Part shown: one piece after another, positions 1 through 64,000 of the stretch | Position numbering within the stretch: the first letter of the stretch is position 1 | Layout of the letters: every line of letters starts with the position of its first letter | Assembly: GCA_016281495.1 (NCBI GenBank) | Contig: JAEEIU010000049.1 | Location: 1-64,000, forward strand | From: Treponema sp. | GTDB taxonomy: Bacteria; Spirochaetota; Spirochaetia; Treponematales; Treponemataceae | DNA length: 64,000 nucleotides | Direction of reading: 5' to 3' | Program-made: the position numbers and the translations under genes | The notes under the pieces: generated by a model | Databases searched by the model: none | Told to the model about the DNA's origin: nothing | Seen by the model: the letters and a program-made list of their open reading frames with translations, nothing else

Positions 1-110
1 ACCCTGGATCATACGGCCAAATCTTTGCATGGGCAATTGATACTACCGGGTATGCCAACTCCAATTCCAAAGAGGCCTTAAAATATGTCCGCCCGGTGCA
101 TAAGTTTTAG
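1..110 (+). CDS. C-terminal end of an unidentified protein (cut by window edge)
   Basis: The third forward frame is open from the window edge to TAG at 108-110 and encodes about 35 residues ending YVRPVHKF. The tail (FAWAIDTTGYAN, then KYVRPVHKF) resembles the ends of DUF1566/FISUMP-type surface proteins, which often finish in a V-R-x-V-x-x-F string. That resemblance is weak and is an inference only. The stop lies 52 bases before the next start, so the two genes could be co-transcribed. Confidence 0.45.
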   Translation, partial: PGSYGQIFAWAIDTTGYANSNSKEALKYVRPVHKF

Positions 111-161
111 GATACTGCAAAAACTGCTGTAGACCGCAATAGTATTTTGAGGAAAGCGAAA

Positions 162-989
162 ATGTATCTTGGAGTTTCATCATCACTATCACACACATCA
201 CCAGAGGATTGGGCCGCGAAGCACAGGGCACTTGGATTAAAGACGGTTGTTTTTCCTATGGACTGTAATGCCGGTGAAGAAAAAATTGACGCATATAAAA
301 AAGCAGCGGATGAAGCAGGGCTCACGATTGCGGAAGTTGGTATCTGGCGGAACACCCTTGCAAAAGATTTGGACGAAAGGAAGCGCATGATTGACTATGC
401 CGTGGGTCAGCTCAAGATGGCGGACAGGATAGGAGCTCGCTGCTGTGTGAATGTCGTGGGAACCCCATACGGACCAAGATGGGATGGAGGCTACAGGCAG
501 AACTTTAGCGATGAGCTTTGGGACATGGCCATAAGGATGATTCAGGAAATCATAGACAGGGCATCTCCATCAAAAACAAAATTCAGTATTGAGTCCATGC
601 CGTGGATGATTCCTTCAAGTCCAGACGAATATCTTTGCATGATTGAAAAAGTAAACAGGCCTGCATTCGGGGCACACCTTGATGTTGTGAACATGATTAC
701 AAGCCCCGACCGGTATTTTTACAACGACCGTTTTCTGGAAGAATGTTTTTCCAAACTCAAGGGAATGATTTGCAGCTGCCACCTCAAGGACATCAACCTA
801 AAGCAGGAATACACCTTCCAGCTTGAGGAATGTGCATGCGGAAAGGGAACACTTGATATAGAACTTTTTGCAAAACTTGCCACGGCGGAAGATCCCCAGA
901 TGCCCATGATAATCGAGCATCTAACAAGCGACGAGGAATATATTGAAAGCGTGGAGTATGTGAAAAAGAGATTGGGGAGTATTATTTAA
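162..989 (+). CDS. Sugar phosphate isomerase/epimerase-like TIM-barrel protein
   Basis: A 275-residue protein of the xylose-isomerase-like TIM-barrel (AP endonuclease 2) superfamily. Members isomerise or epimerise sugars using a divalent metal. Candidate metal ligands in the expected order are Glu144 (SIESMPW), His172/Asp174 (AHLDVV), His207 (CHLKD) and Glu252 (IIEHL). There is no signal peptide, so it should be cytosolic. The frame is open from a TTG at 147, but GAGGAAA at 149-155 is correctly spaced for the ATG at 162, which I chose. The substrate cannot be read from the sequence. No partner sugar gene is adjacent. A palindromic repeat follows the stop directly. Confidence 0.8.
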   Translation: MYLGVSSSLSHTSPEDWAAKHRALGLKTVVFPMDCNAGEEKIDAYKKAADEAGLTIAEVGIWRNTLAKDLDERKRMIDYAVGQLKMADRIGARCCVNVVGTPYGPRWDGGYRQNFSDELWDMAIRMIQEIIDRASPSKTKFSIESMPWMIPSSPDEYLCMIEKVNRPAFGAHLDVVNMITSPDRYFYNDRFLEECFSKLKGMICSCHLKDINLKQEYTFQLEECACGKGTLDIELFAKLATAEDPQMPMIIEHLTSDEEYIESVEYVKKRLGSII

Positions 990-991
990 GA

Positions 992-1167
992 GATTGTCGT
1001 GTCGAGCACGACAATGACATGTCCCTACGGCATGCCATGTGACTCCTTCATGACACGCCCCTCCTGTATGCCATGTAATCTAAACTGTCATTTTCGGACT
1101 TGATCCGAAAATCTGTAATTTTAAAACTTAAGCATCTATAGATTGTCGTGTCAAGCACGACAATGAC
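992..1167. repeat. Three dispersed palindromes of the GTCAT/AATC family
   Basis: Units lie at 992-1018, 1087-1113 and 1141-1167. Each is about 27 bp: a GATT/GTCAT end, a 6-8 bp inverted repeat, and a TCGAG/TCAAG/CTTGA centre. The first and third share the stem GTCGTG/CACGAC and the second has TTTCGG/CCGAAA. Between and after them are degenerate direct repeats of the form catgccatgtgactccttcatgaca. The whole 990-1236 gap is non-coding and lies between convergent genes, where the hairpins could act as terminators. Confidence 0.7.
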
Positions 1168-1236
1168 ATGTCTCTCCTGTATGCCATGTGACTCCTTCAT
1201 GACATATTTCTCCTTCATGGCATGTGATCTAAACTT

Positions 1237-1800
1237 TTATTTTAACATGGCAACAATCCATTCCGGATTCGGGGCTTTCATGGCCTTGTCCATTGCCATC
1301 TGTTCCATGATTCCCTGAACCGATGACCAAAAACATTTTGACATGAGGAGTGCATCTCCCTTGTGGAACACGCCTGTCTTTTGTCCCGCCTTTATGAGTT
1401 TTGCCGTTGACTCCATCGTCTTTACTGAATCGGCTATTTTCCTTGCTTCCTCTGGCATTCCAACCCTTCGCACCTGTCCCATAAGCACGAACATCTTGAA
1501 TACCCAGGGCTCCTTGTCGGCATACAAAAACATCTGCCGTAGAAATTCCGTAAGAAAAACATCGGGAGGCAGGTTCATTGTGTTTTCAGCTGATTTAGGT
1601 CCTTCCAGCCCAAGTTTGACAAGCTCGTTCAAAAGCTCTTCCTTTGATTCAAAATAATGGAACAAAAGGCCTGTGCTCATCGGTACGGCTTGAGCTATGT
1701 CCGTGATCTTTGTCTCATAGTATCCGCAGTCCACAAATAAATTGAGGGCCGTCATCAGGATTGCCTTTCGCTTTTCTTCTTTCTGTTCTTTTCTTGTCAT
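1237..1800 (-). CDS. TetR/AcrR family transcriptional regulator
   Basis: 187 residues. The N-terminal helix-turn-helix (about residues 10-57) has the family pattern AILMTALNLF, TKITDIAQAV, GLLFHYFESKEELL. The remainder is the variable ligand-binding domain. The start ATG overlaps the TGA of the upstream oxidoreductase gene by four bases (ATGA, 1797-1800), so the pair is translationally coupled and transcribed as one unit. AGAGGG precedes the start. It is likely an autorepressor of this two-gene operon, because paired inverted repeats sit on the operon promoter at 3332-3399. The ligand is unknown. Confidence 0.9.
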   Translation of the reverse strand: MTRKEQKEEKRKAILMTALNLFVDCGYYETKITDIAQAVPMSTGLLFHYFESKEELLNELVKLGLEGPKSAENTMNLPPDVFLTEFLRQMFLYADKEPWVFKMFVLMGQVRRVGMPEEARKIADSVKTMESTAKLIKAGQKTGVFHKGDALLMSKCFWSSVQGIMEQMAMDKAMKAPNPEWIVAMLK

Positions 1801-3293
1801 ATATTGATGTCCCTCTTCTGGCTTTTTAAAAGTCTCTGCATTGCAAATTTACCGCTGGCAACTGCAACAGGAAGTCCTCCAGGCGACATTGTCCACTGAC
1901 CTGCAAGATAGAGATTGTCTATGCCCTTTACCCTTCCCTTGAGCCTGAGCTGCTTTGCCTCTGGTGTCGTGATAAAGCTCATGTAACTTCCGTGATAAGC
2001 ATTGCAATATCTTTCGTAAGTAAGTGGAGTCCAGCAATCCAAGAATTCAATTGATTCCTCCAATTCCGGGAAACGTGAGATTATGCGTTTTTGAATTTCC
2101 AGGACCAATTCTTCCTTTACTTTTTTGTATTCATCCTTGGACAAACTTTTCCAATAATCAAAATCGCTGTCCGTCTGAGTGATGCAAGTTTGAATCACCT
2201 GTTTCCCATCATGGACAAACAAAGGATCGTATCCATAATATTTTATGTACATGCGGTCAAAAGTATGATTTCCAATTTTAAGCTCATCGATGTCAACAAA
2301 AACAGTTTCATTTGCCACAAATGATTTGTCAACTGCAAATGCAATCTGGAAGCCACTTGTCACAGGATATTTTCTTGGTGAACTGTAAGCCGCACGAAGT
2401 TCTTTCGGCATGTATTTTTGTGGAAGAAGCTTGTTGAACAGTGGATATGAATCAATTGCAGGAATAACATAATCGGCAGGAACAAACTCACCACCTTCAA
2501 GAGTAATTCCGCTTGCGTGCTTTTTTTCAAGAACGATTTTTTCAACTCCGGTATTATAGAAAATCTGGCCTCCCAGTTCCTTGAATCTTTTCTCCATGCG
2601 CAATGACATTTGAAGCGAGGCTCCCATCGGGACATTTCCGTTCCCAATCACAACAGTTGCATAGGAAACCAGGAACGAATAGGCCGTGTATTCCTTTGGA
2701 AGATAATCGCAAATCATTTTTTGGAGCAACGGAGATTTATATCTTTTGCTGTATTCCTCAAGTGATATCTTTCCAAACTCCTTCATGACCTTTGGCATGT
2801 CCATCATGTTCTTTCCCATTGAAATATAATCCTTTATACCCCACATTTCCATCGGTTTACTGATAGGGAAAAAACATTGCTTTGAGTATTCAACATGCTG
2901 AATGAATTTTCTTATTTCCGCCTCATCTTCCGGTGATGCCTGGATAAGTTCCTCCTCTGTCCTTTTAAGGTCATTCCACAGAGTTACGCTTTTGCCCCTG
3001 TATGTTGAAGTATAAAATGAATCGATTTTTGCATATTCAGTTTCATCGCTCAGGGCACCAACGGTTTTCCACACATCATAAAGTTCGGTTCCTTTCTTTG
3101 TTCCAGTAAGCCAGTGGATGCAGTTGTCAATGTGAAAGCCCTTTCTGTTCCACCCAATGCACTCACCGCCGGGAATGGCATTTTTCTCATAAATGGCCGC
3201 ATCAAATCCTGAGCGCAGAGCATAAATGCCGGCAGACAACCCCGCAATCCCTCCGCCAACAATCACTACCTTCTGCTTTCCTGTGTTTCCCAT
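1797..3293 (-). CDS. FAD/NAD(P)-dependent oxidoreductase, phytoene desaturase-like
   Basis: 498 residues. The N-terminal Rossmann dinucleotide-binding motif is VGGGIAGLSAG followed by IYEKN. The C-terminal FAD motif is NLYLAGQW with GGLPVAVASG. This places it in the amine oxidase/phytoene desaturase (CrtI/carotenoid isomerase-like) superfamily. The substrate is unknown, and no other carotenoid gene is nearby. The frame can be extended to 3308, but GGAGG eight bases before the ATG at 3293 fixes that start. It is the first gene of an operon with the TetR regulator, which presumably responds to the substrate or product. Confidence 0.85.
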   Translation of the reverse strand: MGNTGKQKVVIVGGGIAGLSAGIYALRSGFDAAIYEKNAIPGGECIGWNRKGFHIDNCIHWLTGTKKGTELYDVWKTVGALSDETEYAKIDSFYTSTYRGKSVTLWNDLKRTEEELIQASPEDEAEIRKFIQHVEYSKQCFFPISKPMEMWGIKDYISMGKNMMDMPKVMKEFGKISLEEYSKRYKSPLLQKMICDYLPKEYTAYSFLVSYATVVIGNGNVPMGASLQMSLRMEKRFKELGGQIFYNTGVEKIVLEKKHASGITLEGGEFVPADYVIPAIDSYPLFNKLLPQKYMPKELRAAYSSPRKYPVTSGFQIAFAVDKSFVANETVFVDIDELKIGNHTFDRMYIKYYGYDPLFVHDGKQVIQTCITQTDSDFDYWKSLSKDEYKKVKEELVLEIQKRIISRFPELEESIEFLDCWTPLTYERYCNAYHGSYMSFITTPEAKQLRLKGRVKGIDNLYLAGQWTMSPGGLPVAVASGKFAMQRLLKSQKRDINI

Positions 3294-3331
3294 ACAAATC
3301 CTCCGCATGCATTCAATTTGAATTGTTATTC

Positions 3332-3399
3332 ATTGAATCTATATTCAATATAAATCATCTTTTTGGATTTGTCAAGCATTTGTTGAATTTATATTCAAC
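3332..3399. promoter_or_regulatory. Twin inverted-repeat operators, probably for the TetR regulator
   Basis: Two near-identical inverted repeats, ATTGAAT-CTAT-ATTCAAT (3332-3349) and GTTGAAT-TTAT-ATTCAAC (3382-3399), have centres exactly 50 bp apart. One overlaps the -10 box and the other lies just upstream of the -35 box. A third, shorter palindrome ATTCAATTTGAAT is at 3311-3323. The geometry suits repression by a TetR dimer bound at both sites. The link to the neighbouring TetR gene is inferred. Confidence 0.7.
3347..3375 (-). promoter_or_regulatory. Sigma70-type promoter of the oxidoreductase/tetR operon
   Basis: On the minus strand TTGACA (3375-3370), a 17-base spacer, then TATATT (3352-3347) form a near-consensus promoter reading toward the start at 3293. 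The -10 box runs into the inverted repeat at 3332-3349. Confidence 0.75.
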
Positions 3400-3406
3400 G
3401 AAAAAC

Positions 3407-3433
3407 GTCATTTCGGGCTTGACCAGGAATCCC
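3407..3433. repeat. Degenerate dispersed palindrome
   Basis: A member of the same repeat family (gtcatttcgggcttgacc, then aggaatcc) with a broken right arm, so its stem is imperfect. It lies between the TetR operators and the next gene. Confidence 0.5.
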
Positions 3434-3512
3434 AACTTTTTCCAAACAATCTCCCTCTATAAACTTCTGGCAAAATAAGCTATACTTTTTCCATTAACTT
3501 TAGGGGATTTTT

Positions 3513-4355
3513 ATGATTAAAAACAGATTCGTTTCCTTTGTCGTGATAATCGCGGTTTATGTGCTTGCATTTTTTGGGGGTCTTTTCTGCTATAATTATC
3601 TTTCGTCACTCTGCAAATTTTCATACTTGATTTCACTTCTTCTTGCAGATGTTGCGGCCACGGTGATTGTCTTTATCTTCAGCTTGATTTTTCATAACGC
3701 ATCTGTATATGATCCGTATTGGAGCGTGCAGCCCCCGGTGATTCTTGCCGTTGCATTGTTCAAATGCGGTGGAACACGATTAGGCTATTGCCTTTTTGCT
3801 GCGGTTCTCTTTTGGGCGCTCAGGCTCACGGCAAACTGGGCGTATAATTTCAAGAGTTTTGAGTATCAGGACTGGCGTTATGTCATGCTCAAGGAAAAGT
3901 CAAAAAAGCTATACCCCCTGATTAATTTCGTGGGCATTCATCTTTTTCCGACTATTGTGGTTTTCCTCTGCATCCTGCCGGCTGTCTCTGCCATACATGA
4001 TCAGATTCCGTTTAATCCCCTCGCCCTGATTTTTATCGCATTGAGTTTTGCCTCAGCAATCTTTCAGGGAATCGCGGACATTCAGATGCACAAATTCAGG
4101 AAACTTGGTACCGGTGGATTCATACGCACAGGCCTATGGAAAAGATCACGGCATCCTAATTATGCCTGTGAAATCCTAATGTGGTGGGGAATCGGTCTTG
4201 CCTCAATCTTTGGAATGCCGGAAAGGTGGTGGCTTCTTGCCGGTGCCCTACTGAACACCCTGATGTTCCTTTTCATAAGCATCCCCATGGCGGAAAAACG
4301 CCAGTCCCAAAAACCCGGATTTGAAGAATATAAAAAAAAGACGCGGATGTTATAG
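3513..4355 (+). CDS. DUF1295 / steroid 5-alpha-reductase-like membrane protein
   Basis: 280 residues with about seven hydrophobic segments. Near the C-terminus are GLWKRSRHPNYACEILMWWG and the WW-rich stretch typical of DUF1295, which is related to steroid 5-alpha-reductases and isoprenylcysteine methyltransferases. Distant relatives reduce or methylate lipid substrates; no activity can be assigned here. AGGGGA precedes the start ATG. It is convergent with the GNAT-like gene and their 3' ends overlap by six bases (4350-4355). Confidence 0.8.
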   Translation: MIKNRFVSFVVIIAVYVLAFFGGLFCYNYLSSLCKFSYLISLLLADVAATVIVFIFSLIFHNASVYDPYWSVQPPVILAVALFKCGGTRLGYCLFAAVLFWALRLTANWAYNFKSFEYQDWRYVMLKEKSKKLYPLINFVGIHLFPTIVVFLCILPAVSAIHDQIPFNPLALIFIALSFASAIFQGIADIQMHKFRKLGTGGFIRTGLWKRSRHPNYACEILMWWGIGLASIFGMPERWWLLAGALLNTLMFLFISIPMAEKRQSQKPGFEEYKKKTRML

Positions 4356-4925
4356 TATTTGGTACATAAAAATGCAATCTTCATCATATTTTGGTTTCAC
4401 ATGGGCATGAACGAATCTCTCTTCTTCTTTTTCTAGACGTGTAAAACCTAGTTTTTCATAATATGAAATTAATTTGTCTTCCGGTAATGCATAAATATAT
4501 AGAGCTTTGACTGCAACAAAATTTTGGATATGCTTCACAGTAGGTAAAATAAAACTCCTAAATATTATTTCTCCAATTTGTTTTAACTCTGGATGGCTTG
4601 CCCTATAAAGAGCATTTACAGCAAAATTTGACAGTTCAACTGCTGGAATCGTATCAAAATAACCTTCAAAATCAGGAGTTTCTACAGTAAATAGTCCTGT
4701 CCTTACCGAGAAATAACCAACAATCTCTTTCGTTTTTTTATCTTTTACAAGGTATGTTGAATTCAATTGATTTTCTTCATCAAATACTGCTGTTTGTTTT
4801 AAATATAATTCCAACCCATAACCACTTCGCTCTCTTATCGCAAAGTTATTTATTTGTTCACTATTTTTTTTATCATCAAATAAATGCTCATAAAAGAACA
4901 GCTTATGCTCGATTTCCAAAATCAT
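4350..4925 (-). CDS. GNAT-fold acetyltransferase-like protein
   Basis: 191 residues. Strand-like segments TYLVKD, IVGYFSVR and PAVELSNFAVN are followed by a helix and then YIYALPEDKLISYYEKLGF, which is the usual GNAT C-terminal Y-x-x-x-GF signature. The acetyl-CoA pyrophosphate loop (LKQIGEII) departs from the usual Q/R-x-x-G-x-G/A. The gene overlaps the upstream 64-residue gene by four bases (ATGA). That layout matches GNAT toxin/antitoxin pairs, but the small partner is not an obvious ribbon-helix-helix antitoxin. A housekeeping or drug-modifying acetyltransferase is an alternative. Confidence 0.6.
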   Translation of the reverse strand: MILEIEHKLFFYEHLFDDKKNSEQINNFAIRERSGYGLELYLKQTAVFDEENQLNSTYLVKDKKTKEIVGYFSVRTGLFTVETPDFEGYFDTIPAVELSNFAVNALYRASHPELKQIGEIIFRSFILPTVKHIQNFVAVKALYIYALPEDKLISYYEKLGFTRLEKEEERFVHAHVKPKYDEDCIFMYQIL

Positions 4926-5116
4926 TTACTGAAATCCTCATATTCCTTGCGTTCTTCAAGAGACATTTCTTCAAAACGTTTTTTAACATATTCTTCACAT
5001 TCTTTATCAAGTTCGGTGAAATCAGGTCGAGGAGTATTTATTATTTTCAGCATAATTTTTTTTGCGAGTCCATCGGGCATCAAAGCCATATTCTGCTCAA
5101 AACTTCTGACTCTCAT
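4922..5116 (-). CDS. Small charged protein, partner of the GNAT-like gene
   Basis: 64 residues, very rich in Glu, Lys and Asp in its C-terminal half (EECEEYVKKRFEEMSLEE-like), predicted all-helical with no membrane segment. A strong AAGGAGG lies eight bases before the ATG. The stop overlaps the start of the GNAT-like gene (ATGA, 4922-4925), so the two are translated together. Position and size suggest an antitoxin or a dedicated binding partner. I do not recognise a family. Confidence 0.6.
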   Translation of the reverse strand: MRVRSFEQNMALMPDGLAKKIMLKIINTPRPDFTELDKECEEYVKKRFEEMSLEERKEYEDFSK

Positions 5117-5178
5117 CTAATTACCTCCTTCTTATTTATCATAGCAATTATATCATATTCTTTTACACTAGTATAGAT

Positions 5179-5219
5179 AAAAAAACGCAGCGAAACATCC
5201 AAATGGAAATTCCACTGCG
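5179..5219 (-). terminator. Intrinsic terminator of the Ig-like lipoprotein gene
   Basis: On the minus strand a CGCAG...CTGCG stem with an inner TGGAA-A-TTCCA hairpin is followed by a run of seven T. It lies 30 bases after the lipoprotein stop and before the small-protein/GNAT operon. Confidence 0.7.
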
Positions 5220-5248
5220 CTTTGATTTTCAAAATTGAAAAACAAATG

Positions 5249-7032
5249 TTAAGGTAATCTTCGTGGTCTAAAATATAGATCTGCCGTTTTTCCATGACCA
5301 TTGGAAATCGTTATTTTCTTATTAGCCAGATCTTCTACAATAGTCCAGTTCATATTTTCCTCTGCAATAATCTCTTCATCATCCCTTGGATTCATAGTAA
5401 AGGATGTAAAATCATCATTAAATAACACTCTACCATTAACCCTATTGTGGTTGTCATACCAACTAAAATATCCCTTTTTGTATCCCAAAACTTCACTGTC
5501 TCGTACCTCATAATCTAATGAATAAGATCCATTAGAAGTATTTCTCCAACCATCTTCAGTATCAAAATTTTGTTCATACCAATGCTTTTCTGGTAACCAT
5601 GGGGTTTCGGCAGAAAAAGACATATTGTTTTGCCATTGTTCATTTGAAGCTAGTGTTTCACCATCAGGATTAAATCTTGGATTAAAATCCACAGTATATT
5701 CATATGTCTTTGTTTTGAAATCATAATTGGTATATACCATTATCTCTTTTTTATTCTTTTGGAAGTATTTATCGATAACCTCAGAATCTGTTGCTGACTG
5801 CGAAAGCCCATAGTTTTTTCGCCACTGTTCAATCATCTTTTTTACATAGTTCCGTACTGCCGCCTTTTTAACTTCTTCTGATTGTGATGCCACAGTATCG
5901 TATGTTACTCCTTCTGGGAAACAACCTTCATAATAAAAGTGGCTATAAGCTTGTTCTTCTGTGGCATCTTCAGCTAGGCAGTAATTCTCTATTGTTGGAT
6001 TTGAAACTAAAGTTCTAAGATTATTACAGTATTCTGTGAGGTCCTGTAAATAGTAGTCTTGTAATTCCTCTTTTGTATACCATGTATCATATACGAAATA
6101 CTTTGTCATGGTCACAGTAATAGTTTTAGCTACGGTGTCAGCCGTATAGGAATACATTTCTCCATCCTGTTCGGTTCCATAATGCTCATCTTCCCAATCG
6201 ATTATTATTTTCATAATATTTCCATCAAAGATATAGGAATATCTCTTTGTTCGATTATATTGAGTATTATCGGTATAATAAGTATCTGTTTCTGTAAAGA
6301 TAAACTCCGGAATATGTGTCAGAGTAAACGGTACTGTTGTTTCATAACTTTCCCCATCGTAGCTAAGGGTTGCTTTTAGAGAAAGGGGAATGTCCGCTAT
6401 GTCTCTGATTACGCTCATGGTATTACCAGAAAGAGTAAGGTGACTGTCTGTTGAAACTGTATCCCAACTGACATCAACGTTTTTATCTTCCACTGTTACG
6501 GACGTCTGCAAGTTTACATTCTGCCATCCGTAAGTTGCTCCATCATAAGTAATGGAAAGTTTGGCAGCAGCGGCTTCAAGTATTTCCTGTTTTGAAAGTT
6601 CTGCATTCTCCTGATAAACTGTCATCGCAAAAGATTTTGTTGTTGTCTCACCGTTATACGAAAGGGTCGCCGTTAAATTTACTGTGTCTGATCCATCGCC
6701 ATCTTGATGTATAACTATTGCATTGCAAGAATTGGTGTTTTGACTTATCGTGATAATGGAAGAATTGTCGGATGACCATGTAATTGTTACGTCTTCAAAT
6801 CCACTTATAGAAATTGGCAGGCTGATTGTATCCTGTCCTTGTGTCACTACTGTTTGAATTGTCAGGTCTGATTTTGCATTTTCCAGAGTTTGGGTCTCTG
6901 CACTGGATTGTTGTCCGCCAGATTCACTTGTGGAACCTGATTCTGTTGGTACGTTACTTGGGCAGGCTACAAAAAGAAGTGTTGCCAGTAACACCCCCCC
7001 CACTGTACAAAATTATAGGCTTTTCGTTGCAT
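5249..7032 (-). CDS. Ig-like-domain lipoprotein, out of frame at a G8 tract (probably phase variable)
   Basis: The body of the gene (5249-7003) is intact and encodes 584 residues. It includes two repeats of an atrophied bacterial Ig-like domain (about residues 45-130 and 140-230; core ITWSSDNSSII and VSWDTVSTDSHL, each ending in LSYNGE/LSYDGE-type strands) and a C-terminal region of unknown fold. The ATG with an AAGGAG site at 7039-7044 is at 7032, but it is one base out of frame and stops after about 20 codons. The shift lies in a run of eight G (6994-7001) inside the signal-peptide codons. Nine G would give MQRKAYNFVQWGG joined to VLLATLLFVAC, a perfect lipoprotein signal. The only in-frame start as written is a GTG at 7003 without a ribosome site. 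Either the gene is switched off here or one base is missing. A -10 box TATAAT lies at 7064-7069. Confidence 0.8.
6994..7001 (-). repeat. Homopolymeric G8 tract (candidate phase-variation switch)
   Basis: Eight consecutive G on the coding strand, located between the start codon and the lipobox of the lipoprotein gene. It is the longest G/C homopolymer I noticed in the window. Slippage by +1 restores the full frame. Confidence 0.75.
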
Positions 7033-7132
7033 AAAATCTCCTTGAACAGGGCTCTCCCATTCAATTATAGTCTACCATTGTTCCAAACAAAAAACAAGGA
7101 TTCAACAAAAATTCACAGGCTATAACTCCCCC

Positions 7133-7161
7133 TTGTCAAAAATCGTCTGATTGATTATAGT
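7133..7161 (+). promoter_or_regulatory. Promoter of the HAD phosphatase gene, apparently leaderless
   Basis: TTGTCA (7133-7138), a 17-base spacer, then TATAGT (7156-7161). Only five bases separate the -10 box from the ATG at 7167, so transcription should begin at or next to the start codon. No Shine-Dalgarno sequence is present. Confidence 0.6.
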
Positions 7162-7166
7162 TGATT

Positions 7167-7937
7167 ATGGAAAACATATCTTTAATTCTTTCTGACTTAG
7201 ACGGCACTCTCTTTCATGATGACAAATCAATTTCAGATTACACTAAGCAGGTGATTGCGGCGGCCCAGAAAAAAGGGATTCTTTTTGGCATTTCAACTTC
7301 CAGAGCATTAATCAACGCCTCTCGCTATTTGAACGGACTAACGCCAGATGTCATGATTACAAATGGAGGAGGTTTGGTTTATTGCAAGGAAGAAAAAATC
7401 TATTCCTGTGAGTTTACAAAAGAAGAGGCACGCACGCTCATAGACGCGGCCTTTAAGTTTGGTGGCAAGGATTTTATAATCAGCGTGGACAATGAGAACG
7501 GCCTTTACTGCAACTCAAAAGAAGATTTGGGAGACCGTTACTGGACACCCACGGATTTTTCTGATTTTAACGAGCCTGCCATGAAAATGTGTGTTGAAAC
7601 TTTGGACAAGAAGCTTGTAGAAAAAATAGCATCCAGCATTGGAATAGACAAAATCGATTTCCTCCCCTTCTCCGACATTCCCTGGTACAAGATGAGCAAA
7701 AAGAATGCAACCAAAGAAAAGGCCATCGAAAAACTTTCACAACATCTGAATCTTCCAGTTGAAAATATCGCGGCTTTCGGAGATGACTTTAGCGACATAG
7801 GCATGCTTAAAATCTGCGGCAGGGGAATCGCCATGGAAAATGCAATTGATGAAGTAAAATCCATAGCGGATGGAATCTGTCCTTCCAACGAAGATGATGG
7901 TGTTGCAAGGTGGATGGAAAATCAATTTGAACTCTAA
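7167..7937 (+). CDS. HAD-superfamily Cof-type phosphatase
   Basis: 256 residues. Motif I is SDLDGTLFHDD with Asp10 as nucleophile and Asp12 as acid/base. Motif II threonine or serine lies near GISTSRA. Motif IV is GDDFSDIGML near residue 205. The length and the C2-type cap place it in the Cof/YidA group, which dephosphorylates sugar phosphates or other small phosphate esters in the cytosol. The ATG at 7167 is preferred over an in-frame TTG at 7161 because the latter lies inside the predicted -10 box. The substrate is unknown. Confidence 0.85.
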   Translation: MENISLILSDLDGTLFHDDKSISDYTKQVIAAAQKKGILFGISTSRALINASRYLNGLTPDVMITNGGGLVYCKEEKIYSCEFTKEEARTLIDAAFKFGGKDFIISVDNENGLYCNSKEDLGDRYWTPTDFSDFNEPAMKMCVETLDKKLVEKIASSIGIDKIDFLPFSDIPWYKMSKKNATKEKAIEKLSQHLNLPVENIAAFGDDFSDIGMLKICGRGIAMENAIDEVKSIADGICPSNEDDGVARWMENQFEL

Positions 7938-8062
7938 CTTGAAAAATCCCCCTTTACCTTCCTCCCCCACCCTCTTGAATCATTTGCAATTCTCAATTAT
8001 CCTTGAGGAAAGAAAACTGTTTTAATGCCACGAGCAATACATTCAGTTTTAAGGAAGGGAAA

Positions 8063-9511
8063 ATGAAAGAATACATCAAGGGTGCAAACCCCTATATGCC
8101 GCTTTGGGAACATGTGCCGGACGGAGAACCGCGTGTTTTTGAATACAATGGAGAAAAGAGGGTTTACCTCTATGGCTCACACGATACGCTCAAGACAGAG
8201 TACTGCGGACCGGATCAGGTTGTATGGAGTGCTCCGGTTGATGATTTGACAAACTGGACATGCCACGGTGTATGCTACACTTCTACCGACGGTTCAATTC
8301 TTTATGCACCGGATGTAGTTCAAAAGGGAGACACTTTCTATATGTATGCCGCAGAAGCAAAGGGTTCAAGAATCATGCTGGCAACAAGCAAAAACCCTGC
8401 GGGACCTTTTACAAATCCAGTAAAAACTGAGCTTGCCTTTGACCCAGGTATTCTTGTTGATTATGACGGACGCGTCTATGCATTCTGGGGATTCTGCAAG
8501 CAGTATTGTGCCGAGTTGAATGATGACATGGCAACAATCAAAAAGGAAACCCTCCGCGAAAATGTAATCAAGCACAGCATCACACAGTGGTCTCCTGATG
8601 ACGGAATGGATGATGAAAACGACGCATTCTTTGAGGCATCTTCTCCACGCAAGCTGTTCGGCAAATATGTGTTCATCTATTCAAAACGTTATTACACTCA
8701 CAGGCCACAGTATGGCGTATACGAGGACTGCAACGGATTCCTTTCGTTCAAATACTGCGACACTCCTCTGGGCGACTACAAGATGGGTGGTGACATCAGC
8801 TTTAACGGCGGCGAAATTCTTCCGGGTCCTGACGGCAAAAATCAAATGTCTTACCGCTGGGGAAACAACCACGGAAGCCTCATGCAGGTGAACGGCCAAT
8901 GGTATATTTTCTATCACAGGCAGATTGGAACTGATGAATTCTCTCGTCAGGCAATGATTGAACCGGTTGATGTTGCAATGGACAAAAACGGACGCATCTT
9001 TGTCGGAAAGATTACTTACAAGGACGGTGAACCAGTTGCAAGCGAACCGGTGGAAATGACAAGCCAGGGTGCACAGGTCAATGGTCTGGACGCACGCAAG
9101 ATTATATCTGCAGGATATGCGGTCCACATCTATGGCGGTGCAAAGGGCGGTTACAATGGTGGAGCCGGTGGAGCTTACATCAAGCCAGTATACGAAAAGA
9201 CAGACACAGCTTCTTCTCCAATCGTTGACATCACGAGCAAGCTCACAGTCGGTTTCAGATATCTTCAGTTTGGAAACAACACTCCAACAACTGTTACTGC
9301 AAACATTACCGCTATGGAAAATTTGACGGTTAATGTCCGTGTAGATGATTACAAGGGCAAAGTTATAGCCTCGTTCCCGCTTGAAAAAGGCGACAAATTT
9401 GGCAAGGCAGAACTTACCAGCAGCGTGATAGGAAAACATGCAATCTATTTTGAATTCCTTTCTGATTCAAAAAATATAATTGCAGAGTTTGATACGTTCA
9501 CCTTTGACTAA
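8063..9511 (+). CDS. Glycoside hydrolase family 43 protein with C-terminal CBM6-like domain
   Basis: 482 residues. The N-terminal five-blade propeller domain (about 1-320) has GH43 features: LYAPDVVQKGDTFYMY contributes a catalytic Asp region and FFEASSPRK the proton-donor Glu. Family members are beta-xylosidases or alpha-L-arabinofuranosidases acting on arabinoxylan-type oligosaccharides. The C-terminal 130 residues (GFRYLQFG, VNVRVDDYKG, FDTFTFD) resemble a CBM6 carbohydrate-binding module. No signal peptide is visible, so it would act on imported oligosaccharides. The frame is open from 8003, but AAGGAAGGG before the ATG at 8063 and the protein homology onset fix the start there. Confidence 0.85.
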   Translation: MKEYIKGANPYMPLWEHVPDGEPRVFEYNGEKRVYLYGSHDTLKTEYCGPDQVVWSAPVDDLTNWTCHGVCYTSTDGSILYAPDVVQKGDTFYMYAAEAKGSRIMLATSKNPAGPFTNPVKTELAFDPGILVDYDGRVYAFWGFCKQYCAELNDDMATIKKETLRENVIKHSITQWSPDDGMDDENDAFFEASSPRKLFGKYVFIYSKRYYTHRPQYGVYEDCNGFLSFKYCDTPLGDYKMGGDISFNGGEILPGPDGKNQMSYRWGNNHGSLMQVNGQWYIFYHRQIGTDEFSRQAMIEPVDVAMDKNGRIFVGKITYKDGEPVASEPVEMTSQGAQVNGLDARKIISAGYAVHIYGGAKGGYNGGAGGAYIKPVYEKTDTASSPIVDITSKLTVGFRYLQFGNNTPTTVTANITAMENLTVNVRVDDYKGKVIASFPLEKGDKFGKAELTSSVIGKHAIYFEFLSDSKNIIAEFDTFTFD

Positions 9512-9519
9512 CAACTTAT

Positions 9520-9574
9520 TCCCTTCGGTCCTGTAAGAAAAAACCGGATCGGAGGGATTATTCCCCTCTTTTTC
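9520..9574 (+). terminator. Intrinsic terminator after the GH43 gene
   Basis: TCCCTTCGGTCC (9520-9531) pairs with GGATCGGAGGGA (9546-9557) over 12 bp, with two G-T wobbles. A T/C-rich tail ending in TCTTTTT follows. From here to 9780 the DNA is non-coding. An extended -10-like TGCTAAAAT near 9695-9703 and a TATAAT near 9720 are possible promoter elements for the next operon, neither with a good -35 box. Confidence 0.6.
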
Positions 9575-9790
9575 AACATTAATCCCACATTTATCAAAAA
9601 CAACGAAGATTTTGTTCCGTTCAAGCTACAAGTCATCCGGAGGCCGAAGTTATAGCGGTGGAGACAGAAAGTTCTAGTCCAAAGCCCGATTGTGTGCTAA
9701 AATGTATACAGGTAAATCTTATAATGTTACCAGAGTATAAGCTGAGTTGTTTATACTATGCCATGATGGGCAAATAAAGGAGGAACTGTT

Positions 9791-10903
9791 ATGAAAATGT
9801 TTGCTAAAAGGATGATTGCGGTGTTGTTGTGCCTTTCTATGGGCATGGTTTTGTTTGCTGAACCGAAAAGCACTGGTGTTACCGACGGCGATGTCAAAAA
9901 TTGGGCCAAAAACTTGAATTCCATTGCGGCCGAATTGAGCAAAATGGATGTCTGGGATGGAGAAACAATAAATGCAAGTGCAAAACAAAAGAACGATGTC
10001 GTAAAGGTTTTGCAGAAATACGGAATCAGCGGTTCAAACTGCATCGAAAAATTCAGCATGATATCAAAATCCGCATCTGTTGTCATTGCGGAAAGTGAAA
10101 TAGATGAGCAATCTGCGGCCCTCCTCAAGAAAATGGGAATGGATCCATTTGCTGAGCTCAAGAAGGACATCAACTCCAAGGATTATGCAGTCGTAAAGTC
10201 AAACTCAAAGGCGGTGGTAAAAGCCTGGGAGAATCTGGACATAAGCTCATTCACTGCGGAAGTAGAGGAAGAAGCAGATGCCTCTCTGGATGAATATTAT
10301 GCGGAATTGTCAAAGCAGTCTGGAAACATGCTTCAGATGATTGCCCAACCGTCAATTGATGAATACAACAGCAGTGGTGCAAAAATCAAGAATGCCTACG
10401 AACAGCTGTGCAAGGCCAAGGGAAATGACGGCAACATCTACAAGTCAAGCGGCAATGCAGGCAAGTATAAGAAGGCCTCACCAGATTCATCCCTTAACAT
10501 AATGTTCAGGATTGGTGATGTACTTGATAACGAATATGACAATGAGAATGATGCTCCAGTCGGTATGGAAGGTACAATCAACCTCAAGAAAAAGACGGTT
10601 GAAGTAAATGCCCAGTGGAAGGAAGCAAGCTTTGACGAAACTGCTGCCAGAAACGGATATGTAAAGGTCGATGTCGTAAGCAAAAAGCAGAAATTCACAG
10701 TCAAATCCATTGAATATTATGGCTTTGGATTGGACGGCAAAAAGAAAGCCGACGAAGAAGGTGAGGAATACATCATCACAACCAAAGAAGGACCCGTATT
10801 CCACTTCTGGACGGAAACCAACAATGTTAAAGACGTCAACAAAAAAGAAGCCAAAATCAAAGGTGTGGACACCGGCGATTGGTATTGGTGGCTTAAACGC
10901 TGA
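9791..10903 (+). CDS. Secreted protein of unknown function upstream of alpha-2-macroglobulin
   Basis: 370 residues. A Sec signal peptide (KRMIAVLLCLSMGMVLFA, cleavage after FA) is followed by a mostly helical region (about 25-215), then a beta-rich C-terminal domain with two strand pairs (MEGTINLKKKTVEVNAQWKE, YVKVDVVSKKQKFTVKSIEYY) and an end of KGVDTGDWYWWLKR. AAAGGAGG lies upstream of the ATG. The next gene starts 28 bases after the stop, so it is almost certainly in an operon with the macroglobulin and may bind or process it in the periplasm. I do not recognise a family. Confidence 0.7.
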   Translation: MKMFAKRMIAVLLCLSMGMVLFAEPKSTGVTDGDVKNWAKNLNSIAAELSKMDVWDGETINASAKQKNDVVKVLQKYGISGSNCIEKFSMISKSASVVIAESEIDEQSAALLKKMGMDPFAELKKDINSKDYAVVKSNSKAVVKAWENLDISSFTAEVEEEADASLDEYYAELSKQSGNMLQMIAQPSIDEYNSSGAKIKNAYEQLCKAKGNDGNIYKSSGNAGKYKKASPDSSLNIMFRIGDVLDNEYDNENDAPVGMEGTINLKKKTVEVNAQWKEASFDETAARNGYVKVDVVSKKQKFTVKSIEYYGFGLDGKKKADEEGEEYIITTKEGPVFHFWTETNNVKDVNKKEAKIKGVDTGDWYWWLKR

Positions 10904-10931
10904 CAAAAAATATTATTAAAATGAGGTTATT

Positions 10932-13900
10932 ATGAAATTAGGCAAATTTTCTCGTGTGGCGGTAGCCTTGCTGGCATCTGCCGTGTTCTATTCCTGTTCA
11001 TCAACTGCAGTTGAATCAAGTGGAGCAAAAATAGACAAATCCATGATTGGAAATGGAGGTGAAGAAGGTATGACGGATTTTTATGTCGCGTCTGTTAGTC
11101 CAAACGAGGAAGTTCCTTCATCAGTAAGTTTTCCTTCAATACAAATACAGTTTTCCAAACCGGTGGTTGCTCTGGCAAAACTGGGCGAACCGATTACTTC
11201 AAGTGATGTGGTTACGATTACGCCCAAGCTGAACGGTGTCTTCCGCTGGTACGGCACAAGCCTCTTGAGCTTTGACACAAGTGATGCACTCATTCCGCAA
11301 AAAGAATATTACATCACTGTTAATCCAGAGTTGACCGCAGCAGATGGAACACAGATTTCAGGTCCTGTATGCTATACTTTCCACACGGAAGAAATGACTC
11401 TTTCTTCCATAGAACCGGGATATACTGTTAGGAAAGAGAAAAAGATTAGTGTTAATTCCAACGACATTCCACCTGAATATGCACGGGATATGGCAGTCAA
11501 CTTTAAGAACAAAGTGAATCCACAGGTTGTTGCCGGATTCATTACCGTAGCAGATACCGACGGAAATGAATACGGATTCAAGGCTTCTTCGATTAATGAA
11601 AAAAGCATCCTCCTGAAGTTTGAAAAAGATTTCCCGAGAGACAAGAAAATCACGCTTACATTAAAGGAAGGCGCTGTTCCGGACAAGGACTGCTGGCCTA
11701 CATCTTCCGAACAAAGCAGAAGTTTCCATACCCTGGTTCCATTCAAGTTCAACGATATTTACGGTACTTCCAACATTTCAATTTCATTTAACCATCAGAT
11801 AAAACCGGGGACAGAAAAGCAGATTTTTGATGCAATCAGCTTTAGCCCAAAGATGGATGTAGATCCTTCTCAGATGACATTGAGGGGTAATACGATTTAC
11901 ATCAGTGAGCTCCCTGTTACTTATAACGACAGCTACACGGTTACAGTCAAAGAGGGTGCCGTCTCCGATGTATATGACCAGGTTTACGACAAAAAGATTT
12001 CGAAAAAAATCACGGTTCCGGATGCAGACGCTTTTGTGCGTTACAGGTCATCAGGCAACTTCCAGATTTTGGAGGGTCAGTTTGAGCCTAAGACCGTTTT
12101 TGAATTCCAGAACATAAACAAAAAATCAACCTACACGATAACTCCACTCAGCGGAGTAACAGACTCATACAAATTACCAAAGGCAAAAACATTCACATTC
12201 CAGACAGACAAGGACACCAAAAACCGCCGTGTAATCCAGACAGTTGAGCTAAAGGACTTCTTGGAAAAGACGGATGGCGGATATAGGGGTGCGGTTAAAT
12301 TTGAAAGCGAAGCATCTTATACAACATCATACAGGAAAGATCCATACACATATAAAAATACCTCTTACATACTCGTAACTGATCTTGCCCTTACAGTTCA
12401 CAGTGCATGGAATGAAACCGTTGTTTTGGTCACAAAGCTTTCTACAGGTGAACCAGTACCGAATGCCAAAGTTGATATAAGGTTGCTTGATTCAAATAAT
12501 AAAGATTATCAAATCAACATGCTGGCAAAGAAGGGAAAAACACTTGTCACGGCTACTACCGACCAAAACGGAATGGCAGTACTTCGCTTTGATGATAGTG
12601 TTACAACATATAACTATAATTCCCGATACATCGATGCAACTACCGAAGACGACAGGGTTTTAATCGGGTTAAATACCTATCGGGATGGTGTTCCATATAC
12701 AGCCGCTTCAATAGAAGACGGTGAGATACATGCTTCAGGTACAAACAAGAAAATTAATGAAACTGATGTAAAAAAACCGAGGATGGTATCCCACATTTTC
12801 AGTGACAGGGGATTGTACAGGCCGGGAGAAGAAGCAAGCTTTAAAATCATAGACCGCTCTCTTTCACTTGGAAAATATTCAACTTATACCGGACCTTATG
12901 AGATTCAGATAAAGGATCAAAACTACTGGCGCAACGATTCCAAAGCTTACGTAAGCATCACTGGCAAAATGAGTGACCAGGGAACTTCTTCTGTACAATG
13001 GAAACTACCGGAAGACCTAAAGCCCGGTACATACTATTTGATTTACAAACGTACGGACGGATCAGGTCTTAATACACAAAGCTCCATCAACGTTCAGTTC
13101 TTTGAAAGACTCAGGTTCCAGGCTTCTGCAGAGATTACTCCTGTTGTCTATTACAGCGGTGATTCAATCAGTGCAAAAGTCAGCGCATCATATTTGGGTG
13201 GAGGTTCTCTTGCCGGAGGTAGCGTAAGGTCTGACTGGTATCGTGACTATACTTCATTTACTCCAGCCGGAGAAAAATATCAGGGTTACACCTTTGGACC
13301 GAATAACTGGGGCCGTAAGTATTATTACGTTTACGATGAAGACACCATTGATGATGGATACGACAACTTCCACGAAAGCGACACACAAAACCTGTCTCCA
13401 GAGGGAACTGCGGTTCTTTCGGTTGCAACAGGAGGTGAACCCAAAAAGGGAACGCCTTATTCATACCGTTTGCAGGCTCAGGTAACCGATGCAGGAAACC
13501 AGATGATAGCTGCACGGGCATCAACAATAGTACACCCCGCAAGCTTCTACATCGGACTCAGCGGCATTCAGAACATCAAGGGATTTGCGAAAAAAGGCGA
13601 AAAGCTTACGTTCAATTATCTTCTTGCCACACCTGAGGGAGAAACACCAGAAGACAAGCTGCTTTCAAAAGACCAGAAGATTTCCTGGGAACTGACCAGA
13701 GACACCTGGGTAGAGGAAACAAAAATTGATGAATACGGATACGAGTACAGCGACTGGGTTCAAAAGACAATCACAGAGGCAAGCGGAACTGTTTCTGCAA
13801 AATCAACAAGCCTGACTGTTACCCCAAAAGAGGGCGGTACATATTACTTGAATATGAAAACAACCGACTCAAAGGGCAGGGATGTCATTACCGAAAGAAG

Positions 13901-16900
13901 CTTCTATGTAACAGGTTCTACTTCATACAGAAGGAATCAGGATGCAGTTCAAATTACCATGATGAGCGACAAGGACGAATACGAGGTTGGAGAAACCGCT
14001 CACATTCAGTTGGAAAGCCCGCTTGAAAAAGGCCGCTATCTTGTTACTGTTGAACGTGAAGGAATCATTAACGAGAAAGTTGTCAACGTGGAAAAGGCCG
14101 GTACCACAATCGACGTTCCGATAGAAGACTGGTATGTTCCTGTCGTATGGGTATCTGTTTCTTCTTATACAACACGCGATGCACCACCTCCAGCAGACTA
14201 TGACACAAGGGATGAGCACAAGCCAAAGAACATCTATTCCCAGACTTCGCTGACGATAAGCAAAAAGAGCCGTCAGTTTGACATTGATGTTACAATGGAC
14301 AAAAAATCATATCTTCCGGGAAGCAACGCCACCATTGACCTTAAGGCAAGCAAAAACGGAAAGCCAGTTGCAAATGCTGAACTCACACTTATGGTTGTTG
14401 ACCGTGGTGTTCTTGATTTGATTGGCTACAGGGCAGGCAACCCGATGTACAATTTCTGGAGTACATATCTGTTTGATTCCCGTTCATCTACCTTGAACAG
14501 CTTTGTTAATCTTGTAGACCCGGTAACTTACGGAACTTATACAATAAGCGCCCAGGAAATGGAGATTAAGCTTAAACAATATGAAAGAGAGATGGTGATG
14601 AAAAATGCTGCTGTGGAATCTTCAAGAGCTTCTGCACCAATGGCATTGGCAGGTATGGGTTATGCTGACGATATGGTCATGATGGAAGAAGCTGAGGAAA
14701 TGAAAATGGAAGATTCAGCGGATGGTGGAGCGGAAGAAAACATTCAGATACGAAACGATTTCCGTGCAACCGCAGTATTCCTTCCTGAGCTAAAGACTGA
14801 TGCAAACGGAAAGGTGTCTGCCACATTCAAGCTGCCTGATTCTCTTACAGAATATATTGTAACCGTTGTCGGTGTAAAGGAAAACGACTATGGCTATGTG
14901 GAAGATACCCTGACCGTTGCAAATCCAATTTCCGTCCGTGATGTTGAAACTAGAATCCTGCGCCCTGGTGACAATGGAGAAGCTGGTGTGGTAATCACAA
15001 ACATCGGTGACACAGATGAAAACGTAACTGTTGAATTCAGTGTCTTGAGCGGACTTGAAAAGACAAGCTACAAACCGGAGCCTGGTGACATTGCCCGCAT
15101 ACCTGGAAAAGCCACCGTGTCTGGAGAAAGCAAAAAATCAGTAACGGTAAAATCCGGAGACACCACGACAATAATGTTCCGTCTGGATGCACAAAGCCAG
15201 GGATGGATTACGCTTGCGTTCAAGGTAAAGTCATCGTCGGTAAACGAACTGATCTATAAGCCGCTTGAGATTGAAAAGCCCTACATTTACGAAACCGTAA
15301 CGACTGTGGGACAAATCGATGCGGATGAAAACGGTGCTCAGGAAAAGATAATATTCCCGGCAGGTAATGACGACGGTCGTGGTTCATTCTACATTCAGCT
15401 TGATGCAACAAGACTGGGTGCACTGCGGTCTGCGGTTGACTATGTGTTCCGATATCCTTATGGCTGTCTTGAACAGAGGTCTTCTGCAACATTGCCGCTG
15501 ATTGCATTTGGTGACTACATTTCAGTCTTCGGATTGAACAGTGAAGTTTCAGATCCACGTGCTGTTGTGGAAAAGGAAATCGCTTCATGGGCGGATGTCC
15601 AAAAGAGCGACGGTGGTTTCCCATACTGGCCTGACGGAAAAGAAAGCAGCTTTGCGGTTAGCCTCCGTATTGCAGAAATACTGGCACTGGCAAAGGAACA
15701 TGATATAAGCCTGCCAAAGAACCTGAACCAAAAGAAACTTGTGTCCTATATTCAAAAGGAATTGAAGGAACTGGATGCAAAGGGATGGTGGTATCCAAAG
15801 GCATACTGCTATTATGTTCTTGCCCGCATGGGAGAAAAGGTTTCATCTGCAAAGATTAAGGAGATTCTTGATCAGGATACAGGTGTTTCAGAATATGCCC
15901 TTGCAGGTCTTGCCGCAGTTGAATTGGGGGACAGGGAAAATGCAGCGCTTGCCGTAAAGAAAATCAAAAACCTGATGTCACTTACCACACGGGGCGCATC
16001 ATTCCAGAATTCAGTTCCATTTGCGGGATGGTATTTCTACAATTCAAATCCTGAACGCTATGCCCTTGCACTCCACCTCTTTACCAAAATGGATGCTGAC
16101 GACATGTACAACGGTCATCTGGTATGGCAGCTTTTGGAGCTTGAAAAAGGAAATGGCAGATGGCATTCAACCGCAACAACAAGCCGCGTACTCATTGCCC
16201 TGGATGCATACATTCGCGAAAACAAACTGCAGGATACGAACCTTAGCGCCGAGGTCCTCCTGAACGGAAAGAAGATTCTGTCCGGTACATTCAAGGGGGC
16301 TGGAGCAAAACCAGTTGAAGAGACATACCGCTTTGGAGAAATGGCCGCCAACACAAAGGCAAAGGACGACAAGTTCAACGCAGAGTGGCCGAAACTCGAA
16401 GTACCTCTTGAACAGGAAATCCCGCTTGAAGTAAAGAAGGATGGTACAGGAAAGCTTTACTATACGGCAAGCATGACCTATGCTCTTCCAGCCGACGAAC
16501 AAAAGGCACGCGACGAAGGACTCTGTGTGTATGTTGAGATAACCGACGCACGCACAGGAGAAAAAGTCGACGGAAACAAACTCAAGAGCGGAACAATCTA
16601 CCGTGAAAAGGTGTTCATAACTTCAACAAAGGAAAGGACATACGTTGCGGTAAGGGCACCCATTCCAGCCGGTTGTGAAATCCTGAATCCCGCATTCCAG
16701 ACAACAGGCACTGTGGAAAATCCAAACAAAAACCAGTCTTCCGGAAAACGAATCTGGTGGATTCCACAGTGGAGGATGAGCCATCAGGACATCTACGATG
16801 CGGAAGTCAGGTGCTTCTGGGATTACATTCCGATTGGAAGCCAGAACTTTGAGTTCACATTCAGGGCACAGAGGGATGGAGCCTACGAAACCCCGGCAGC

Positions 16901-16973
16901 CCTGGCAGAGTGCATGTACGAGCCGGAAATCTTCGGCCGCAGCAACGGTAAGCGCTGGATTGTTGAGAAATAA
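10932..16973 (+). CDS. Alpha-2-macroglobulin family lipoprotein with intact thioester motif
   Basis: 2013 residues. A lipoprotein signal (VAVALLASAVFYSC, lipid-bearing Cys22) anchors it to a membrane. MG-type beta-sandwich domains fill about residues 50-1200, with the MG2-like SHIFSDRGLYRPGEEASFKI near 620. A flexible Met/Glu-rich bait-like region lies at about 1220-1275 (MMEEAEEMKMED), followed by the A2M core domain (RATAVFLPELKTDANGK). The thioester motif YGCLEQR has Cys1512. The helical thioester domain and receptor-type C-terminus follow. Bacterial homologues trap proteases that reach the periplasm. The usual partner PbpC is absent; the partner here is the secreted protein upstream. TGAGG precedes the start. 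Confidence 0.92.
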   Translation: MKLGKFSRVAVALLASAVFYSCSSTAVESSGAKIDKSMIGNGGEEGMTDFYVASVSPNEEVPSSVSFPSIQIQFSKPVVALAKLGEPITSSDVVTITPKLNGVFRWYGTSLLSFDTSDALIPQKEYYITVNPELTAADGTQISGPVCYTFHTEEMTLSSIEPGYTVRKEKKISVNSNDIPPEYARDMAVNFKNKVNPQVVAGFITVADTDGNEYGFKASSINEKSILLKFEKDFPRDKKITLTLKEGAVPDKDCWPTSSEQSRSFHTLVPFKFNDIYGTSNISISFNHQIKPGTEKQIFDAISFSPKMDVDPSQMTLRGNTIYISELPVTYNDSYTVTVKEGAVSDVYDQVYDKKISKKITVPDADAFVRYRSSGNFQILEGQFEPKTVFEFQNINKKSTYTITPLSGVTDSYKLPKAKTFTFQTDKDTKNRRVIQTVELKDFLEKTDGGYRGAVKFESEASYTTSYRKDPYTYKNTSYILVTDLALTVHSAWNETVVLVTKLSTGEPVPNAKVDIRLLDSNNKDYQINMLAKKGKTLVTATTDQNGMAVLRFDDSVTTYNYNSRYIDATTEDDRVLIGLNTYRDGVPYTAASIEDGEIHASGTNKKINETDVKKPRMVSHIFSDRGLYRPGEEASFKIIDRSLSLGKYSTYTGPYEIQIKDQNYWRNDSKAYVSITGKMSDQGTSSVQWKLPEDLKPGTYYLIYKRTDGSGLNTQSSINVQFFERLRFQASAEITPVVYYSGDSISAKVSASYLGGGSLAGGSVRSDWYRDYTSFTPAGEKYQGYTFGPNNWGRKYYYVYDEDTIDDGYDNFHESDTQNLSPEGTAVLSVATGGEPKKGTPYSYRLQAQVTDAGNQMIAARASTIVHPASFYIGLSGIQNIKGFAKKGEKLTFNYLLATPEGETPEDKLLSKDQKISWELTRDTWVEETKIDEYGYEYSDWVQKTITEASGTVSAKSTSLTVTPKEGGTYYLNMKTTDSKGRDVITERSFYVTGSTSYRRNQDAVQITMMSDKDEYEVGETAHIQLESPLEKGRYLVTVEREGIINEKVVNVEKAGTTIDVPIEDWYVPVVWVSVSSYTTRDAPPPADYDTRDEHKPKNIYSQTSLTISKKSRQFDIDVTMDKKSYLPGSNATIDLKASKNGKPVANAELTLMVVDRGVLDLIGYRAGNPMYNFWSTYLFDSRSSTLNSFVNLVDPVTYGTYTISAQEMEIKLKQYEREMVMKNAAVESSRASAPMALAGMGYADDMVMMEEAEEMKMEDSADGGAEENIQIRNDFRATAVFLPELKTDANGKVSATFKLPDSLTEYIVTVVGVKENDYGYVEDTLTVANPISVRDVETRILRPGDNGEAGVVITNIGDTDENVTVEFSVLSGLEKTSYKPEPGDIARIPGKATVSGESKKSVTVKSGDTTTIMFRLDAQSQGWITLAFKVKSSSVNELIYKPLEIEKPYIYETVTTVGQIDADENGAQEKIIFPAGNDDGRGSFYIQLDATRLGALRSAVDYVFRYPYGCLEQRSSATLPLIAFGDYISVFGLNSEVSDPRAVVEKEIASWADVQKSDGGFPYWPDGKESSFAVSLRIAEILALAKEHDISLPKNLNQKKLVSYIQKELKELDAKGWWYPKAYCYYVLARMGEKVSSAKIKEILDQDTGVSEYALAGLAAVELGDRENAALAVKKIKNLMSLTTRGASFQNSVPFAGWYFYNSNPERYALALHLFTKMDADDMYNGHLVWQLLELEKGNGRWHSTATTSRVLIALDAYIRENKLQDTNLSAEVLLNGKKILSGTFKGAGAKPVEETYRFGEMAANTKAKDDKFNAEWPKLEVPLEQEIPLEVKKDGTGKLYYTASMTYALPADEQKARDEGLCVYVEITDARTGEKVDGNKLKSGTIYREKVFITSTKERTYVAVRAPIPAGCEILNPAFQTTGTVENPNKNQSSGKRIWWIPQWRMSHQDIYDAEVRCFWDYIPIGSQNFEFTFRAQRDGAYETPAALAECMYEPEIFGRSNGKRWIVEK

Positions 16974-16980
16974 TACGACT

Positions 16981-17094
16981 GTCATTCCGGGCTTGACCCG
17001 GAATCTTGATGTGAAATATTAAGATGCTGAATCAAGTTCAGCATGACAGGGGTAAGTTCTGCATGACAAAGTTCAGTGTTCAGCATGACTTCAA
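16981..17094. repeat. Dispersed palindromes behind the macroglobulin gene
   Basis: A canonical unit GTCATTCCGGGCTTGACC, then CGGAATC is at 16981-17006. A second unit built on GATGCTGAA/TTCAGCATGAC is at 17023-17046. Partial copies (ttctgcatgac, gttcagcatgac) continue to about 17089. Confidence 0.65.
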
Positions 17095-17110
17095 CCCTGT
17101 TACACAAATA

Positions 17111-17154
17111 AAAAAAAGGCATCGGCTGTTAAACCGGTGCCTTTCTTGTTTTTC
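17111..17154. terminator. Bidirectional intrinsic terminator
   Basis: AAAGGCATCGG (17115-17125) pairs with CCGGTGCCTTT (17134-17144), with a T-rich tail on each strand. It serves both the macroglobulin operon (plus) and the outer-membrane protein operon (minus), which converge here. Confidence 0.85.
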
Positions 17155-17171
17155 AAATCAGTGCTTATGTT

Positions 17172-18428
17172 TTAGAAGCCCATCTTTACTCCGAGGGTTG
17201 CCTGTGCTCCACCTAGAGAGAATGACTTGCGGAAATCGCTGTTGCTTGTTCCCACGGAGAAGTCAAGTTCAAGGATGCGGGCGTTCAGGGACAAGCCTGC
17301 GTTGTGGGTAAAAGTCTGGTTTTCGTATGCCGTTCTAAGGTTAAAGCCAAACACATACAGGAACGTCATATCTGCGGAAATGCTGTATTCGGGGAAGAGG
17401 TTGTGTATTCCAAAATCTTTTCCGAATGGGTTGCGTGCGGCGACACCAAGCTTTGGATGTACCACAAACCAGTTTCCTACAGGACGCCATGCCGCTTCTA
17501 CACCCAGACGCAAAGGCCGGTTTACATTGAAGCCTTCTTCATCGAACATTACGCCAGACCAATCAGGCTCGTTAATGGTATAGGGTTCTTCTGGTCTTGT
17601 ATCAGGATCGGAAGTAGTCCAGCCCAAGAAATCATCCATCACAAAACCGAATGTAGCGGTTCCATAAGTGTGATAGTGAAGTTTTCCAGGATAAATCGGT
17701 ATGTTTGCATATCCTCCAATATCAAGGAAATCGAACAGCGGGTATTCAACTCTGGCCGAAAGATCGAAACCGCCGTTTTTTAATTCTTCGGGCAGCTTTG
17801 TAAGATCAATCTCACCCTTTTCCTCAGCAAGGAGGGGGCTGATGTCAAATGCCGTGTACAAATCAAAATTCGCGTTTGCATCCAGAGTTATGGTTCCATC
17901 TGCATTGGTTGTGTAGGTTGCTTCAATGCGCGGACTTGGCATATAGGCTATTGGAACAAAGTATGTTGGTTCAACCATGATTCCAATCTTTCCTATCTTA
18001 AACCGGACCGGAGTTGAAGTGGAAATGAAGGATTCAAAACTCAGCGATGTTCCGATTGTTTCGGATTCGTTCAATTCGTTGCCTTCCGCCAAAAGCCTGA
18101 ACAAAGCATTGTCGATTGAAAGGTTTGTGTGAAACTCAAGGTTTTCCTTTATGCCGGCTCCAAATCCACCAACGTTTATGTCAAAATGATAACCCTGATT
18201 GAAACCGAGATTCAGCTTGAAGTCACTGCCACCCATTCCCTCGTACAGTTTGTTTAAGTCAATGACCAGATCCTTGACCAAGACATCTTTAAGTCCAAAG
18301 GCATTCTGACCTGCTGCAACTCCGAAATCAAGGCCCATCTCAACAAAGCGCTTTGAAGGATATATTTCGGCAAAAAGCGACGCTAGAGAAATACAGCAAA
18401 TTGCTAAGGTACAAAGTAATCTTTTCAT
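17172..18428 (-). CDS. Predicted outer-membrane beta-barrel protein
   Basis: 418 residues. The signal peptide is KRLLCTLAICCISLASLFA. The mature part alternates strand-length amphipathic stretches with Asp/Gly/Asn turns and ends in GVKMGF, a C-terminal Phe typical of outer-membrane proteins inserted by BamA. GGGAGG precedes the ATG at 18428. That start overlaps the stop of the upstream lipoprotein gene by four bases (ATGA, 18425-18428), so the two are made together and may form one envelope complex. The function is unknown. Confidence 0.75.
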   Translation of the reverse strand: MKRLLCTLAICCISLASLFAEIYPSKRFVEMGLDFGVAAGQNAFGLKDVLVKDLVIDLNKLYEGMGGSDFKLNLGFNQGYHFDINVGGFGAGIKENLEFHTNLSIDNALFRLLAEGNELNESETIGTSLSFESFISTSTPVRFKIGKIGIMVEPTYFVPIAYMPSPRIEATYTTNADGTITLDANANFDLYTAFDISPLLAEEKGEIDLTKLPEELKNGGFDLSARVEYPLFDFLDIGGYANIPIYPGKLHYHTYGTATFGFVMDDFLGWTTSDPDTRPEEPYTINEPDWSGVMFDEEGFNVNRPLRLGVEAAWRPVGNWFVVHPKLGVAARNPFGKDFGIHNLFPEYSISADMTFLYVFGFNLRTAYENQTFTHNAGLSLNARILELDFSVGTSNSDFRKSFSLGGAQATLGVKMGF

Positions 18429-21364
18429 TCGTGACCTCCCCATACTGAAATCGGGTGATCGCCGTCCATCTGCACATATACCAGGATATTTGCAGACAAC
18501 GCATTCTCATCTTCAAATCCCGAGCGGGATACAGTAAGTTTTGCAGGATTGGTAAGGTAACCGGTAGATTCTGTTTCACCTGCATCCGTATCCAGTGCAC
18601 GTCCCAGATTGACCGTTATATTCGGATGGAATGTTTTTGTCATTACATCCTTGACCTCATCTTTAGAGAACTCAATATCTGTACGACCTGGATTAAGCAC
18701 CAGGTTCTTATTGATTCCCGTATAACCTTCTAATTTAGGAAGATCAGCTATATTAATGTTTATATCCATTCTGTGATCTTCATCATTCATGAACAGTTTA
18801 TTCACCAGTTGATAGTTGATGCCCACACTCTTAATATAATCCATGTATTCATCATAATCAGTCTCAGATGAAATTTCGCTGCGTTTCAGAAGATCGCTGT
18901 ATTTTCCCTCCCCATCCGGCTCGTTATAGTGTTCGTCTGCAATCTCCATGATATTCAGAGATATTGGTGCTTTGAGTCCAAAGTCAAACGAAAGGATTGT
19001 AACCAAATCAACGCTCATATCCATTTCACTCTCGGAGCTTGAAAGTGAAGACTGATAGATGGTTTTATTCTCTGGGTTTTTAATGCCGATGTCATAATTC
19101 AGCTTAAATTCACTTGCATTAGCCAAAGTCAAAATGTCTTTCAGGTTGGCCTTAATGGTGGCGTCGTTATAGTAATGTGCAATGTTGTTTGAGTCTGATG
19201 CATTTGCAACAAGCAGTTCGCTCTTGTCACTTGGGAAAGGAAGATTATCATCAAAAAAGTTGATGTCTTTATCCGTACTAGGTGCTGAAGCCTGTGACGT
19301 ACTGTTTTCCATCATCAAATCCAGATATTTGGTTGTACCGTCTTTGTAAGATATGTACATCTTCCCTTCAAGACCATCTAGAAGATCCTTTAGCGCGCCT
19401 CCCTTGGCATACATGTAGAATGGAAAATCCTGTATCTCGATTTTCTGAATTTCATTTTCCATGTTGGGGAAATTCTTTATCAGCTCGGAAATATTTAATG
19501 GAAGGTCTATAGGATCTCCAAATCTGCCAAGACTAGTTAAATTCAGATTAACAGAATCCCAGTCACAGATAATTTCTGATAATTCAAATCCAATAGAATA
19601 TTCCTCGCCCAACTCGATATTTTTTAGGGTGAAATTTGTCAGATTTTGAATATCCGCACTCAAGTCGAGGTAATCCTTGTCATCCGGGAATTCAATGGTA
19701 CATGGTTTCTGAGTCCATTCTACGGTTGCTTCGTTTGAGTTTGATGGTATTGTTACCGTCTTGTCAAATCCAGTACTGCCGTTTTTGAGGATTTTCAAGT
19801 CAATGCTGATGTCATTTCCTGCCGGCAGGGTGTTGGTTACCGCGCATTTAAGGCCAAATCCCTTTCTTGGAGTTGTTGTTGTTGTTCCATCTGGATTTGT
19901 CTTGTATTCGGTAAAGCTTATGGAATTGACGTACTGTTTGATGTCATCAAGAGGAACAGCATCACTTCCGCTTGTTGGCAGGGAGAATCCTGTAATTCCA
20001 AGTCCTGAAAGATCAACTTTTGCTTCTTTAATCTTTTTCAGGTTATATCCAAAAGAAAAGATTATCTTTTGATTAGAATTTCCATCCTCACCAAAATAAA
20101 TTACCGCATTGTTTAATGAAAGAGATGGTTTTACAGAAACAGAAACCGTCCCACCTGTGTCAGTCTTAATCTTTGCAGAAGCTTTGTAAGTATCGTTAAT
20201 CAGATAACTACCGCTTGTGTTTGAAGATGTACAGATAATGGAAGAACTCTCAAGAGCCCCGCTTGTACCTGTTAATTTCAAGTCTCCGTCTTTGAAGAAA
20301 ATACGAGCTCCAGACCAACCAGACAGATTGTTTGATTGAGCCGTTATGGTTGCATTTTCAAATTCAACCTCTTTTATATACGGAATGTTGCTGGTTAGGG
20401 GAAGTTCAAGGGTCTGCTCCGAAAGCTCCAAACCATTGGTAGAATTAAGCCCCGTCACCTTTTTAATCTTGAGGTTTTGGTAAGATGCTGACGGCTGATA
20501 TTCATGATACTTGGAACTGTTTCCTTCAGTACCCTGTGCCTTAAATACAAACTTAAAGTCCTTTGGAAGTCCTTGAGCTACATCTAACAGAATGGTTAAA
20601 GTCGGATTTGTTATAATATCCTGCCATTCTCCATTATTGGCTTTGGTAATGCATTCTGTATCTGGATTTCCTGTTTCCATATTGAAGGTACTCGGTACAA
20701 GATAGGCCTTCATTTTAAGCTCATATCCACTTGTTACAGAATTGCTGTCTGTCCTATTCATTGTAATTTGAACAGAACCGGAACTGTAGTAAATGCGGCC
20801 AAAGGTTAGATCAGCAGTACCATTTGTTACATTTACCTGTGGCAGATCTTTAGGTTCAAAAGTCCATGGTCCTTCAGCAAGAGGTGCGCTTGATGGATAT
20901 TCAAATGGGGCATGATTAAAAAGCTGACTTGTTACATCATCAACATCTATCTCAAAGGATTCGGAATCAGACATTGGTTGTCCAGCAGTAAAGGGTTGGG
21001 GGGCACTTCCTATTCCGTTAAGATTGCCGAGTTTTTCCTTGAGATTCAAGCCTTCAAGAAATTCATTTGGATTAAACGGCAGGTCATTCAACTGTTTTGA
21101 AAAATGAATCAGATAACGCAGTACATCATCATTCCCATCTTTTGCGTAAGTATAAATTGAAGCATTTTCGCCCAGTGCATCCTGAACTGTTTGTCTGATC
21201 GTTTCTGGATCTAGCTTATATCTTGCAGTTCCCAGTGGAGCTTGAAATCGTGCATTTGTTTTTACAGAAACACTCTCTGGAATTTCCAGGTGTCCGCAGG
21301 ATGATGTGGAAAGGACCAACAATAAGGCAGCACCGATGCTGATAAACGAAAAATTTCTTTTCAT
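18425..21364 (-). CDS. Large lipoprotein of unknown function
   Basis: 979 residues. The signal IGAALLLVLSTSSC places the lipidated Cys at about residue 23. The rest is Ser/Thr/Asn-rich and beta-strand-rich with no motif I recognise. A recurrent pattern of hydrophobic strands followed by Asn-Gly turns suggests stacked beta-sandwich or adhesin-like modules. GGAGGCC precedes the ATG. It is the first gene of a two-gene operon with the barrel protein, which suggests a surface-exposed partner. Confidence 0.7.
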   Translation of the reverse strand: MKRNFSFISIGAALLLVLSTSSCGHLEIPESVSVKTNARFQAPLGTARYKLDPETIRQTVQDALGENASIYTYAKDGNDDVLRYLIHFSKQLNDLPFNPNEFLEGLNLKEKLGNLNGIGSAPQPFTAGQPMSDSESFEIDVDDVTSQLFNHAPFEYPSSAPLAEGPWTFEPKDLPQVNVTNGTADLTFGRIYYSSGSVQITMNRTDSNSVTSGYELKMKAYLVPSTFNMETGNPDTECITKANNGEWQDIITNPTLTILLDVAQGLPKDFKFVFKAQGTEGNSSKYHEYQPSASYQNLKIKKVTGLNSTNGLELSEQTLELPLTSNIPYIKEVEFENATITAQSNNLSGWSGARIFFKDGDLKLTGTSGALESSSIICTSSNTSGSYLINDTYKASAKIKTDTGGTVSVSVKPSLSLNNAVIYFGEDGNSNQKIIFSFGYNLKKIKEAKVDLSGLGITGFSLPTSGSDAVPLDDIKQYVNSISFTEYKTNPDGTTTTTPRKGFGLKCAVTNTLPAGNDISIDLKILKNGSTGFDKTVTIPSNSNEATVEWTQKPCTIEFPDDKDYLDLSADIQNLTNFTLKNIELGEEYSIGFELSEIICDWDSVNLNLTSLGRFGDPIDLPLNISELIKNFPNMENEIQKIEIQDFPFYMYAKGGALKDLLDGLEGKMYISYKDGTTKYLDLMMENSTSQASAPSTDKDINFFDDNLPFPSDKSELLVANASDSNNIAHYYNDATIKANLKDILTLANASEFKLNYDIGIKNPENKTIYQSSLSSSESEMDMSVDLVTILSFDFGLKAPISLNIMEIADEHYNEPDGEGKYSDLLKRSEISSETDYDEYMDYIKSVGINYQLVNKLFMNDEDHRMDININIADLPKLEGYTGINKNLVLNPGRTDIEFSKDEVKDVMTKTFHPNITVNLGRALDTDAGETESTGYLTNPAKLTVSRSGFEDENALSANILVYVQMDGDHPISVWGGHE

Positions 21365-21400
21365 AACGGCCTCCTATAATAAAGACATTCTCCCACCTAT

Positions 21401-21429
21401 ATTATAACACATTTTTTAATAAATACAAA
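21401..21429 (-). promoter_or_regulatory. Promoter of the lipoprotein/barrel operon
   Basis: TATAAT lies at 21406-21401 on the minus strand, with TTGTAT/TTTGTA 16-17 bases upstream. It sits directly behind the tex terminator. Confidence 0.55.
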
Positions 21430-21493
21430 AAAAATCTCCATTATTTCTATTAAATTCGGCATTTTTGCCCATTTTAATAAAACAATGGAGATT
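21424..21493 (-). terminator. Long hairpin terminator downstream of tex
   Basis: On the minus strand AATCTCCATT (21493-21484) pairs with AATGGAGATT (21442-21433). Inner pairing is TATTAAA/TTTTAATA around a GGC/GCC tip, and a run of eight T follows. The 21494-21637 stretch adds a palindromic repeat. Confidence 0.75.
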
Positions 21494-21527
21494 ATAAAGG
21501 TTACGTATTGCCATATAAGCATTTATA

Positions 21528-21600
21528 GATTGCCGGATCGAGTCCGGCAATGACACTGATCGAGTCCAGCAATGACACTGGGCATGTCCGGCAATGACAC
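21528..21600. repeat. Dispersed palindrome with partial tandem copies
   Basis: A perfect unit GATTGCCGGATCGAGTCC, then GGCAATGAC is at 21528-21554. Two half copies (gatcgagtccagcaatgacac, gggcatgtccggcaatgacac) follow. The preceding sequence (aagcatttataga) is the same as before the unit at 63550. Confidence 0.7.
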
Positions 21601-21637
21601 CTCATACTTTTGGGACTGCCCAATGACATATTCCAAA

Positions 21638-24016
21638 TTATCGGCGGTTCTTCAGAAGCTCGGCAAAAGGATTGTACCTCATTCCGTCGTCACTTCCAAA
21701 ATTCTGCCTTTCACGCCTCTGTCCGTTGTTCCTGTCGGGACGGTTGCGGTCGCCGGATGGGCCTGAGCCTTTTTTGACCACAACGACACGCTTTTTTCCA
21801 CTTGAAGGAGCAGAACCGCTTCCTGTTGGGGATGCAAGCCTGTTTGCGGCGTCACTCTTTAACGAAAGGCTGATTCTGCGGCGGTCTGTGTCCAATCCGA
21901 TGATGGTAAATTCCTTGATGTCGCCTACTTTTACAACTTCCATGGGGTCGGAAACAAAGTCATCGCTCAGTTCGCTTACGTGGATAAGGCCGGTTTCGTG
22001 CAAGCCGATGTCCACAAAGGCACCAAAGTCAACAACATTGCGGATTTTTCCGGTAACTTTCATGCCGATTTTAAGGTCCTCAAAATTCATGACTCCCTTC
22101 TGCATGATTGGAGCCGGATATCCGTCGCGCGGGTCACGGTTGGGCTTTGCAAGTTCTTCTATTATATCGTTGATTGTTGTCTCACCGATACCGTATTTTT
22201 CTTCAAGAGTCTTCTTGAGTGCAGCGGTAATCTTTTCGCTTTTTTGTACCAGAGGCAAAACTTCGCCTGCTACCTGATAGTTTTCCGGGTGAACCCATGT
22301 ATTGTCCAGCGGATTGGAGCTTTCGGGAATCTTGAGGAAGCCCGCACACTGTTCAAATGCCTTTGGTCCAAGTCCTGAAACTTTCTTGAGGTCTTCGCGG
22401 CTGGTGATTTTTCCGTTTGCATCGCGGTATGCCACGATTTTCTTTGCCAGAGAGCTGTTGATTCCAGAGACATACTTGAGCAGGGAGGCGCTTGCCGTAT
22501 TCAGGTTAACGCCAACCTGGTTTACTACGGAGCCAACAACTTCATCCAGGGTATCGGAAAGCTTTTTCTGGTTTACGTCGTGCTGGTAGAGTCCTACACC
22601 GATAGCCTTGGGGTCGATCTTTACAAGTTCTGCCAGAGGGTCCTGAAGACGACGGCCCATGCTGATAGCCCCTCGAATCGTCAGGTCAAGATCTGGGAAT
22701 TCTTCACGTGCGATGTCGCTTGCGGAATAAACCGAGGCACCAGATTCATCTACAACTGTATAGCTAACGTCGGGATAGTTTTCGCTTATGACCTTGCTTA
22801 CGATGGCCTGAACTTCCTGACTTCCAGTACCGTTACCCACAGCCACAATCTGAATGTTGTATTTCTTGATTGCTTCTTTTACTGCATTGTATGAGGCATC
22901 CGGGGCCGTTACCTGCTTGATGAGGAAATATCCCAGGTACTTTCCAGTTTCGTCCAGGGCGGCGCATTTTGTTCCTGTGCGGATACCAGGGTCAACTCCA
23001 AGAACACGGCTTCCCTTGATCGGCTGGGTCATAAGGAGGTTGCGCAGGTTTTCGCTGAATACTCCGATTCCATGCTCATCCGCCTCGTCAAATTCATCAC
23101 TGCGGATTTCACGCAAAACGGCAGGGCTCAAAAGGCGGACCACACCGTCTTCGATTGCATCCTTGTGATATTTGTTGTTTATCTTCTGTTTTTTGCACAG
23201 TTCTTCAACTGCGGCATCGACATTTACGTCCAGGGTAACTTCCAGGGCACCTTCACGTTCTGCACGGTTGATTGCAAGAATGCGGTGCGGCTTTATCTGA
23301 TTGAGCGGCTCTGAATAATCCCAGTACATTTTGTATGTGGAAGTCTTTTCCGCCGTCTCTGCATCCTGACCGTCGGGCACGATTCCCTTGGTGATGATGT
23401 TTCCCGTCGCCATGTAAAGGTCATGTATGTCCGTGCGGTTTTCCGTATTCTGTGACACACGTTCTGCAATTATGTCCTGGGCACCCTTGAGGGCATCTTC
23501 GGCAGTTTCCACGTTAAGGGCGGGGTCTTCGTTGTCCGTCTTTATGAATTCGGCGGCCTTGGCTTCAATTGCCTTGTCGTCAAATTCCAGCATGGCATCG
23601 GCAAGAGGTTCAAGTCCCTTTTCAATTGCCACCATACCGCGGGTCTTCTTCTTTTTCTTGAACGGAGCCCACAGATCTTCAAGTTCGGTCATGGTCTTGG
23701 CGTTCATCACGGCATTGTACAGGCTTTCGGTAAGCTTATCCTGACCAAAAATACCGCGGACGATTTCCAGACGACGGTCTTCAAGGTTTTTATATGAGGT
23801 GAAGAGGTGGTCACAATCGCGGACCTGTACTTCATCCAAAGAACCGTGCTTTTCCTTGCGGTAACGGGCTATAAACGGAATGGTACAGCCTTCCTGCACC
23901 AAACTGATGACTGCGCTGACCTGAGATACCGTAATGCTAAGCTCGCCAGCGATTTTCTTCATGATTTCGACTTCATTAACTGTCAATCCGTCGATTTGTT
24001 CTTTTGTAAATTCCAT
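21638..24016 (-). CDS. tex: Tex family RNA-binding transcription accessory protein
   Basis: 792 residues. The order is a Tex N-terminal helical domain (IPFIARYRKEKHGSLDEVQ), a YqgF-like RNase H fold (VLGVDPGIRTGTKCAALD, about 325-450), helix-hairpin-helix repeats (VGVNLNTASASLLKYVSGI), and an S1 RNA-binding domain (MKVTGKIRNVVDFGAFVDIG, about 655-725). A basic, Arg/Gly/Asn-rich tail follows that is longer than in many Tex proteins and is probably disordered. Tex affects transcription and RNA processing in many bacteria. The upstream region gives a TAAAAT about nine bases before the ATG, so the leader is very short or absent. Confidence 0.93.
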   Translation of the reverse strand: MEFTKEQIDGLTVNEVEIMKKIAGELSITVSQVSAVISLVQEGCTIPFIARYRKEKHGSLDEVQVRDCDHLFTSYKNLEDRRLEIVRGIFGQDKLTESLYNAVMNAKTMTELEDLWAPFKKKKKTRGMVAIEKGLEPLADAMLEFDDKAIEAKAAEFIKTDNEDPALNVETAEDALKGAQDIIAERVSQNTENRTDIHDLYMATGNIITKGIVPDGQDAETAEKTSTYKMYWDYSEPLNQIKPHRILAINRAEREGALEVTLDVNVDAAVEELCKKQKINNKYHKDAIEDGVVRLLSPAVLREIRSDEFDEADEHGIGVFSENLRNLLMTQPIKGSRVLGVDPGIRTGTKCAALDETGKYLGYFLIKQVTAPDASYNAVKEAIKKYNIQIVAVGNGTGSQEVQAIVSKVISENYPDVSYTVVDESGASVYSASDIAREEFPDLDLTIRGAISMGRRLQDPLAELVKIDPKAIGVGLYQHDVNQKKLSDTLDEVVGSVVNQVGVNLNTASASLLKYVSGINSSLAKKIVAYRDANGKITSREDLKKVSGLGPKAFEQCAGFLKIPESSNPLDNTWVHPENYQVAGEVLPLVQKSEKITAALKKTLEEKYGIGETTINDIIEELAKPNRDPRDGYPAPIMQKGVMNFEDLKIGMKVTGKIRNVVDFGAFVDIGLHETGLIHVSELSDDFVSDPMEVVKVGDIKEFTIIGLDTDRRRISLSLKSDAANRLASPTGSGSAPSSGKKRVVVVKKGSGPSGDRNRPDRNNGQRRERQNFGSDDGMRYNPFAELLKNRR

Positions 24017-24144
24017 AGGACTGGTATTTTAACGGTTTTTGCATTTTCGGTAAAGAGGGGGAATTGAGCATTTCTTTTGCCCTAATAAATGGAGAAAATA
24101 GAGGTTCTTGCTTGTTTTTTGCCGATAATGTACTATACTATAGC

Positions 24145-24178
24145 TTAGGAGCCGGCATTTCCTTCGGCCTAAGGTTAA
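24145..24178 (+). other. 5' leader hairpin of the beta-helix lipoprotein gene
   Basis: CTTAG...CTAAG and GCCG...CGGC form a stem with a small bulge in the leader of the 24230 gene. A promoter probably lies just before it (TATACT/TACTAT near 24131-24138). The role is unknown. Confidence 0.35.
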
Positions 24179-24229
24179 ATCAGAGCAGTAGCTTGTAGAT
24201 TATTGATTACTTACGTATAGGGATTGCTT

Positions 24230-27200
24230 ATGAACTTTAGAAGAACCCATTCACTTTTCATTTCTGTTTTTTCTCTTTTTGTGGCGCTAGTTTTGACATC
24301 CTGTGAATTCTGGCAGCAGCCTATACGCGGGTATTTTGAAGAATGGACCGAAGAGTGTTCCATTGCAAAGTATGAGCTGGTCGGAATTGAATCCTATACC
24401 GACAAAGACGGAAACCTATGCATAGCCAGCGACCATGATGCCCCAGTAAAGCTTTATCTGATAAATCCTTATCATTATAATTTTAATGGAGAATATACAT
24501 TACACATAACCAAGTCTCAATCATTTACTCCCAACATAACTCCTGATCCAAACGACACGACCGTACTTCATTTTACTTATTTACAATCTGATCTTGAAAG
24601 TAAAGAAGGAGGAGAGGAAATAGGTGGAACATTAACTATGCACCACCCTGTCAATCCTACTTTAAAAGAGTTTACATTCAGCTTAAAGTGCAACTCCAGG
24701 CCGCCGGAAGTAGTAAATCCAGCGATAATGTTACAGGAATATCCAGCTGCTTCAAATAATAAGTATTATGTACTTGCGTTTGAACTGCCTACTACTGACA
24801 GTACCGGTGGAATCCACAAGGACATTGAATCCATTACTATAGATGGAACGACTTATCCGATAACAATAGATGCTTCTGGAAACATGACTTTTGAAGATGA
24901 TAAGTTTAATGGCAGCACCCCAAATCCTTCCCTTGAGCTTTTAAACAAGAGATTTACACATTCTCCAAATGCCATGTACTTTTATTCAGGTATTCTCGCT
25001 CCCACTTCCGACGATGAAAAGAGGGCCAAAACTTTTACCATTGGCTATACCGACAAGGCGGGGCTTAAAACTACAAAGACGGTTGAGGCAAAACTTCCTG
25101 CCATCGCTGCTCCCACTGTAGAGGATAATGACGGCAACTGTCTGACAGATGACGGAACGGTCAACACGCTTCACATAAATTACGATCCTGACAATGTTGC
25201 ATATACCACAATAACGCTGACCCTCCCTGATGTGGATGACATTGGTGAGACTTATGAGGGTGGTGCAATCAATTGCAAACTGTATGGCACCAATGGAAAT
25301 GAAATAACAATAGCAACTGGTGAAAGTGATGATCCAACTGCCAGTTCAAGTACAGGTTCAGATGGCACAGTTACATTAAAAATACATAAAGAGGGCGACT
25401 ATACGCTACAAACATTTACAAAAGCCTCTGGTCACAGCAATTCCGCTACCAAGACATACAAACTAAAGCTTGCATACGCAGATTTGGATATACCGGTGGT
25501 AACGAAAAATACCGATCCGCTTTCGACTTCGATAAACAACTACATCGAACTTGACCCTGATAAAAATTATTCTACGGTAACGATTAGTGCCCCAAGTACG
25601 GCTTCGTTTGGCCTTTCCGTTTCCGGTGTAAGTATTGAATACAAGCTTTACCAAGGCATGACTGAAACAGATACTCCAGCTTATTCAAGCACAGGGCCAA
25701 TCAATCTGACAAACATGACCCTAGGCCAATGGACTCTTGTTGTAACGGCAACAAAAACCGGCTATCATTCATCTACAGCCACATACCACATAAGGCCATA
25801 CGCCAGCGACCTTTATGTAAAGAGTTCCAGTGCATCTGGAAATCAAGGTAGCGACACAGAGGGTGACGGATCACTGACAAAACCTTATGCAACGATAGAA
25901 CGCTGTATACAGGAAATCCAAGTTATCAATAAATCCACTGCGAACTATACAATTCACATAATCGAAACTCTAACTGGAGCACAAACCATCGATGGTGGAT
26001 ATTTGAATGACAAAGCAGCCAAACTTACAATAAAGGGCGAGAGTACAGGAATTCTGTATGGAAATTCAAGTGCAGTTCCTCTTTCCATTACGACAACCGT
26101 TCCCGTATTCATAACAGACCTCAAGATCACAGGTGGAAACGGAGATTATGGTGGCGGTCTGTATTGTAAGGCTGATGTAACATTGCAGAATGGTGTTGAG
26201 ATTAGCGAAAACAATGCAACATACTCCGGTGGCGGAATCTATCTCAAGACCGGCTCATTGACTATAGAAAATGGAGTTACCATAAGCGGAAACTCTGCAA
26301 CATACGGTGGTGGAATCTATATCAATTCCAACAATGGTTGTAACGTCACGATAAATGGCGGAGAGATAAAGGGCAACAATGCAACAGACGGTGGTGCAAT
26401 CTACAATTTGGCCAGCCTCACGATAAAAGGCGGCACAATAAGCAGCAACAGCGCAGTAACATCTGGTGGCGGAATATACAATGCGGAAACCTTGACCATG
26501 ACCAGCGGAACAATCGGCGGAAGCGGGGAGTCAGACCTTAATACCGTTACAGGAACATCTGGAAAGGGCGGTGCCGTCTACCAGAACGGAACGTTCAACA
26601 TATCGGGTGATGCAAACCTTTATTTTTCGGGCAACACCGAGAAGACGAATGACGTTTATCTTGAGACATATACGGAAAGCGGAACAACGATACTTAGGAA
26701 AGTAAACGTTGCTTCATCCTTAAGCAATAGTACGGTAGCAACACTTACACCGGGCAGGTGGAAGCGCGGAGACAAAGTAATCTCTGGTGCTGCGGATGCC
26801 AACATAACGGGCAGCTATACTAAGTTTAAGGTGAGCGACGCGGAATGGACCGTAGGAAAATATGTAAGCGGAACGGCTACGGCAGACATGGCTGCAAGAA
26901 TTGGTGCGGATCTCTGGGTTGCAGGGACAAGTCTTTCTTCTGATGTAGGAAGCAGTGTAACAGGCGGCAAGTCTCCGTCTAACTCAAACCGTGGAACAAA
27001 AAAACAGCCTTATGCAGATATTGCCACCGCAGTCAACGAGTGCTGGGATACGACACAGAACGTAGAATTTATAATCAATGTTGACGGAACAGTAACGGGA
27101 GCGCAGACAATTGGGAACGGCAGCACAATTAACGCAAAATCGCTTACAATAACAGGCTACAAAACCTCAGGAGACAGCCGTGCAACGTTGAATGCTGGTG

Positions 27201-30200
27201 CGACAAGTACTGCCAAAAAGACAGCACTTACAATTAACACAGGAGCAAAGACATTCCCGATTACTATAACGAATCTTATTATTAAAAAGGGCATCAATAC
27301 AAACGGTGGTGGAATTTATTTAACAAAAGGTACTCTAAAGCTTGGAAACGGCGTAAAGGTTGAACAGAATGAGGCAACAAGTAGCGGCGGCGGAGTATAT
27401 GTTGACTCTAACGGTATTCTTTTAATGTACGGAAGTGCCATGGTCGGCGAGGGAACAGAATCTTACCCAAGCACTTCAAACCCGCAGGGAAACAAGGCTG
27501 CTTTTGGAGGAGCTGGCATCTACAATAATCAGGGAATTGTCGCACTGGGATACACGGCCTATACTAGCGAAAGCTCAAATACAAAGGCAACGGGAGATGA
27601 CGCCTTTACAGGTGGAGTGTGCAGGAATCTTTCCACTACAACAGAAAGCGGCAATACAAACTCAGGCGGGGCTGGAATTTACAATTATAAAGGAACGGTA
27701 AGTGTTAACGGCGGACGAATTTCCTTTAACGACTGTGCTTCAAAAGGCGGGGCCATAAGAAACGGTAATGGTGGTACAGAAAAGGTTTATATTCATGCCG
27801 GAACAATCAAATACAATAAGGCGGCAAAAGGCGGTGCAATATATGTCCAGAGCGGTTCAACAGTTGAACTCAAAGGCGGTCTTTTAACTTCTAACAGCGC
27901 TACAACAAACGGTGGTGCCGTCTACCAGGACGGAACATTTAAGGTAAGTGGAAACGCTTATATTACACCGGGCAGTGCACAACTTGATAACGACGTTTAT
28001 CTTGCTTCAACAAGTAAGTATATTGAAGTTACAGATACCCTTACTCCAAAATCAGACGGTACGTCAAGCGGAACGGCAGTTTCTTATACAGCGGCAATTA
28101 CTCCGTCTGAATGGACCCGAGGAACCCAAGTCTTAACAGGCACTTATGCAAGTGACAATTATGGCAAGTTTAAGGGAAGTGAAAGTGACTGGCTTACCAT
28201 AAAAGATACAAACGATTCAAACAAGGTAAAGCTGTACACAAGCTATAACATCTATGTTGCAGGCTCTGAAAATCGTGCAACGGGCATCGGTGAGCCAAAG
28301 ACAAAAGCAAACGGAGGCCTTGGAACAAAAGCTAAGCCTTACGCTTCTATTGATGAGGCTGTAGCCCAGTGTTGGGATACTGCCAGTACAAAAACAAAGA
28401 CATTCACCATTTATGTTTCGGGTGTCATAAAGGACGCTAAACAGACGATTTCAGCAAGCATAACAAATGCAAAGGAAATTTTGCTTCAAGGTTATGGAAC
28501 TTACCACAGCATCAACAGGAACCTTTCATCTGTCAACACCAATAGCGGTAGCGCGCTTTCTATAGGAACGGCTGTTCCTGTAAAAATAACTAACATGACC
28601 ATAACAGGAGGCTATGCCTCTAGCGGAGGCGGAATTTACATTGGTGGTAACGGACAGGTTTATCTTGGTGACGGAGTTGTCATAACGGGCAATAAGACAA
28701 CATCTAATGGTGGCGGCGTTGCAGTTGCCGAAGGTGCCAAGCTCTTTTTGTACGGTACTGCAAGAATCGGAGGAAGTGGAACAAGTCTTGCAACAGATTC
28801 AACCGGTAACTATACAGAAGGATATGGGGCTGGAATTCACAGTCAGGGCAGCGTATATCTTGGATACAGTGCTTGCAATTCTTCTACTGGAGTACCTACA
28901 ACAGAAACATCTCTTTCTGGTGGAGTAACTCAAAACTATGCAGCAGCAACATCAAGTGGTGGCGCTGGCGGAATTTATGTTGGTCAGGGTAAAAAACTGT
29001 ATATGAAAAGCGGAAACATAAGCTACAATTATTCAGGAAAAAAAGGTGGCGGTGTTTTCCTTGATAATTCGGGAGCGACCATGACCATGGCAGGCGGAAC
29101 CATAGCAGGCAACAAGGCGACAACAGACGGCGGCGGAGTATATATTTTCGGAACCTCAAGCACAGGTTATCTTGTCATGACCGGAGGTACTATAGGCAAC
29201 AGTTCTGCATCAAACCCTGCAGAAAACACAAGCGGAAAGTATTCAAACTATGCAGCTTCTGGTGGCGGTATTTATGCCGATGCAAAGACAAGCGTAAGCA
29301 TAACGGGCGGTAGTGTAAACTACAATTATGCAACTTATGGCGGGGGGCTTTACTGGCAAGGGGATAGCCTTACAGTCAATTCAAATTCTTTACATATTTC
29401 GTATAACGGGGCAATCGCAGGGGGAGGTATTTACTTTAATTCAAACGGAACTTTGACTCAAGCGCAAATGAACAAAAATCAAGCGATGACTGGCGGGGGT
29501 ATTTTAATAAATAATTCTAAAAAGGTAACTGTAAATGGCGCACTTAAGATACAGAACTGTAAGGCAGACGGTGGTTCTGGAAGTGCTTACGGCGGTGGTA
29601 TCTATAACAGTCCTAATGCAGAACTTACTGTTTCTGGCAGTATGACATTATCAAGTAATTCTGCTGTAACAAGCGGATCGTCATCTTATGCCCAGGGTGG
29701 CGGTATTTATAACGAAGGAACTGTTACATGGAGTGCAGGAACTGTTAGCTCAAACACTTGCTCTAACGTTACAAATGGAAATGGTGGGGCCGTTTACCAG
29801 AAGGGAACGTTCACGATAAAAGGAGGAACCTTTACTCAGGGAACAGCTTTAAGAAACAACGACATATATCTTCCAAACAGCAAATTTGTGACAGTTTCTT
29901 CATATAGCAATACTAGCGGTAATCCGACATTCTCTTTTCCGGACAGTAACTATAAAATAGGAACTCTGGTCATAAAGAAAGACTCTAACTGGACTGAAGC
30001 AGACGGTGATTCTTTTGGAAACTTTATTCTGTATAGGGCAAAAATCATTAAAAGAGGACTTTATTCTGGTGTAACCAAATACAGTTCCGGCTCAGAAATT
30101 CAGGGAGTCCTTGCACTTGATACGTCAGCGACTGGCCTTTCATATAGTGATATTTCAACTTATGTTCAGGGAAAGACTTGGACACAGCAGACTTCCTTTA

Positions 30201-30559
30201 GCCAACTTTCTGAAGGTATAAGTTATTATATTTTTAAAGAAACAAGTTCTCCAGACAGTTATGCAATAATTCGAGTAAATAATAGAAAAACTTCTACGTA
30301 TGCAGGAAAGATAGACTGTAGTGCCACAATAAGAACTGACGATCCAAGCGGATTCCAGAATGGCGGTATTTCTGGTACCGACATGGAATATAACTGCAGT
30401 CAATATAGCACAGCTCATACATGGTATAACCATGATGTTTTCTGTCATAACTCCGTCGGAGATACCGTTAATACCTGCATTCACTTTAAAAGTAATTCTT
30501 CCACAAGCGGTATCGGAATGTTCTGGTCAGATCCACTGTATGCAATTAAGATAAATTAA
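24230..30559 (+). CDS. Giant beta-helix surface lipoprotein with three internal modules
   Basis: About 2110 residues. The lipoprotein signal is SLFVALVLTSC (Cys about 25). Residues about 30-525 are beta-sandwich/Ig-like segments. From about 526 the protein has three homologous modules with headers DLYVKSSSASG, DLWVAGTSLSS and NIYVAGSENRA (about 526, 893, 1339). Each header is followed by a K-x-PYA-x-I motif and a right-handed beta-helix of GGGIY/GGAIY/NGGAVYQ rungs. The last 150 residues form a distinct Cys-containing domain. No autotransporter barrel is present, so it is surface-anchored by lipid. Homologous segments could recombine with each other. TAGGGA precedes the ATG at 24230; a TTG at 24224 is in frame but less likely. 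Confidence 0.85.
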   Translation: MNFRRTHSLFISVFSLFVALVLTSCEFWQQPIRGYFEEWTEECSIAKYELVGIESYTDKDGNLCIASDHDAPVKLYLINPYHYNFNGEYTLHITKSQSFTPNITPDPNDTTVLHFTYLQSDLESKEGGEEIGGTLTMHHPVNPTLKEFTFSLKCNSRPPEVVNPAIMLQEYPAASNNKYYVLAFELPTTDSTGGIHKDIESITIDGTTYPITIDASGNMTFEDDKFNGSTPNPSLELLNKRFTHSPNAMYFYSGILAPTSDDEKRAKTFTIGYTDKAGLKTTKTVEAKLPAIAAPTVEDNDGNCLTDDGTVNTLHINYDPDNVAYTTITLTLPDVDDIGETYEGGAINCKLYGTNGNEITIATGESDDPTASSSTGSDGTVTLKIHKEGDYTLQTFTKASGHSNSATKTYKLKLAYADLDIPVVTKNTDPLSTSINNYIELDPDKNYSTVTISAPSTASFGLSVSGVSIEYKLYQGMTETDTPAYSSTGPINLTNMTLGQWTLVVTATKTGYHSSTATYHIRPYASDLYVKSSSASGNQGSDTEGDGSLTKPYATIERCIQEIQVINKSTANYTIHIIETLTGAQTIDGGYLNDKAAKLTIKGESTGILYGNSSAVPLSITTTVPVFITDLKITGGNGDYGGGLYCKADVTLQNGVEISENNATYSGGGIYLKTGSLTIENGVTISGNSATYGGGIYINSNNGCNVTINGGEIKGNNATDGGAIYNLASLTIKGGTISSNSAVTSGGGIYNAETLTMTSGTIGGSGESDLNTVTGTSGKGGAVYQNGTFNISGDANLYFSGNTEKTNDVYLETYTESGTTILRKVNVASSLSNSTVATLTPGRWKRGDKVISGAADANITGSYTKFKVSDAEWTVGKYVSGTATADMAARIGADLWVAGTSLSSDVGSSVTGGKSPSNSNRGTKKQPYADIATAVNECWDTTQNVEFIINVDGTVTGAQTIGNGSTINAKSLTITGYKTSGDSRATLNAGATSTAKKTALTINTGAKTFPITITNLIIKKGINTNGGGIYLTKGTLKLGNGVKVEQNEATSSGGGVYVDSNGILLMYGSAMVGEGTESYPSTSNPQGNKAAFGGAGIYNNQGIVALGYTAYTSESSNTKATGDDAFTGGVCRNLSTTTESGNTNSGGAGIYNYKGTVSVNGGRISFNDCASKGGAIRNGNGGTEKVYIHAGTIKYNKAAKGGAIYVQSGSTVELKGGLLTSNSATTNGGAVYQDGTFKVSGNAYITPGSAQLDNDVYLASTSKYIEVTDTLTPKSDGTSSGTAVSYTAAITPSEWTRGTQVLTGTYASDNYGKFKGSESDWLTIKDTNDSNKVKLYTSYNIYVAGSENRATGIGEPKTKANGGLGTKAKPYASIDEAVAQCWDTASTKTKTFTIYVSGVIKDAKQTISASITNAKEILLQGYGTYHSINRNLSSVNTNSGSALSIGTAVPVKITNMTITGGYASSGGGIYIGGNGQVYLGDGVVITGNKTTSNGGGVAVAEGAKLFLYGTARIGGSGTSLATDSTGNYTEGYGAGIHSQGSVYLGYSACNSSTGVPTTETSLSGGVTQNYAAATSSGGAGGIYVGQGKKLYMKSGNISYNYSGKKGGGVFLDNSGATMTMAGGTIAGNKATTDGGGVYIFGTSSTGYLVMTGGTIGNSSASNPAENTSGKYSNYAASGGGIYADAKTSVSITGGSVNYNYATYGGGLYWQGDSLTVNSNSLHISYNGAIAGGGIYFNSNGTLTQAQMNKNQAMTGGGILINNSKKVTVNGALKIQNCKADGGSGSAYGGGIYNSPNAELTVSGSMTLSSNSAVTSGSSSYAQGGGIYNEGTVTWSAGTVSSNTCSNVTNGNGGAVYQKGTFTIKGGTFTQGTALRNNDIYLPNSKFVTVSSYSNTSGNPTFSFPDSNYKIGTLVIKKDSNWTEADGDSFGNFILYRAKIIKRGLYSGVTKYSSGSEIQGVLALDTSATGLSYSDISTYVQGKTWTQQTSFSQLSEGISYYIFKETSSPDSYAIIRVNNRKTSTYAGKIDCSATIRTDDPSGFQNGGISGTDMEYNCSQYSTAHTWYNHDVFCHNSVGDTVNTCIHFKSNSSTSGIGMFWSDPLYAIKIN

Positions 30560-30665
30560 GGTATGTTAAACTACATTACTGAAAAATTCTCTGCATTTAT
30601 GGTGATTATAATCCGCCCTAGCAACAGTAATCATATTGATGTTGGGAGCGGTCCTTTCCCCCGCA

Positions 30666-30743
30666 CTACTCCCTAAGGCCTGCCAGCGGAATCACAAAGA
30701 CTCCGTCCTTGCGACGGACATAAAAACCTGTTGCCTCAGAATG
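30666..30743 (-). pseudogene. Possible C-terminal gene remnant
   Basis: The minus strand has an open stretch encoding HSEATGFYVRRKDGVFVIPL then AGLRE and a stop, with no start codon before an upstream in-frame stop. The protein-like composition suggests a remnant, but the stretch is short and could be chance. The rest of 30560-30774 shows nothing else besides a CCGTCC/GGACGG inverted repeat near 30708-30720. Confidence 0.25.
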
Positions 30744-30774
30744 TATTTTTTTGTATCTTTATAAGAAGAAAGTT

Positions 30775-31242
30775 ATGAAAGATATGGATACACCTCCAGT
30801 TCAGCACATCGGTGAATTTGTTCTCACAAAAAATGGAAATCTTGATTTTGGGGAAATTCCTTCTGAAATTGCAAAAATCATAAGGAGACAAGAAGGTAAA
30901 ATAAGGTTGAGGATTGGAGTAGAAATTGACAATGCAACTGGAAACTATGGAGAAAAGCATATCGAACGTCCAGAACGAATGGAAGCTCTGAAAAAATGTG
31001 GATTCATCAATGCGAGAGATTTTATAGAAGATGTATGTGGAAATTATAATGCCATCTATCAAGGGAAAAATAGTTCTTTAATACTGGTTAAAACAAACGT
31101 TGAAAAAAACCACATTGCCATTGTAAAACTCATACCTTATGAAAATGGTGATTTTTATGATGTTCTGACAGGTTATCCTTCAAGGAAAAGTGGAAAAAAT
31201 AAAAAACCGCTCCTCTGGCAATGCCAAAGTGAGCGGCCTTAA
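30775..31242 (+). CDS. Small protein, possibly a BECR/PBECR-fold nuclease
   Basis: 155 residues from the ATG at 30775 (AAGAAGAAA site); an in-frame ATG at 30751 is less well placed. After a polar N-terminal half (HIERPERMEALKKCGF), the C-terminal half has NYNAIYQGKNSSLILVK, HIAIVKLIPYENGDFYDVLT and GYPSRKSGKNKKPLLW. This strand order and the final basic/Trp segment recall Barnase-EndoU-Colicin-RelE nuclease domains found in phage and toxin contexts. The assignment is tentative. The last codons lie inside a hairpin (CCGCTC, 31207-31212, with GAGCGG, 31231-31236), and the cloverleaf element starts two bases after the stop. Confidence 0.5.
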   Translation: MKDMDTPPVQHIGEFVLTKNGNLDFGEIPSEIAKIIRRQEGKIRLRIGVEIDNATGNYGEKHIERPERMEALKKCGFINARDFIEDVCGNYNAIYQGKNSSLILVKTNVEKNHIAIVKLIPYENGDFYDVLTGYPSRKSGKNKKPLLWQCQSERP

Positions 31243-31243
31243 C

Positions 31244-31315
31244 AGATAGAAACGGGCGCCGTCCGTTTTTCGCACAAGTGCGAAGTCCATTTAAGCGCAT
31301 TTTGTTGGACTATCT
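31244..31315. other. Cloverleaf-like three-hairpin element
   Basis: Outer arms AGATAG (31244-31249) and CTATCT (31310-31315) enclose three hairpins: AAACGG/CCGTTT (31250-31268), TTCGCAC-AA-GTGCGAA (31269-31284) and GTCCA/TGGAC (31285-31310). They are packed edge to edge. The loops of arms 1 and 3 both carry GCGC and could pair. A fourth hairpin (31207-31236) lies directly upstream inside the ORF end. It is not a tRNA. Possibilities are a structured RNA, an integron attC-like site (GTTGGAC at 31304-31310 fits GTTRRRY) or the end of a mobile cassette. Confidence 0.55.
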
Positions 31316-31381
31316 AACTAAAATATAATATATTATCGTAAAAAGTCAAGTATCAAAAATAAAAGAAATTGGATGTCTTTT

Positions 31382-31434
31382 ACACCTTTTCAAGGTTTTT
31401 TACAGGTCAAATTTGCACCTTTTCAAGATTTTTT
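31382..31434. repeat. Direct repeat with small terminator-like hairpins
   Basis: ACACCTTTTCAAGGTTTTTT (31382-31401) and GCACCTTTTCAAGATTTTTT (31415-31434). The first folds as ACCTT/AAGGT plus a T run. They lie between convergent genes and may end transcription of the plus-strand ORF. Confidence 0.4.
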
Positions 31435-31466
31435 CCGGAATTCAAGCGATTTGCGGTGGTTTGCTA

Positions 31467-32321
31467 CTATGCTTTACCCTTCATCTTCCACCATCGGACA
31501 ACGGCGATGCCTATGATGATGATGTAGCCGGCTATGCTCAGGGGGACGGGGATTTCGTCAAAGAAAATCATTGCCCACAAGGCGGCGAAAATAACCTGGG
31601 TGTAATCGAATACGGAAATGTCCTTTGCGGGTGCGAATTTGTAGGCGTTGGTAATTCCAAACTGTCCCAAGGTAGCAGAAACTCCAGCGGCCATCAGAAT
31701 CAACAATTGGGTCCATGTCATTGGCTCAAACTGAATGATAAAGAAAGGCAAAGTGAGCAGGCACGAGAAACTGGAAAAATAAAAGACGATGACCGTTGAC
31801 TTTACGTTTTTCCTGCCCAAAAGGCGGACGCAGGCATAGGCGGTTCCAGCTCCAAAACCACCGTACAGGCCGATGAGGGAAGGAACCAGTGTAAAGCTTT
31901 GTGTGGGCCGGATGATCAGCAGGGCACCGATGAATGCAATCACTGTCGAAATTATGTCAAATGCCTTGGGCTTTTCCTTTAGCAGCGGAATGGAAACAAG
32001 TATTGCAAAAAAGGGTGAAAGCTTGTTCAGCATGTTGGAATCCGCAAGCCCGATCCTGTCGATGGCATAAAAGTTTGCGATAAGGGCGGTTGAACCCAAA
32101 AAACAGCGGAAGAACATGGGCCACCCCGCACCCTTTGGAACTGCAATGGAAGTTTTATTTCCAATCAAAACAAATACCGCCACAATTAACGCCACAAAAT
32201 TACGGAAGAACGCCTTTTCCATTGTGGGAAGGTCTCCAGCAAGCCGAACAAAAAAACTCATCAGTGAAAAGCCAATTGCCGCAAGAATTATGCAGATGAT
32301 TCCCTTTGTGTGTCCGCTCAT
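31467..32321 (-). CDS. EamA/DMT-superfamily transporter
   Basis: 284 residues with about ten membrane segments forming two EamA repeats (about 5-135 and 150-280), typical of drug/metabolite exporters such as RhaT/YdcZ relatives. Characteristic stretches are FFRNFVALIVAVFVLIG, SPFFAILVSIPLLKEKP and FDYTQVIFAALWAMIFFDEI. GGAGGAAG precedes the ATG. It begins 22 bases after the ttcA-like gene on the same strand and is probably co-transcribed with it. The substrate is unknown. Confidence 0.85.
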   Translation of the reverse strand: MSGHTKGIICIILAAIGFSLMSFFVRLAGDLPTMEKAFFRNFVALIVAVFVLIGNKTSIAVPKGAGWPMFFRCFLGSTALIANFYAIDRIGLADSNMLNKLSPFFAILVSIPLLKEKPKAFDIISTVIAFIGALLIIRPTQSFTLVPSLIGLYGGFGAGTAYACVRLLGRKNVKSTVIVFYFSSFSCLLTLPFFIIQFEPMTWTQLLILMAAGVSATLGQFGITNAYKFAPAKDISVFDYTQVIFAALWAMIFFDEIPVPLSIAGYIIIIGIAVVRWWKMKGKA

Positions 32322-32342
32322 TTTCTTCCTCCTGATGATTTT

Positions 32343-33053
32343 TTACGGCAGGTATTCCGTGTTGATGTTCCGGAGTGACTCAAACACCTTTTCCTTTGCG
32401 CGTCGGTCTCCGTTGGTCAGGGCCTGAAGTCTTGCCCGTGCGTCCTTTCTTCCTGAATTGTCCTGATACATGCATGTGCAGGTCGTGCTGATGTAGCCTG
32501 CATCGGATGCGTGTTCCTTTATCGTTTCCACGTCGGCATAACACAACGGACGGATTATCGTAAGCGGATATTTTTTGTAATTGAGTCTTGGCGGCATGGT
32601 AAAGAGTTTTGCCTTAAAGAGCATGTTCATCAAGAGCGTTTCCAGGATGTCGTCCAGATGATGTCCCAGTGCAATTTTATTGTAGCCGTTTTTGAGCGCG
32701 TAGGAAATCAGTTCGTTGCGCCTTTGGGTTGAACACCAGTAGCAGTTCATCTTGTGCCCTTCCTTGATGCGGTTCTGGACATCAACAAAATAATTCACGG
32801 CTTCCACATTCCAGCTCTTGAACTGTTCCCTTAACCTTGGGCTCATCGTACATCCTTCAAAATCCGTCTCGATGTGAATTGCGGTAAATGAAAAGTCTTC
32901 GTCCTTTCGTTTAACACGGTTTGCAAAATATTCAACAAGGGCTGTGGAATCTTTTCCGCCGGATGCCCCGATTAAAATTCTGTCTCCCTTTTCAATCAGT
33001 TTGTAATCATACACCGCCTTATCGATAAGACTGAATAACTTTGGCTGTCCCAT
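32343..33053 (-). CDS. ttcA: TtcA-like tRNA thiolation PP-loop ATPase
   Basis: 236 residues. The N-terminal PP-loop ASGGKDS (about 30-36) adenylates the target base. The CYWCS motif (about 104-107) supplies the Cys pair for an iron-sulphur cluster or persulphide, and a Cys-rich TCTCMYQD segment lies near the C-terminus. TtcA makes 2-thiocytidine-32 in tRNA. It is shorter than E. coli TtcA (about 310), which fits the short family form; a related U34/U54 thiolase is the alternative. An extended -10 (TGCTATACT) ends seven bases before the ATG, with no ribosome site, so the mRNA looks leaderless. Confidence 0.78.
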   Translation of the reverse strand: MGQPKLFSLIDKAVYDYKLIEKGDRILIGASGGKDSTALVEYFANRVKRKDEDFSFTAIHIETDFEGCTMSPRLREQFKSWNVEAVNYFVDVQNRIKEGHKMNCYWCSTQRRNELISYALKNGYNKIALGHHLDDILETLLMNMLFKAKLFTMPPRLNYKKYPLTIIRPLCYADVETIKEHASDAGYISTTCTCMYQDNSGRKDARARLQALTNGDRRAKEKVFESLRNINTEYLP

Positions 33054-33060
33054 GGGTGAA

Positions 33061-33069
33061 AGTATAGCA
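33061..33069 (-). promoter_or_regulatory. Extended -10 promoter of the ttcA-like gene
   Basis: TGC-TATACT on the minus strand (33069-33061), with seven bases to the start codon at 33053. TTAACA 19 bases upstream is a weak -35 candidate. Confidence 0.5.
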
Positions 33070-33111
33070 CAATTATGTGTTTTTGTGTTAAGAATATCGG
33101 ATCATCAGCAT

Positions 33112-33531
33112 TCAATCATTTATTAAATCCAAGAATTCCTCGGGACTAACAACAGGAATAGATGATCTTTCAAAATCTTTTTTATTTCGCGTGATTATGT
33201 AATCCACCCCAGCTATTATTGCAGATTCATTTTGCATTGAATCTTCAAAATCATCAAAAGAATTATTACTTGCAGCTTTCTTAACACTACCATCGGTTTC
33301 TGAAACAACAAATAGTACATTATGAAGCTTAAGAATTGTTTCTTTGCAGTACTCAGGTGATGCATCTGTCCTTTCGCTTAACATATAGAAAACATCAACA
33401 AGCGAGTGAGGAGTAACACAACCATCAATCTTAAACAGGCACATATCGAATATTTTCTTTGCTTTGTCATAGAATGGTTGTCGTTTTAAAAGATAATCAA
33501 GTAAAATATTGGTATCAAGAAAGACTTTCAT
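33112..33531 (-). CDS. PIN-domain toxin (VapC-like)
   Basis: 139 residues. The PIN domain begins VFLDTNILLDYL (catalytic Asp5) and ends with the acidic cluster FDDFEDSMQNESAI and YIITRNKKDF. These residues hold the metal of a VapC-type ribonuclease. The start ATG at 33531 follows GGAGAAAGT and lies 17 bases inside the end of the antitoxin gene, in another frame, so production is coupled. The longer frame to 33573 is not used because it lacks a site and is foreign to the PIN fold. Confidence 0.85.
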   Translation of the reverse strand: MKVFLDTNILLDYLLKRQPFYDKAKKIFDMCLFKIDGCVTPHSLVDVFYMLSERTDASPEYCKETILKLHNVLFVVSETDGSVKKAASNNSFDDFEDSMQNESAIIAGVDYIITRNKKDFERSSIPVVSPEEFLDLIND

Positions 33532-33784
33532 ACTTTCTCCAGAGTGCTTCAACTCTTTCCTTTCTGCCATCAAGACTGTTCTCTAATTTAGGATTAAAAA
33601 TCATTTTATCAAGCTCCGCAAGTGACTTTGCTGCCAAAACACGTTCTTCTGGAGTTTTTGAGTTTTGAAGAGAGTTTTTTTCCTTTGGCATTGACTCTAT
33701 AAACTTGATAACACTTAAAGTCTGTTCATCATCTAAATTATCAAGATAACTAATTACTTTCTGTTTGAGAGCCATCGCTGACAT
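33515..33784 (-). CDS. VapB-like antitoxin
   Basis: 89 residues, mostly helical and charged (VISYLDNLDDEQTLSVIKFI at the N-terminus, a long basic/acidic C-terminal helix RKERVEALWRKYESL). GGAGG six bases before the ATG at 33784 favours it over the ATG at 33787. The 3' end overlaps the PIN gene by 17 bases. Its promoter (TATAAT near 33817-33822) contains an inverted repeat TTCCC...GGGAA, a likely site for autoregulation by the toxin-antitoxin complex. Confidence 0.75.
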   Translation of the reverse strand: MSAMALKQKVISYLDNLDDEQTLSVIKFIESMPKEKNSLQNSKTPEERVLAAKSLAELDKMIFNPKLENSLDGRKERVEALWRKYESLS

Positions 33785-33862
33785 CATCTACCTCCAGTTT
33801 TAAGGCTATCATCATTATACCCTATTTCCCGACATTGGGGAAGATTATTAAAACAGGACAAG

Positions 33863-34201
33863 TTACGGTCTTATTTTGTCCAAGGCCCTGTTGAGGATTC
33901 TTCGGATGTCGTCTACTACTTCTTCTGTGATTTGATTTTTGATTTTTTCGGTTTCTGGAGTTTTCTCTATTGCAACAGGTGTTGTATCTTGTGGAATAAA
34001 AAGCTGATAGACTTCCACTCCTAATGCCTCGGCTATTTTTATAAGATTCTCTGTCCTTGGAAACCTGCGTTTTCCCTCAACATTATTTATATTCTGTGCT
34101 GAAACACCAATTTTCTCGGCAAGCGTTTCCTGTGTGTATCTTCCCTTTCTATAGAGTTTAATATTCTGTGATAATGTTTCCAAAAGTTCCTTTTCTGTCA
34201 T
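33863..34201 (-). CDS. XRE-family helix-turn-helix regulator
   Basis: 112 residues. The Cro/CI-type HTH occupies about residues 8-65 (YTQETLAEKIGVSAQNINNV, then the conserved FPRTENLIKIAEALGV). The C-terminal tail is charged and helical. The start at 34201 (GAAGTGAAG site) begins just before the domain; the longer frame to 34249 runs through an operator. It is divergent from a surface lipoprotein gene, and two matching palindromes lie between them, so it probably controls both. Confidence 0.85.
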   Translation of the reverse strand: MTEKELLETLSQNIKLYRKGRYTQETLAEKIGVSAQNINNVEGKRRFPRTENLIKIAEALGVEVYQLFIPQDTTPVAIEKTPETEKIKNQITEEVVDDIRRILNRALDKIRP

Positions 34202-34207
34202 GTCTTC

Positions 34208-34286
34208 ACTTCCATTCTGGTAGTATTTCCATAAAAATAACACTTGCAAATTGGACTAATTAGCTTTATACTTCCATATTGGGAGT
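34208..34286. promoter_or_regulatory. Twin operators between XRE regulator and lipoprotein gene
   Basis: ACTTCC-ATTCT-GGTAGT (34208-34224) and ACTTCC-ATATT-GGGAGT (34270-34286) are dyads sharing the same single mismatch position, with centres 62 bp apart (about six helical turns). One overlaps the ribosome site region of the regulator and the other faces the lipoprotein gene. Binding by the XRE protein is inferred. Confidence 0.65.
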
Positions 34287-34348
34287 ATTCTCAATAATAC
34301 TTCATTTTGTAGAAAGAACAGATTCATCAAAACCACGAGGAGGTTCGT

Positions 34349-36094
34349 ATGAAAAATCAGTTAAAAACCTATTTATTTGTATTGTTTGTCATTTTTTCCA
34401 TGACATTCACTTTTTTCGCATGTAAGGCAGAGGTTGAGGAACCTGAGCCAATACCGGAGCCGACATATTACACTGTAACTTATGTCTCTGAGCATGGAAC
34501 TGCACCTGAAGCCATCTCTGTCCTGAAAAACACAGTGCTCACGGAAGGACAGTTAGCGGCACTTTCTGATGGAACCTTGGTGTTCAAGGGCTGGTATGAC
34601 GGAGATGTAAAGGCGGTTGCAGGTACGTATCAGGTAACCCGAAATGTAACGCTTACAGCTCATTGGGCCGCTACAGCGACAGTTTCGTATCAAAGTGTCT
34701 TTGGCACGGTGCCGGAAAGCTTTGATGTTGAGCTGAACCAGACTCTGACAGCAGAAAACCTTGCCGACATTACCTGCAGCCCCTACACTTTCCAGGGCTG
34801 GTTCTATTCAAAGGACGAGAACAATAACGGAACAGGAACTCAGGCGCAGGCTGATGACCCTATAACAGCAGATACACAACTCTATGCAAGATGGCAGACG
34901 GCAACCGTTACATTCACAACACAATACGGCTCCGTTCCTTCCATAACAAGATATACAGGTGAAATAATTGAATACTCAGAAATCCCGTCCCTTTCCAATA
35001 CTGGTTATACATTCGGTGGATGGTTCAATGGCACCACACAGCTAACCACAAATTACACGGTAATGAGCAATGTAACGTTTACTGCCAGATGGACTGCTAA
35101 TACCTACACCATAACATTCAAGGCAAACGGTGGTGCTGGGGCCGATTATACTCAGACTGTAACTTATGGAACGACAACAAAACTTAATGCCAACGCATTC
35201 TCATATCCTGGTTATGCACTTTTACAATGGAATGAAGAGGCAGACGGAAGCGGAACAAGCTATTCAGATGAAGCTGATTTTGTCGTACAGGCAACTGATA
35301 TCACACTTTATGCACAGTGGGATCCAATTGCAGATAACACTACGATTATAGATATGATTAGAGCCTCTACAGAAACTAGAACGATAGCAGCAAAGGGAGA
35401 ATTCAGCAACACGTTGATGGCTGAATTAAAACAAGTACTTCACGAAGAGAATTATAATGTTACATTAGATTTTTCTCATGTCACAGGATTGACAAGTTTA
35501 GAGAAATACGCCTTTGAATATTGCTGGATAGATGAAATTATTTTACCAGAAACTATAACAGCTATACCTTCATCTGCCTTTCTTGGAGGCCGACTCAAGA
35601 AAATTAGAATACCTGAGAGTGTGACATCAATAGGTAGCTATGCCTTTTGTGATTGTTCATACCTTACAAGTATAACTATACCTGACAGTGTAACAAGTAT
35701 AGGTCCAATTGCATTTCAGAACTGCAAAAATCTCAAAAGTATTATCATACCAGACAGCATAACAACTATACCAGACCAGGCTTTTTTTCAGTGTGAAAAC
35801 CTTGAAACTGTAACTATACCGAACAGCGTAACAACTATAGGAAAATATGCTTTTGAAAATTGCAAAAAACTCCGAAGTATTACCATACCAGAAAGCGTAG
35901 TATTTTTCGGGAATGATTGTTTTGAGGACTCCCCTATCACACAAATGGTTTTTGCTGACACAGAGAGCAAATGGTATTCTAAAATAAATGGTAATACCTA
36001 TATCGGGAAAATGAACAACCCAAGCAAAAATGGAACTTTAATAAAGGAATATACTGATGGCTACAGTGTATTCAGCGAAAAGTACTCGCAATAA
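34349..36094 (+). CDS. Surface lipoprotein with InlB-type and BspA-type leucine-rich repeats
   Basis: 581 residues. The signal FVIFSMTFTFFAC gives the lipidated Cys near residue 28, followed by an acidic/Pro linker. Four InlB B-repeat-like (Listeria-Bacteroides) units lie at about 41-110, 111-184, 185-252 and 253-327 (GWYDG, GWFYS, GGWFNG, ending in LTAHW/LYARW/FTARW/LYAQW). Five or six BspA-type leucine-rich repeats lie at about 370-530 (SVTSIGSYAFCDCSYLTSIT, then IPDSVTSIG). BspA repeats mediate adhesion in Treponema and Tannerella. GAGGAGG precedes the ATG. It is divergent from the XRE regulator. Confidence 0.88.
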   Translation: MKNQLKTYLFVLFVIFSMTFTFFACKAEVEEPEPIPEPTYYTVTYVSEHGTAPEAISVLKNTVLTEGQLAALSDGTLVFKGWYDGDVKAVAGTYQVTRNVTLTAHWAATATVSYQSVFGTVPESFDVELNQTLTAENLADITCSPYTFQGWFYSKDENNNGTGTQAQADDPITADTQLYARWQTATVTFTTQYGSVPSITRYTGEIIEYSEIPSLSNTGYTFGGWFNGTTQLTTNYTVMSNVTFTARWTANTYTITFKANGGAGADYTQTVTYGTTTKLNANAFSYPGYALLQWNEEADGSGTSYSDEADFVVQATDITLYAQWDPIADNTTIIDMIRASTETRTIAAKGEFSNTLMAELKQVLHEENYNVTLDFSHVTGLTSLEKYAFEYCWIDEIILPETITAIPSSAFLGGRLKKIRIPESVTSIGSYAFCDCSYLTSITIPDSVTSIGPIAFQNCKNLKSIIIPDSITTIPDQAFFQCENLETVTIPNSVTTIGKYAFENCKKLRSITIPESVVFFGNDCFEDSPITQMVFADTESKWYSKINGNTYIGKMNNPSKNGTLIKEYTDGYSVFSEKYSQ

Positions 36095-36162
36095 GTATCC
36101 AGTACACAAAATATATTTGGAGAGAGTTTAATCAGAATTTATAATACAAAGAGGAATTGACT

Positions 36163-36948
36163 ATGGAAATATTCAATGACGATGAATACTATGATAAGAT
36201 TTTTGGTAAAACAGAGGATGAACTGAAAGCCAACTTAAAACAGAATAGCAATAATGCTGCCGATATAATAAAAAGAGCCTCTGACAGAGCAACAGATATA
36301 AGAAAATTTGAGACAAATTTATTTTGGGAACGCGGCAAATACTATTGGGCTTTTATACTTGCAGCATTTACTGCACATTTTTATTTATTGAATATTGTTC
36401 TTAAAAACGGTGAAAATGGACTATCATTGAAAACATTTATGGACCTTCCAGTTTTGGCACTGTTTAGTCTTGCCATAACAGCATTTGTATGTTTTTTCTT
36501 TTGCTTTACGTGGACTCTCATGAATAAAGGCTCAAAATTTTGGCAGAAAAACTGGGAGCAACATGTAAATAAAATGGAAAAACTTGAGAATTCAAGACTC
36601 TTTTCAACTTATCTCAATCCAAACGACAAAGACTATAAAAAGTGCCCTTTAAAATTTTCGGCTTATGATTATTCTGTTTCAAAACTCGTTTTGTCAACCT
36701 CTATATTGCTAATGGTTATAAGTTTTGGAATGTTTATTTTCTATATCTTTTTAACAATGATAAGATTGTTTTCCCTGATTGTAATTTTTTCCACTAATAA
36801 AATTCTATTGATTGTGATTACAATTATTTCTTGCCTTATAGTAGTTATTATAACATATTCTATTTTTAGGTGTATTACGAAACATATTAGCGGAAACCAT
36901 GATTTAAATAATGTAGAGCAAAAAAAATGGTATCAAGCCGATGTATAA
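36163..36948 (+). CDS. Four-helix membrane protein of unknown function
   Basis: 261 residues. A charged N-terminal segment (about 1-60) is followed by two membrane helices (YYWAFILAAFTAHFYLL; LALFSLAITAFVCFFFCF), a polar loop of about 60 residues, and two more helices (LLMVISFGMFIFYIFL; LLIVITIISCLIVVIITY). GAGGAATTGACT sets the ATG at 36163. It lies 68 bases after the lipoprotein gene and could share its transcript. No family is recognised. Confidence 0.65.
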   Translation: MEIFNDDEYYDKIFGKTEDELKANLKQNSNNAADIIKRASDRATDIRKFETNLFWERGKYYWAFILAAFTAHFYLLNIVLKNGENGLSLKTFMDLPVLALFSLAITAFVCFFFCFTWTLMNKGSKFWQKNWEQHVNKMEKLENSRLFSTYLNPNDKDYKKCPLKFSAYDYSVSKLVLSTSILLMVISFGMFIFYIFLTMIRLFSLIVIFSTNKILLIVITIISCLIVVIITYSIFRCITKHISGNHDLNNVEQKKWYQADV

Positions 36949-37074
36949 TAAAAGATACTTAAGAAAGTGGTAGAATCCACTAACAGTTTTATTTCACACA
37001 GACAAAACACATGGCTCATTGTAATATGGAATCAAAGAGTCATGTGTTAAGAATGCCAGGCCATCAGCTTTTGC

Positions 37075-37311
37075 CTATAAAATTAAAAGCTTAACAATTT
37101 CTTCGTTCTCTTCGTCAAAATCCTGTGGATAAGTGAATTTCCCCTTGGCTATTCCAAACTGGCGTTTCTTGGTTACTGCTTTGGATGAATAATCCTGTTC
37201 TTTTTGGTTCCGCTTTATCAGCCTTGCAAGGTATTCCATAACAGAAAGCTGTTCTGCAAAAGAGAGAAGTTCAAGTTGATTTTCGAAATTCTGTAATTCC
37301 ATCACTGACAT
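37075..37311 (-). CDS. Orphan VapB/DUF2281-like antitoxin
   Basis: 78 residues. A helical N-terminus (LLSFAEQLSVMEYLARLIKR) is followed by the FGIAKGKFTYPQDFDEENEE tail that DUF2281/VapB antitoxins use to bind PIN toxins. GGAGG precedes the ATG. No toxin gene follows: 37074-36949 is non-coding. Both flanks resemble those of the VapBC locus at 33.1-33.8 kb: cctcca...ccttatttccc upstream, and tgtgttaagaat...catcagc downstream. The toxin was probably deleted. A 10-of-11 inverted repeat ACACATGGCTC/GAGTCATGTGT lies at about 37007-37047. Confidence 0.65.
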   Translation of the reverse strand: MSVMELQNFENQLELLSFAEQLSVMEYLARLIKRNQKEQDYSSKAVTKKRQFGIAKGKFTYPQDFDEENEEIVKLLIL

Positions 37312-37401
37312 TGCCTGCCTCCAATTCTAAAGATATCATTATTAAACCTTATTTCCCTCCCTTGTGGAAGAACATCGTAATTCTTTGGGGAAGCAAAAAA
37401 C

Positions 37402-38769
37402 TCACCTAATCGTCTTTAGAATCTCTTCGTAGTTCGGCAAACTCCATTTTGTATAAGATCTTTTTTTCTTTTTGTAGAGCTTGATTAAGTAGCCATTAAT
37501 CTCCTTGTCATTTAGTGAAACCAAATACTTATATAATGGAAGAGATACATAAGGATTAGTTTCTGTTTCCAATCTGGTTTTCATAGCATCTATAATCCTT
37601 TCATCATCTTTTTGAATGCATCCAATATTATTCATGTAGATTTCAAATGTTGTAACTAAATCCTTTTTTATTCCCCTTATAAAAGAATCTGTAAGTTCAA
37701 CATTATTTTCATACAGGGTTTTAATCATATAATCCAAAGAATCTGTATTCATAAAATATTTATTTGAATTTTCTAATGCTTTCTTTATGTTTTCCAATGC
37801 AAAGTCTTTATCTGCTTTAATAAAATAATCAATTATATTTATATCAACAAAATTATATTGCAGCCAAAGGGTTCTAAGATAATCATCATAATAACCGTCT
37901 GAAAAATTTTTTATGGCATCAAAGATAAATTCTAGATGATACTTCTGAATATTCTTATTTACTTTATCTGAAAAAGCCATGTCGAAAATTTCTTTGCTGA
38001 AATCATCATGGTAATCTGCAACCAACTTGTAAAAATAACTCCATTCATTAGAGTAATGGGTTTTCGGCAATATGGAAATCATGTATTCCCGCAAAAAAGG
38101 TTTATATGAATCATCGATTGAATATTCACAGGCTTGAAAATACAAGGCTTTGTCTTTGTCCTTTAATGTTTCAATTAAAGGTATATCTTCTTTTTTCCCA
38201 TATTTTGCAAGAGAGAAAATTGCCGTTGCGTTTCCTTTTGCCGCCCAAATTCTAGTGGCTTCATATAATTCATCTGATTTTTCATCGCTCTGCAATATGC
38301 TTTCAACAAAATAAAGGTTTGACTGTTTCTTTACCAACTCAAGCTCGATTTTCTTTTGTTCTATCTGGTTCAATTTTTTACTAAACAATCTATAAAAAAT
38401 AAAATCTCCGGCATAGGATATTTCTCCAATGTCGTAATACATAAAGCAAAGTCTTTCATAGTCATTTATTTCGTTTAACAAGATTTCATACCAATTGGCC
38501 TTTATATCTTTATCCGCAATAAAATAGGCAACATAACATTTCACGACTGGACTTTTGTCGCTCAGCAAATCAATCAACTCATCGTCATTGCAAAGGTTTA
38601 CCAGTTCCTGAGCCGATTTATATAATTCGGATTCCTCAGCTGCAAAACCAATCATTTTATACTCAAAGCAATTTGACTCTCGTAATTTTTCCAACAGGCT
38701 TTCTTTTGATTGCGCAAAAAGACTTACGTAAAAGAAAATCAAAAAAAATAAAACAATTCTTTTTCTCAT
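37402..38769 (-). CDS. Exported protein with HEAT-like helical repeats
   Basis: 455 residues. The signal peptide is RKRIVLFFLIFFYVSLFA. The mature protein consists of helical pairs such as DDELIDLLSDKSPVVKCYVA and ATRIWAAKGNATAIFSLA, the look of HEAT repeats that serve as protein-binding scaffolds. The frame extends to 38820, but GGAGG before the ATG at 38769 and the signal peptide fix the start. It lies six bases from being adjacent to the NUDIX gene in the longer frame and is likely in its operon. The function is unknown. Confidence 0.65.
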   Translation of the reverse strand: MRKRIVLFFLIFFYVSLFAQSKESLLEKLRESNCFEYKMIGFAAEESELYKSAQELVNLCNDDELIDLLSDKSPVVKCYVAYFIADKDIKANWYEILLNEINDYERLCFMYYDIGEISYAGDFIFYRLFSKKLNQIEQKKIELELVKKQSNLYFVESILQSDEKSDELYEATRIWAAKGNATAIFSLAKYGKKEDIPLIETLKDKDKALYFQACEYSIDDSYKPFLREYMISILPKTHYSNEWSYFYKLVADYHDDFSKEIFDMAFSDKVNKNIQKYHLEFIFDAIKNFSDGYYDDYLRTLWLQYNFVDINIIDYFIKADKDFALENIKKALENSNKYFMNTDSLDYMIKTLYENNVELTDSFIRGIKKDLVTTFEIYMNNIGCIQKDDERIIDAMKTRLETETNPYVSLPLYKYLVSLNDKEINGYLIKLYKKKKRSYTKWSLPNYEEILKTIR

Positions 38770-38826
38770 AATTATCCGGCCTCCACACATCATATTTGTG
38801 CTGATCCAAAAATTCTGCATCTACCC

Positions 38827-39360
38827 TTACCTGTCATCGGTGATAATGTGGATGATTCCTTTTCCCTCAAGGATTTCCTTCATGCGGTAACGGAGGAAGT
38901 CGGGCTTTATGTTTGTGCCTGCAAGTTCATCCAGTGGAATCCAGCAGATTGATTCCTTTGCGTTGTCCCATCCGCGGGTGTTGCAAGTAACATCCTTTTT
39001 GCCTCGGCTTTTCATCAGGAAATAGAATTCTATGACGTGGCAGCTCAGCTTGTCATAACCCAGTGCCTTTTCGTTAAAGAAGTTCTCGCAGATTACGGCA
39101 AGACGGTCAATCTCGTAATCAACACCGGTTTCTTCCTTTACTTCGCGGACCACACAGTCTTCGGCCTTTTCGTTCATGTGCACGCCACCGCCAATGCTGT
39201 AATAGTAATGTGAGGTTTCGCTCTTTACAACAAGAAATGAATTGTCTTCGATTATGATTGCACCTGTCCTGTAGCGGAACCAGTTGTCGTTAAAGGAAAA
39301 ACAGCAGTCAGGGTATCCAACGCGGATATCGTCATTTTTGTTCTCTTTATCTTCGCTCAT
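38827..39360 (-). CDS. NUDIX hydrolase
   Basis: 177 residues. The Nudix box GGGVHMNEKAEDCVVREVKE then ETGVDYE fits G-x5-E-x7-REUXEE-x-GU, with all metal-binding Glu present. Such enzymes hydrolyse nucleoside diphosphate derivatives in the cytosol; the substrate is unassigned. Its promoter (TTGTCA at 39396-39391, 18-base spacer, TATAAT at 39372-39367) ends six bases before the ATG and no ribosome site is visible, so translation is probably leaderless. It is divergent from the ABC/GntR operon, and the two -35 boxes overlap. Confidence 0.88.
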   Translation of the reverse strand: MSEDKENKNDDIRVGYPDCCFSFNDNWFRYRTGAIIIEDNSFLVVKSETSHYYYSIGGGVHMNEKAEDCVVREVKEETGVDYEIDRLAVICENFFNEKALGYDKLSCHVIEFYFLMKSRGKKDVTCNTRGWDNAKESICWIPLDELAGTNIKPDFLRYRMKEILEGKGIIHIITDDR

Positions 39361-39366
39361 AAATTC

Positions 39367-39439
39367 ATTATATCATTTTCAGAAAAAACTTGACAAGACG
39401 GAATAAATGTTATATTGTGTATATACAATATACACAATA
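39367..39439. promoter_or_regulatory. Overlapping divergent promoters with a GntR-type operator
   Basis: Plus-strand promoter: TTGACA (39390-39395), 17-base spacer, TATTGT (39413-39418). The minus-strand NUDIX promoter uses TTGTCA on the same bases (39396-39391). A perfect 11-bp inverted repeat, TATTGTGTATA (39413-39423) and TATACACAATA (39429-39439), covers the plus-strand -10 box and start point. It is a likely operator for the YtrA-type GntR regulator encoded third in this operon. Confidence 0.75.
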
Positions 39440-39458
39440 CAGTTTCAGGAGATGCCAG

Positions 39459-40307
39459 ATGAATTTGATTGAAGTTGAAGGACTGTGTAAAAACTTTGAG
39501 TCATTCCAGCTCAAGGAAGTAGATTTTACGCTGGAGGAAGGTTTCATCATGGGTTTTATCGGCCGTAACGGTGCGGGTAAATCCACCACGCTAAAGACCA
39601 TGCTCAACCTTATGAATAACGATGGTGGTAAAATCAACCTTTGCGGACTTTCCATGCCAAAGGATGAAATTGAAATCAAAAACAAGGTCGGTTATGTTTT
39701 TGGTGGAGTTGATTTTTACCCTACTTCGAAAATCGGCCGTATCACAAAAATAACAAAGGACTTTTACCGCGAATGGGACGATGGACTTTACAAAAGACTT
39801 TGCGAGCGTTTTGAAATTGATCAGAACAAAAAGTTCTCACAGCTTAGCGCCGGCATGAAGGTGAAATATTCCATTGCAGTTGCCATGAGTCATAATCCAA
39901 AGCTATTGATTCTTGATGAACCGACCAGCGGACTTGACCCTGCTGCACGCGATGACCTTGTACTTTTGTTCCAGGAATTCATAGAAGACGGAGAGCATTC
40001 AATTTTGTTTTCCACCCACATCACGAGCGACCTTGAAAAATGTGCCGACTACATTACATACATCAAGGAGGGAAAGATTCTTGCAAGTACGGACAAAGAT
40101 TCATTCCGCAAGAGTTACATCACCGTGGCAGGAAAAAAGGATCAGCTTAAACCGGAAATTGAATCAAAGGTAATCGGACTTCACGTGCATCAGCTTGGTT
40201 TTGAAGGCCTTATGAAAACGGAAGACAAGGATCTGGCACAAAGCGGTGGATTTGAAATTTCAGAACCTTCCCTGGAAGACATCATGGTTCACATTGAGCG
40301 AAGATAA
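39459..40307 (+). CDS. ABC transporter ATP-binding protein (YtrB-like)
   Basis: 282 residues. Walker A is GRNGAGKSTT, the signature is FSQLSAGMKVK, Walker B is LLILDEPTSGLD and the switch His is in FSTHI. AGGAGATGCCAG sets the ATG at 39459; the longer frame from 39390 runs through the promoter. The following genes encode an ABC-2-type permease and a short GntR regulator. This is the usual ytr-like layout, in which the transporter responds to cell-wall stress or peptide antibiotics. The substrate is not known. Confidence 0.9.
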   Translation: MNLIEVEGLCKNFESFQLKEVDFTLEEGFIMGFIGRNGAGKSTTLKTMLNLMNNDGGKINLCGLSMPKDEIEIKNKVGYVFGGVDFYPTSKIGRITKITKDFYREWDDGLYKRLCERFEIDQNKKFSQLSAGMKVKYSIAVAMSHNPKLLILDEPTSGLDPAARDDLVLLFQEFIEDGEHSILFSTHITSDLEKCADYITYIKEGKILASTDKDSFRKSYITVAGKKDQLKPEIESKVIGLHVHQLGFEGLMKTEDKDLAQSGGFEISEPSLEDIMVHIERR

Positions 40308-40312
40308 AAACT

Positions 40313-40373
40313 GTCATTCCGAACTTGATTCGGAATCTAATGAATAGAGATCCTGAAACAAGTTCAGGATGAC
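40313..40373. repeat. Pair of dispersed palindromes inside the ABC operon
   Basis: GTCATTCCGAACTTGATTCGGAATC is at 40313-40337 and GATCCTGAAACAAGTTCAGGATGAC is at 40349-40373, in opposite orientation. They separate the ATPase and permease genes. Confidence 0.7.
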
Positions 40374-40395
40374 AATTTATAAGGAGACCTAGAAA

Positions 40396-41112
40396 TTGAA
40401 ATCACAGACAATCAATCTTTTGAAAAAAGAATTATTACTCGGAAATACACTTCAGACAATCTGCTGGCTTGTATGCTGCATTGGCATGTTCTTCATTCCA
40501 AACTACCCGGTATATATTGGCCCCTTTTATATTACCTTAAGCATAATGATGACCTTTGCGCTTAATCAGGCTTCACATGATATTCTTTACACGGTTCTGC
40601 TGCCTGTCCGCAAAATTGACACCGTAAAGGCCCGCTTTTTATACTGTGGCCTCTTGGAAATTGCTTCCCTGCTGTGCGGTGCAATTGCCGCTGTTGTAAG
40701 ATACCTGGGACACTTTCCGGAAAACAGTTCGGGCATTGGCCTTACGGTTGCATACTTTGGGCTTCAGCTCATAATTTTTGCAATCTTTAATTTTATTTTC
40801 CTTGGCAATGTTTACAAAAATCCTGTAAAACCTGGGCTAAGATATCTTGTTGCAGGCATCGTATATTTTATTACCTATGCCCTCTGTGAACTTCCGGTGT
40901 GGATATACAAAGGCGTGCAAAACAAAATCACAAAAGGAATGGATGTGGAAATTTCGGGCCTTGCAAAAGTCGGTTATTATTTTACAAACATGGAAGGCGG
41001 AAACCTCACTCGTCAGTTAATCATTCTCCTTGGCGGATTCCTGATTTTTGCCGGTTCATGGCTGATTACTTTCCATCGTGCCGCAAAGCAGTTTGAAAAG
41101 TATGATATTTAA
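40396..41112 (+). CDS. ABC-2-type transporter permease
   Basis: 238 residues with six predicted membrane segments. Polar stretch LLPVRKIDTVKARFLYC after the second helix is typical of ABC-2 permeases (DPxxRxxx-like position). The start is a TTG at 40396 with AAGGAG nine bases upstream; no ATG lies near. It pairs with the ATP-binding protein upstream to form an exporter. Confidence 0.8.
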   Translation: MKSQTINLLKKELLLGNTLQTICWLVCCIGMFFIPNYPVYIGPFYITLSIMMTFALNQASHDILYTVLLPVRKIDTVKARFLYCGLLEIASLLCGAIAAVVRYLGHFPENSSGIGLTVAYFGLQLIIFAIFNFIFLGNVYKNPVKPGLRYLVAGIVYFITYALCELPVWIYKGVQNKITKGMDVEISGLAKVGYYFTNMEGGNLTRQLIILLGGFLIFAGSWLITFHRAAKQFEKYDI

Positions 41113-41115
41113 GGC

Positions 41116-41184
41116 CTGTCATTCCGGACTTGATCCGGAATCTTAAGATTGCATGGTAAGACCCCGAATCAAGTTCGGGGTGAC
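41116..41184. repeat. Pair of dispersed palindromes between permease and regulator
   Basis: GTCATTCCGGACTTGATCC, then GGAATC is at 41118-41142. AGACCCCGAATCAAGTTCGGGG, then TGAC is at 41159-41184, in the opposite orientation, the same arrangement as between the previous two genes. Confidence 0.7.
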
Positions 41185-41195
41185 ATGGATTTATA

Positions 41196-41570
41196 ATGGA
41201 CATAGTGTTATCGCAGAAAACAGACAAACCGATTTATACTCAAATCTACGAGCAGATTTCCGCCCAGATAATGAGCGGAGAACTTGCCGCAGGAGAAAAA
41301 CTTCCGCCAATCAGGACTGTCGCCGTAAACCTCCGCATCAGTGTAATTCCCGTAAAGCAGGCGTGGGAGCAGCTGGAACGCGAGGGTTTCATCTCTACGG
41401 CAGTGGGACGTGGAAGCTTTGTGTCTGAACTAGCCCATCACGAGATTTCCGACAAAAGGAATTCCACCGCCGAAGAACTTCTTGCACCGGGAGTTTCCAC
41501 ATGCCGCGAAATGGGCCTTAGCCTCAAGGAAGTTCAGGATATCGTGGGCAAACTGTATGGACATGAATGA
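41196..41570 (+). CDS. GntR-family regulator, YtrA subfamily
   Basis: 124 residues. A winged helix-turn-helix domain occupies residues about 8-78 (KPIYTQIYEQISAQIMSGEL, LPPIRTVAVNLRISVIPVKQ, REGFISTAVGRGSFV). Only a short helical dimerisation tail follows, which is the YtrA form. It likely represses its own operon at the TATTGTGTATA palindrome on the promoter. It is convergent with a GNAT gene 20 bases further on. Confidence 0.88.
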   Translation: MDIVLSQKTDKPIYTQIYEQISAQIMSGELAAGEKLPPIRTVAVNLRISVIPVKQAWEQLEREGFISTAVGRGSFVSELAHHEISDKRNSTAEELLAPGVSTCREMGLSLKEVQDIVGKLYGHE

Positions 41571-41590
41571 TTTTGTACATTTAACCCTTA

Positions 41591-42196
41591 CTACAGGGGC
41601 TTTGAAAAAATAAAGGTCTTGTAATCCTCGTTTTCGGAGCTGAACGGTTCATAGACATTTTCTTCTACCAGTGTTAAACCGTGTTTATTATACCAGTTCC
41701 AGTTGCAATCACAGTCTGTCCAAAGATAAAGCTTTTTCCATCCTTCTGCATGAAGCTTGTCACATATCCGGTTGAAAAGTTCCCCACCGGCACCAGGTTT
41801 TCTGCTTGCAAAAAACGAAAGCTTGATGTCGTCATCATTCATAAGGCTTAACGTGCGCTCATCCATTATACAAATGTAATCCCGGCTCAGAGCACAGGCA
41901 GCAAGGAGTTCAGCAGGAAATCTTTTTGATTCATTATCAAACCATTCCTTGGCCTTGTTGACATCTCCTTTACGTGATAAAAAAGCGGCTGCAAGAAATT
42001 CATCAGCGTTCTGCGACTCATCAATCAGTTCAAACTGATAATCATTCTCTGCAATATTATTCCGTATTATGTATTCAACATCAAAACGCTTGAATTCATC
42101 ATCCCCTACCGGCGGGCTCCAAAGCGGCACAACCACATCAACTGCCAGAGGAAGATTCTTCATTTCAAAAGGCCTAACTATAGTATTCTGCAACAT
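41591..42196 (-). CDS. GNAT-family N-acetyltransferase
   Basis: 201 residues. It starts with an IVRPFEMKNLPLAVDVV element. The C-terminal half has ALSRDYICIMDER, then a pyrophosphate-loop region SRKPGAGGELFNRICDKLHA and WKKLYLWTDCDCNWNWYNKHGLTLVEE, the usual end of the GNAT fold. CAGGAG precedes the ATG. It is divergent from argF. The substrate is unknown. Confidence 0.75.
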   Translation of the reverse strand: MLQNTIVRPFEMKNLPLAVDVVVPLWSPPVGDDEFKRFDVEYIIRNNIAENDYQFELIDESQNADEFLAAAFLSRKGDVNKAKEWFDNESKRFPAELLAACALSRDYICIMDERTLSLMNDDDIKLSFFASRKPGAGGELFNRICDKLHAEGWKKLYLWTDCDCNWNWYNKHGLTLVEENVYEPFSSENEDYKTFIFSKPL

Positions 42197-42226
42197 CCGG
42201 TACTCCTGAATATTTCATGCCATCGC

Positions 42227-42246
42227 AATGCCAAATTTAAGGCATT
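42227..42246. promoter_or_regulatory. Inverted repeat between GNAT gene and argF
   Basis: AATGCC-AAATTTAA-GGCATT in the divergent intergenic region, about 45 bases before the argF -10 box. It could be an operator or a hairpin. I see no typical ArgR box. Confidence 0.35.
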
Positions 42247-42288
42247 TTTGTTAAACTATTCTAACTATAGCACAAACAGCCGATATTT

Positions 42289-42296
42289 GCTATAAT
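42289..42296 (+). promoter_or_regulatory. Extended -10 promoter of argF
   Basis: TGCTATAAT ends at 42296 with no good -35 box. The resulting leader is about 22 bases and contains the AGGA ribosome site. Confidence 0.5.
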
Positions 42297-42324
42297 AGTG
42301 TTTTCATTATATAGGATGGTTCTT

Positions 42325-43311
42325 ATGAGTTTGGATTTACATGGAAGAGATTTTTTAACACTCAAGGATTTTACTCCGGAAGAGATCATAGGTCTTTTGG
42401 ACTTGGCGGCCGATTACAAGAAAAAAAAGAAAGAAGGCATCCCTGTTGATACTTTCCGTGGAAAAAACATTGCACTGATTTTTGAAAAAACTTCAACTCG
42501 TACACGCTGCTCATTTGAAGTTGCCGCCCATGACCTTGGAATCATGACGACATATCTTGCCGAAGGTTCACAGATTGGCAAAAAGGAAAGCATTGCAGAT
42601 ACAGCAAGAGTTCTTGCCCGAATGTTTGACGGAATTGAATACAGAGGTTACGAGCAGTCTATTGTAGATGAACTTGCCAGATTATCAAACGTGCCTGTGT
42701 GGAATGGTCTTACAAACGAATATCATCCGACACAAATGCTTGCCGACATGCTGACTATCCGCGAGCACTTTGGAAAACTCAAGGGCCTCAAGCTGGTGTA
42801 CTATGGTGATGCACGATACAACATCGGAAACTCCCTGTGCATCGTTTGTTCAAAGCTGGGCCTGAATCTTGTCCTCTGCACCAACAAAAAATATTTCCCG
42901 TCCGCACAATTGATAGAAGAATGCAAGCCATGGATGAACGCAAGCGGTGGATCCGTGACTCTGGAAGAAGACATCGACAAGGCAACAAAGGATGCTGACA
43001 TCCTCTACACCGACGTGTGGGTAAGCATGGGAGAACCTGATGAAGTCTGGGCAGAACGAATAAAGGATTTGATGCCGTATCAGGTAACAAAGGAAGTCAT
43101 GGCAAAAGCAAAGCCGACCGCAATCTTCATGCACGACCTTCCCTCCTTCCACGACTTGAACACAACGATTGGAAAAGAGATAAGCCGTAAATTCGGAATC
43201 AACGAAATGGAAGTTACCAACGAGGTTTTTGAAAGCGAACAATCTGTTGTTTTTGATGAAGCCGAAAACCGCATGCACACAATCAAGGCCGTAATTGCCG
43301 CAACGATTTAG
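42325..43311 (+). CDS. argF: Ornithine carbamoyltransferase
   Basis: 328 residues. The carbamoyl-phosphate motif is STRTR (KTSTRTRCSFEVAA), the second site is HPTQMLADM, and the ornithine loop is DVWVSMGEP. All are as expected for a cytosolic OTCase that makes citrulline, or in reverse serves the arginine deiminase pathway. The canonical HCLP motif is HDLP here (His270-Asp271), a change at the ornithine-binding Cys. AGGA before the ATG at 42325 sets the start. No other arginine gene is adjacent, so anabolic or catabolic use cannot be decided. Confidence 0.9.
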   Translation: MSLDLHGRDFLTLKDFTPEEIIGLLDLAADYKKKKKEGIPVDTFRGKNIALIFEKTSTRTRCSFEVAAHDLGIMTTYLAEGSQIGKKESIADTARVLARMFDGIEYRGYEQSIVDELARLSNVPVWNGLTNEYHPTQMLADMLTIREHFGKLKGLKLVYYGDARYNIGNSLCIVCSKLGLNLVLCTNKKYFPSAQLIEECKPWMNASGGSVTLEEDIDKATKDADILYTDVWVSMGEPDEVWAERIKDLMPYQVTKEVMAKAKPTAIFMHDLPSFHDLNTTIGKEISRKFGINEMEVTNEVFESEQSVVFDEAENRMHTIKAVIAATI

Positions 43312-43326
43312 GAAAACATTAATAAT

Positions 43327-43636
43327 GTCATTGCCGGACTAGATCCGGCAATCTCTCTTTGCCCTGTCATGCCAGCGGAGGATTATCGGATCAAGTCCGA
43401 TAATGACCCTTTCACAACTTATTGGACAGGATATGGTTGTGTCATTGCCGTGCACGACACGGCAATCTCTCTTTGCCCTGTCATGCCAGCAGGGGATTAT
43501 CGGATCAAGTCCGATAATGACCCTTTCACAACTTATTGGACAGGATATGGTTGTGTCATTGCCGTGCACGACACGGCAATCTCTCTTTGCCCTGTCATGC
43601 CAGCGGGGGATTATCGGATCAAGTCCGATAATGACG
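43327..43636. repeat. 114-bp tandem array of paired palindromes
   Basis: Units begin at 43327, 43441 and 43555 with an exact 114-bp period (2.7 copies). Each unit holds a GTCATTGCCG...CGGCAAT palindrome, a constant ctctctttgccctgtcatgccagc link, a GATTATCGGATCAAGTCC, then GATAATGAC palindrome, and a cctttcacaacttattggac link. Copies are nearly identical. The period is a multiple of three, which leaves long open frames across the array on both strands; these are not genes. Confidence 0.9.
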
Positions 43637-43667
43637 GTTTTAATCCGCAAACATCCCCGTCCAGCTT

Positions 43668-44408
43668 CTACCTGTACTTAAAGCTTGGAATATTGAGCAG
43701 TTCTTTTTTCCAGCTTACAGAATTGATTTTTGCACGAATTTTTTCAACTTGAGCGGGAGCTACTTCCGACTCTTTACCCTCTGCAACCTTCTGAAGTTCA
43801 TCGTAGGTAAAGCCGAGTTTGTCCTCATCTGTCATGCCGCACATTCCGTCACTGGGAGCCTTATGCACAAGTTCATCGGGAAGCCCAAGCTCTGTTCCAA
43901 GCTGAATTACTTCGCTTACGTAAAGATATGCAAGCGGGGCAAAATCACCGGCACCGTCACCCCACAGTGTAAAGAATCCTGCCAGACGCTCGCTCAAATT
44001 TCCGTTGCATGAGATTCGTGCGTTTCCAATCAGGGCCACCACACCGTACAATGTGGTCATGCGCAGACGGCTCGGTGTATTCGTCTTGAACTGGTCGCTC
44101 AATTCATCCACGCCAACAGCACTCCTTATCGTCTCGGAAAGGCCATTGTAACCGTCCTGAATGTTCACCGTGATGTTTTTTATTCCCAGAAAATCGCAGA
44201 GTTTCCTTGAATAGTCGATGTCACTTTGAACACCGTTGGGCATGAGCACGCCAAAAACCCTGTCACGTCCCAAAGCCTCACAGCACAGGGCCGCAACCGT
44301 ACTTGAATCCTTGCCTCCCGAAATTCCGATTATGGCTTTTGTTTCGGAGTTTCCGTTCTTTTCAAAATAATCCTTTACAAATTTTACCGCATCTTCCTTC
44401 AGGCTCAT
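43668..44408 (-). CDS. nadE: NAD+ synthetase, ammonia-type
   Basis: 246 residues. The PP-loop is GISGGKDSSTVAALC. The deamido-NAD-binding region includes NLSERLAGFFTLWGDGAGDF and KAPSDGMCGMTDEDKLGFTY. There is no glutaminase domain, so it uses ammonia. It catalyses the last step of NAD synthesis. The ATG at 44408 overlaps the stop of pncB by four bases, which I prefer over an ATG at 44426. Together with pncB it forms a two-gene niacin salvage operon; the nicotinate mononucleotide adenylyltransferase is elsewhere. Confidence 0.93.
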   Translation of the reverse strand: MSLKEDAVKFVKDYFEKNGNSETKAIIGISGGKDSSTVAALCCEALGRDRVFGVLMPNGVQSDIDYSRKLCDFLGIKNITVNIQDGYNGLSETIRSAVGVDELSDQFKTNTPSRLRMTTLYGVVALIGNARISCNGNLSERLAGFFTLWGDGAGDFAPLAYLYVSEVIQLGTELGLPDELVHKAPSDGMCGMTDEDKLGFTYDELQKVAEGKESEVAPAQVEKIRAKINSVSWKKELLNIPSFKYR

Positions 44409-45637
44409 TGGTGATTCAATCTCCATTCAATTGTCTTTTTAAGGTATTCAACATATTCGCTGTCCTTGCACATTGTCTTTCCGCTGGCATTGGACAGTTT
44501 TGCCACAGGCATGTTGTTGCATTCAGTTACCTTCATGACGATGTTGAGCGAAGGTACGTCGGTGTCGTTTGCAATGTATGTTCCGATTCCAAAGGCAACC
44601 TTGGCCTTGTCCTTGAAATATTCGTAGAGTTTTGCGGCACGTTCAAAATTCAGGCTGTCGCTAAAGAGAAGTGTCTTGGTTTTTGGATTAACGCGTTCAT
44701 CCTGATATTTGGTATAAAATTTATTGAAGTGATCCACCCATGCATCACCCCATTCAAACGGATCTCCTGAATCATGACGCACGCCGGAGAAACAAATTGA
44801 ATATGTATATCCCATGTCCAGGTGAGCGGTTTCATCTCCAATCGTGTCGGTCAAATATGTTCCGTTAAAGACACCGTATTCCTTTGTCCACGCTTCCATT
44901 GCAAGCTTGTTTGAATATGCAGGATTGTACATTGGATCACCCTGGCCAACGCACATCACGAATTCATGTGCCATGGTGCCAACAGGCTTTACCTTGTACT
45001 TCATTGCAAGATAAACGTTGCTTGTTCCAACACATTTTGATTCCTTGTATTTTCCGTTGTTTCCGCACAATTCCTTTATTGCAAGTTCCTGAGCTTCCGC
45101 ACTAAGACGACGGCGCAGACCGAATTCAGAGAATGACCCCAGATTGTATTTTCCGCTGATGAGCCAGTTCTTTTTTTCTTCCAGCTTGCGTTTGTACTGT
45201 TCAATCAAATCATCATAATTGTATGCCATCCTGAAGTAGACTTCATTTACAATGGCAAGAATCGGAATCTCGTACATGCTTGTGTTGAGCCATGTTCCGG
45301 TTGCCTCAAGAGAAAGACCGCACTCGGAGTTTTCCGAAATCACGATGTCTTCAAAACGCGGCTTCCAGATCTGCAGGTGGGCGATGTAATCTTCATGCAG
45401 CCATTCAATTTCCTTAAGGTAATCAAGTTCCTCCTGAGTGAACCTAAGGCGGCAGTAGTTATGAATCTGCTCGCTTATTTCCTCCACCATTTCCGGTGTA
45501 AAGAATACGTCTTCGTTCCTGCACTTGAATGTCCAGTTGGTTTTATAGGAAGGATACTGGTGATAAATTGCCTGACCCATTGAAAATTTGTAAAGGTCCG
45601 TCTCCAAAAGGCTTGTGATGATTGGTTCTAATTTCAT
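44405..45637 (-). CDS. pncB: Nicotinate phosphoribosyltransferase
   Basis: 410 residues. PncB motifs are LLETDLYKFSMGQA at the N-terminus, EFGLRRRLSAEAQELA, GTMAHEFVMCVGQ, SGVRHDSGDPFEWGD and LLFSDSLNFERA, which bind nicotinate and PRPP. It converts nicotinate to nicotinate mononucleotide. TGGAG eight bases before the ATG at 45637 sets the start; the frame to 45667 is unsupported. The 45638-45810 region holds no gene; no clear regulator site is seen. Confidence 0.93.
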   Translation of the reverse strand: MKLEPIITSLLETDLYKFSMGQAIYHQYPSYKTNWTFKCRNEDVFFTPEMVEEISEQIHNYCRLRFTQEELDYLKEIEWLHEDYIAHLQIWKPRFEDIVISENSECGLSLEATGTWLNTSMYEIPILAIVNEVYFRMAYNYDDLIEQYKRKLEEKKNWLISGKYNLGSFSEFGLRRRLSAEAQELAIKELCGNNGKYKESKCVGTSNVYLAMKYKVKPVGTMAHEFVMCVGQGDPMYNPAYSNKLAMEAWTKEYGVFNGTYLTDTIGDETAHLDMGYTYSICFSGVRHDSGDPFEWGDAWVDHFNKFYTKYQDERVNPKTKTLLFSDSLNFERAAKLYEYFKDKAKVAFGIGTYIANDTDVPSLNIVMKVTECNNMPVAKLSNASGKTMCKDSEYVEYLKKTIEWRLNHQ

Positions 45638-45810
45638 ATTTGCTCCAGGGCGATAATAATACGTCATGTCCGGGCACTTCGTTTTGGTACCCCAAACAAT
45701 ACACGTTTCTTTATTTTATTACCGCCTTGAACTATTGTCAACACAGAATCCGTTTTACAGCCCTTCCCGCACTGTATTTTAGATTATTGTTTCCGAATCA
45801 TATTTTCAGG

Positions 45811-45840
45811 TTGAATTTAATGCTCGATAAATAATATAAT
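45811..45840 (+). promoter_or_regulatory. Promoter of the first exported protein gene (copy 1)
   Basis: TTGAAT (45811-45816), 18-base spacer, TATAAT (45835-45840). The surrounding 50 bases are nearly repeated at 47057-47106. Confidence 0.7.
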
Positions 45841-45915
45841 TATATAGATTTCCTTTGTGGTGGCTAGGAGAAGAAAAGCATCACCCATATAAAATGAATT
45901 TAAATTGGAGGAATT

Positions 45916-47010
45916 ATGAAAAAAAGAGTATTGTTTGTTTTGATATCTATCCTTATTTGTTGCTCAGCTTTTGCCAAAGAAATTTCTGCTGTATTTGAGG
46001 ATAAAGACAACCTTCCTGATGGAATCATTTTTTGCAATGAATATTATGAAGAGACAAACAATATTTTCTTAAAACTTCAGAATTATACATCTGATTATTC
46101 CAAAATAGTTGAATATGATACGACAAACAGTGAAATAAAGAATATAATCTATTCATGTGAAAAAGGTTTTGCAATAAGAGACTTTTCAAGTGCAGACTAT
46201 GGATTTGTTTTTTCTGTAATTGAGCTGAGATATGCAAATGATGTTAAACCTCGTTTCAGCGATCTATATTATTTTGATTGCAATTCAAAGACGCTGACAA
46301 CAATAAATGAACTACCCATCAGCAAAAATGACGATGGTGATTTATACCCTTGCTGCCCATGTATAAATGATAATTATATAGTTTATCTACATCATGATTT
46401 TGACAAGAAGAAATCGCAGATTATAGCCTATGATTTAAAGTCCAAGACTTCCAAAACTATAGTATCTGAAAAGTTTTCCAAAAATACCACAGGAATTACA
46501 TTTCTAAACATTTGCAATGATTCCTTGATTTACAATACATTCAATAATAAGAATGAAGCTGAAATAAAACTTTATGATTTAAATTCGAAAAAAATCATAA
46601 AATCAATAAAAGCTTTGAGTACTTCTTCAGTTCATTATGCAGGTTGTTATGATGAAGAAGCAAAAACAATTGTTCTGTATGCGCAAAGCAGCAGGTATGG
46701 AGATTTGATATATAAAATTGATTCCGAAACTGGCAGGAATACTAAACTTGTTGGTTTTAGGGATTATACCGTTATAAAAAATGATCAAATGTATTTCGAC
46801 GGCCAAAGAATTATGTATACAATCCAGCGGGATATTTCTGGTAATATTGTTGATCACTATTATGCAGAGGTTTATAATTTAAATTCTTACCAAAGTATTC
46901 AAAGATTCCATACGGCCAATTGTTTTTTTACAAAAGAATGGATGGGCACTCTAGATTACGATGACGAAAAGGGCATCAATAAAATCCATTTAAAAATAAA
47001 TTCACGATAA
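45916..47010 (+). CDS. Exported protein, probable beta-propeller
   Basis: 364 residues. The signal peptide is RVLFVLISILICCSAFA. The mature part has repeated blade-like units such as YIVYLHHDFDKKKSQIIAYD, SLIYNTFNNKNEAEIKLYDL and YFDGQRIMYTIQRD, with Y-D-L closing strands. This is reminiscent of TolB/DUF5050-type propellers. A strong GGAGG precedes the ATG. It is the first of three tandem exported-protein genes. No enzyme motif is seen. Confidence 0.65.
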   Translation: MKKRVLFVLISILICCSAFAKEISAVFEDKDNLPDGIIFCNEYYEETNNIFLKLQNYTSDYSKIVEYDTTNSEIKNIIYSCEKGFAIRDFSSADYGFVFSVIELRYANDVKPRFSDLYYFDCNSKTLTTINELPISKNDDGDLYPCCPCINDNYIVYLHHDFDKKKSQIIAYDLKSKTSKTIVSEKFSKNTTGITFLNICNDSLIYNTFNNKNEAEIKLYDLNSKKIIKSIKALSTSSVHYAGCYDEEAKTIVLYAQSSRYGDLIYKIDSETGRNTKLVGFRDYTVIKNDQMYFDGQRIMYTIQRDISGNIVDHYYAEVYNLNSYQSIQRFHTANCFFTKEWMGTLDYDDEKGINKIHLKINSR

Positions 47011-47056
47011 AATAGCAGATATAAAAGTTGTTAGGTGGATAAACCATGTTTTGCAG

Positions 47057-47086
47057 TTGAATTTAATTCAAGTTTAATAATATAAT
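47057..47086 (+). promoter_or_regulatory. Promoter of the second exported protein gene (copy 2)
   Basis: TTGAAT (47057-47062), 18-base spacer, TATAAT (47081-47086), followed by a leader with the same ctttgtg stretch as copy 1. Confidence 0.7.
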
Positions 47087-47126
47087 TACATAAATGTACT
47101 TTGTGACGTAAAGGAGAATATAAAAA

Positions 47127-47861
47127 ATGAAAAAGAAATTATTTTTAATGTTTGTTTGTCTTACAGTACTGCTTTCCTATGGTTTTTCAGGATCAAAGAA
47201 AAAGATGGATGTTGAGCTTTATACAGAGAATGTAAAAGCCGTCGACTTTTCTGAGATGGATTCTGAGTTTGAATTTGTCACATTGTTTTACCAGAACATT
47301 TTCTTTACTTTTGATTTATTGAACTATGTTGACAGAGATGCTTTAAGGGATATCTGTATTGATCTTTACAACAGCCTGAAGGAAGGATACAGAAGTCAGG
47401 TTGTTGTAAATAATTTTATAGGCAATGACAGCCTGATAATCACTTTCAGCCAGATGCCATCGGACAAAAGCTCATTATTGATAATGACAAATTATGACAA
47501 TGTCAAAAAATCTATAATTGTTGATCCTGACGACATGAAAGATTCATTTGCTTTGTTGTATTATTTAAGAAACGGAAAATTGATTTACTACAAATATGTC
47601 GATGAGGAGCAAGTATCAGCCCAGGAAAAATTAGAGCAGAATCTCAAAGACTTAAAGGATGATCCTCAGTCTATAACCTATGTGAAGATTGCAGAAAACT
47701 ATTATGAAATGAACGAGATAGAAAAAGGATTGAAATATCTTAAAGACAACAAGAAGAAAGCAATAAAACTAAGCCCAAAAACATCAAAACCTGGAAATAT
47801 AAATGATGTTATCTTGTGTGTTGAAGAAGAAGGTAAAACTCTCCTTCAATTTAAGCAATAA
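47127..47861 (+). CDS. Exported protein of unknown function
   Basis: 244 residues. The signal peptide is KLFLMFVCLTVLLSYGFSG. The mature part has an N-terminal mixed region and a helical C-terminus (SAQEKLEQNLKDLKDDPQSI, then IAENYYEMNEIEKGLKYLKD) resembling a single tetratricopeptide-like helix pair. AAAGGAG precedes the ATG. It has its own promoter, near-identical to that of the preceding gene. Confidence 0.6.
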   Translation: MKKKLFLMFVCLTVLLSYGFSGSKKKMDVELYTENVKAVDFSEMDSEFEFVTLFYQNIFFTFDLLNYVDRDALRDICIDLYNSLKEGYRSQVVVNNFIGNDSLIITFSQMPSDKSSLLIMTNYDNVKKSIIVDPDDMKDSFALLYYLRNGKLIYYKYVDEEQVSAQEKLEQNLKDLKDDPQSITYVKIAENYYEMNEIEKGLKYLKDNKKKAIKLSPKTSKPGNINDVILCVEEEGKTLLQFKQ

Positions 47862-47919
47862 TACGGACAAACATGAATCCATATTTTGTCTATTTGCTTT
47901 GTAGCGTACAGGAGAAAGA

Positions 47920-48696
47920 ATGAAAAAACCATATGTATTATTAATTCTTTTATTATCATCGATTTTGGTTTTATCCTGCGCATCAAGTAAACAAGTTGGG
48001 GAATCTTTGACCCCAAATGAGAACCCAGAAATAAAAGAGGCTATAAACAAAAATTGCTCTCCATACCGTGACAAATATTTGGAGTTTACAGTAATCACAA
48101 ATGAGATTCAAAAAAGCAAATATGAGGATAAAAATATTTTTAAAGTAGTTTTGGATCATGGAACTTTGAATTTGGAACCAACCGAAAAATACAAAAACCT
48201 GGATACGACAGAAGAGGAAACAGAGATTTTAAAAAAAGCCACTTCAGAAATATCAATGTTCTTAAAGTATTTACTGGGTTTCTATTTTGATGATCTGCTT
48301 ACCGAGGAATTGAAACTCAAAAGTGGGAAAAATAAAAATTTAATATATTACGAAGAATATGAATGGAATAATTATGATTGCTTTAACTATTATATCATTG
48401 AAAAAGGTTTGGTAACTGAAATCCAAACATATAAAAAAGATGATCCGCAAATTAAAGTTGATACAAAATATAAATATAAAACAATAAACGGAAAAAACTA
48501 TTTGCTGGGTTTTGAAACAACTAATAATTTTCAATCGTTTGATTTTGGAATGGAAATTGATTATTTGGAAAAAGACGGTATCCTTGTTCCAGCTCAATTT
48601 ACTGCTATAGTCAAACACCCTATTACTAAAAATGGTAAAACTAATGTGGTAACGACAAAGTACAAAATGTTGGCCGATAATCAAATTGTACGATGA
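47920..48696 (+). CDS. Lipoprotein of unknown function
   Basis: 258 residues. The lipoprotein signal LLLLSSILVLSC gives lipidated Cys20. The mature part is charged at first, then beta-rich (LVTEIQTYKKDDPQIKVDTK, FGMEIDYLEKDGILVPAQFT). The pattern looks like an LolA/LppX-type or outer-membrane lipoprotein sorting fold, but I cannot confirm that. AGGAG precedes the ATG. The leader shares ttgctttgtagcgta with the leaders of the two genes before it. Confidence 0.6.
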   Translation: MKKPYVLLILLLSSILVLSCASSKQVGESLTPNENPEIKEAINKNCSPYRDKYLEFTVITNEIQKSKYEDKNIFKVVLDHGTLNLEPTEKYKNLDTTEEETEILKKATSEISMFLKYLLGFYFDDLLTEELKLKSGKNKNLIYYEEYEWNNYDCFNYYIIEKGLVTEIQTYKKDDPQIKVDTKYKYKTINGKNYLLGFETTNNFQSFDFGMEIDYLEKDGILVPAQFTAIVKHPITKNGKTNVVTTKYKMLADNQIVR

Positions 48697-48725
48697 ATAG
48701 TGCTCCACAATAAATGGTTATTATC

Positions 48726-49478
48726 TCACATTCCACATAACTCCCTGGCCTTTTCTTCTATTTTTTTGGCAAGAAGAGTTTTATCGTTCTGATATTCTGT
48801 GATGATGCGGACAAAGACACTTCCGGCAACAATTGCCTCCACACTGTCTGCAAGAGCTTTTGACTGTTCTCCGCTGGAAATGCCAAACCCACCGTAAACT
48901 TTGCTTCCTCCCTCGCTGACCCGTTTAAGGAAATCCTTTGTGCTTTCATCTATTTTGGTTTGTGTTCCGGTGATGCCTGTCCTGAGTGCCGCATAGATAA
49001 ACGGAAATCCCGAATGTGCCATTTTTGAAAGCCGTTCCCTGCTCATGGAAGGTGCCGCAACAGGAATGTTTATCATTTCATATTTCCTGCAGCATTCAGT
49101 AAGTCCCTCATCAAAGTCAAATGGGAAATCAGGAATTATCATTCCACTGACACCAGCCTCATGCGCTTTTTTGCAGAAGTTTTCTACACCCGGCGTATAA
49201 ATCAGGCTTCCATAACTCATCAGGTATATCGTAACAGAAGGAAACTCCTTGTGAACTTCCGAAATAAACTCAAGGCCCTGCGATGTCTTATATCCATTTT
49301 CCAGAACTTTTGTACAGGCAGTTTGAATGGCAGGTCCGTCGGCACTTGGATCACTGAACGGTAACTGTATTTCCAAAATATCGGCACCACCGGCAACAAG
49401 CGAGCGCGCCACAATCAAAGCTGTTTCTTTATCCGGATATCCTGCAATCAGATGGCTCATCAATTTTATTTTTTTCAT
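48726..49478 (-). CDS. trpA: Tryptophan synthase alpha subunit
   Basis: 250 residues. The TIM barrel has the catalytic Glu in ADILEIQLPFSDPSADGP and the paired Asp later in that stretch. Phosphate-binding Gly/Ser segments (VYGGFGISSGEQ, IVAGSVFVRII) are present. It cleaves indole-3-glycerol phosphate to indole, which passes to TrpB. It is last in the trp operon, ten bases after the TrpC-F-B gene, and is the only trp enzyme in this set kept as a separate single-domain gene besides TrpE. Confidence 0.95.
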   Translation of the reverse strand: MKKIKLMSHLIAGYPDKETALIVARSLVAGGADILEIQLPFSDPSADGPAIQTACTKVLENGYKTSQGLEFISEVHKEFPSVTIYLMSYGSLIYTPGVENFCKKAHEAGVSGMIIPDFPFDFDEGLTECCRKYEMINIPVAAPSMSRERLSKMAHSGFPFIYAALRTGITGTQTKIDESTKDFLKRVSEGGSKVYGGFGISSGEQSKALADSVEAIVAGSVFVRIITEYQNDKTLLAKKIEEKARELCGM

Positions 49479-49488
49479 CTCCAGCTCC

Positions 49489-52272
49489 TTACATCAGTTT
49501 TGCATCATGAATGTCTTTTTGGGATTCAAGACGTTCAATTTCCGCATGTAAAAAATTAATCCATTCATCAGGTCGGAAAACAGGACTTGTAATGAACACA
49601 TCCTTATCTCCACGGCCACTCATATTAATGATGATTGCCTGGTCGGAAGGTATCTCTTTGGCTAGTTTCATTGCTGCGGCTCCGGCATGAGCACTTTCCA
49701 ATGCAAAAAGAATTCCCTCGTTCTTTGCAAAAAAACTTACGGCTTCAAGAGCTTCCTTGTCCAGAATTGAAGTAAATTCCACACGGCCTGATTTGCCAAG
49801 ACTTGCAAGTTGTGGACCAATTCCGCAGTAATCAAGTCCAGCTGAAATTGAACGGGTTGGCAGGGCTTGACCGTCTTCATCCAAAAGGAAACGGCTTTTG
49901 TATCCTTGGAGTATTCCATCTCTTCCGGCATTTCCTGTCATGCGGCTTGCATTTTCTCCGATTCCAGATCCTATTCCTCCTGCCTCTGCTCCTATCAACC
50001 TTGGTGAACTTTGATTTATGAACGGCTCAAAAAATCCGATTGAATTTGAACCGCCTCCAACACAAGCCACCATAGCTGCGATTTTTATTCCACGTTCTTC
50101 CGCCTGACGTTTAACTTCTCGGCCAATTACACTTTGAAATTCGCGTACAATATCAGGGAATGGAGCAGGCCCCAATGCACTTCCAAGAACATAATGTGTT
50201 GTATCTGGATTTGCGGCCCAATCCCTCATCGCTTCGTTTACTGCATCTTTTAACGTACGGCTTCCCGAAGTTACAGGATGAACCTTTGCCCCATACAATT
50301 CCATTGCGGCTACATTTGGTTGCTGACGCCTTACATCAACTTCTCCCATATAAATCGTACAGTCAAGTCCAAGCTTTGCACATGCGGCGGCTGTTGCGAG
50401 TCCATGCTGACCTGCACCTGTTTCTGCAATGATTCTTTTTTTGCCCATGCGTTTTGCAAGAAGACACTGACCGATTGCGTTATTGATTTTGTGTGCCCCA
50501 GTGTTTGCAAGTCCTTCGAGCTTGATGTAGATTTGAGCTCCACCCAAAAGTTTTGTTGCCGTGGGAGCAAAATAAAGCGGAGTCTCACGTCCTATGTAAT
50601 CACGCCGTATAAGCTCAAGTTCATCCAGAAAATCCCTGTCGTTCATCGCCTCCCTGAATGCAACCTCAAGTTCATCAAGAGGACGACGTAAAACTTCTGC
50701 CACGTATTTTCCACCAAAGTTTTCAAAAAAACCTTCTTTTGAATATGTTGATTTTTCAGAATCACAGGATTTCCTGTTTATGTTTTCAAATAGACTATTC
50801 ATTTTCTCCTCACTTTTAATTCCGATTACATCTTCCATTTCAATTCCGCTTGAAACATCAAGAAGCTCACATTCAGTAAGTTTATTTACGTTATCAGGAT
50901 TTAAGCCTCCTGCAAGCCATAGATTTTCATTGCAAAAGAAATCACTTGTCTTTGTCTCACAGGCAGTTCCATTAACAACAGAATGAACGTAATCTTTTGA
51001 ATCAAGCAATACCCTTAACTCGCCCTTTAGGAAAAGCCTTTCACATTCCCCAATAGTTTTAACCGCAAAATAATGCGGCAGCTCAAGACATTCAGAACTT
51101 ACATCCTCATACGGAATGTTATGAAACTGAAGCACGTCAAAGATTCCGTCGCGGACAAGGCTCATGGCTTTTAGGCTTTCTGGGGATTTTAATTCGGTAA
51201 TAACGCAAACTTTTTTTGCCTTTATTTCACCAATCCTTTGCATCAGTTTTTCAAGCCGGTTTTCCCTGGTAACGCTTCTTGGATATTCGTGGCTAAAAAT
51301 GAATCCCGTAAAGTCGGCTCCCATTTTCTGCGCAAGAATAACATCTTCAATTCTGGTAAGTCCACAGATTTTTATAAACGGTTTTTTGCTTGTATTGTTT
51401 CCACTTTTTTTTGCGGCATAGTCTTTCCAGAATTCTGCATTTTTAGTTTGAACGGCATTCGTAAATGAATCAACAAACACGGCGGCGGTCTCTGGATTTC
51501 TTGCGGCTGCCTCACCGAGCAAAAGTCCTGTAAAATCAAGGCTGCCGATTACTCGTGCACATTCACCGCTTGTAACCCCACTTTCAAAAATGATCCTGGC
51601 ATCTTTTCCCATTATGCTCTGAATCTTATTCATCATCATGCAGGGACGAAGCAGATCAATTTTGAAATTCGCAAGGTTACGTGAATTGACTCCGGCAACA
51701 AAGTTTTTTGTATCCTTAAGGTTTTGAACCAGAAATGAAAGTTTATCCAAATCTTCATCACTTCTGATTTCAACCAGAGCCGAAATCCCAAGCCTCCGAA
51801 CTTCCAGCGCCATTTCCAATAGCGTTTGTTTTGACAGAATCCTCGCAATTAACAGGACTGCATCGGCACCAGCCCTAAAAGAAACTTCAATTTCTTCCTT
51901 TGACAAAAGGAAATCTTTTCTTAAAACCGCTGGCCCCTGTTTACCGCTTTGTTTTTCAAAATCATCCACTGCACGACAAACATGCATCAGGTCATTGAGG
52001 CTTCCCTTAAAATAATTCTTTTCCGTAAGACAACTTATTGCACGTGCCCCCGCCTGAACATAATGACTTGCAGTTTTATAGGGATCAAGATCGGGAGCAA
52101 TGTCACCCTTGCTTGGAGAAGCCCTCTTTACTTCAAGGATAAGTCCCTTGCCGTCCAAAAATGGATGAACCTTTCTTGTACGCTCAGAAGGAATGTTTTC
52201 CCCAAACGAAAGTCCTGAAGCAAGAATGTCTTCCTTTCTCTTTTGAATTATTTTTCCCAAAATGTCACTCAT
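49489..52272 (-). CDS. trpCFB: TrpC-TrpF-TrpB triple fusion
   Basis: 927 residues. TrpC (indole-3-glycerol phosphate synthase) covers about 1-285 (LEVKRASPSKGDI, VLRKDFLLS, FESGVTSGE). TrpF (phosphoribosylanthranilate isomerase) covers about 298-495 (FIKICGLTRIEDV, LAGGLNPDNV, LLDVSSGIE), but the usual GGTG loop is replaced by NGTACETKTSDFF. TrpB covers about 510-927, with the PLP Lys in GAHKINNAIG (about 592), TGAGQHG and GGGSNSIG. One chain therefore performs three consecutive steps and should pair with TrpA. The start overlaps the stop of trpGD by four bases (ATGA). No stop or frameshift interrupts it, so the fusion looks genuine. Confidence 0.92.
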   Translation of the reverse strand: MSDILGKIIQKRKEDILASGLSFGENIPSERTRKVHPFLDGKGLILEVKRASPSKGDIAPDLDPYKTASHYVQAGARAISCLTEKNYFKGSLNDLMHVCRAVDDFEKQSGKQGPAVLRKDFLLSKEEIEVSFRAGADAVLLIARILSKQTLLEMALEVRRLGISALVEIRSDEDLDKLSFLVQNLKDTKNFVAGVNSRNLANFKIDLLRPCMMMNKIQSIMGKDARIIFESGVTSGECARVIGSLDFTGLLLGEAAARNPETAAVFVDSFTNAVQTKNAEFWKDYAAKKSGNNTSKKPFIKICGLTRIEDVILAQKMGADFTGFIFSHEYPRSVTRENRLEKLMQRIGEIKAKKVCVITELKSPESLKAMSLVRDGIFDVLQFHNIPYEDVSSECLELPHYFAVKTIGECERLFLKGELRVLLDSKDYVHSVVNGTACETKTSDFFCNENLWLAGGLNPDNVNKLTECELLDVSSGIEMEDVIGIKSEEKMNSLFENINRKSCDSEKSTYSKEGFFENFGGKYVAEVLRRPLDELEVAFREAMNDRDFLDELELIRRDYIGRETPLYFAPTATKLLGGAQIYIKLEGLANTGAHKINNAIGQCLLAKRMGKKRIIAETGAGQHGLATAAACAKLGLDCTIYMGEVDVRRQQPNVAAMELYGAKVHPVTSGSRTLKDAVNEAMRDWAANPDTTHYVLGSALGPAPFPDIVREFQSVIGREVKRQAEERGIKIAAMVACVGGGSNSIGFFEPFINQSSPRLIGAEAGGIGSGIGENASRMTGNAGRDGILQGYKSRFLLDEDGQALPTRSISAGLDYCGIGPQLASLGKSGRVEFTSILDKEALEAVSFFAKNEGILFALESAHAGAAAMKLAKEIPSDQAIIINMSGRGDKDVFITSPVFRPDEWINFLHAEIERLESQKDIHDAKLM

Positions 52273-53873
52273 AGGCTTTTACTCACATTCTGGATTTCTT
52301 CAAGCTTTTTGAGTGTCTTGCCGCTGTCGATTGCAGCAAGTGCCGTGTCATAACCTTCTTTGAGCGTCTTGACCTTTCCGCACAAATACAAAACCGCACC
52401 TGCATTCAAGCCAACCGCATAACGTATTGTCCTTCGTCCGCCACCCTTGAGGACTTCCATTGCAAGAGCGGCATTTTCAACGCCGTTTCCACCATAAAGT
52501 TCATCTTCATCGGCATCTGTGATTCCAAACTTCTGCGGATTGATTACATACTGATTCTCGTTTCCCTTCTCGTCAATCTGATAGACATTTGTCAGGGCAC
52601 ATGGAGAAATCTCATCGTAACCGTCTTCTGAATTAACGACCATTACACGCTTGGCACCAAGTGAAATCGCAGCATGTGCATAATCCTTGAGCAGATCTTT
52701 TGAATAAACACCCAGAACCTCGTAGTCGGCATTTGCAGGATTCAAGAGCGGACCTAGCACATTAAAGATTGTCTTAATTCCCAAAGCCCTTCGGATGGGA
52801 GCGGCAAATCTCATTGCAGAGTGATACACTGGTGCCATCAAAAATCCGAAATCAGTTTTCTTAATCAGCTCAGCAGTTTTTTCCGGAGCAGCCATGATGT
52901 TGATTCCAAGGGTCTCAAAGAAATCAGCTGAACCTGACTTTGAAGAGACAGCACGGTTTCCATGTTTTGCCATTACCTGACCACAACTTGCCGCAATCAA
53001 GGCAGAAAGAGATGAAATGTTGAAGCTTCCCTTTCCGTCTCCACCAGTTCCAACAATTTCTGCAAGACCTGCCCTTTCGAGCGGGAAACTCGTTTTCTTT
53101 TTGAGCATGACTTCTGCAGCACCCGCCATTTCCTCTGCAGTAGGATTACCGCGTGCAGCCATGGCAGTTAAAACTGACGAAGCAATTTTTTCATCCATCA
53201 TTCCGTCCGTAAGCTCTCCGATGAACTGGGCAATCTGCGTGCGGTCCAATGGCTTTTTCTGATCAATGAGCTGGTTCAAAATCAGGACATGAGAAAGGTT
53301 TTCGCGTGAATATTTCAGGAAACCCTTGAAAATTGAATCTCCTTTTTCGCTTGCAATGCTTTCTGGGTGGAACTGAACGCCTTCTATCACCATTGTTTTA
53401 TGGCGGATTCCCATTATGTCACCGTCTTTTGCACGTGCTGTAACCTCGAAATCTGAAGGCAAAGTTTTTTCATCAATTACAAGCGAATGATATCTTGTAA
53501 AGTTTCCCTTTAACCCTATGTTGCGGAAAATGCCACGTCCGTCCGTTTTGATTTCCTCAACAATTCCATGGCGAATGTATTTTGCACCGACTATACTTGC
53601 ACCAAAAGCGGCACCAATTGCCTGATGACCAAGACAAATCCCAAGAACAGGAACTTTACCCGCAAAATGCCTAATTGCCTCAATAGAAATACCGGCTTCC
53701 AGAGGAGTTCCAGGTCCCGGTCCTATTACAAGATGGGTCGGTTTTTCATTTTCAATTTCTGCAATGGAAGTTTCCTCCGAACGCAAAACCCTTACACTGT
53801 CACCAGAGACCCTTTCAAGAGTCTGAACAATATTGAATGTAAAGCTATCTTTGTTATCTATAAAAACAATCAT
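52269..53873 (-). CDS. trpGD: TrpG-TrpD fusion (anthranilate synthase glutaminase / phosphoribosyltransferase)
   Basis: 534 residues. TrpG spans about 1-190 with the triad Cys in GICLGHQAIG and His/Glu in GVQFHPES. TrpD spans about 197-534 with the PRPP site VGTGGDGKGSFNIS and KHGNRAVSSKSGSADFFETL. TrpG feeds ammonia to TrpE; TrpD adds the phosphoribosyl group to anthranilate. The gene starts 11 bases after trpE and overlaps trpCFB by four bases. The same fusion is well known in enterobacteria. Confidence 0.95.
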   Translation of the reverse strand: MIVFIDNKDSFTFNIVQTLERVSGDSVRVLRSEETSIAEIENEKPTHLVIGPGPGTPLEAGISIEAIRHFAGKVPVLGICLGHQAIGAAFGASIVGAKYIRHGIVEEIKTDGRGIFRNIGLKGNFTRYHSLVIDEKTLPSDFEVTARAKDGDIMGIRHKTMVIEGVQFHPESIASEKGDSIFKGFLKYSRENLSHVLILNQLIDQKKPLDRTQIAQFIGELTDGMMDEKIASSVLTAMAARGNPTAEEMAGAAEVMLKKKTSFPLERAGLAEIVGTGGDGKGSFNISSLSALIAASCGQVMAKHGNRAVSSKSGSADFFETLGINIMAAPEKTAELIKKTDFGFLMAPVYHSAMRFAAPIRRALGIKTIFNVLGPLLNPANADYEVLGVYSKDLLKDYAHAAISLGAKRVMVVNSEDGYDEISPCALTNVYQIDEKGNENQYVINPQKFGITDADEDELYGGNGVENAALAMEVLKGGGRRTIRYAVGLNAGAVLYLCGKVKTLKEGYDTALAAIDSGKTLKKLEEIQNVSKSL

Positions 53874-53884
53874 TTTATTCCCCC

Positions 53885-55363
53885 TTAAACATTCTCAAAA
53901 ACAGATCTTAATGCACCAAGTTTTTCGTTTGTCTCTTCCCATTCACGATCCGCATTACTGTCGTACACAATTCCGCCTCCAGCCTGAAGCGTCCACACTT
54001 TGTCCTGCTTGAGGGCACATCTGATTGCTATGCAAAAATCCAAGTCACCGTTTGACTGAATGTAACCCACGGCACCTGCATAAAACCTTCTCTTTGTCTT
54101 TTCCAGACGACTCAAGATTTGAATCGCATTGATTTTAGGAGCACCACTTACGGTTCCTGCCGGAAAAGCAGCCCGCAAAACCTGAATGGCCTTCAACTCC
54201 TTTTTTACCTTTCCCTGGACATCGCTTACAATGTGCATCACATGGCTGAATTTTTCCACGTCCATAAAGCGACTTACTTCCACACTTCCGTTCTGGCATA
54301 CACGTCCAAGATCATTTCTTGCAAGGTCAACAAGCATGAGGTGTTCAGCCCTTTCCTTTGAGTCGTTCAACAGTTCTTCTTTAAGCGCCTCATCTTCTTC
54401 TGCATTTTTTCCTCTTCGCCGTGTTCCTGCAATCGGACGAATTGAAGCGACTCCCTCACGGACACGCACAAGACTTTCTGGGCTGGCACCGATTAACTGG
54501 CGTTTTCCAAAATCAATGTAAAAAAGGTATGGGCTTGGATTCACTGCCCTAAGACGACGGTAGATTTCCAATGCTGAATTCTCACATTCAAACTGAAGTC
54601 TTCTGCTGGGAACTGCCTGTAAAAGGTTTCCTGCGATTATTTCCTTTTTGATTGCCTCAACTTTTTCCTTGTATTCTCTTTCACTTTCTTCAAGATTTGT
54701 AATTACACTGACAGGGCAAGGTGCTTCAGGAGATGCAAGATATGAAAAATCCATGTCAGAAAGCCTCTGCCTGAGTTCTTTGACTGATGCTTCAAGATCT
54801 ATCTGATGTTCGTTATAATTCAAGCCGAATATGTGGAGTGTTTCTGTAAAGTGATCAAAAACGATGTAAATGTGGCCTGCAACAAATTCGCTTTCCGGGA
54901 TATGAAGCTCATCAGTTTGATTCTGCAATTTGATTGTGTCGCATCTTGCTGAAAATTCATAGCTCAAATAACCAAGACCACTTGTTGGAACAGGAATGGT
55001 ATTTGCACTCTGAGTTCCGTCTTCCTTATTTACAAAACTCATGTCGTTCTGTTCTGCGACATACAAAAGGGCATCAAGAATATCCGGAGTATGAAGAACA
55101 CGGCTTCCAGGTGCAATCGTCTCGCCCGTTTCATTTTTACCTTTATATGGGAGGCGCCTGCCGTCAATTAAAAATGCAACACCTTCATCATCCTGAACGA
55201 TATGAAAAGCAGGTTCAAGCAAAAGGATTGAATACCTGTCCTTTCCCCTTGCAAATGAGGCACTTTCCAGAATAGCAATTGCTCCAAGTTTTCTAGCAAG
55301 ACTGAACGGTGTGTAGCGTTCACATGAAATTGAAAAATAAATTGAATCGTTTCTTGGTGCCAT
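53885..55363 (-). CDS. trpE: Anthranilate synthase component I
   Basis: 492 residues. The N-terminal regulatory domain has AILESASFARGKDRYS, the Trp feedback site region. The chorismate-binding domain has SPESLVRVREGVASIRPIAG, TRRRGKNAEEDE, DLARNDLGRVC and AAFPAGTVSGAPKINAIQIL. It makes anthranilate with TrpG and begins the trp operon. GGAGGAGC precedes the ATG. Its promoter carries a near-perfect 18-bp palindrome at the start point, a likely repressor site. Confidence 0.95.
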   Translation of the reverse strand: MAPRNDSIYFSISCERYTPFSLARKLGAIAILESASFARGKDRYSILLLEPAFHIVQDDEGVAFLIDGRRLPYKGKNETGETIAPGSRVLHTPDILDALLYVAEQNDMSFVNKEDGTQSANTIPVPTSGLGYLSYEFSARCDTIKLQNQTDELHIPESEFVAGHIYIVFDHFTETLHIFGLNYNEHQIDLEASVKELRQRLSDMDFSYLASPEAPCPVSVITNLEESEREYKEKVEAIKKEIIAGNLLQAVPSRRLQFECENSALEIYRRLRAVNPSPYLFYIDFGKRQLIGASPESLVRVREGVASIRPIAGTRRRGKNAEEDEALKEELLNDSKERAEHLMLVDLARNDLGRVCQNGSVEVSRFMDVEKFSHVMHIVSDVQGKVKKELKAIQVLRAAFPAGTVSGAPKINAIQILSRLEKTKRRFYAGAVGYIQSNGDLDFCIAIRCALKQDKVWTLQAGGGIVYDSNADREWEETNEKLGALRSVFENV

Positions 55364-55389
55364 ATAAGCTCCTCCGTCAAAAACAAAGT

Positions 55390-55443
55390 GTTTCTATTAA
55401 CAGAAACTAATATATTTATACTTCTTTTTAATGTTTTTGTCAA
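55390..55443 (-). promoter_or_regulatory. trp operon promoter and palindromic operator
   Basis: On the minus strand TTGACA (55443-55438), 17-base spacer, TATAAA (55420-55415). GTTTCT-ATTAAC-AGAAAC (55390-55407) sits right at the expected start point and has a TTAA centre, as does the E. coli TrpR operator. The short leader shows no leader peptide or T-box. The remaining 55444-55565 has nothing recognisable. Confidence 0.7.
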
Positions 55444-55565
55444 TAGTAACATTAAAAGATTTGGGAGGAACTTTCTCCAGAAGATTATTTCTTTCTAAAA
55501 CTTATGACAAAAAATAAAGAGTACAAAAGGGAAGAGATGCTCATGTTTCCGTACATATTTTTAAA

Positions 55566-57239
55566 TCAACAGACACCCTTTACGCGGCACCACTGCTTAA
55601 AGATCGCCATGTCATTTCCACGAGGATCCATATTATTAAAGGCACTCCTTTGAACCAGACGAAAGCGGTTATTGTGTTTTGATAGCTCAATACAAAGTTC
55701 GTATTCTTCACCTTTTGTTGCGTAGACAATCGTACATTCTTTTTTCACGGCTTTATCCCGGTAGAGGTGTCCGACACAAATATTCATGTTGGAACCAATA
55801 TCAACCAAGCGCCTTGTGTCTTCTGGCAGGCAGAATTTATAGCCGTCATTTTCCCATTCAAGACTTCGTTCTTCTTCGGTGTAGGTGATGTCTTTGTTTT
55901 CAAAACATTCTTCTCTAGGTTGCAGCTGATTGTATATCCGCATCAAAAGATTATGATTATAATCGGTAAAACCTTCCTTTCTGATTTTTGCAATAACATT
56001 TTGCGGCAAGTGTTCTTCTTCTTTTAGAAGCTTCATATAACCAAGGGCATCGTTTGTGCTGTAATAATCCCTGTCAGGAGAAAAGTCTTTACATAAGAGT
56101 TTGGAGACTGTTTTTTCATCATAAAACTGAAAAAGGAAGGCTATATCCTCCGCTAATACAGAACTCATTCCATAAGAATACGCTGTTGCGAAGATTTTAT
56201 GAGAATCAACATCCATCAATTGTTCTATAACTGTTTCATCCCTAAATCCCATACTCCATATATTCAGGTATTCTAAGAATGTTCTATGCCCCTGCAAAAA
56301 CAGCTTATTGATTTTTGTGGTATAAGGGAGGCCTGTCAGCTTGATAAACTTTTTAACGCCATCAGAACTTCTTTTAAGTCCATCCTCAGTTTTATATATC
56401 AAAGGTCCAATTACTTCTTCCTTACAAAGTTCATTTAACTCAGGTGCGAAAGGAAATCTTGCATAGTTCACAAGGCGATCAAAGTTGTTTTCACCATAAG
56501 AAAGCTCAGGAATAAACCCGCATTCTTCTTTCATCTGCTCATGCATTACAGATATGATTTTGTTATATTCATCATCAGAGATATTGAACCATTCGTTCCC
56601 TTCACCGCCAAAAAACCTTACATTACGTTTTTGAACATTAAGCACTAGATAGCGGCTTATTTTAAGAACTTTATCCGTTATAAGATCTGTCTCATAATAT
56701 ACATTTTCAATTTCTATCAGACCATCCTCATGGAAAGTAATAATGTTTTCGGATTGATTTTCAACCAGAAGTTCAAGCTGCTGCATTAAAAGTTTCGTAT
56801 CTTTCCCATTTGATAATTCTTTTGCTTCCTGAATACAATCCAGTGGAACAATACGCTTACAGCCGTTTCGGAAATAAACAGTTGCAGCAATTACAGCAAA
56901 ACCGTCGCATTTTGAAGGTCGGTAGTCGCAGGCATAAACGCTTTGCCTAGGCTCTCTTTTATAAATGCCAAGGATGGTCGAAACAAGAACTCTATCTATC
57001 TTTACAATAACACCGGAAAACTCTTTTTCCTTAAGCTCATACTTTAGGTTATGTTTCCAACTTAAATGATTTTTTGTAGCAATACCGGCAAATAAATCAT
57101 GGTCATTATTCATTCGATAATACCATTTATTGTCGTATTTATTATGATGTAAATGAAAATTTCCATGAGCGGCAGCAAGGTAGGCAGTGCAATGAACTGG
57201 CTGGAACATGAGTTTTTTATACTCTGGTGTTAATTTCAT
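55566..57239 (-). CDS. PcfJ-like protein
   Basis: 557 residues. The C-terminal part has RRLVDIGSNMNICVGHLYRD then ECTIVYATKGEEYELCIELS and LVQRSAFNNMDPRGND. This matches the PcfJ family pattern (L-x-x-x-G-x-x-M-x-x-C-V-G, followed by strands ending in x-x-Q-x-x-x-x-x-N). PcfJ was first seen on Enterococcus conjugative plasmids; its activity is unknown. The upstream 400 residues are of unclear fold. GGGAGG sets the ATG at 57239. No other plasmid gene is near. Confidence 0.7.
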   Translation of the reverse strand: MKLTPEYKKLMFQPVHCTAYLAAAHGNFHLHHNKYDNKWYYRMNNDHDLFAGIATKNHLSWKHNLKYELKEKEFSGVIVKIDRVLVSTILGIYKREPRQSVYACDYRPSKCDGFAVIAATVYFRNGCKRIVPLDCIQEAKELSNGKDTKLLMQQLELLVENQSENIITFHEDGLIEIENVYYETDLITDKVLKISRYLVLNVQKRNVRFFGGEGNEWFNISDDEYNKIISVMHEQMKEECGFIPELSYGENNFDRLVNYARFPFAPELNELCKEEVIGPLIYKTEDGLKRSSDGVKKFIKLTGLPYTTKINKLFLQGHRTFLEYLNIWSMGFRDETVIEQLMDVDSHKIFATAYSYGMSSVLAEDIAFLFQFYDEKTVSKLLCKDFSPDRDYYSTNDALGYMKLLKEEEHLPQNVIAKIRKEGFTDYNHNLLMRIYNQLQPREECFENKDITYTEEERSLEWENDGYKFCLPEDTRRLVDIGSNMNICVGHLYRDKAVKKECTIVYATKGEEYELCIELSKHNNRFRLVQRSAFNNMDPRGNDMAIFKQWCRVKGVC

Positions 57240-57502
57240 GACAACCTCCCGTTTCGTACTTCAATGATACTATATCACTCTATCATTTCATGAGAGAGTT
57301 GAGGCTTTTTTTGATTTTTTTCTATATATATCTCATTTCAGCGTAATGTCAATTTTCCTCAACTATTCCAAACATTACCCCAGTTTTGTATTATAGCAAA
57401 GAAACCTTAAAATTCATAGAGAATATTTGGTTTCGGAATCACATTGATCTACAAAAACTGCCCCCCATTATCCATAGGGAGCAGTTCATAAATCTCTTTT
57501 CT

Positions 57503-59266
57503 TTACGCAAACTGGCGCTGGTACAGGTCGTAGTAGGCGCCTTTTTGGGCCATCAGTTCCGCGGGGCTGCCACGTTCTACGATTTTACCGCCATCGATTA
57601 CGTAAATGCAGTCGGCGTTTTGAATCGTGGAAAGCCTGTGGGCGATTACAAACGATGTCCTTCCCTTCAACAGCCGTGCGATTCCAGCCTGAACCAAAAG
57701 CTCGGTCTTGGTGTCGATGCTGCTGGTGGCTTCATCCAAAACCAGAATGCGGGGCTTGCTCAACATTGTCCTTGCAAACGCAACCAGCTGCCTCTGTCCA
57801 TTGCTCAGTTCACCACCGCGTGCCGTAAGCTTTGTGTCATATCCATCCTTGAGCTGCGATATGAAGTCGTGGGCATGAACCGCCTTTGCCGCTTCGACAA
57901 TCTCATCCTCAGTTGCATCCAGTTTTCCATACGCAATGTTTTCCCGGATTGTCCCGCTAAAGATGTAATTGTCCTGTGTCATTATTCCCATCTGTGTACG
58001 CAGGCTTTCGATTGTCACGGAGCGTATGTCTTTTCCGTCAATCAAAATGCGTCCACCCTTAATGTCATAGAAACGGCTCAAGAGGTTCACGATGGTGGAT
58101 TTACCCGCACCCGTCGGTCCAACAAGAGCGATTGTCTTTCCGGCTTCCACATCAAAGCTCACGTCATGCAGCACATCAATTTCCCCGTCGTAGGAGAATG
58201 TCACGTTTTCAAAACTCACGTCACCCTTTATTCCAGGCATCACGTTTGCGTCCGGAACATCGGTCACAGTTGCCTCAGTGTCCATGATTTCAAAAATGCG
58301 TTCTGCACCGCTTGCCGCATTCACCGCCTGATTGTAGAAGTTGCTCAGGTTCATGATTGGCTGCCAGAACATTCCCACGTAGTATCCGAATGCAATGTAT
58401 GTTCCGATTGAAACCGAATCCACACCCAGCACCATGATACCCACAAGATAGAGGGCCATAGTTCCCACGCTCCAGCACAAATCAATCCATGAGCCGAAAC
58501 CGTCGCACCAGCGCACAGCATTCAAGAATTCCTTGCGATCTGCCCAGACCAATTCCTGAAAAGTTTTGTCTGTTTCATCCTCTGCCCTAAAGCTCTGGAT
58601 GATTTTTATTCCTGACAAATCCTCGTTGATGAAAGCGTTCATGTTGGAAGACTTCTGCCTTTTTGCACGCCAGTATTTTTCAGCCTTAATCGAAATCAAA
58701 AATATTCCAACCACCATCACCGGCATTGAACACAAAGCCGCAAGCGCAAGCCTCCAGTTTTTTACGAACATGATTGCCATGACCGCGATGACCGTAATCA
58801 AGTTTGGAATCAAAGTCGTAACTGCATTTTCAATTATGTCCTTGAGCGAATTTGTGTCGCCGATTATCCTTGCAAGAATTTTTCCCGACGGCCTTGAGTC
58901 AAAGAATTTCAAATCCAGCTTTTGAATGTGGTCGTATAGCTGCTGCCTCAAATCCAAAATCACACGGTTGCTTGTCTTGGCCATCACCAGCATGCGCAGT
59001 TTAATCGCAAGCACCATCACGATGTTCAGGGCAACAAAGAGCGCCACCATTTTTAAAAGTCCCGCAATGTCGGAAGGAACGATAAATGAATCCACCGCAT
59101 GTTCAATCATCAGCGGATTTATCAAATCTATCGTCGTTCCCACACCCATCAGAAGAAGCACGACCGCCACACGCCCCTTGTATTTCATTAGATATGAAAA
59201 CAGCCTGGGCATCGTAGAAAATTTTGACTTCTGCACTTGTTGTTCATCTATTTTGTAACTGTTCAT
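57503..59266 (-). CDS. ABC exporter subunit with consensus ATPase site
   Basis: 587 residues. An N-terminal six-helix membrane domain (about 20-320) is fused to an ATPase domain: Walker A GPTGAGKST (about 375), signature LSNGQRQ (Gly to Asn at its second position), Walker B ILVLDEATSS with catalytic Glu, switch His in AHRLST. It pairs with the upstream gene as a heterodimeric exporter (MsbA/LmrCD/TM287-288 class) for lipids, drugs or peptides. TGGAGA seven bases before the ATG supports the start. A structured element separates the two genes. The 57240-57502 gap after this gene holds only the PcfJ promoter region. Confidence 0.92.
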   Translation of the reverse strand: MNSYKIDEQQVQKSKFSTMPRLFSYLMKYKGRVAVVLLLMGVGTTIDLINPLMIEHAVDSFIVPSDIAGLLKMVALFVALNIVMVLAIKLRMLVMAKTSNRVILDLRQQLYDHIQKLDLKFFDSRPSGKILARIIGDTNSLKDIIENAVTTLIPNLITVIAVMAIMFVKNWRLALAALCSMPVMVVGIFLISIKAEKYWRAKRQKSSNMNAFINEDLSGIKIIQSFRAEDETDKTFQELVWADRKEFLNAVRWCDGFGSWIDLCWSVGTMALYLVGIMVLGVDSVSIGTYIAFGYYVGMFWQPIMNLSNFYNQAVNAASGAERIFEIMDTEATVTDVPDANVMPGIKGDVSFENVTFSYDGEIDVLHDVSFDVEAGKTIALVGPTGAGKSTIVNLLSRFYDIKGGRILIDGKDIRSVTIESLRTQMGIMTQDNYIFSGTIRENIAYGKLDATEDEIVEAAKAVHAHDFISQLKDGYDTKLTARGGELSNGQRQLVAFARTMLSKPRILVLDEATSSIDTKTELLVQAGIARLLKGRTSFVIAHRLSTIQNADCIYVIDGGKIVERGSPAELMAQKGAYYDLYQRQFA

Positions 59267-59289
59267 AAAAAAATCTCCATTATTTTTTT

Positions 59290-59367
59290 GTCACACGGAT
59301 TCGATTTTGCTTACGCAAAATCTTTTTTTATTTTTGAAACGCCGTAGGCGGTTCGAATCCGCGTGAC
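59290..59367. other. Branched palindromic element between the two ABC genes
   Basis: An outer stem GTCACACGGATTCGA (59290-59304) pairs with TCGAATCCGCGTGAC (59353-59367) with one mismatch. Inside are hairpins GATTTTGC-TTAC-GCAAAATC (59303-59322) and AACGCC-GTA-GGCGGTT (59338-59353). The right end (GGCGGTTCGAATCCGC) looks like a tRNA T-arm, but the rest does not fold as a tRNA. It is probably a mobile palindromic repeat or a transcript-processing or attenuation structure in the operon. Confidence 0.6.
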
Positions 59368-59373
59368 TTTATA

Positions 59374-61176
59374 TTAATGTTGGGAGTCATAGGTCTCTTT
59401 ATATAGACCCCCAAGTTTCAAAAGCTCGTCGTGAGTTCCTTCCTCTACAATCTTACCCTTGTCCATCACGATAATCTTGTCAGCCTTGCGGACACTGCTT
59501 ATCCTGTGGCCTATGATGATCTTAGTCATGCCGGTAAGCTCAATCAGCACTTCCTGAATCTCCTGCTCCGTCTCCGTGTCCAGTGCCGAAGTTGAATCAT
59601 CCAGAACAAGCACCGGGGTCTTTCTTGCAAGCGCACGTGCAATTGTAATCCTCTGCTTCTGTCCGCCGCTCAAACCTATGCCACGCTCACCGATAACCGT
59701 CTGTTCCGCTTCCTTCATCTTGGAAACGAATGGCCAGGCTTTAGCCCTCTGCAATGACTTGATTACAAGGGAATGAGGCATGGTTTCCTTTTCACCCAGA
59801 CGAATGTTTCCTTCTATCGTGTCGCTGAACAAAAAGATGTCCTGCATTACACATGCAATGCTCCGCCTGAGCGCCGCCAAAGGAATGTCGCGTATGTCAA
59901 CTCCGTCCAAAAGAATCTTTCCCGAGCTCACATCATACATGCGCTTCAACAGGTTGATTATCGTGGTCTTTCCTGAACCGGTCGCACCCATTATTCCGAG
60001 TGTTTGCCCCGCTTCCAGATTAAAGCTCACGTCATCCAGAATCTTTCTTCCGTTGGCCTCGTAAGTCACCCTGTCAAATGCAATCTGACCGTTCACGTCG
60101 AACTGATTGAACAGCTCCTCGTCAATTCCCGATTCATCAAGAATGTTTGGAGTCTGCTCGTAGATTTTGTTCAGACGCTTTACGCTTGCCTTTGCGCTTG
60201 AAAAACCGTTTGTAAGCCAGCCCAGCATCTCCATCGGCCACACGATGTTGCCAACGTACTGCAGGAATGCAAGAAGCTCACCCACAGTCATGTCATGTCC
60301 GGCAGTAAATGCCTTTCCGATTGAATGAGCCGCACCCACAATGCCATTGGTTTCAGTTACATTCTCCACACGACCTGCAATAACCGCAAGACCTCCAAAG
60401 AAAAGCACTATGGCAGGAAGAAGCCTTGTTATCATCTGCACCATGGGGTTGTAGTGCACGAAGATTTTTGACTGGGTTATGTTCAGCTCGTAGTACTTCT
60501 GGTTGTGCCTGTGGAATTTCTTCCGTTCAAAATCCTCGCGGGCAAAAGCCTTAACCGTCCTCACACCGGCAAGGTTTTCAGCCGCAGTATTGTTCAACTC
60601 TGAATTTTCCTGTGCAATGTCACCGAAGACCACGTCCAGTTTCTTTTCCATTCTGATTGCGATAATCGCCGCCGACACCATCAATGCAAGCGGAAATGAA
60701 GAGAGCTTCCAGTTCATCCTCATCATGTAGAATGTGGTGATGACAACACGAAGCAGTACCTCCGCTATCAGGATTCCCATGAATGCCGCAATGTCCCAGA
60801 TTCGGTCAACGTCATCCTTTACGCGGGACATCAGTTCACCGGAGTTTATTCCGTCAAAGAAATTGGCAGAAAGACTCTGGATCTTCCTGAACAAATCAAT
60901 GCGTACCTCTGATGCAATCTTTGAACCGCACCAGTCGCAGATGTATTCCTTTACATACTGAAATACACAGCGTCCGACACCAATGCCCAGAATTCCAAGC
61001 AGCAGCATCTTGAGCAAATCCATTTGACGGTCAATCAAGACATCATCAACGATATGCTGAACGATGATTGGGGCTATCATATCAAGCCAAGTGCTAAAGC
61101 CCATAGCAATGACTGCTATTGAATAAAGCACGGCATAGCGCCACACATACTTACCTAAATTTAATTTCGTTTCCAT
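59374..61176 (-). CDS. ABC exporter subunit with degenerate ATPase site
   Basis: 600 residues. A six-helix membrane domain (about 10-325) is followed by an ATPase domain with Walker A GATGSGKTT, signature LSGGQKQR, and Walker B VLVLDDSTSALD, where the catalytic Glu is Asp. The switch His (IGHRISS) is kept. This Glu-to-Asp change is the standard mark of the non-hydrolysing site in heterodimeric ABC exporters, so its partner is the downstream subunit. The start is taken as the ATG at 61176 after CAGGTG; the frame to 61200 is possible. Confidence 0.9.
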   Translation of the reverse strand: METKLNLGKYVWRYAVLYSIAVIAMGFSTWLDMIAPIIVQHIVDDVLIDRQMDLLKMLLLGILGIGVGRCVFQYVKEYICDWCGSKIASEVRIDLFRKIQSLSANFFDGINSGELMSRVKDDVDRIWDIAAFMGILIAEVLLRVVITTFYMMRMNWKLSSFPLALMVSAAIIAIRMEKKLDVVFGDIAQENSELNNTAAENLAGVRTVKAFAREDFERKKFHRHNQKYYELNITQSKIFVHYNPMVQMITRLLPAIVLFFGGLAVIAGRVENVTETNGIVGAAHSIGKAFTAGHDMTVGELLAFLQYVGNIVWPMEMLGWLTNGFSSAKASVKRLNKIYEQTPNILDESGIDEELFNQFDVNGQIAFDRVTYEANGRKILDDVSFNLEAGQTLGIMGATGSGKTTIINLLKRMYDVSSGKILLDGVDIRDIPLAALRRSIACVMQDIFLFSDTIEGNIRLGEKETMPHSLVIKSLQRAKAWPFVSKMKEAEQTVIGERGIGLSGGQKQRITIARALARKTPVLVLDDSTSALDTETEQEIQEVLIELTGMTKIIIGHRISSVRKADKIIVMDKGKIVEEGTHDELLKLGGLYKETYDSQH

Positions 61177-61254
61177 AATAAAACACCTGTTGTACATCAA
61201 GACTCAGGGCGTAAAGATACTACGTCCTTAAAAGATAAAATTGTGAGGATTAAA

Positions 61255-61413
61255 ATGAAATTGGGAATGTTTCAGAAAGAAAAGTCCAGGAGACTCATTC
61301 CCGATTTCATATTATTCACACTGTTAACCATGGGTCTGAACCTCCTTGCCATGTTGGCGACCTGTAGTATATCGTCAAATTATCACAATAAAAATATTTG
61401 TTCAAGTGGTTGA
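61255..61413 (+). CDS. Small membrane protein, 52 residues
   Basis: ATG at 61255 with GAGG six bases before it, ending at TGA 61411-61413. A basic N-terminus (MKLGMFQKEKSRRL) is followed by one hydrophobic helix (DFILFTLLTMGLNLLAMLAT) and a short polar, Cys-containing tail. It lies between the divergent ABC exporter and DUF2400 genes. I do not recognise it, but the ribosome site and charge pattern favour a real single-pass protein. Confidence 0.5.
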   Translation: MKLGMFQKEKSRRLIPDFILFTLLTMGLNLLAMLATCSISSNYHNKNICSSG

Positions 61414-61441
61414 TGACAAAAAATAAAAATTCTTTTAGTAT
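61413..61441 (+). promoter_or_regulatory. Promoter of the DUF2400 gene, apparently leaderless
   Basis: ATGACA (61413-61418), 17-base spacer, TAGTAT (61436-61441), six bases from the ATG at 61448. No ribosome site is present. Confidence 0.45.
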
Positions 61442-61447
61442 TTGAAC

Positions 61448-62206
61448 ATGGATTCAAAGCTGTGTGAAACATTACGGACACTCGCCGACAAATATGAAAC
61501 AAGGGATTTCATTTCAAAGGATCCCTCGTGCTTCCTTTACCGTTATGAAAAAACCGATGACGTGGAAACTGCTGCATTCATCGCGGCAAACCTTTCGTTT
61601 GGAAGAAGGGATCAGATATTAAAGCATGTTGAACTGATTCTTGAACAGACCGACGGAAGCCCCGCACAATGGATAAGGGACGGAAAATACAAATCGTTTT
61701 TTGCCCAATCCGAGAAATCATTTTACCGCATGTTTTCGTTCAACACGATGAGGCTTTTATGTGACCGCATGAGTGAGATATTGAAAAAGGAAAACACACT
61801 CGGGGATTATTTTCGTTCGGTTTACAAATTGAATGCTGATTCCGGAATCCACTTGTCTACTCTTATTGCAAATGAATTCTGTAAGGACTGCTCGATAATT
61901 CCACATGGAAAGGACAGCGCAAACAAACGCCTTAACATGTTCCTGCGATGGATGGTGCGTGATAATTCGCCTGTGGATTTGGGATTGTGGCAATGGTATA
62001 AAAAAACCGACCTCCTCATTCCCATGGACACACATGTAATTCAAACCGCCGTTCAATTCAATCTTCTGGAAAAAACAGCCTCTGGTAAAATGCCTGCCCC
62101 GACAATGAAAAATGCCATTAATCTGACCGAAATGCTAAGGGAGGCATTCCCCGATGATCCGGTTAGGGGAGACTTTGCGCTTTTTGGTTTGGGTGTAAAC
62201 TCCTAG
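61448..62206 (+). CDS. DUF2400 / TIGR02757 family protein
   Basis: 252 residues. Family marks are AAFIAANLSFGRRDQILKHV near the N-terminus, RLNMFLRWMVRDNSPVDLGLW in the middle, LIPMDTHVIQTA, and the end DFALFGLGVNS. The fold is related to helix-hairpin-helix DNA glycosylases, but no activity is established. The ATG at 61448 is preferred over a TTG at 61442. It ends four bases before the convergent pectinesterase gene. Confidence 0.85.
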   Translation: MDSKLCETLRTLADKYETRDFISKDPSCFLYRYEKTDDVETAAFIAANLSFGRRDQILKHVELILEQTDGSPAQWIRDGKYKSFFAQSEKSFYRMFSFNTMRLLCDRMSEILKKENTLGDYFRSVYKLNADSGIHLSTLIANEFCKDCSIIPHGKDSANKRLNMFLRWMVRDNSPVDLGLWQWYKKTDLLIPMDTHVIQTAVQFNLLEKTASGKMPAPTMKNAINLTEMLREAFPDDPVRGDFALFGLGVNS

Positions 62207-62209
62207 GCT

Positions 62210-63229
62210 TTACTGTTCCCCGGAAATCTCTGCAAATGGGGTGTCATGCAGAATCAGGTAGCGGCTTGCATAGTTTGAAAAATAATCGTCGTCTGTCAAA
62301 AGGTATGACCTGATGTTGCGTTTTGTGGTATCGGCCTCTTCAACTTTACCGCCCTTGCCAACGACACGAGTATTGTATTCCCGGATGCCTGTCTTGACGT
62401 TTCCGCGTGGATAAAGCTCCAGTTCCATGTCGTCATCCCATGCCATCTCGGGATCAAACACTTCGCTCATAAAGCAGTTGATGAATGCGGCGCTGTCCCA
62501 CCACTTGAGTTTGTCGGCTCCACCATGACCTTCCGTGCGGTAGACGTATACTGAACTCTTCTTGCGCTTTTCGGCGGTGAAACGGCAGTTCATGAACACA
62601 AAGCCCGGTTTGTTTGCAAAAGCCAGACTCTTTACGGCATATCCCGGATAATCTCCACGGTTGTCTTCGCGGACGTTGACCTCACATTCCTCAAACAATG
62701 CGGTATCCAAATCTCCGTAGATGAAATCGGTGTCTCCAGTAATCAAGCAGTCCTTGAACCAGCTGAAACCCTTAAGGCAAAGCGTATTCTGCCTTCCCTC
62801 GATGTGCATTCCCTGGGCAAAGAGTGTTCCTGTAGTATTGTTCCAGACGAGGGCTTCCGCACTGTCGGCCAGAGTTGAACCTTCCATAACGGTTTTGCTG
62901 TGTGTATTGGCAATGGTAAAATTCTTGAGGGAAACATTGCTGACATTCGGTCCCAGCACAAACACGGCACGGTTTTCCAGTCCCTTGTTGAACGCCTCGC
63001 AGTTGTCGGCCTGAATGACACAATCCTCCGGCTTTGTACCCGGTGCACTTTCTATAACAAGAGGATTGGAGAGATTGTATTTGATAAGCTCACGGTAATA
63101 TCCCGGTTCAAGTACGACATGAATTGCAGTAGTTCTTGCCACCGCACCAGTCATGATCATGTCCTTAATCTTCTTGAAAGCAGAATTGATTGCCGCAGGC
63201 GATTTAGAATTAACGCTTAGTTCCAGCAT
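62210..63229 (-). CDS. Pectinesterase-family (CE8) protein
   Basis: 339 residues, right-handed beta-helix. The family elements are LEPGYYRE, the QALV-like stretch AEALVWNN, GRQNTLCL (the QDTL region), CLITGDTDFIYGD with the nucleophilic/acid Asp pair, and a late PGYAVKSLAF. Pectin methylesterases remove methyl groups from polygalacturonate. No signal peptide is seen, so it would act inside on imported oligogalacturonides, or be anchored by other means. Length is as expected. The start at 63229 is the first Met of the domain. Substrate specificity is inferred. Confidence 0.8.
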   Translation of the reverse strand: MLELSVNSKSPAAINSAFKKIKDMIMTGAVARTTAIHVVLEPGYYRELIKYNLSNPLVIESAPGTKPEDCVIQADNCEAFNKGLENRAVFVLGPNVSNVSLKNFTIANTHSKTVMEGSTLADSAEALVWNNTTGTLFAQGMHIEGRQNTLCLKGFSWFKDCLITGDTDFIYGDLDTALFEECEVNVREDNRGDYPGYAVKSLAFANKPGFVFMNCRFTAEKRKKSSVYVYRTEGHGGADKLKWWDSAAFINCFMSEVFDPEMAWDDDMELELYPRGNVKTGIREYNTRVVGKGGKVEEADTTKRNIRSYLLTDDDYFSNYASRYLILHDTPFAEISGEQ

Positions 63230-63376
63230 GAATCGAATTATAAACTATTTTTAAACTTTAATCAAATGGTTTTATCTTTTTTATTCTTGACGATTTAAGG
63301 ATATATAAAGAAAATCCTGCCATGCTAAACGCCTATCGGCAGACAGGTGATTCAGAATCTCAACATGTCGGCCTAA

Positions 63377-63600
63377 GATTCCGGGTCGAGCCCGGAATGA
63401 CGCTCGCTGTCATGCTGAACTTGATGGCCTTCGGCGGCTTTGCACAGCATCTTAACATGCAAACTTAAGCGGACTGCCAAATAACTTCACAAAGCGTCAT
63501 TATCGGGCACGACCCGATAATCTATATTATTGCATTATAAGCATTTATAGATTGCCGGATCGAGTCCGGCAATGACAGTGAATATGTTCGGCAATGACAG
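63377..63600. repeat. Cluster of dispersed palindromes
   Basis: Units lie at 63377-63401 (GATTCCGGGTCGAGCC, then CGGAATGAC), 63496-63522 (GTCATTATCGGGCACGACC, then CGATAATC) and 63550-63576 (GATTGCCGGATCGAGTCC, then GGCAATGAC), with a further half unit to 63600. A variant at about 63408-63454 (GTCATGCTGAACTTGA ... CAGCATCTT) has about 20 extra bases between its arms. The 63230-63616 gap has no gene. Confidence 0.7.
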
Positions 63601-63616
63601 ATGTTATATTTCTTCT

Positions 63617-64000
63617 CTATTTCGCCAGATACTCGTTGATTGACTGCGCGGCTTTTCGGCCTTCACCCATGGCAAGGATTACTGTGGCGGCACCCAGAAC
63701 GATGTCTCCACCTGCCCATACCTTGGTCATGCTTGTTGCCTGCTTTTCGTCAACGGTAATATGGCCCTTGTTGTCCACGGCGATTTCCGGGGTTGTCTTG
63801 GGGATAAGCGGATTGGAGTTGTTTCCCAATGCGACAATTACGGCATCACAAGGAATGTCATGCTCGCTTCCCTTGATTTCCACAGGTCTGCGTCTGCCAG
63901 AAGCATCCGGTTCACCAAGCTCATAGCTCAATGCACGGATTCCAGTTACCCTTCCGTCCTCGGCGTTTCCAAGAATCTCTATCGGATTTTCAAGGAACCT
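63617..64000 (-). CDS. gltD: Glutamate synthase (NADPH) small subunit, C-terminal part
   Basis: The last 127 residues of the gene lie in the window and the start is beyond its edge. The visible end has CDAVIVALGNNSNPLIPKTT, TMTKVWAGGDIVLGAATVIL and AMGEGRKAAQSINEYL, the NADPH/FAD domain end of the glutamate synthase beta subunit. It moves electrons from NADPH to the large subunit or, in homotetrameric forms, works alone. Related FAD/NADPH oxidoreductases with the same C-terminus cannot be excluded. Confidence 0.8.
   Translation of the reverse strand, partial: RFLENPIEILGNAEDGRVTGIRALSYELGEPDASGRRRPVEIKGSEHDIPCDAVIVALGNNSNPLIPKTTPEIAVDNKGHITVDEKQATSMTKVWAGGDIVLGAATVILAMGEGRKAAQSINEYLAK

Follow-up and report, generated by a model that had tools for sequence, protein, structure and literature searches.

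The window, the 64,000-nucleotide stretch of Treponema DNA analysed here, contains a lipoprotein gene whose start codon and coding sequence lie in different frames, which raises the question of whether the run of eight G between them is a switch, a fixed lesion or a reading error. In minus-strand order, a TATAAT block (7064-7069), assigned by consensus as a candidate -10 element, is followed by an AAGGAG ribosome-binding site (7038-7043), an ATG (7030-7032), a further nine codons, the G8 tract (6994-7001), a hydrophobic stretch with a lipobox, and an open frame down to position 5249. Within the signal peptide, the tract separates the N-terminal codons from the hydrophobic core. The long frame (5249-7003, minus strand), with 584 codons including the stop, covers the mature lipoprotein and is shifted by one base relative to the ATG, from which translation in the present state gives a 21-residue product ending at TAG (6967-7032). 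Read in the long frame, the signal peptide ends with the lipobox codons Phe-Val-Ala-Cys (6962-6973), and the protein carries an aBig_2 domain (PF20578, atrophied bacterial Ig; 6611-6880) with a Pfam score of 39.8 bits against a cut-off of 27. The initial annotation had described an intact frame one base out from the start with the G8 run as its sole break, and both points hold; its ATG at 7032 is confirmed, and its ribosome site, given as 7039-7044, lies one base away.

No other damage was found in the 584 codons, nor a later start with a ribosome site. The locus therefore combines a homopolymer able to switch the frame by a change in length with an intact coding sequence beyond it. The charged n-region, hydrophobic core and lipobox cysteine of a lipoprotein signal are all present in the in-frame ortholog of a sister species, G009 (MQRKAFNFVQWGGMLLATLLLVAC), and are split across the frame break in the window gene. 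The tract lies downstream of the ATG, and there is no poly-G between -35 and -10 of this gene. A fold assignment was attempted with AlphaFold2 from the single sequence; owing to a mean pLDDT of 36, it was dropped and no fold is claimed for the protein. The divergent neighbour of the lipoprotein gene encodes a HAD-type hydrolase (7161-7937, plus strand), and a similar HAD gene (L086) is found in G009 beside a TTGACA-G9 promoter at a contig end.

Apart from this G8 run, the window has no run of seven or more G or C. The run is not rare in itself, because dinucleotide shuffles of the window contain on average 0.91 G8 runs. As a run it is ordinary, whereas its placement at the 5' end of an exported gene is unusual, as revealed by the stretches around tracts in the source genome (3.2 Mb, 61 contigs), where all 13 G or C runs of at least eight were read. 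Five of them (the window gene, L018, L020, L021 and L023) fall in N-terminal codons of exported proteins, compared to none of 23 interrupted control runs (GGGGHGGGG), which are equally G-rich and not slippery (P = 0.003). Two further runs occupy the promoter or ribosome site of exported genes: at L017 a G10 separates TTGACA from TACAGT ahead of the gene for an outer-membrane-barrel-like protein, and at L024 a G8 takes the position of the ribosome site of a lipoprotein gene. With these added, the comparison is 7/13 against 1/23 (P = 0.001). The 13 runs of exactly seven are mostly inside ordinary genes, none at an exported 5' end, and the 13 longer runs exceed the number expected from a geometric fall-off (Poisson P = 4e-5). 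Six runs with no clear tie to an exported gene (L014, L015, L016, L019, L022 and L025) were not counted as switches.

The five coding tracts of this genome are in mixed states: the window gene, L020 and L023 are out of frame, while L018 and L021 are in frame. At L023 (G000:C51, ~3117-3155), the out-of-frame leader ends at a TGATG that overlaps the ATG of a perfect lipoprotein signal (MRNLITILLLALAFLFSSC), an arrangement that could provide default expression by coupled restart. Directly upstream of the L024 lipoprotein gene (G000:C53) is a 458-codon ORF (3002-4375, plus strand) whose N-terminal part, MTEEELLTVNGG, resembles a double-glycine leader, with weak EF-hand matches. Profile searches gave three matches to FlaA (PF04620), which marks a spirochete, and no match anywhere to MOSP_C, an uninformative result; the organism is probably a gut- or rumen-type Treponema.

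Across about 200 congeneric genomes, two tract designs recur. The first places the tract among the signal-peptide codons, immediately ahead of the hydrophobic core; in the second, the tract makes up the spacer that separates TTGAC from a TATAAT-like box in the promoter. Counted on one strand, the start-tract pattern occurs at 120 sites and its reversal at 24, the promoter pattern at 157 and its reversal at 15, so that the controls are 5 to 10 times rarer. Among 76 coding loci of the first design in roughly 30 genomes, many of them found by the class-defining pattern search and hence not a random sample, the start frame agrees with the long frame in 27 (36%) and not in 49, close to the 33% expected if tract length is free. 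Tractless genes treated by the same procedure are in frame in 128 cases and out in 19 (87% in frame; P = 6e-15 relative to the tract loci). Nearly all loci of this design are lipoproteins, often in paralogous sets, such as more than ten 'SCENFLNGAEIK' genes in G005, a 'CSNGSDSGG' set in G066 (a single 2.8-Mb contig) and a 'CSGGTSYVG' set in G114, G116 and G117. For the promoter-spacer sites with a downstream gene, the next gene encodes an exported protein in 28 of 32.

Several further loci were observed in the course of this survey. Two neighbouring genes in G005:C9 (L116 and L117) share a near-identical tract-bearing 5' end and differ in their continuations, one having a second G11 run; this arrangement points to recombination between paralogous lipoprotein genes. 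A G9 run between two glycosyltransferase-like genes (G018:C29, L104, ~5254-5262) possibly marks a phase-variable sugar-transfer locus. The pattern search was also extended order-wide beyond the genus, where it was uninterpretable, the reversed control often equalling the pattern in one family. In another family of the order, runs of 20-30 G close to the ends of contigs (G257:C95, G253:C26 and G329:C12) are probably sequencing artefacts.

Among the 200 congeneric genomes, a close ortholog of the window gene is found only in G009. It is in frame and 80% identical, with an identical ribosome site and conserved start, start flanks and TATAAT block, while the DNA farther upstream is unrelated. In place of G8 it has GGGGAGGGA, an interrupted, non-slippery tract, and no tract is present in the more distant homologues, which are lipoproteins with ordinary signal peptides. 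The dN/dS between the window gene and this ortholog is 0.37 over 581 codons, which argues against old decay. Taken together, the in-frame ortholog, the dN/dS value and the tractless distant homologues indicate a gene under constraint in which the uninterrupted tract is a feature of this lineage, by gain here or loss in the sister. The search for homologues proposed in the initial annotation accordingly returned a tract that is interrupted in one relative and absent from the others, in a gene that is not decayed elsewhere.

These comparisons also provide the case for a young pseudogene, in which the tract would have arisen by drift in this lineage and a single slip would have broken the frame for good: the sister gene is in frame with an interrupted tract, and the distant homologues do without one. 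The 584 otherwise undamaged codons and the dN/dS of 0.37 speak against such a fixed frameshift, although a recent break would look alike. The same design also occurs in mixed states at four other loci of this genome and across the genus, and we regard a fixed frameshift as unlikely. Reversible switching, which we favor, is itself weakened at this locus by the same lack of tract conservation in G009 and the distant homologues, and by the tract length, eight G being few for a slippery tract.

Tract length differs in 19 of 24 homologous pairs with flanks at least 70% identical. As the sole close ortholog of the window gene has an interrupted tract, tract conservation is seen in the class but not at this locus. 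The clearest length change is seen in a secreted GH5 cellulase with poly-G in its signal-peptide codons: the gene of the source genome (L018, G000:C23, ORF 2221-4332, minus strand) has eight G and is in frame, while that of G009 (L079, G009:C2) has nine and is out of frame, with flanks 100% and 98% identical. In G009 the signal peptide is followed by a stretch of N, which limits the comparison of frames to the part before it; past this stretch the cellulase domain is intact. In an orthologous promoter of two species, the runs are of 9 and 13 (L162 and L160). These pairs bear on the notion that the homopolymer was miscounted in sequencing or assembly and that the true gene is in frame. G runs are difficult to read and the window gene is known from one genome; yet run lengths of 8, 9 and 10 are all resolved within this assembly, some in frame and some out of frame, and random errors would neither cluster at the 5' ends of exported genes nor make close homologous loci differ in length across many assemblies. 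A miscount is therefore very improbable. Least probable of all is expression of the gene in its present form, through slippage in transcription or frameshifting by the ribosome, both of which slippery runs can cause, or by downstream restart as the TGATG overlap at L023 might allow, because the window gene has no ribosome site ahead of a later start and because frameshifting as a rule would fix tract length modulo three, when all classes occur at the coding loci.

We thus consider it quite probable that the window gene is a simple-sequence contingency locus switched by slipped-strand mispairing at its G tract. Slippage in living cells, within a clone, would alter the length of the tract and thereby join or part the frame of the start codon and that of the lipoprotein, so that individual cells would stochastically make or omit an Ig-like protein presumably exposed at the surface. 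The assembled genome would represent the off state. The role could be, for example, to vary adhesion or the targets of phages or antibodies in the host gut. Slipped-strand phase variation is strongly supported by the comparative data for the tract class and likely for the window gene. The phase variation proposed in the initial annotation has gained support beyond the case that could be made from this one sequence, since dozens of lipoprotein genes in the genus share this tract design, with roughly two out-of-frame loci for every one in frame.

On a wider scale, we lean towards a genus-wide phasome in gut-type treponemes, in which whole paralogous lipoprotein families, some outer-membrane proteins and even a secreted GH5 cellulase would each be under their own poly-G tract, located in signal-peptide codons or in the spacer of the promoter. 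The surface of these commensals would then vary combinatorially, and production of a shared digestive enzyme would be subject to bet-hedging. Most of the large phase-variable repertoires known to be driven by repeats come from pathogens, and a review asks whether this reflects database bias (PMC11868660). Among the complete treponeme genomes compared in a 2021 study, the lowest number of homopolymeric tracts was reported for T. ruminis, a commensal of the rumen, and tracts were linked to pathogens (PMC8049484). The tracts described here are few and sited at lipoprotein and outer-membrane genes, and counts alone therefore overlook them. A literature search, with partial coverage of subscription papers, returned no account of a lipoprotein tract repertoire in gut-type treponemes. 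Should this be confirmed, lipoprotein genes of this kind now annotated as 'pseudogenes' would prove switchable, and the states selected in each host could be measured from metagenome reads.

The mechanism itself is already known, from T. pallidum promoters and Neisseria opa. Within T. pallidum isolates, the length of poly-G tracts varies and modulates promoters and transcription, and at tp0126 the tract lies between -35 and -10, a 17-base spacing being best (PMC7864442). The T. pallidum loci (tp0126, tprE/G/J and tprL) share with those described here a spirochete poly-G of about 7-11 at surface-protein genes, and the tp0126 promoter design is that of L017, L094, L107, L110 and L111. They differ in being transcriptional switches of outer-membrane proteins in a pathogen; the T. 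pallidum precedent cited in the initial annotation is apt for the mechanism but not for the position, as the best-studied tracts (tpr genes and tp0126) are in promoters and that of the window gene is in signal-peptide codons. The G tract of Neisseria pilC sits in signal-peptide codons, as in the window gene. This genic tract (9-20 G) also switches by on/off frameshifts (PMC5953494), although pilC is found in one or two genes per genome, in contrast to the lipoprotein families here, and encodes an unrelated protein: the window protein has no PilC/PilY1 Pfam domain, and the likeness is only in how the switch works. Neisseria opa likewise has a repeat in leader-peptide codons and several family members that switch independently (PMC3960869), but the repeat is the pentamer CTCTT and the products are beta-barrel adhesins. 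In the gut commensal Bifidobacterium breve, replication slippage at an intragenic G tract of a pilus locus was measured directly (PMC9187656). We infer from sequence that a G tract within a gene slips in the same way here, in what is probably also a gut organism, the B. breve system differing in its Gram-positive sortase pili and in having a few loci per genome.
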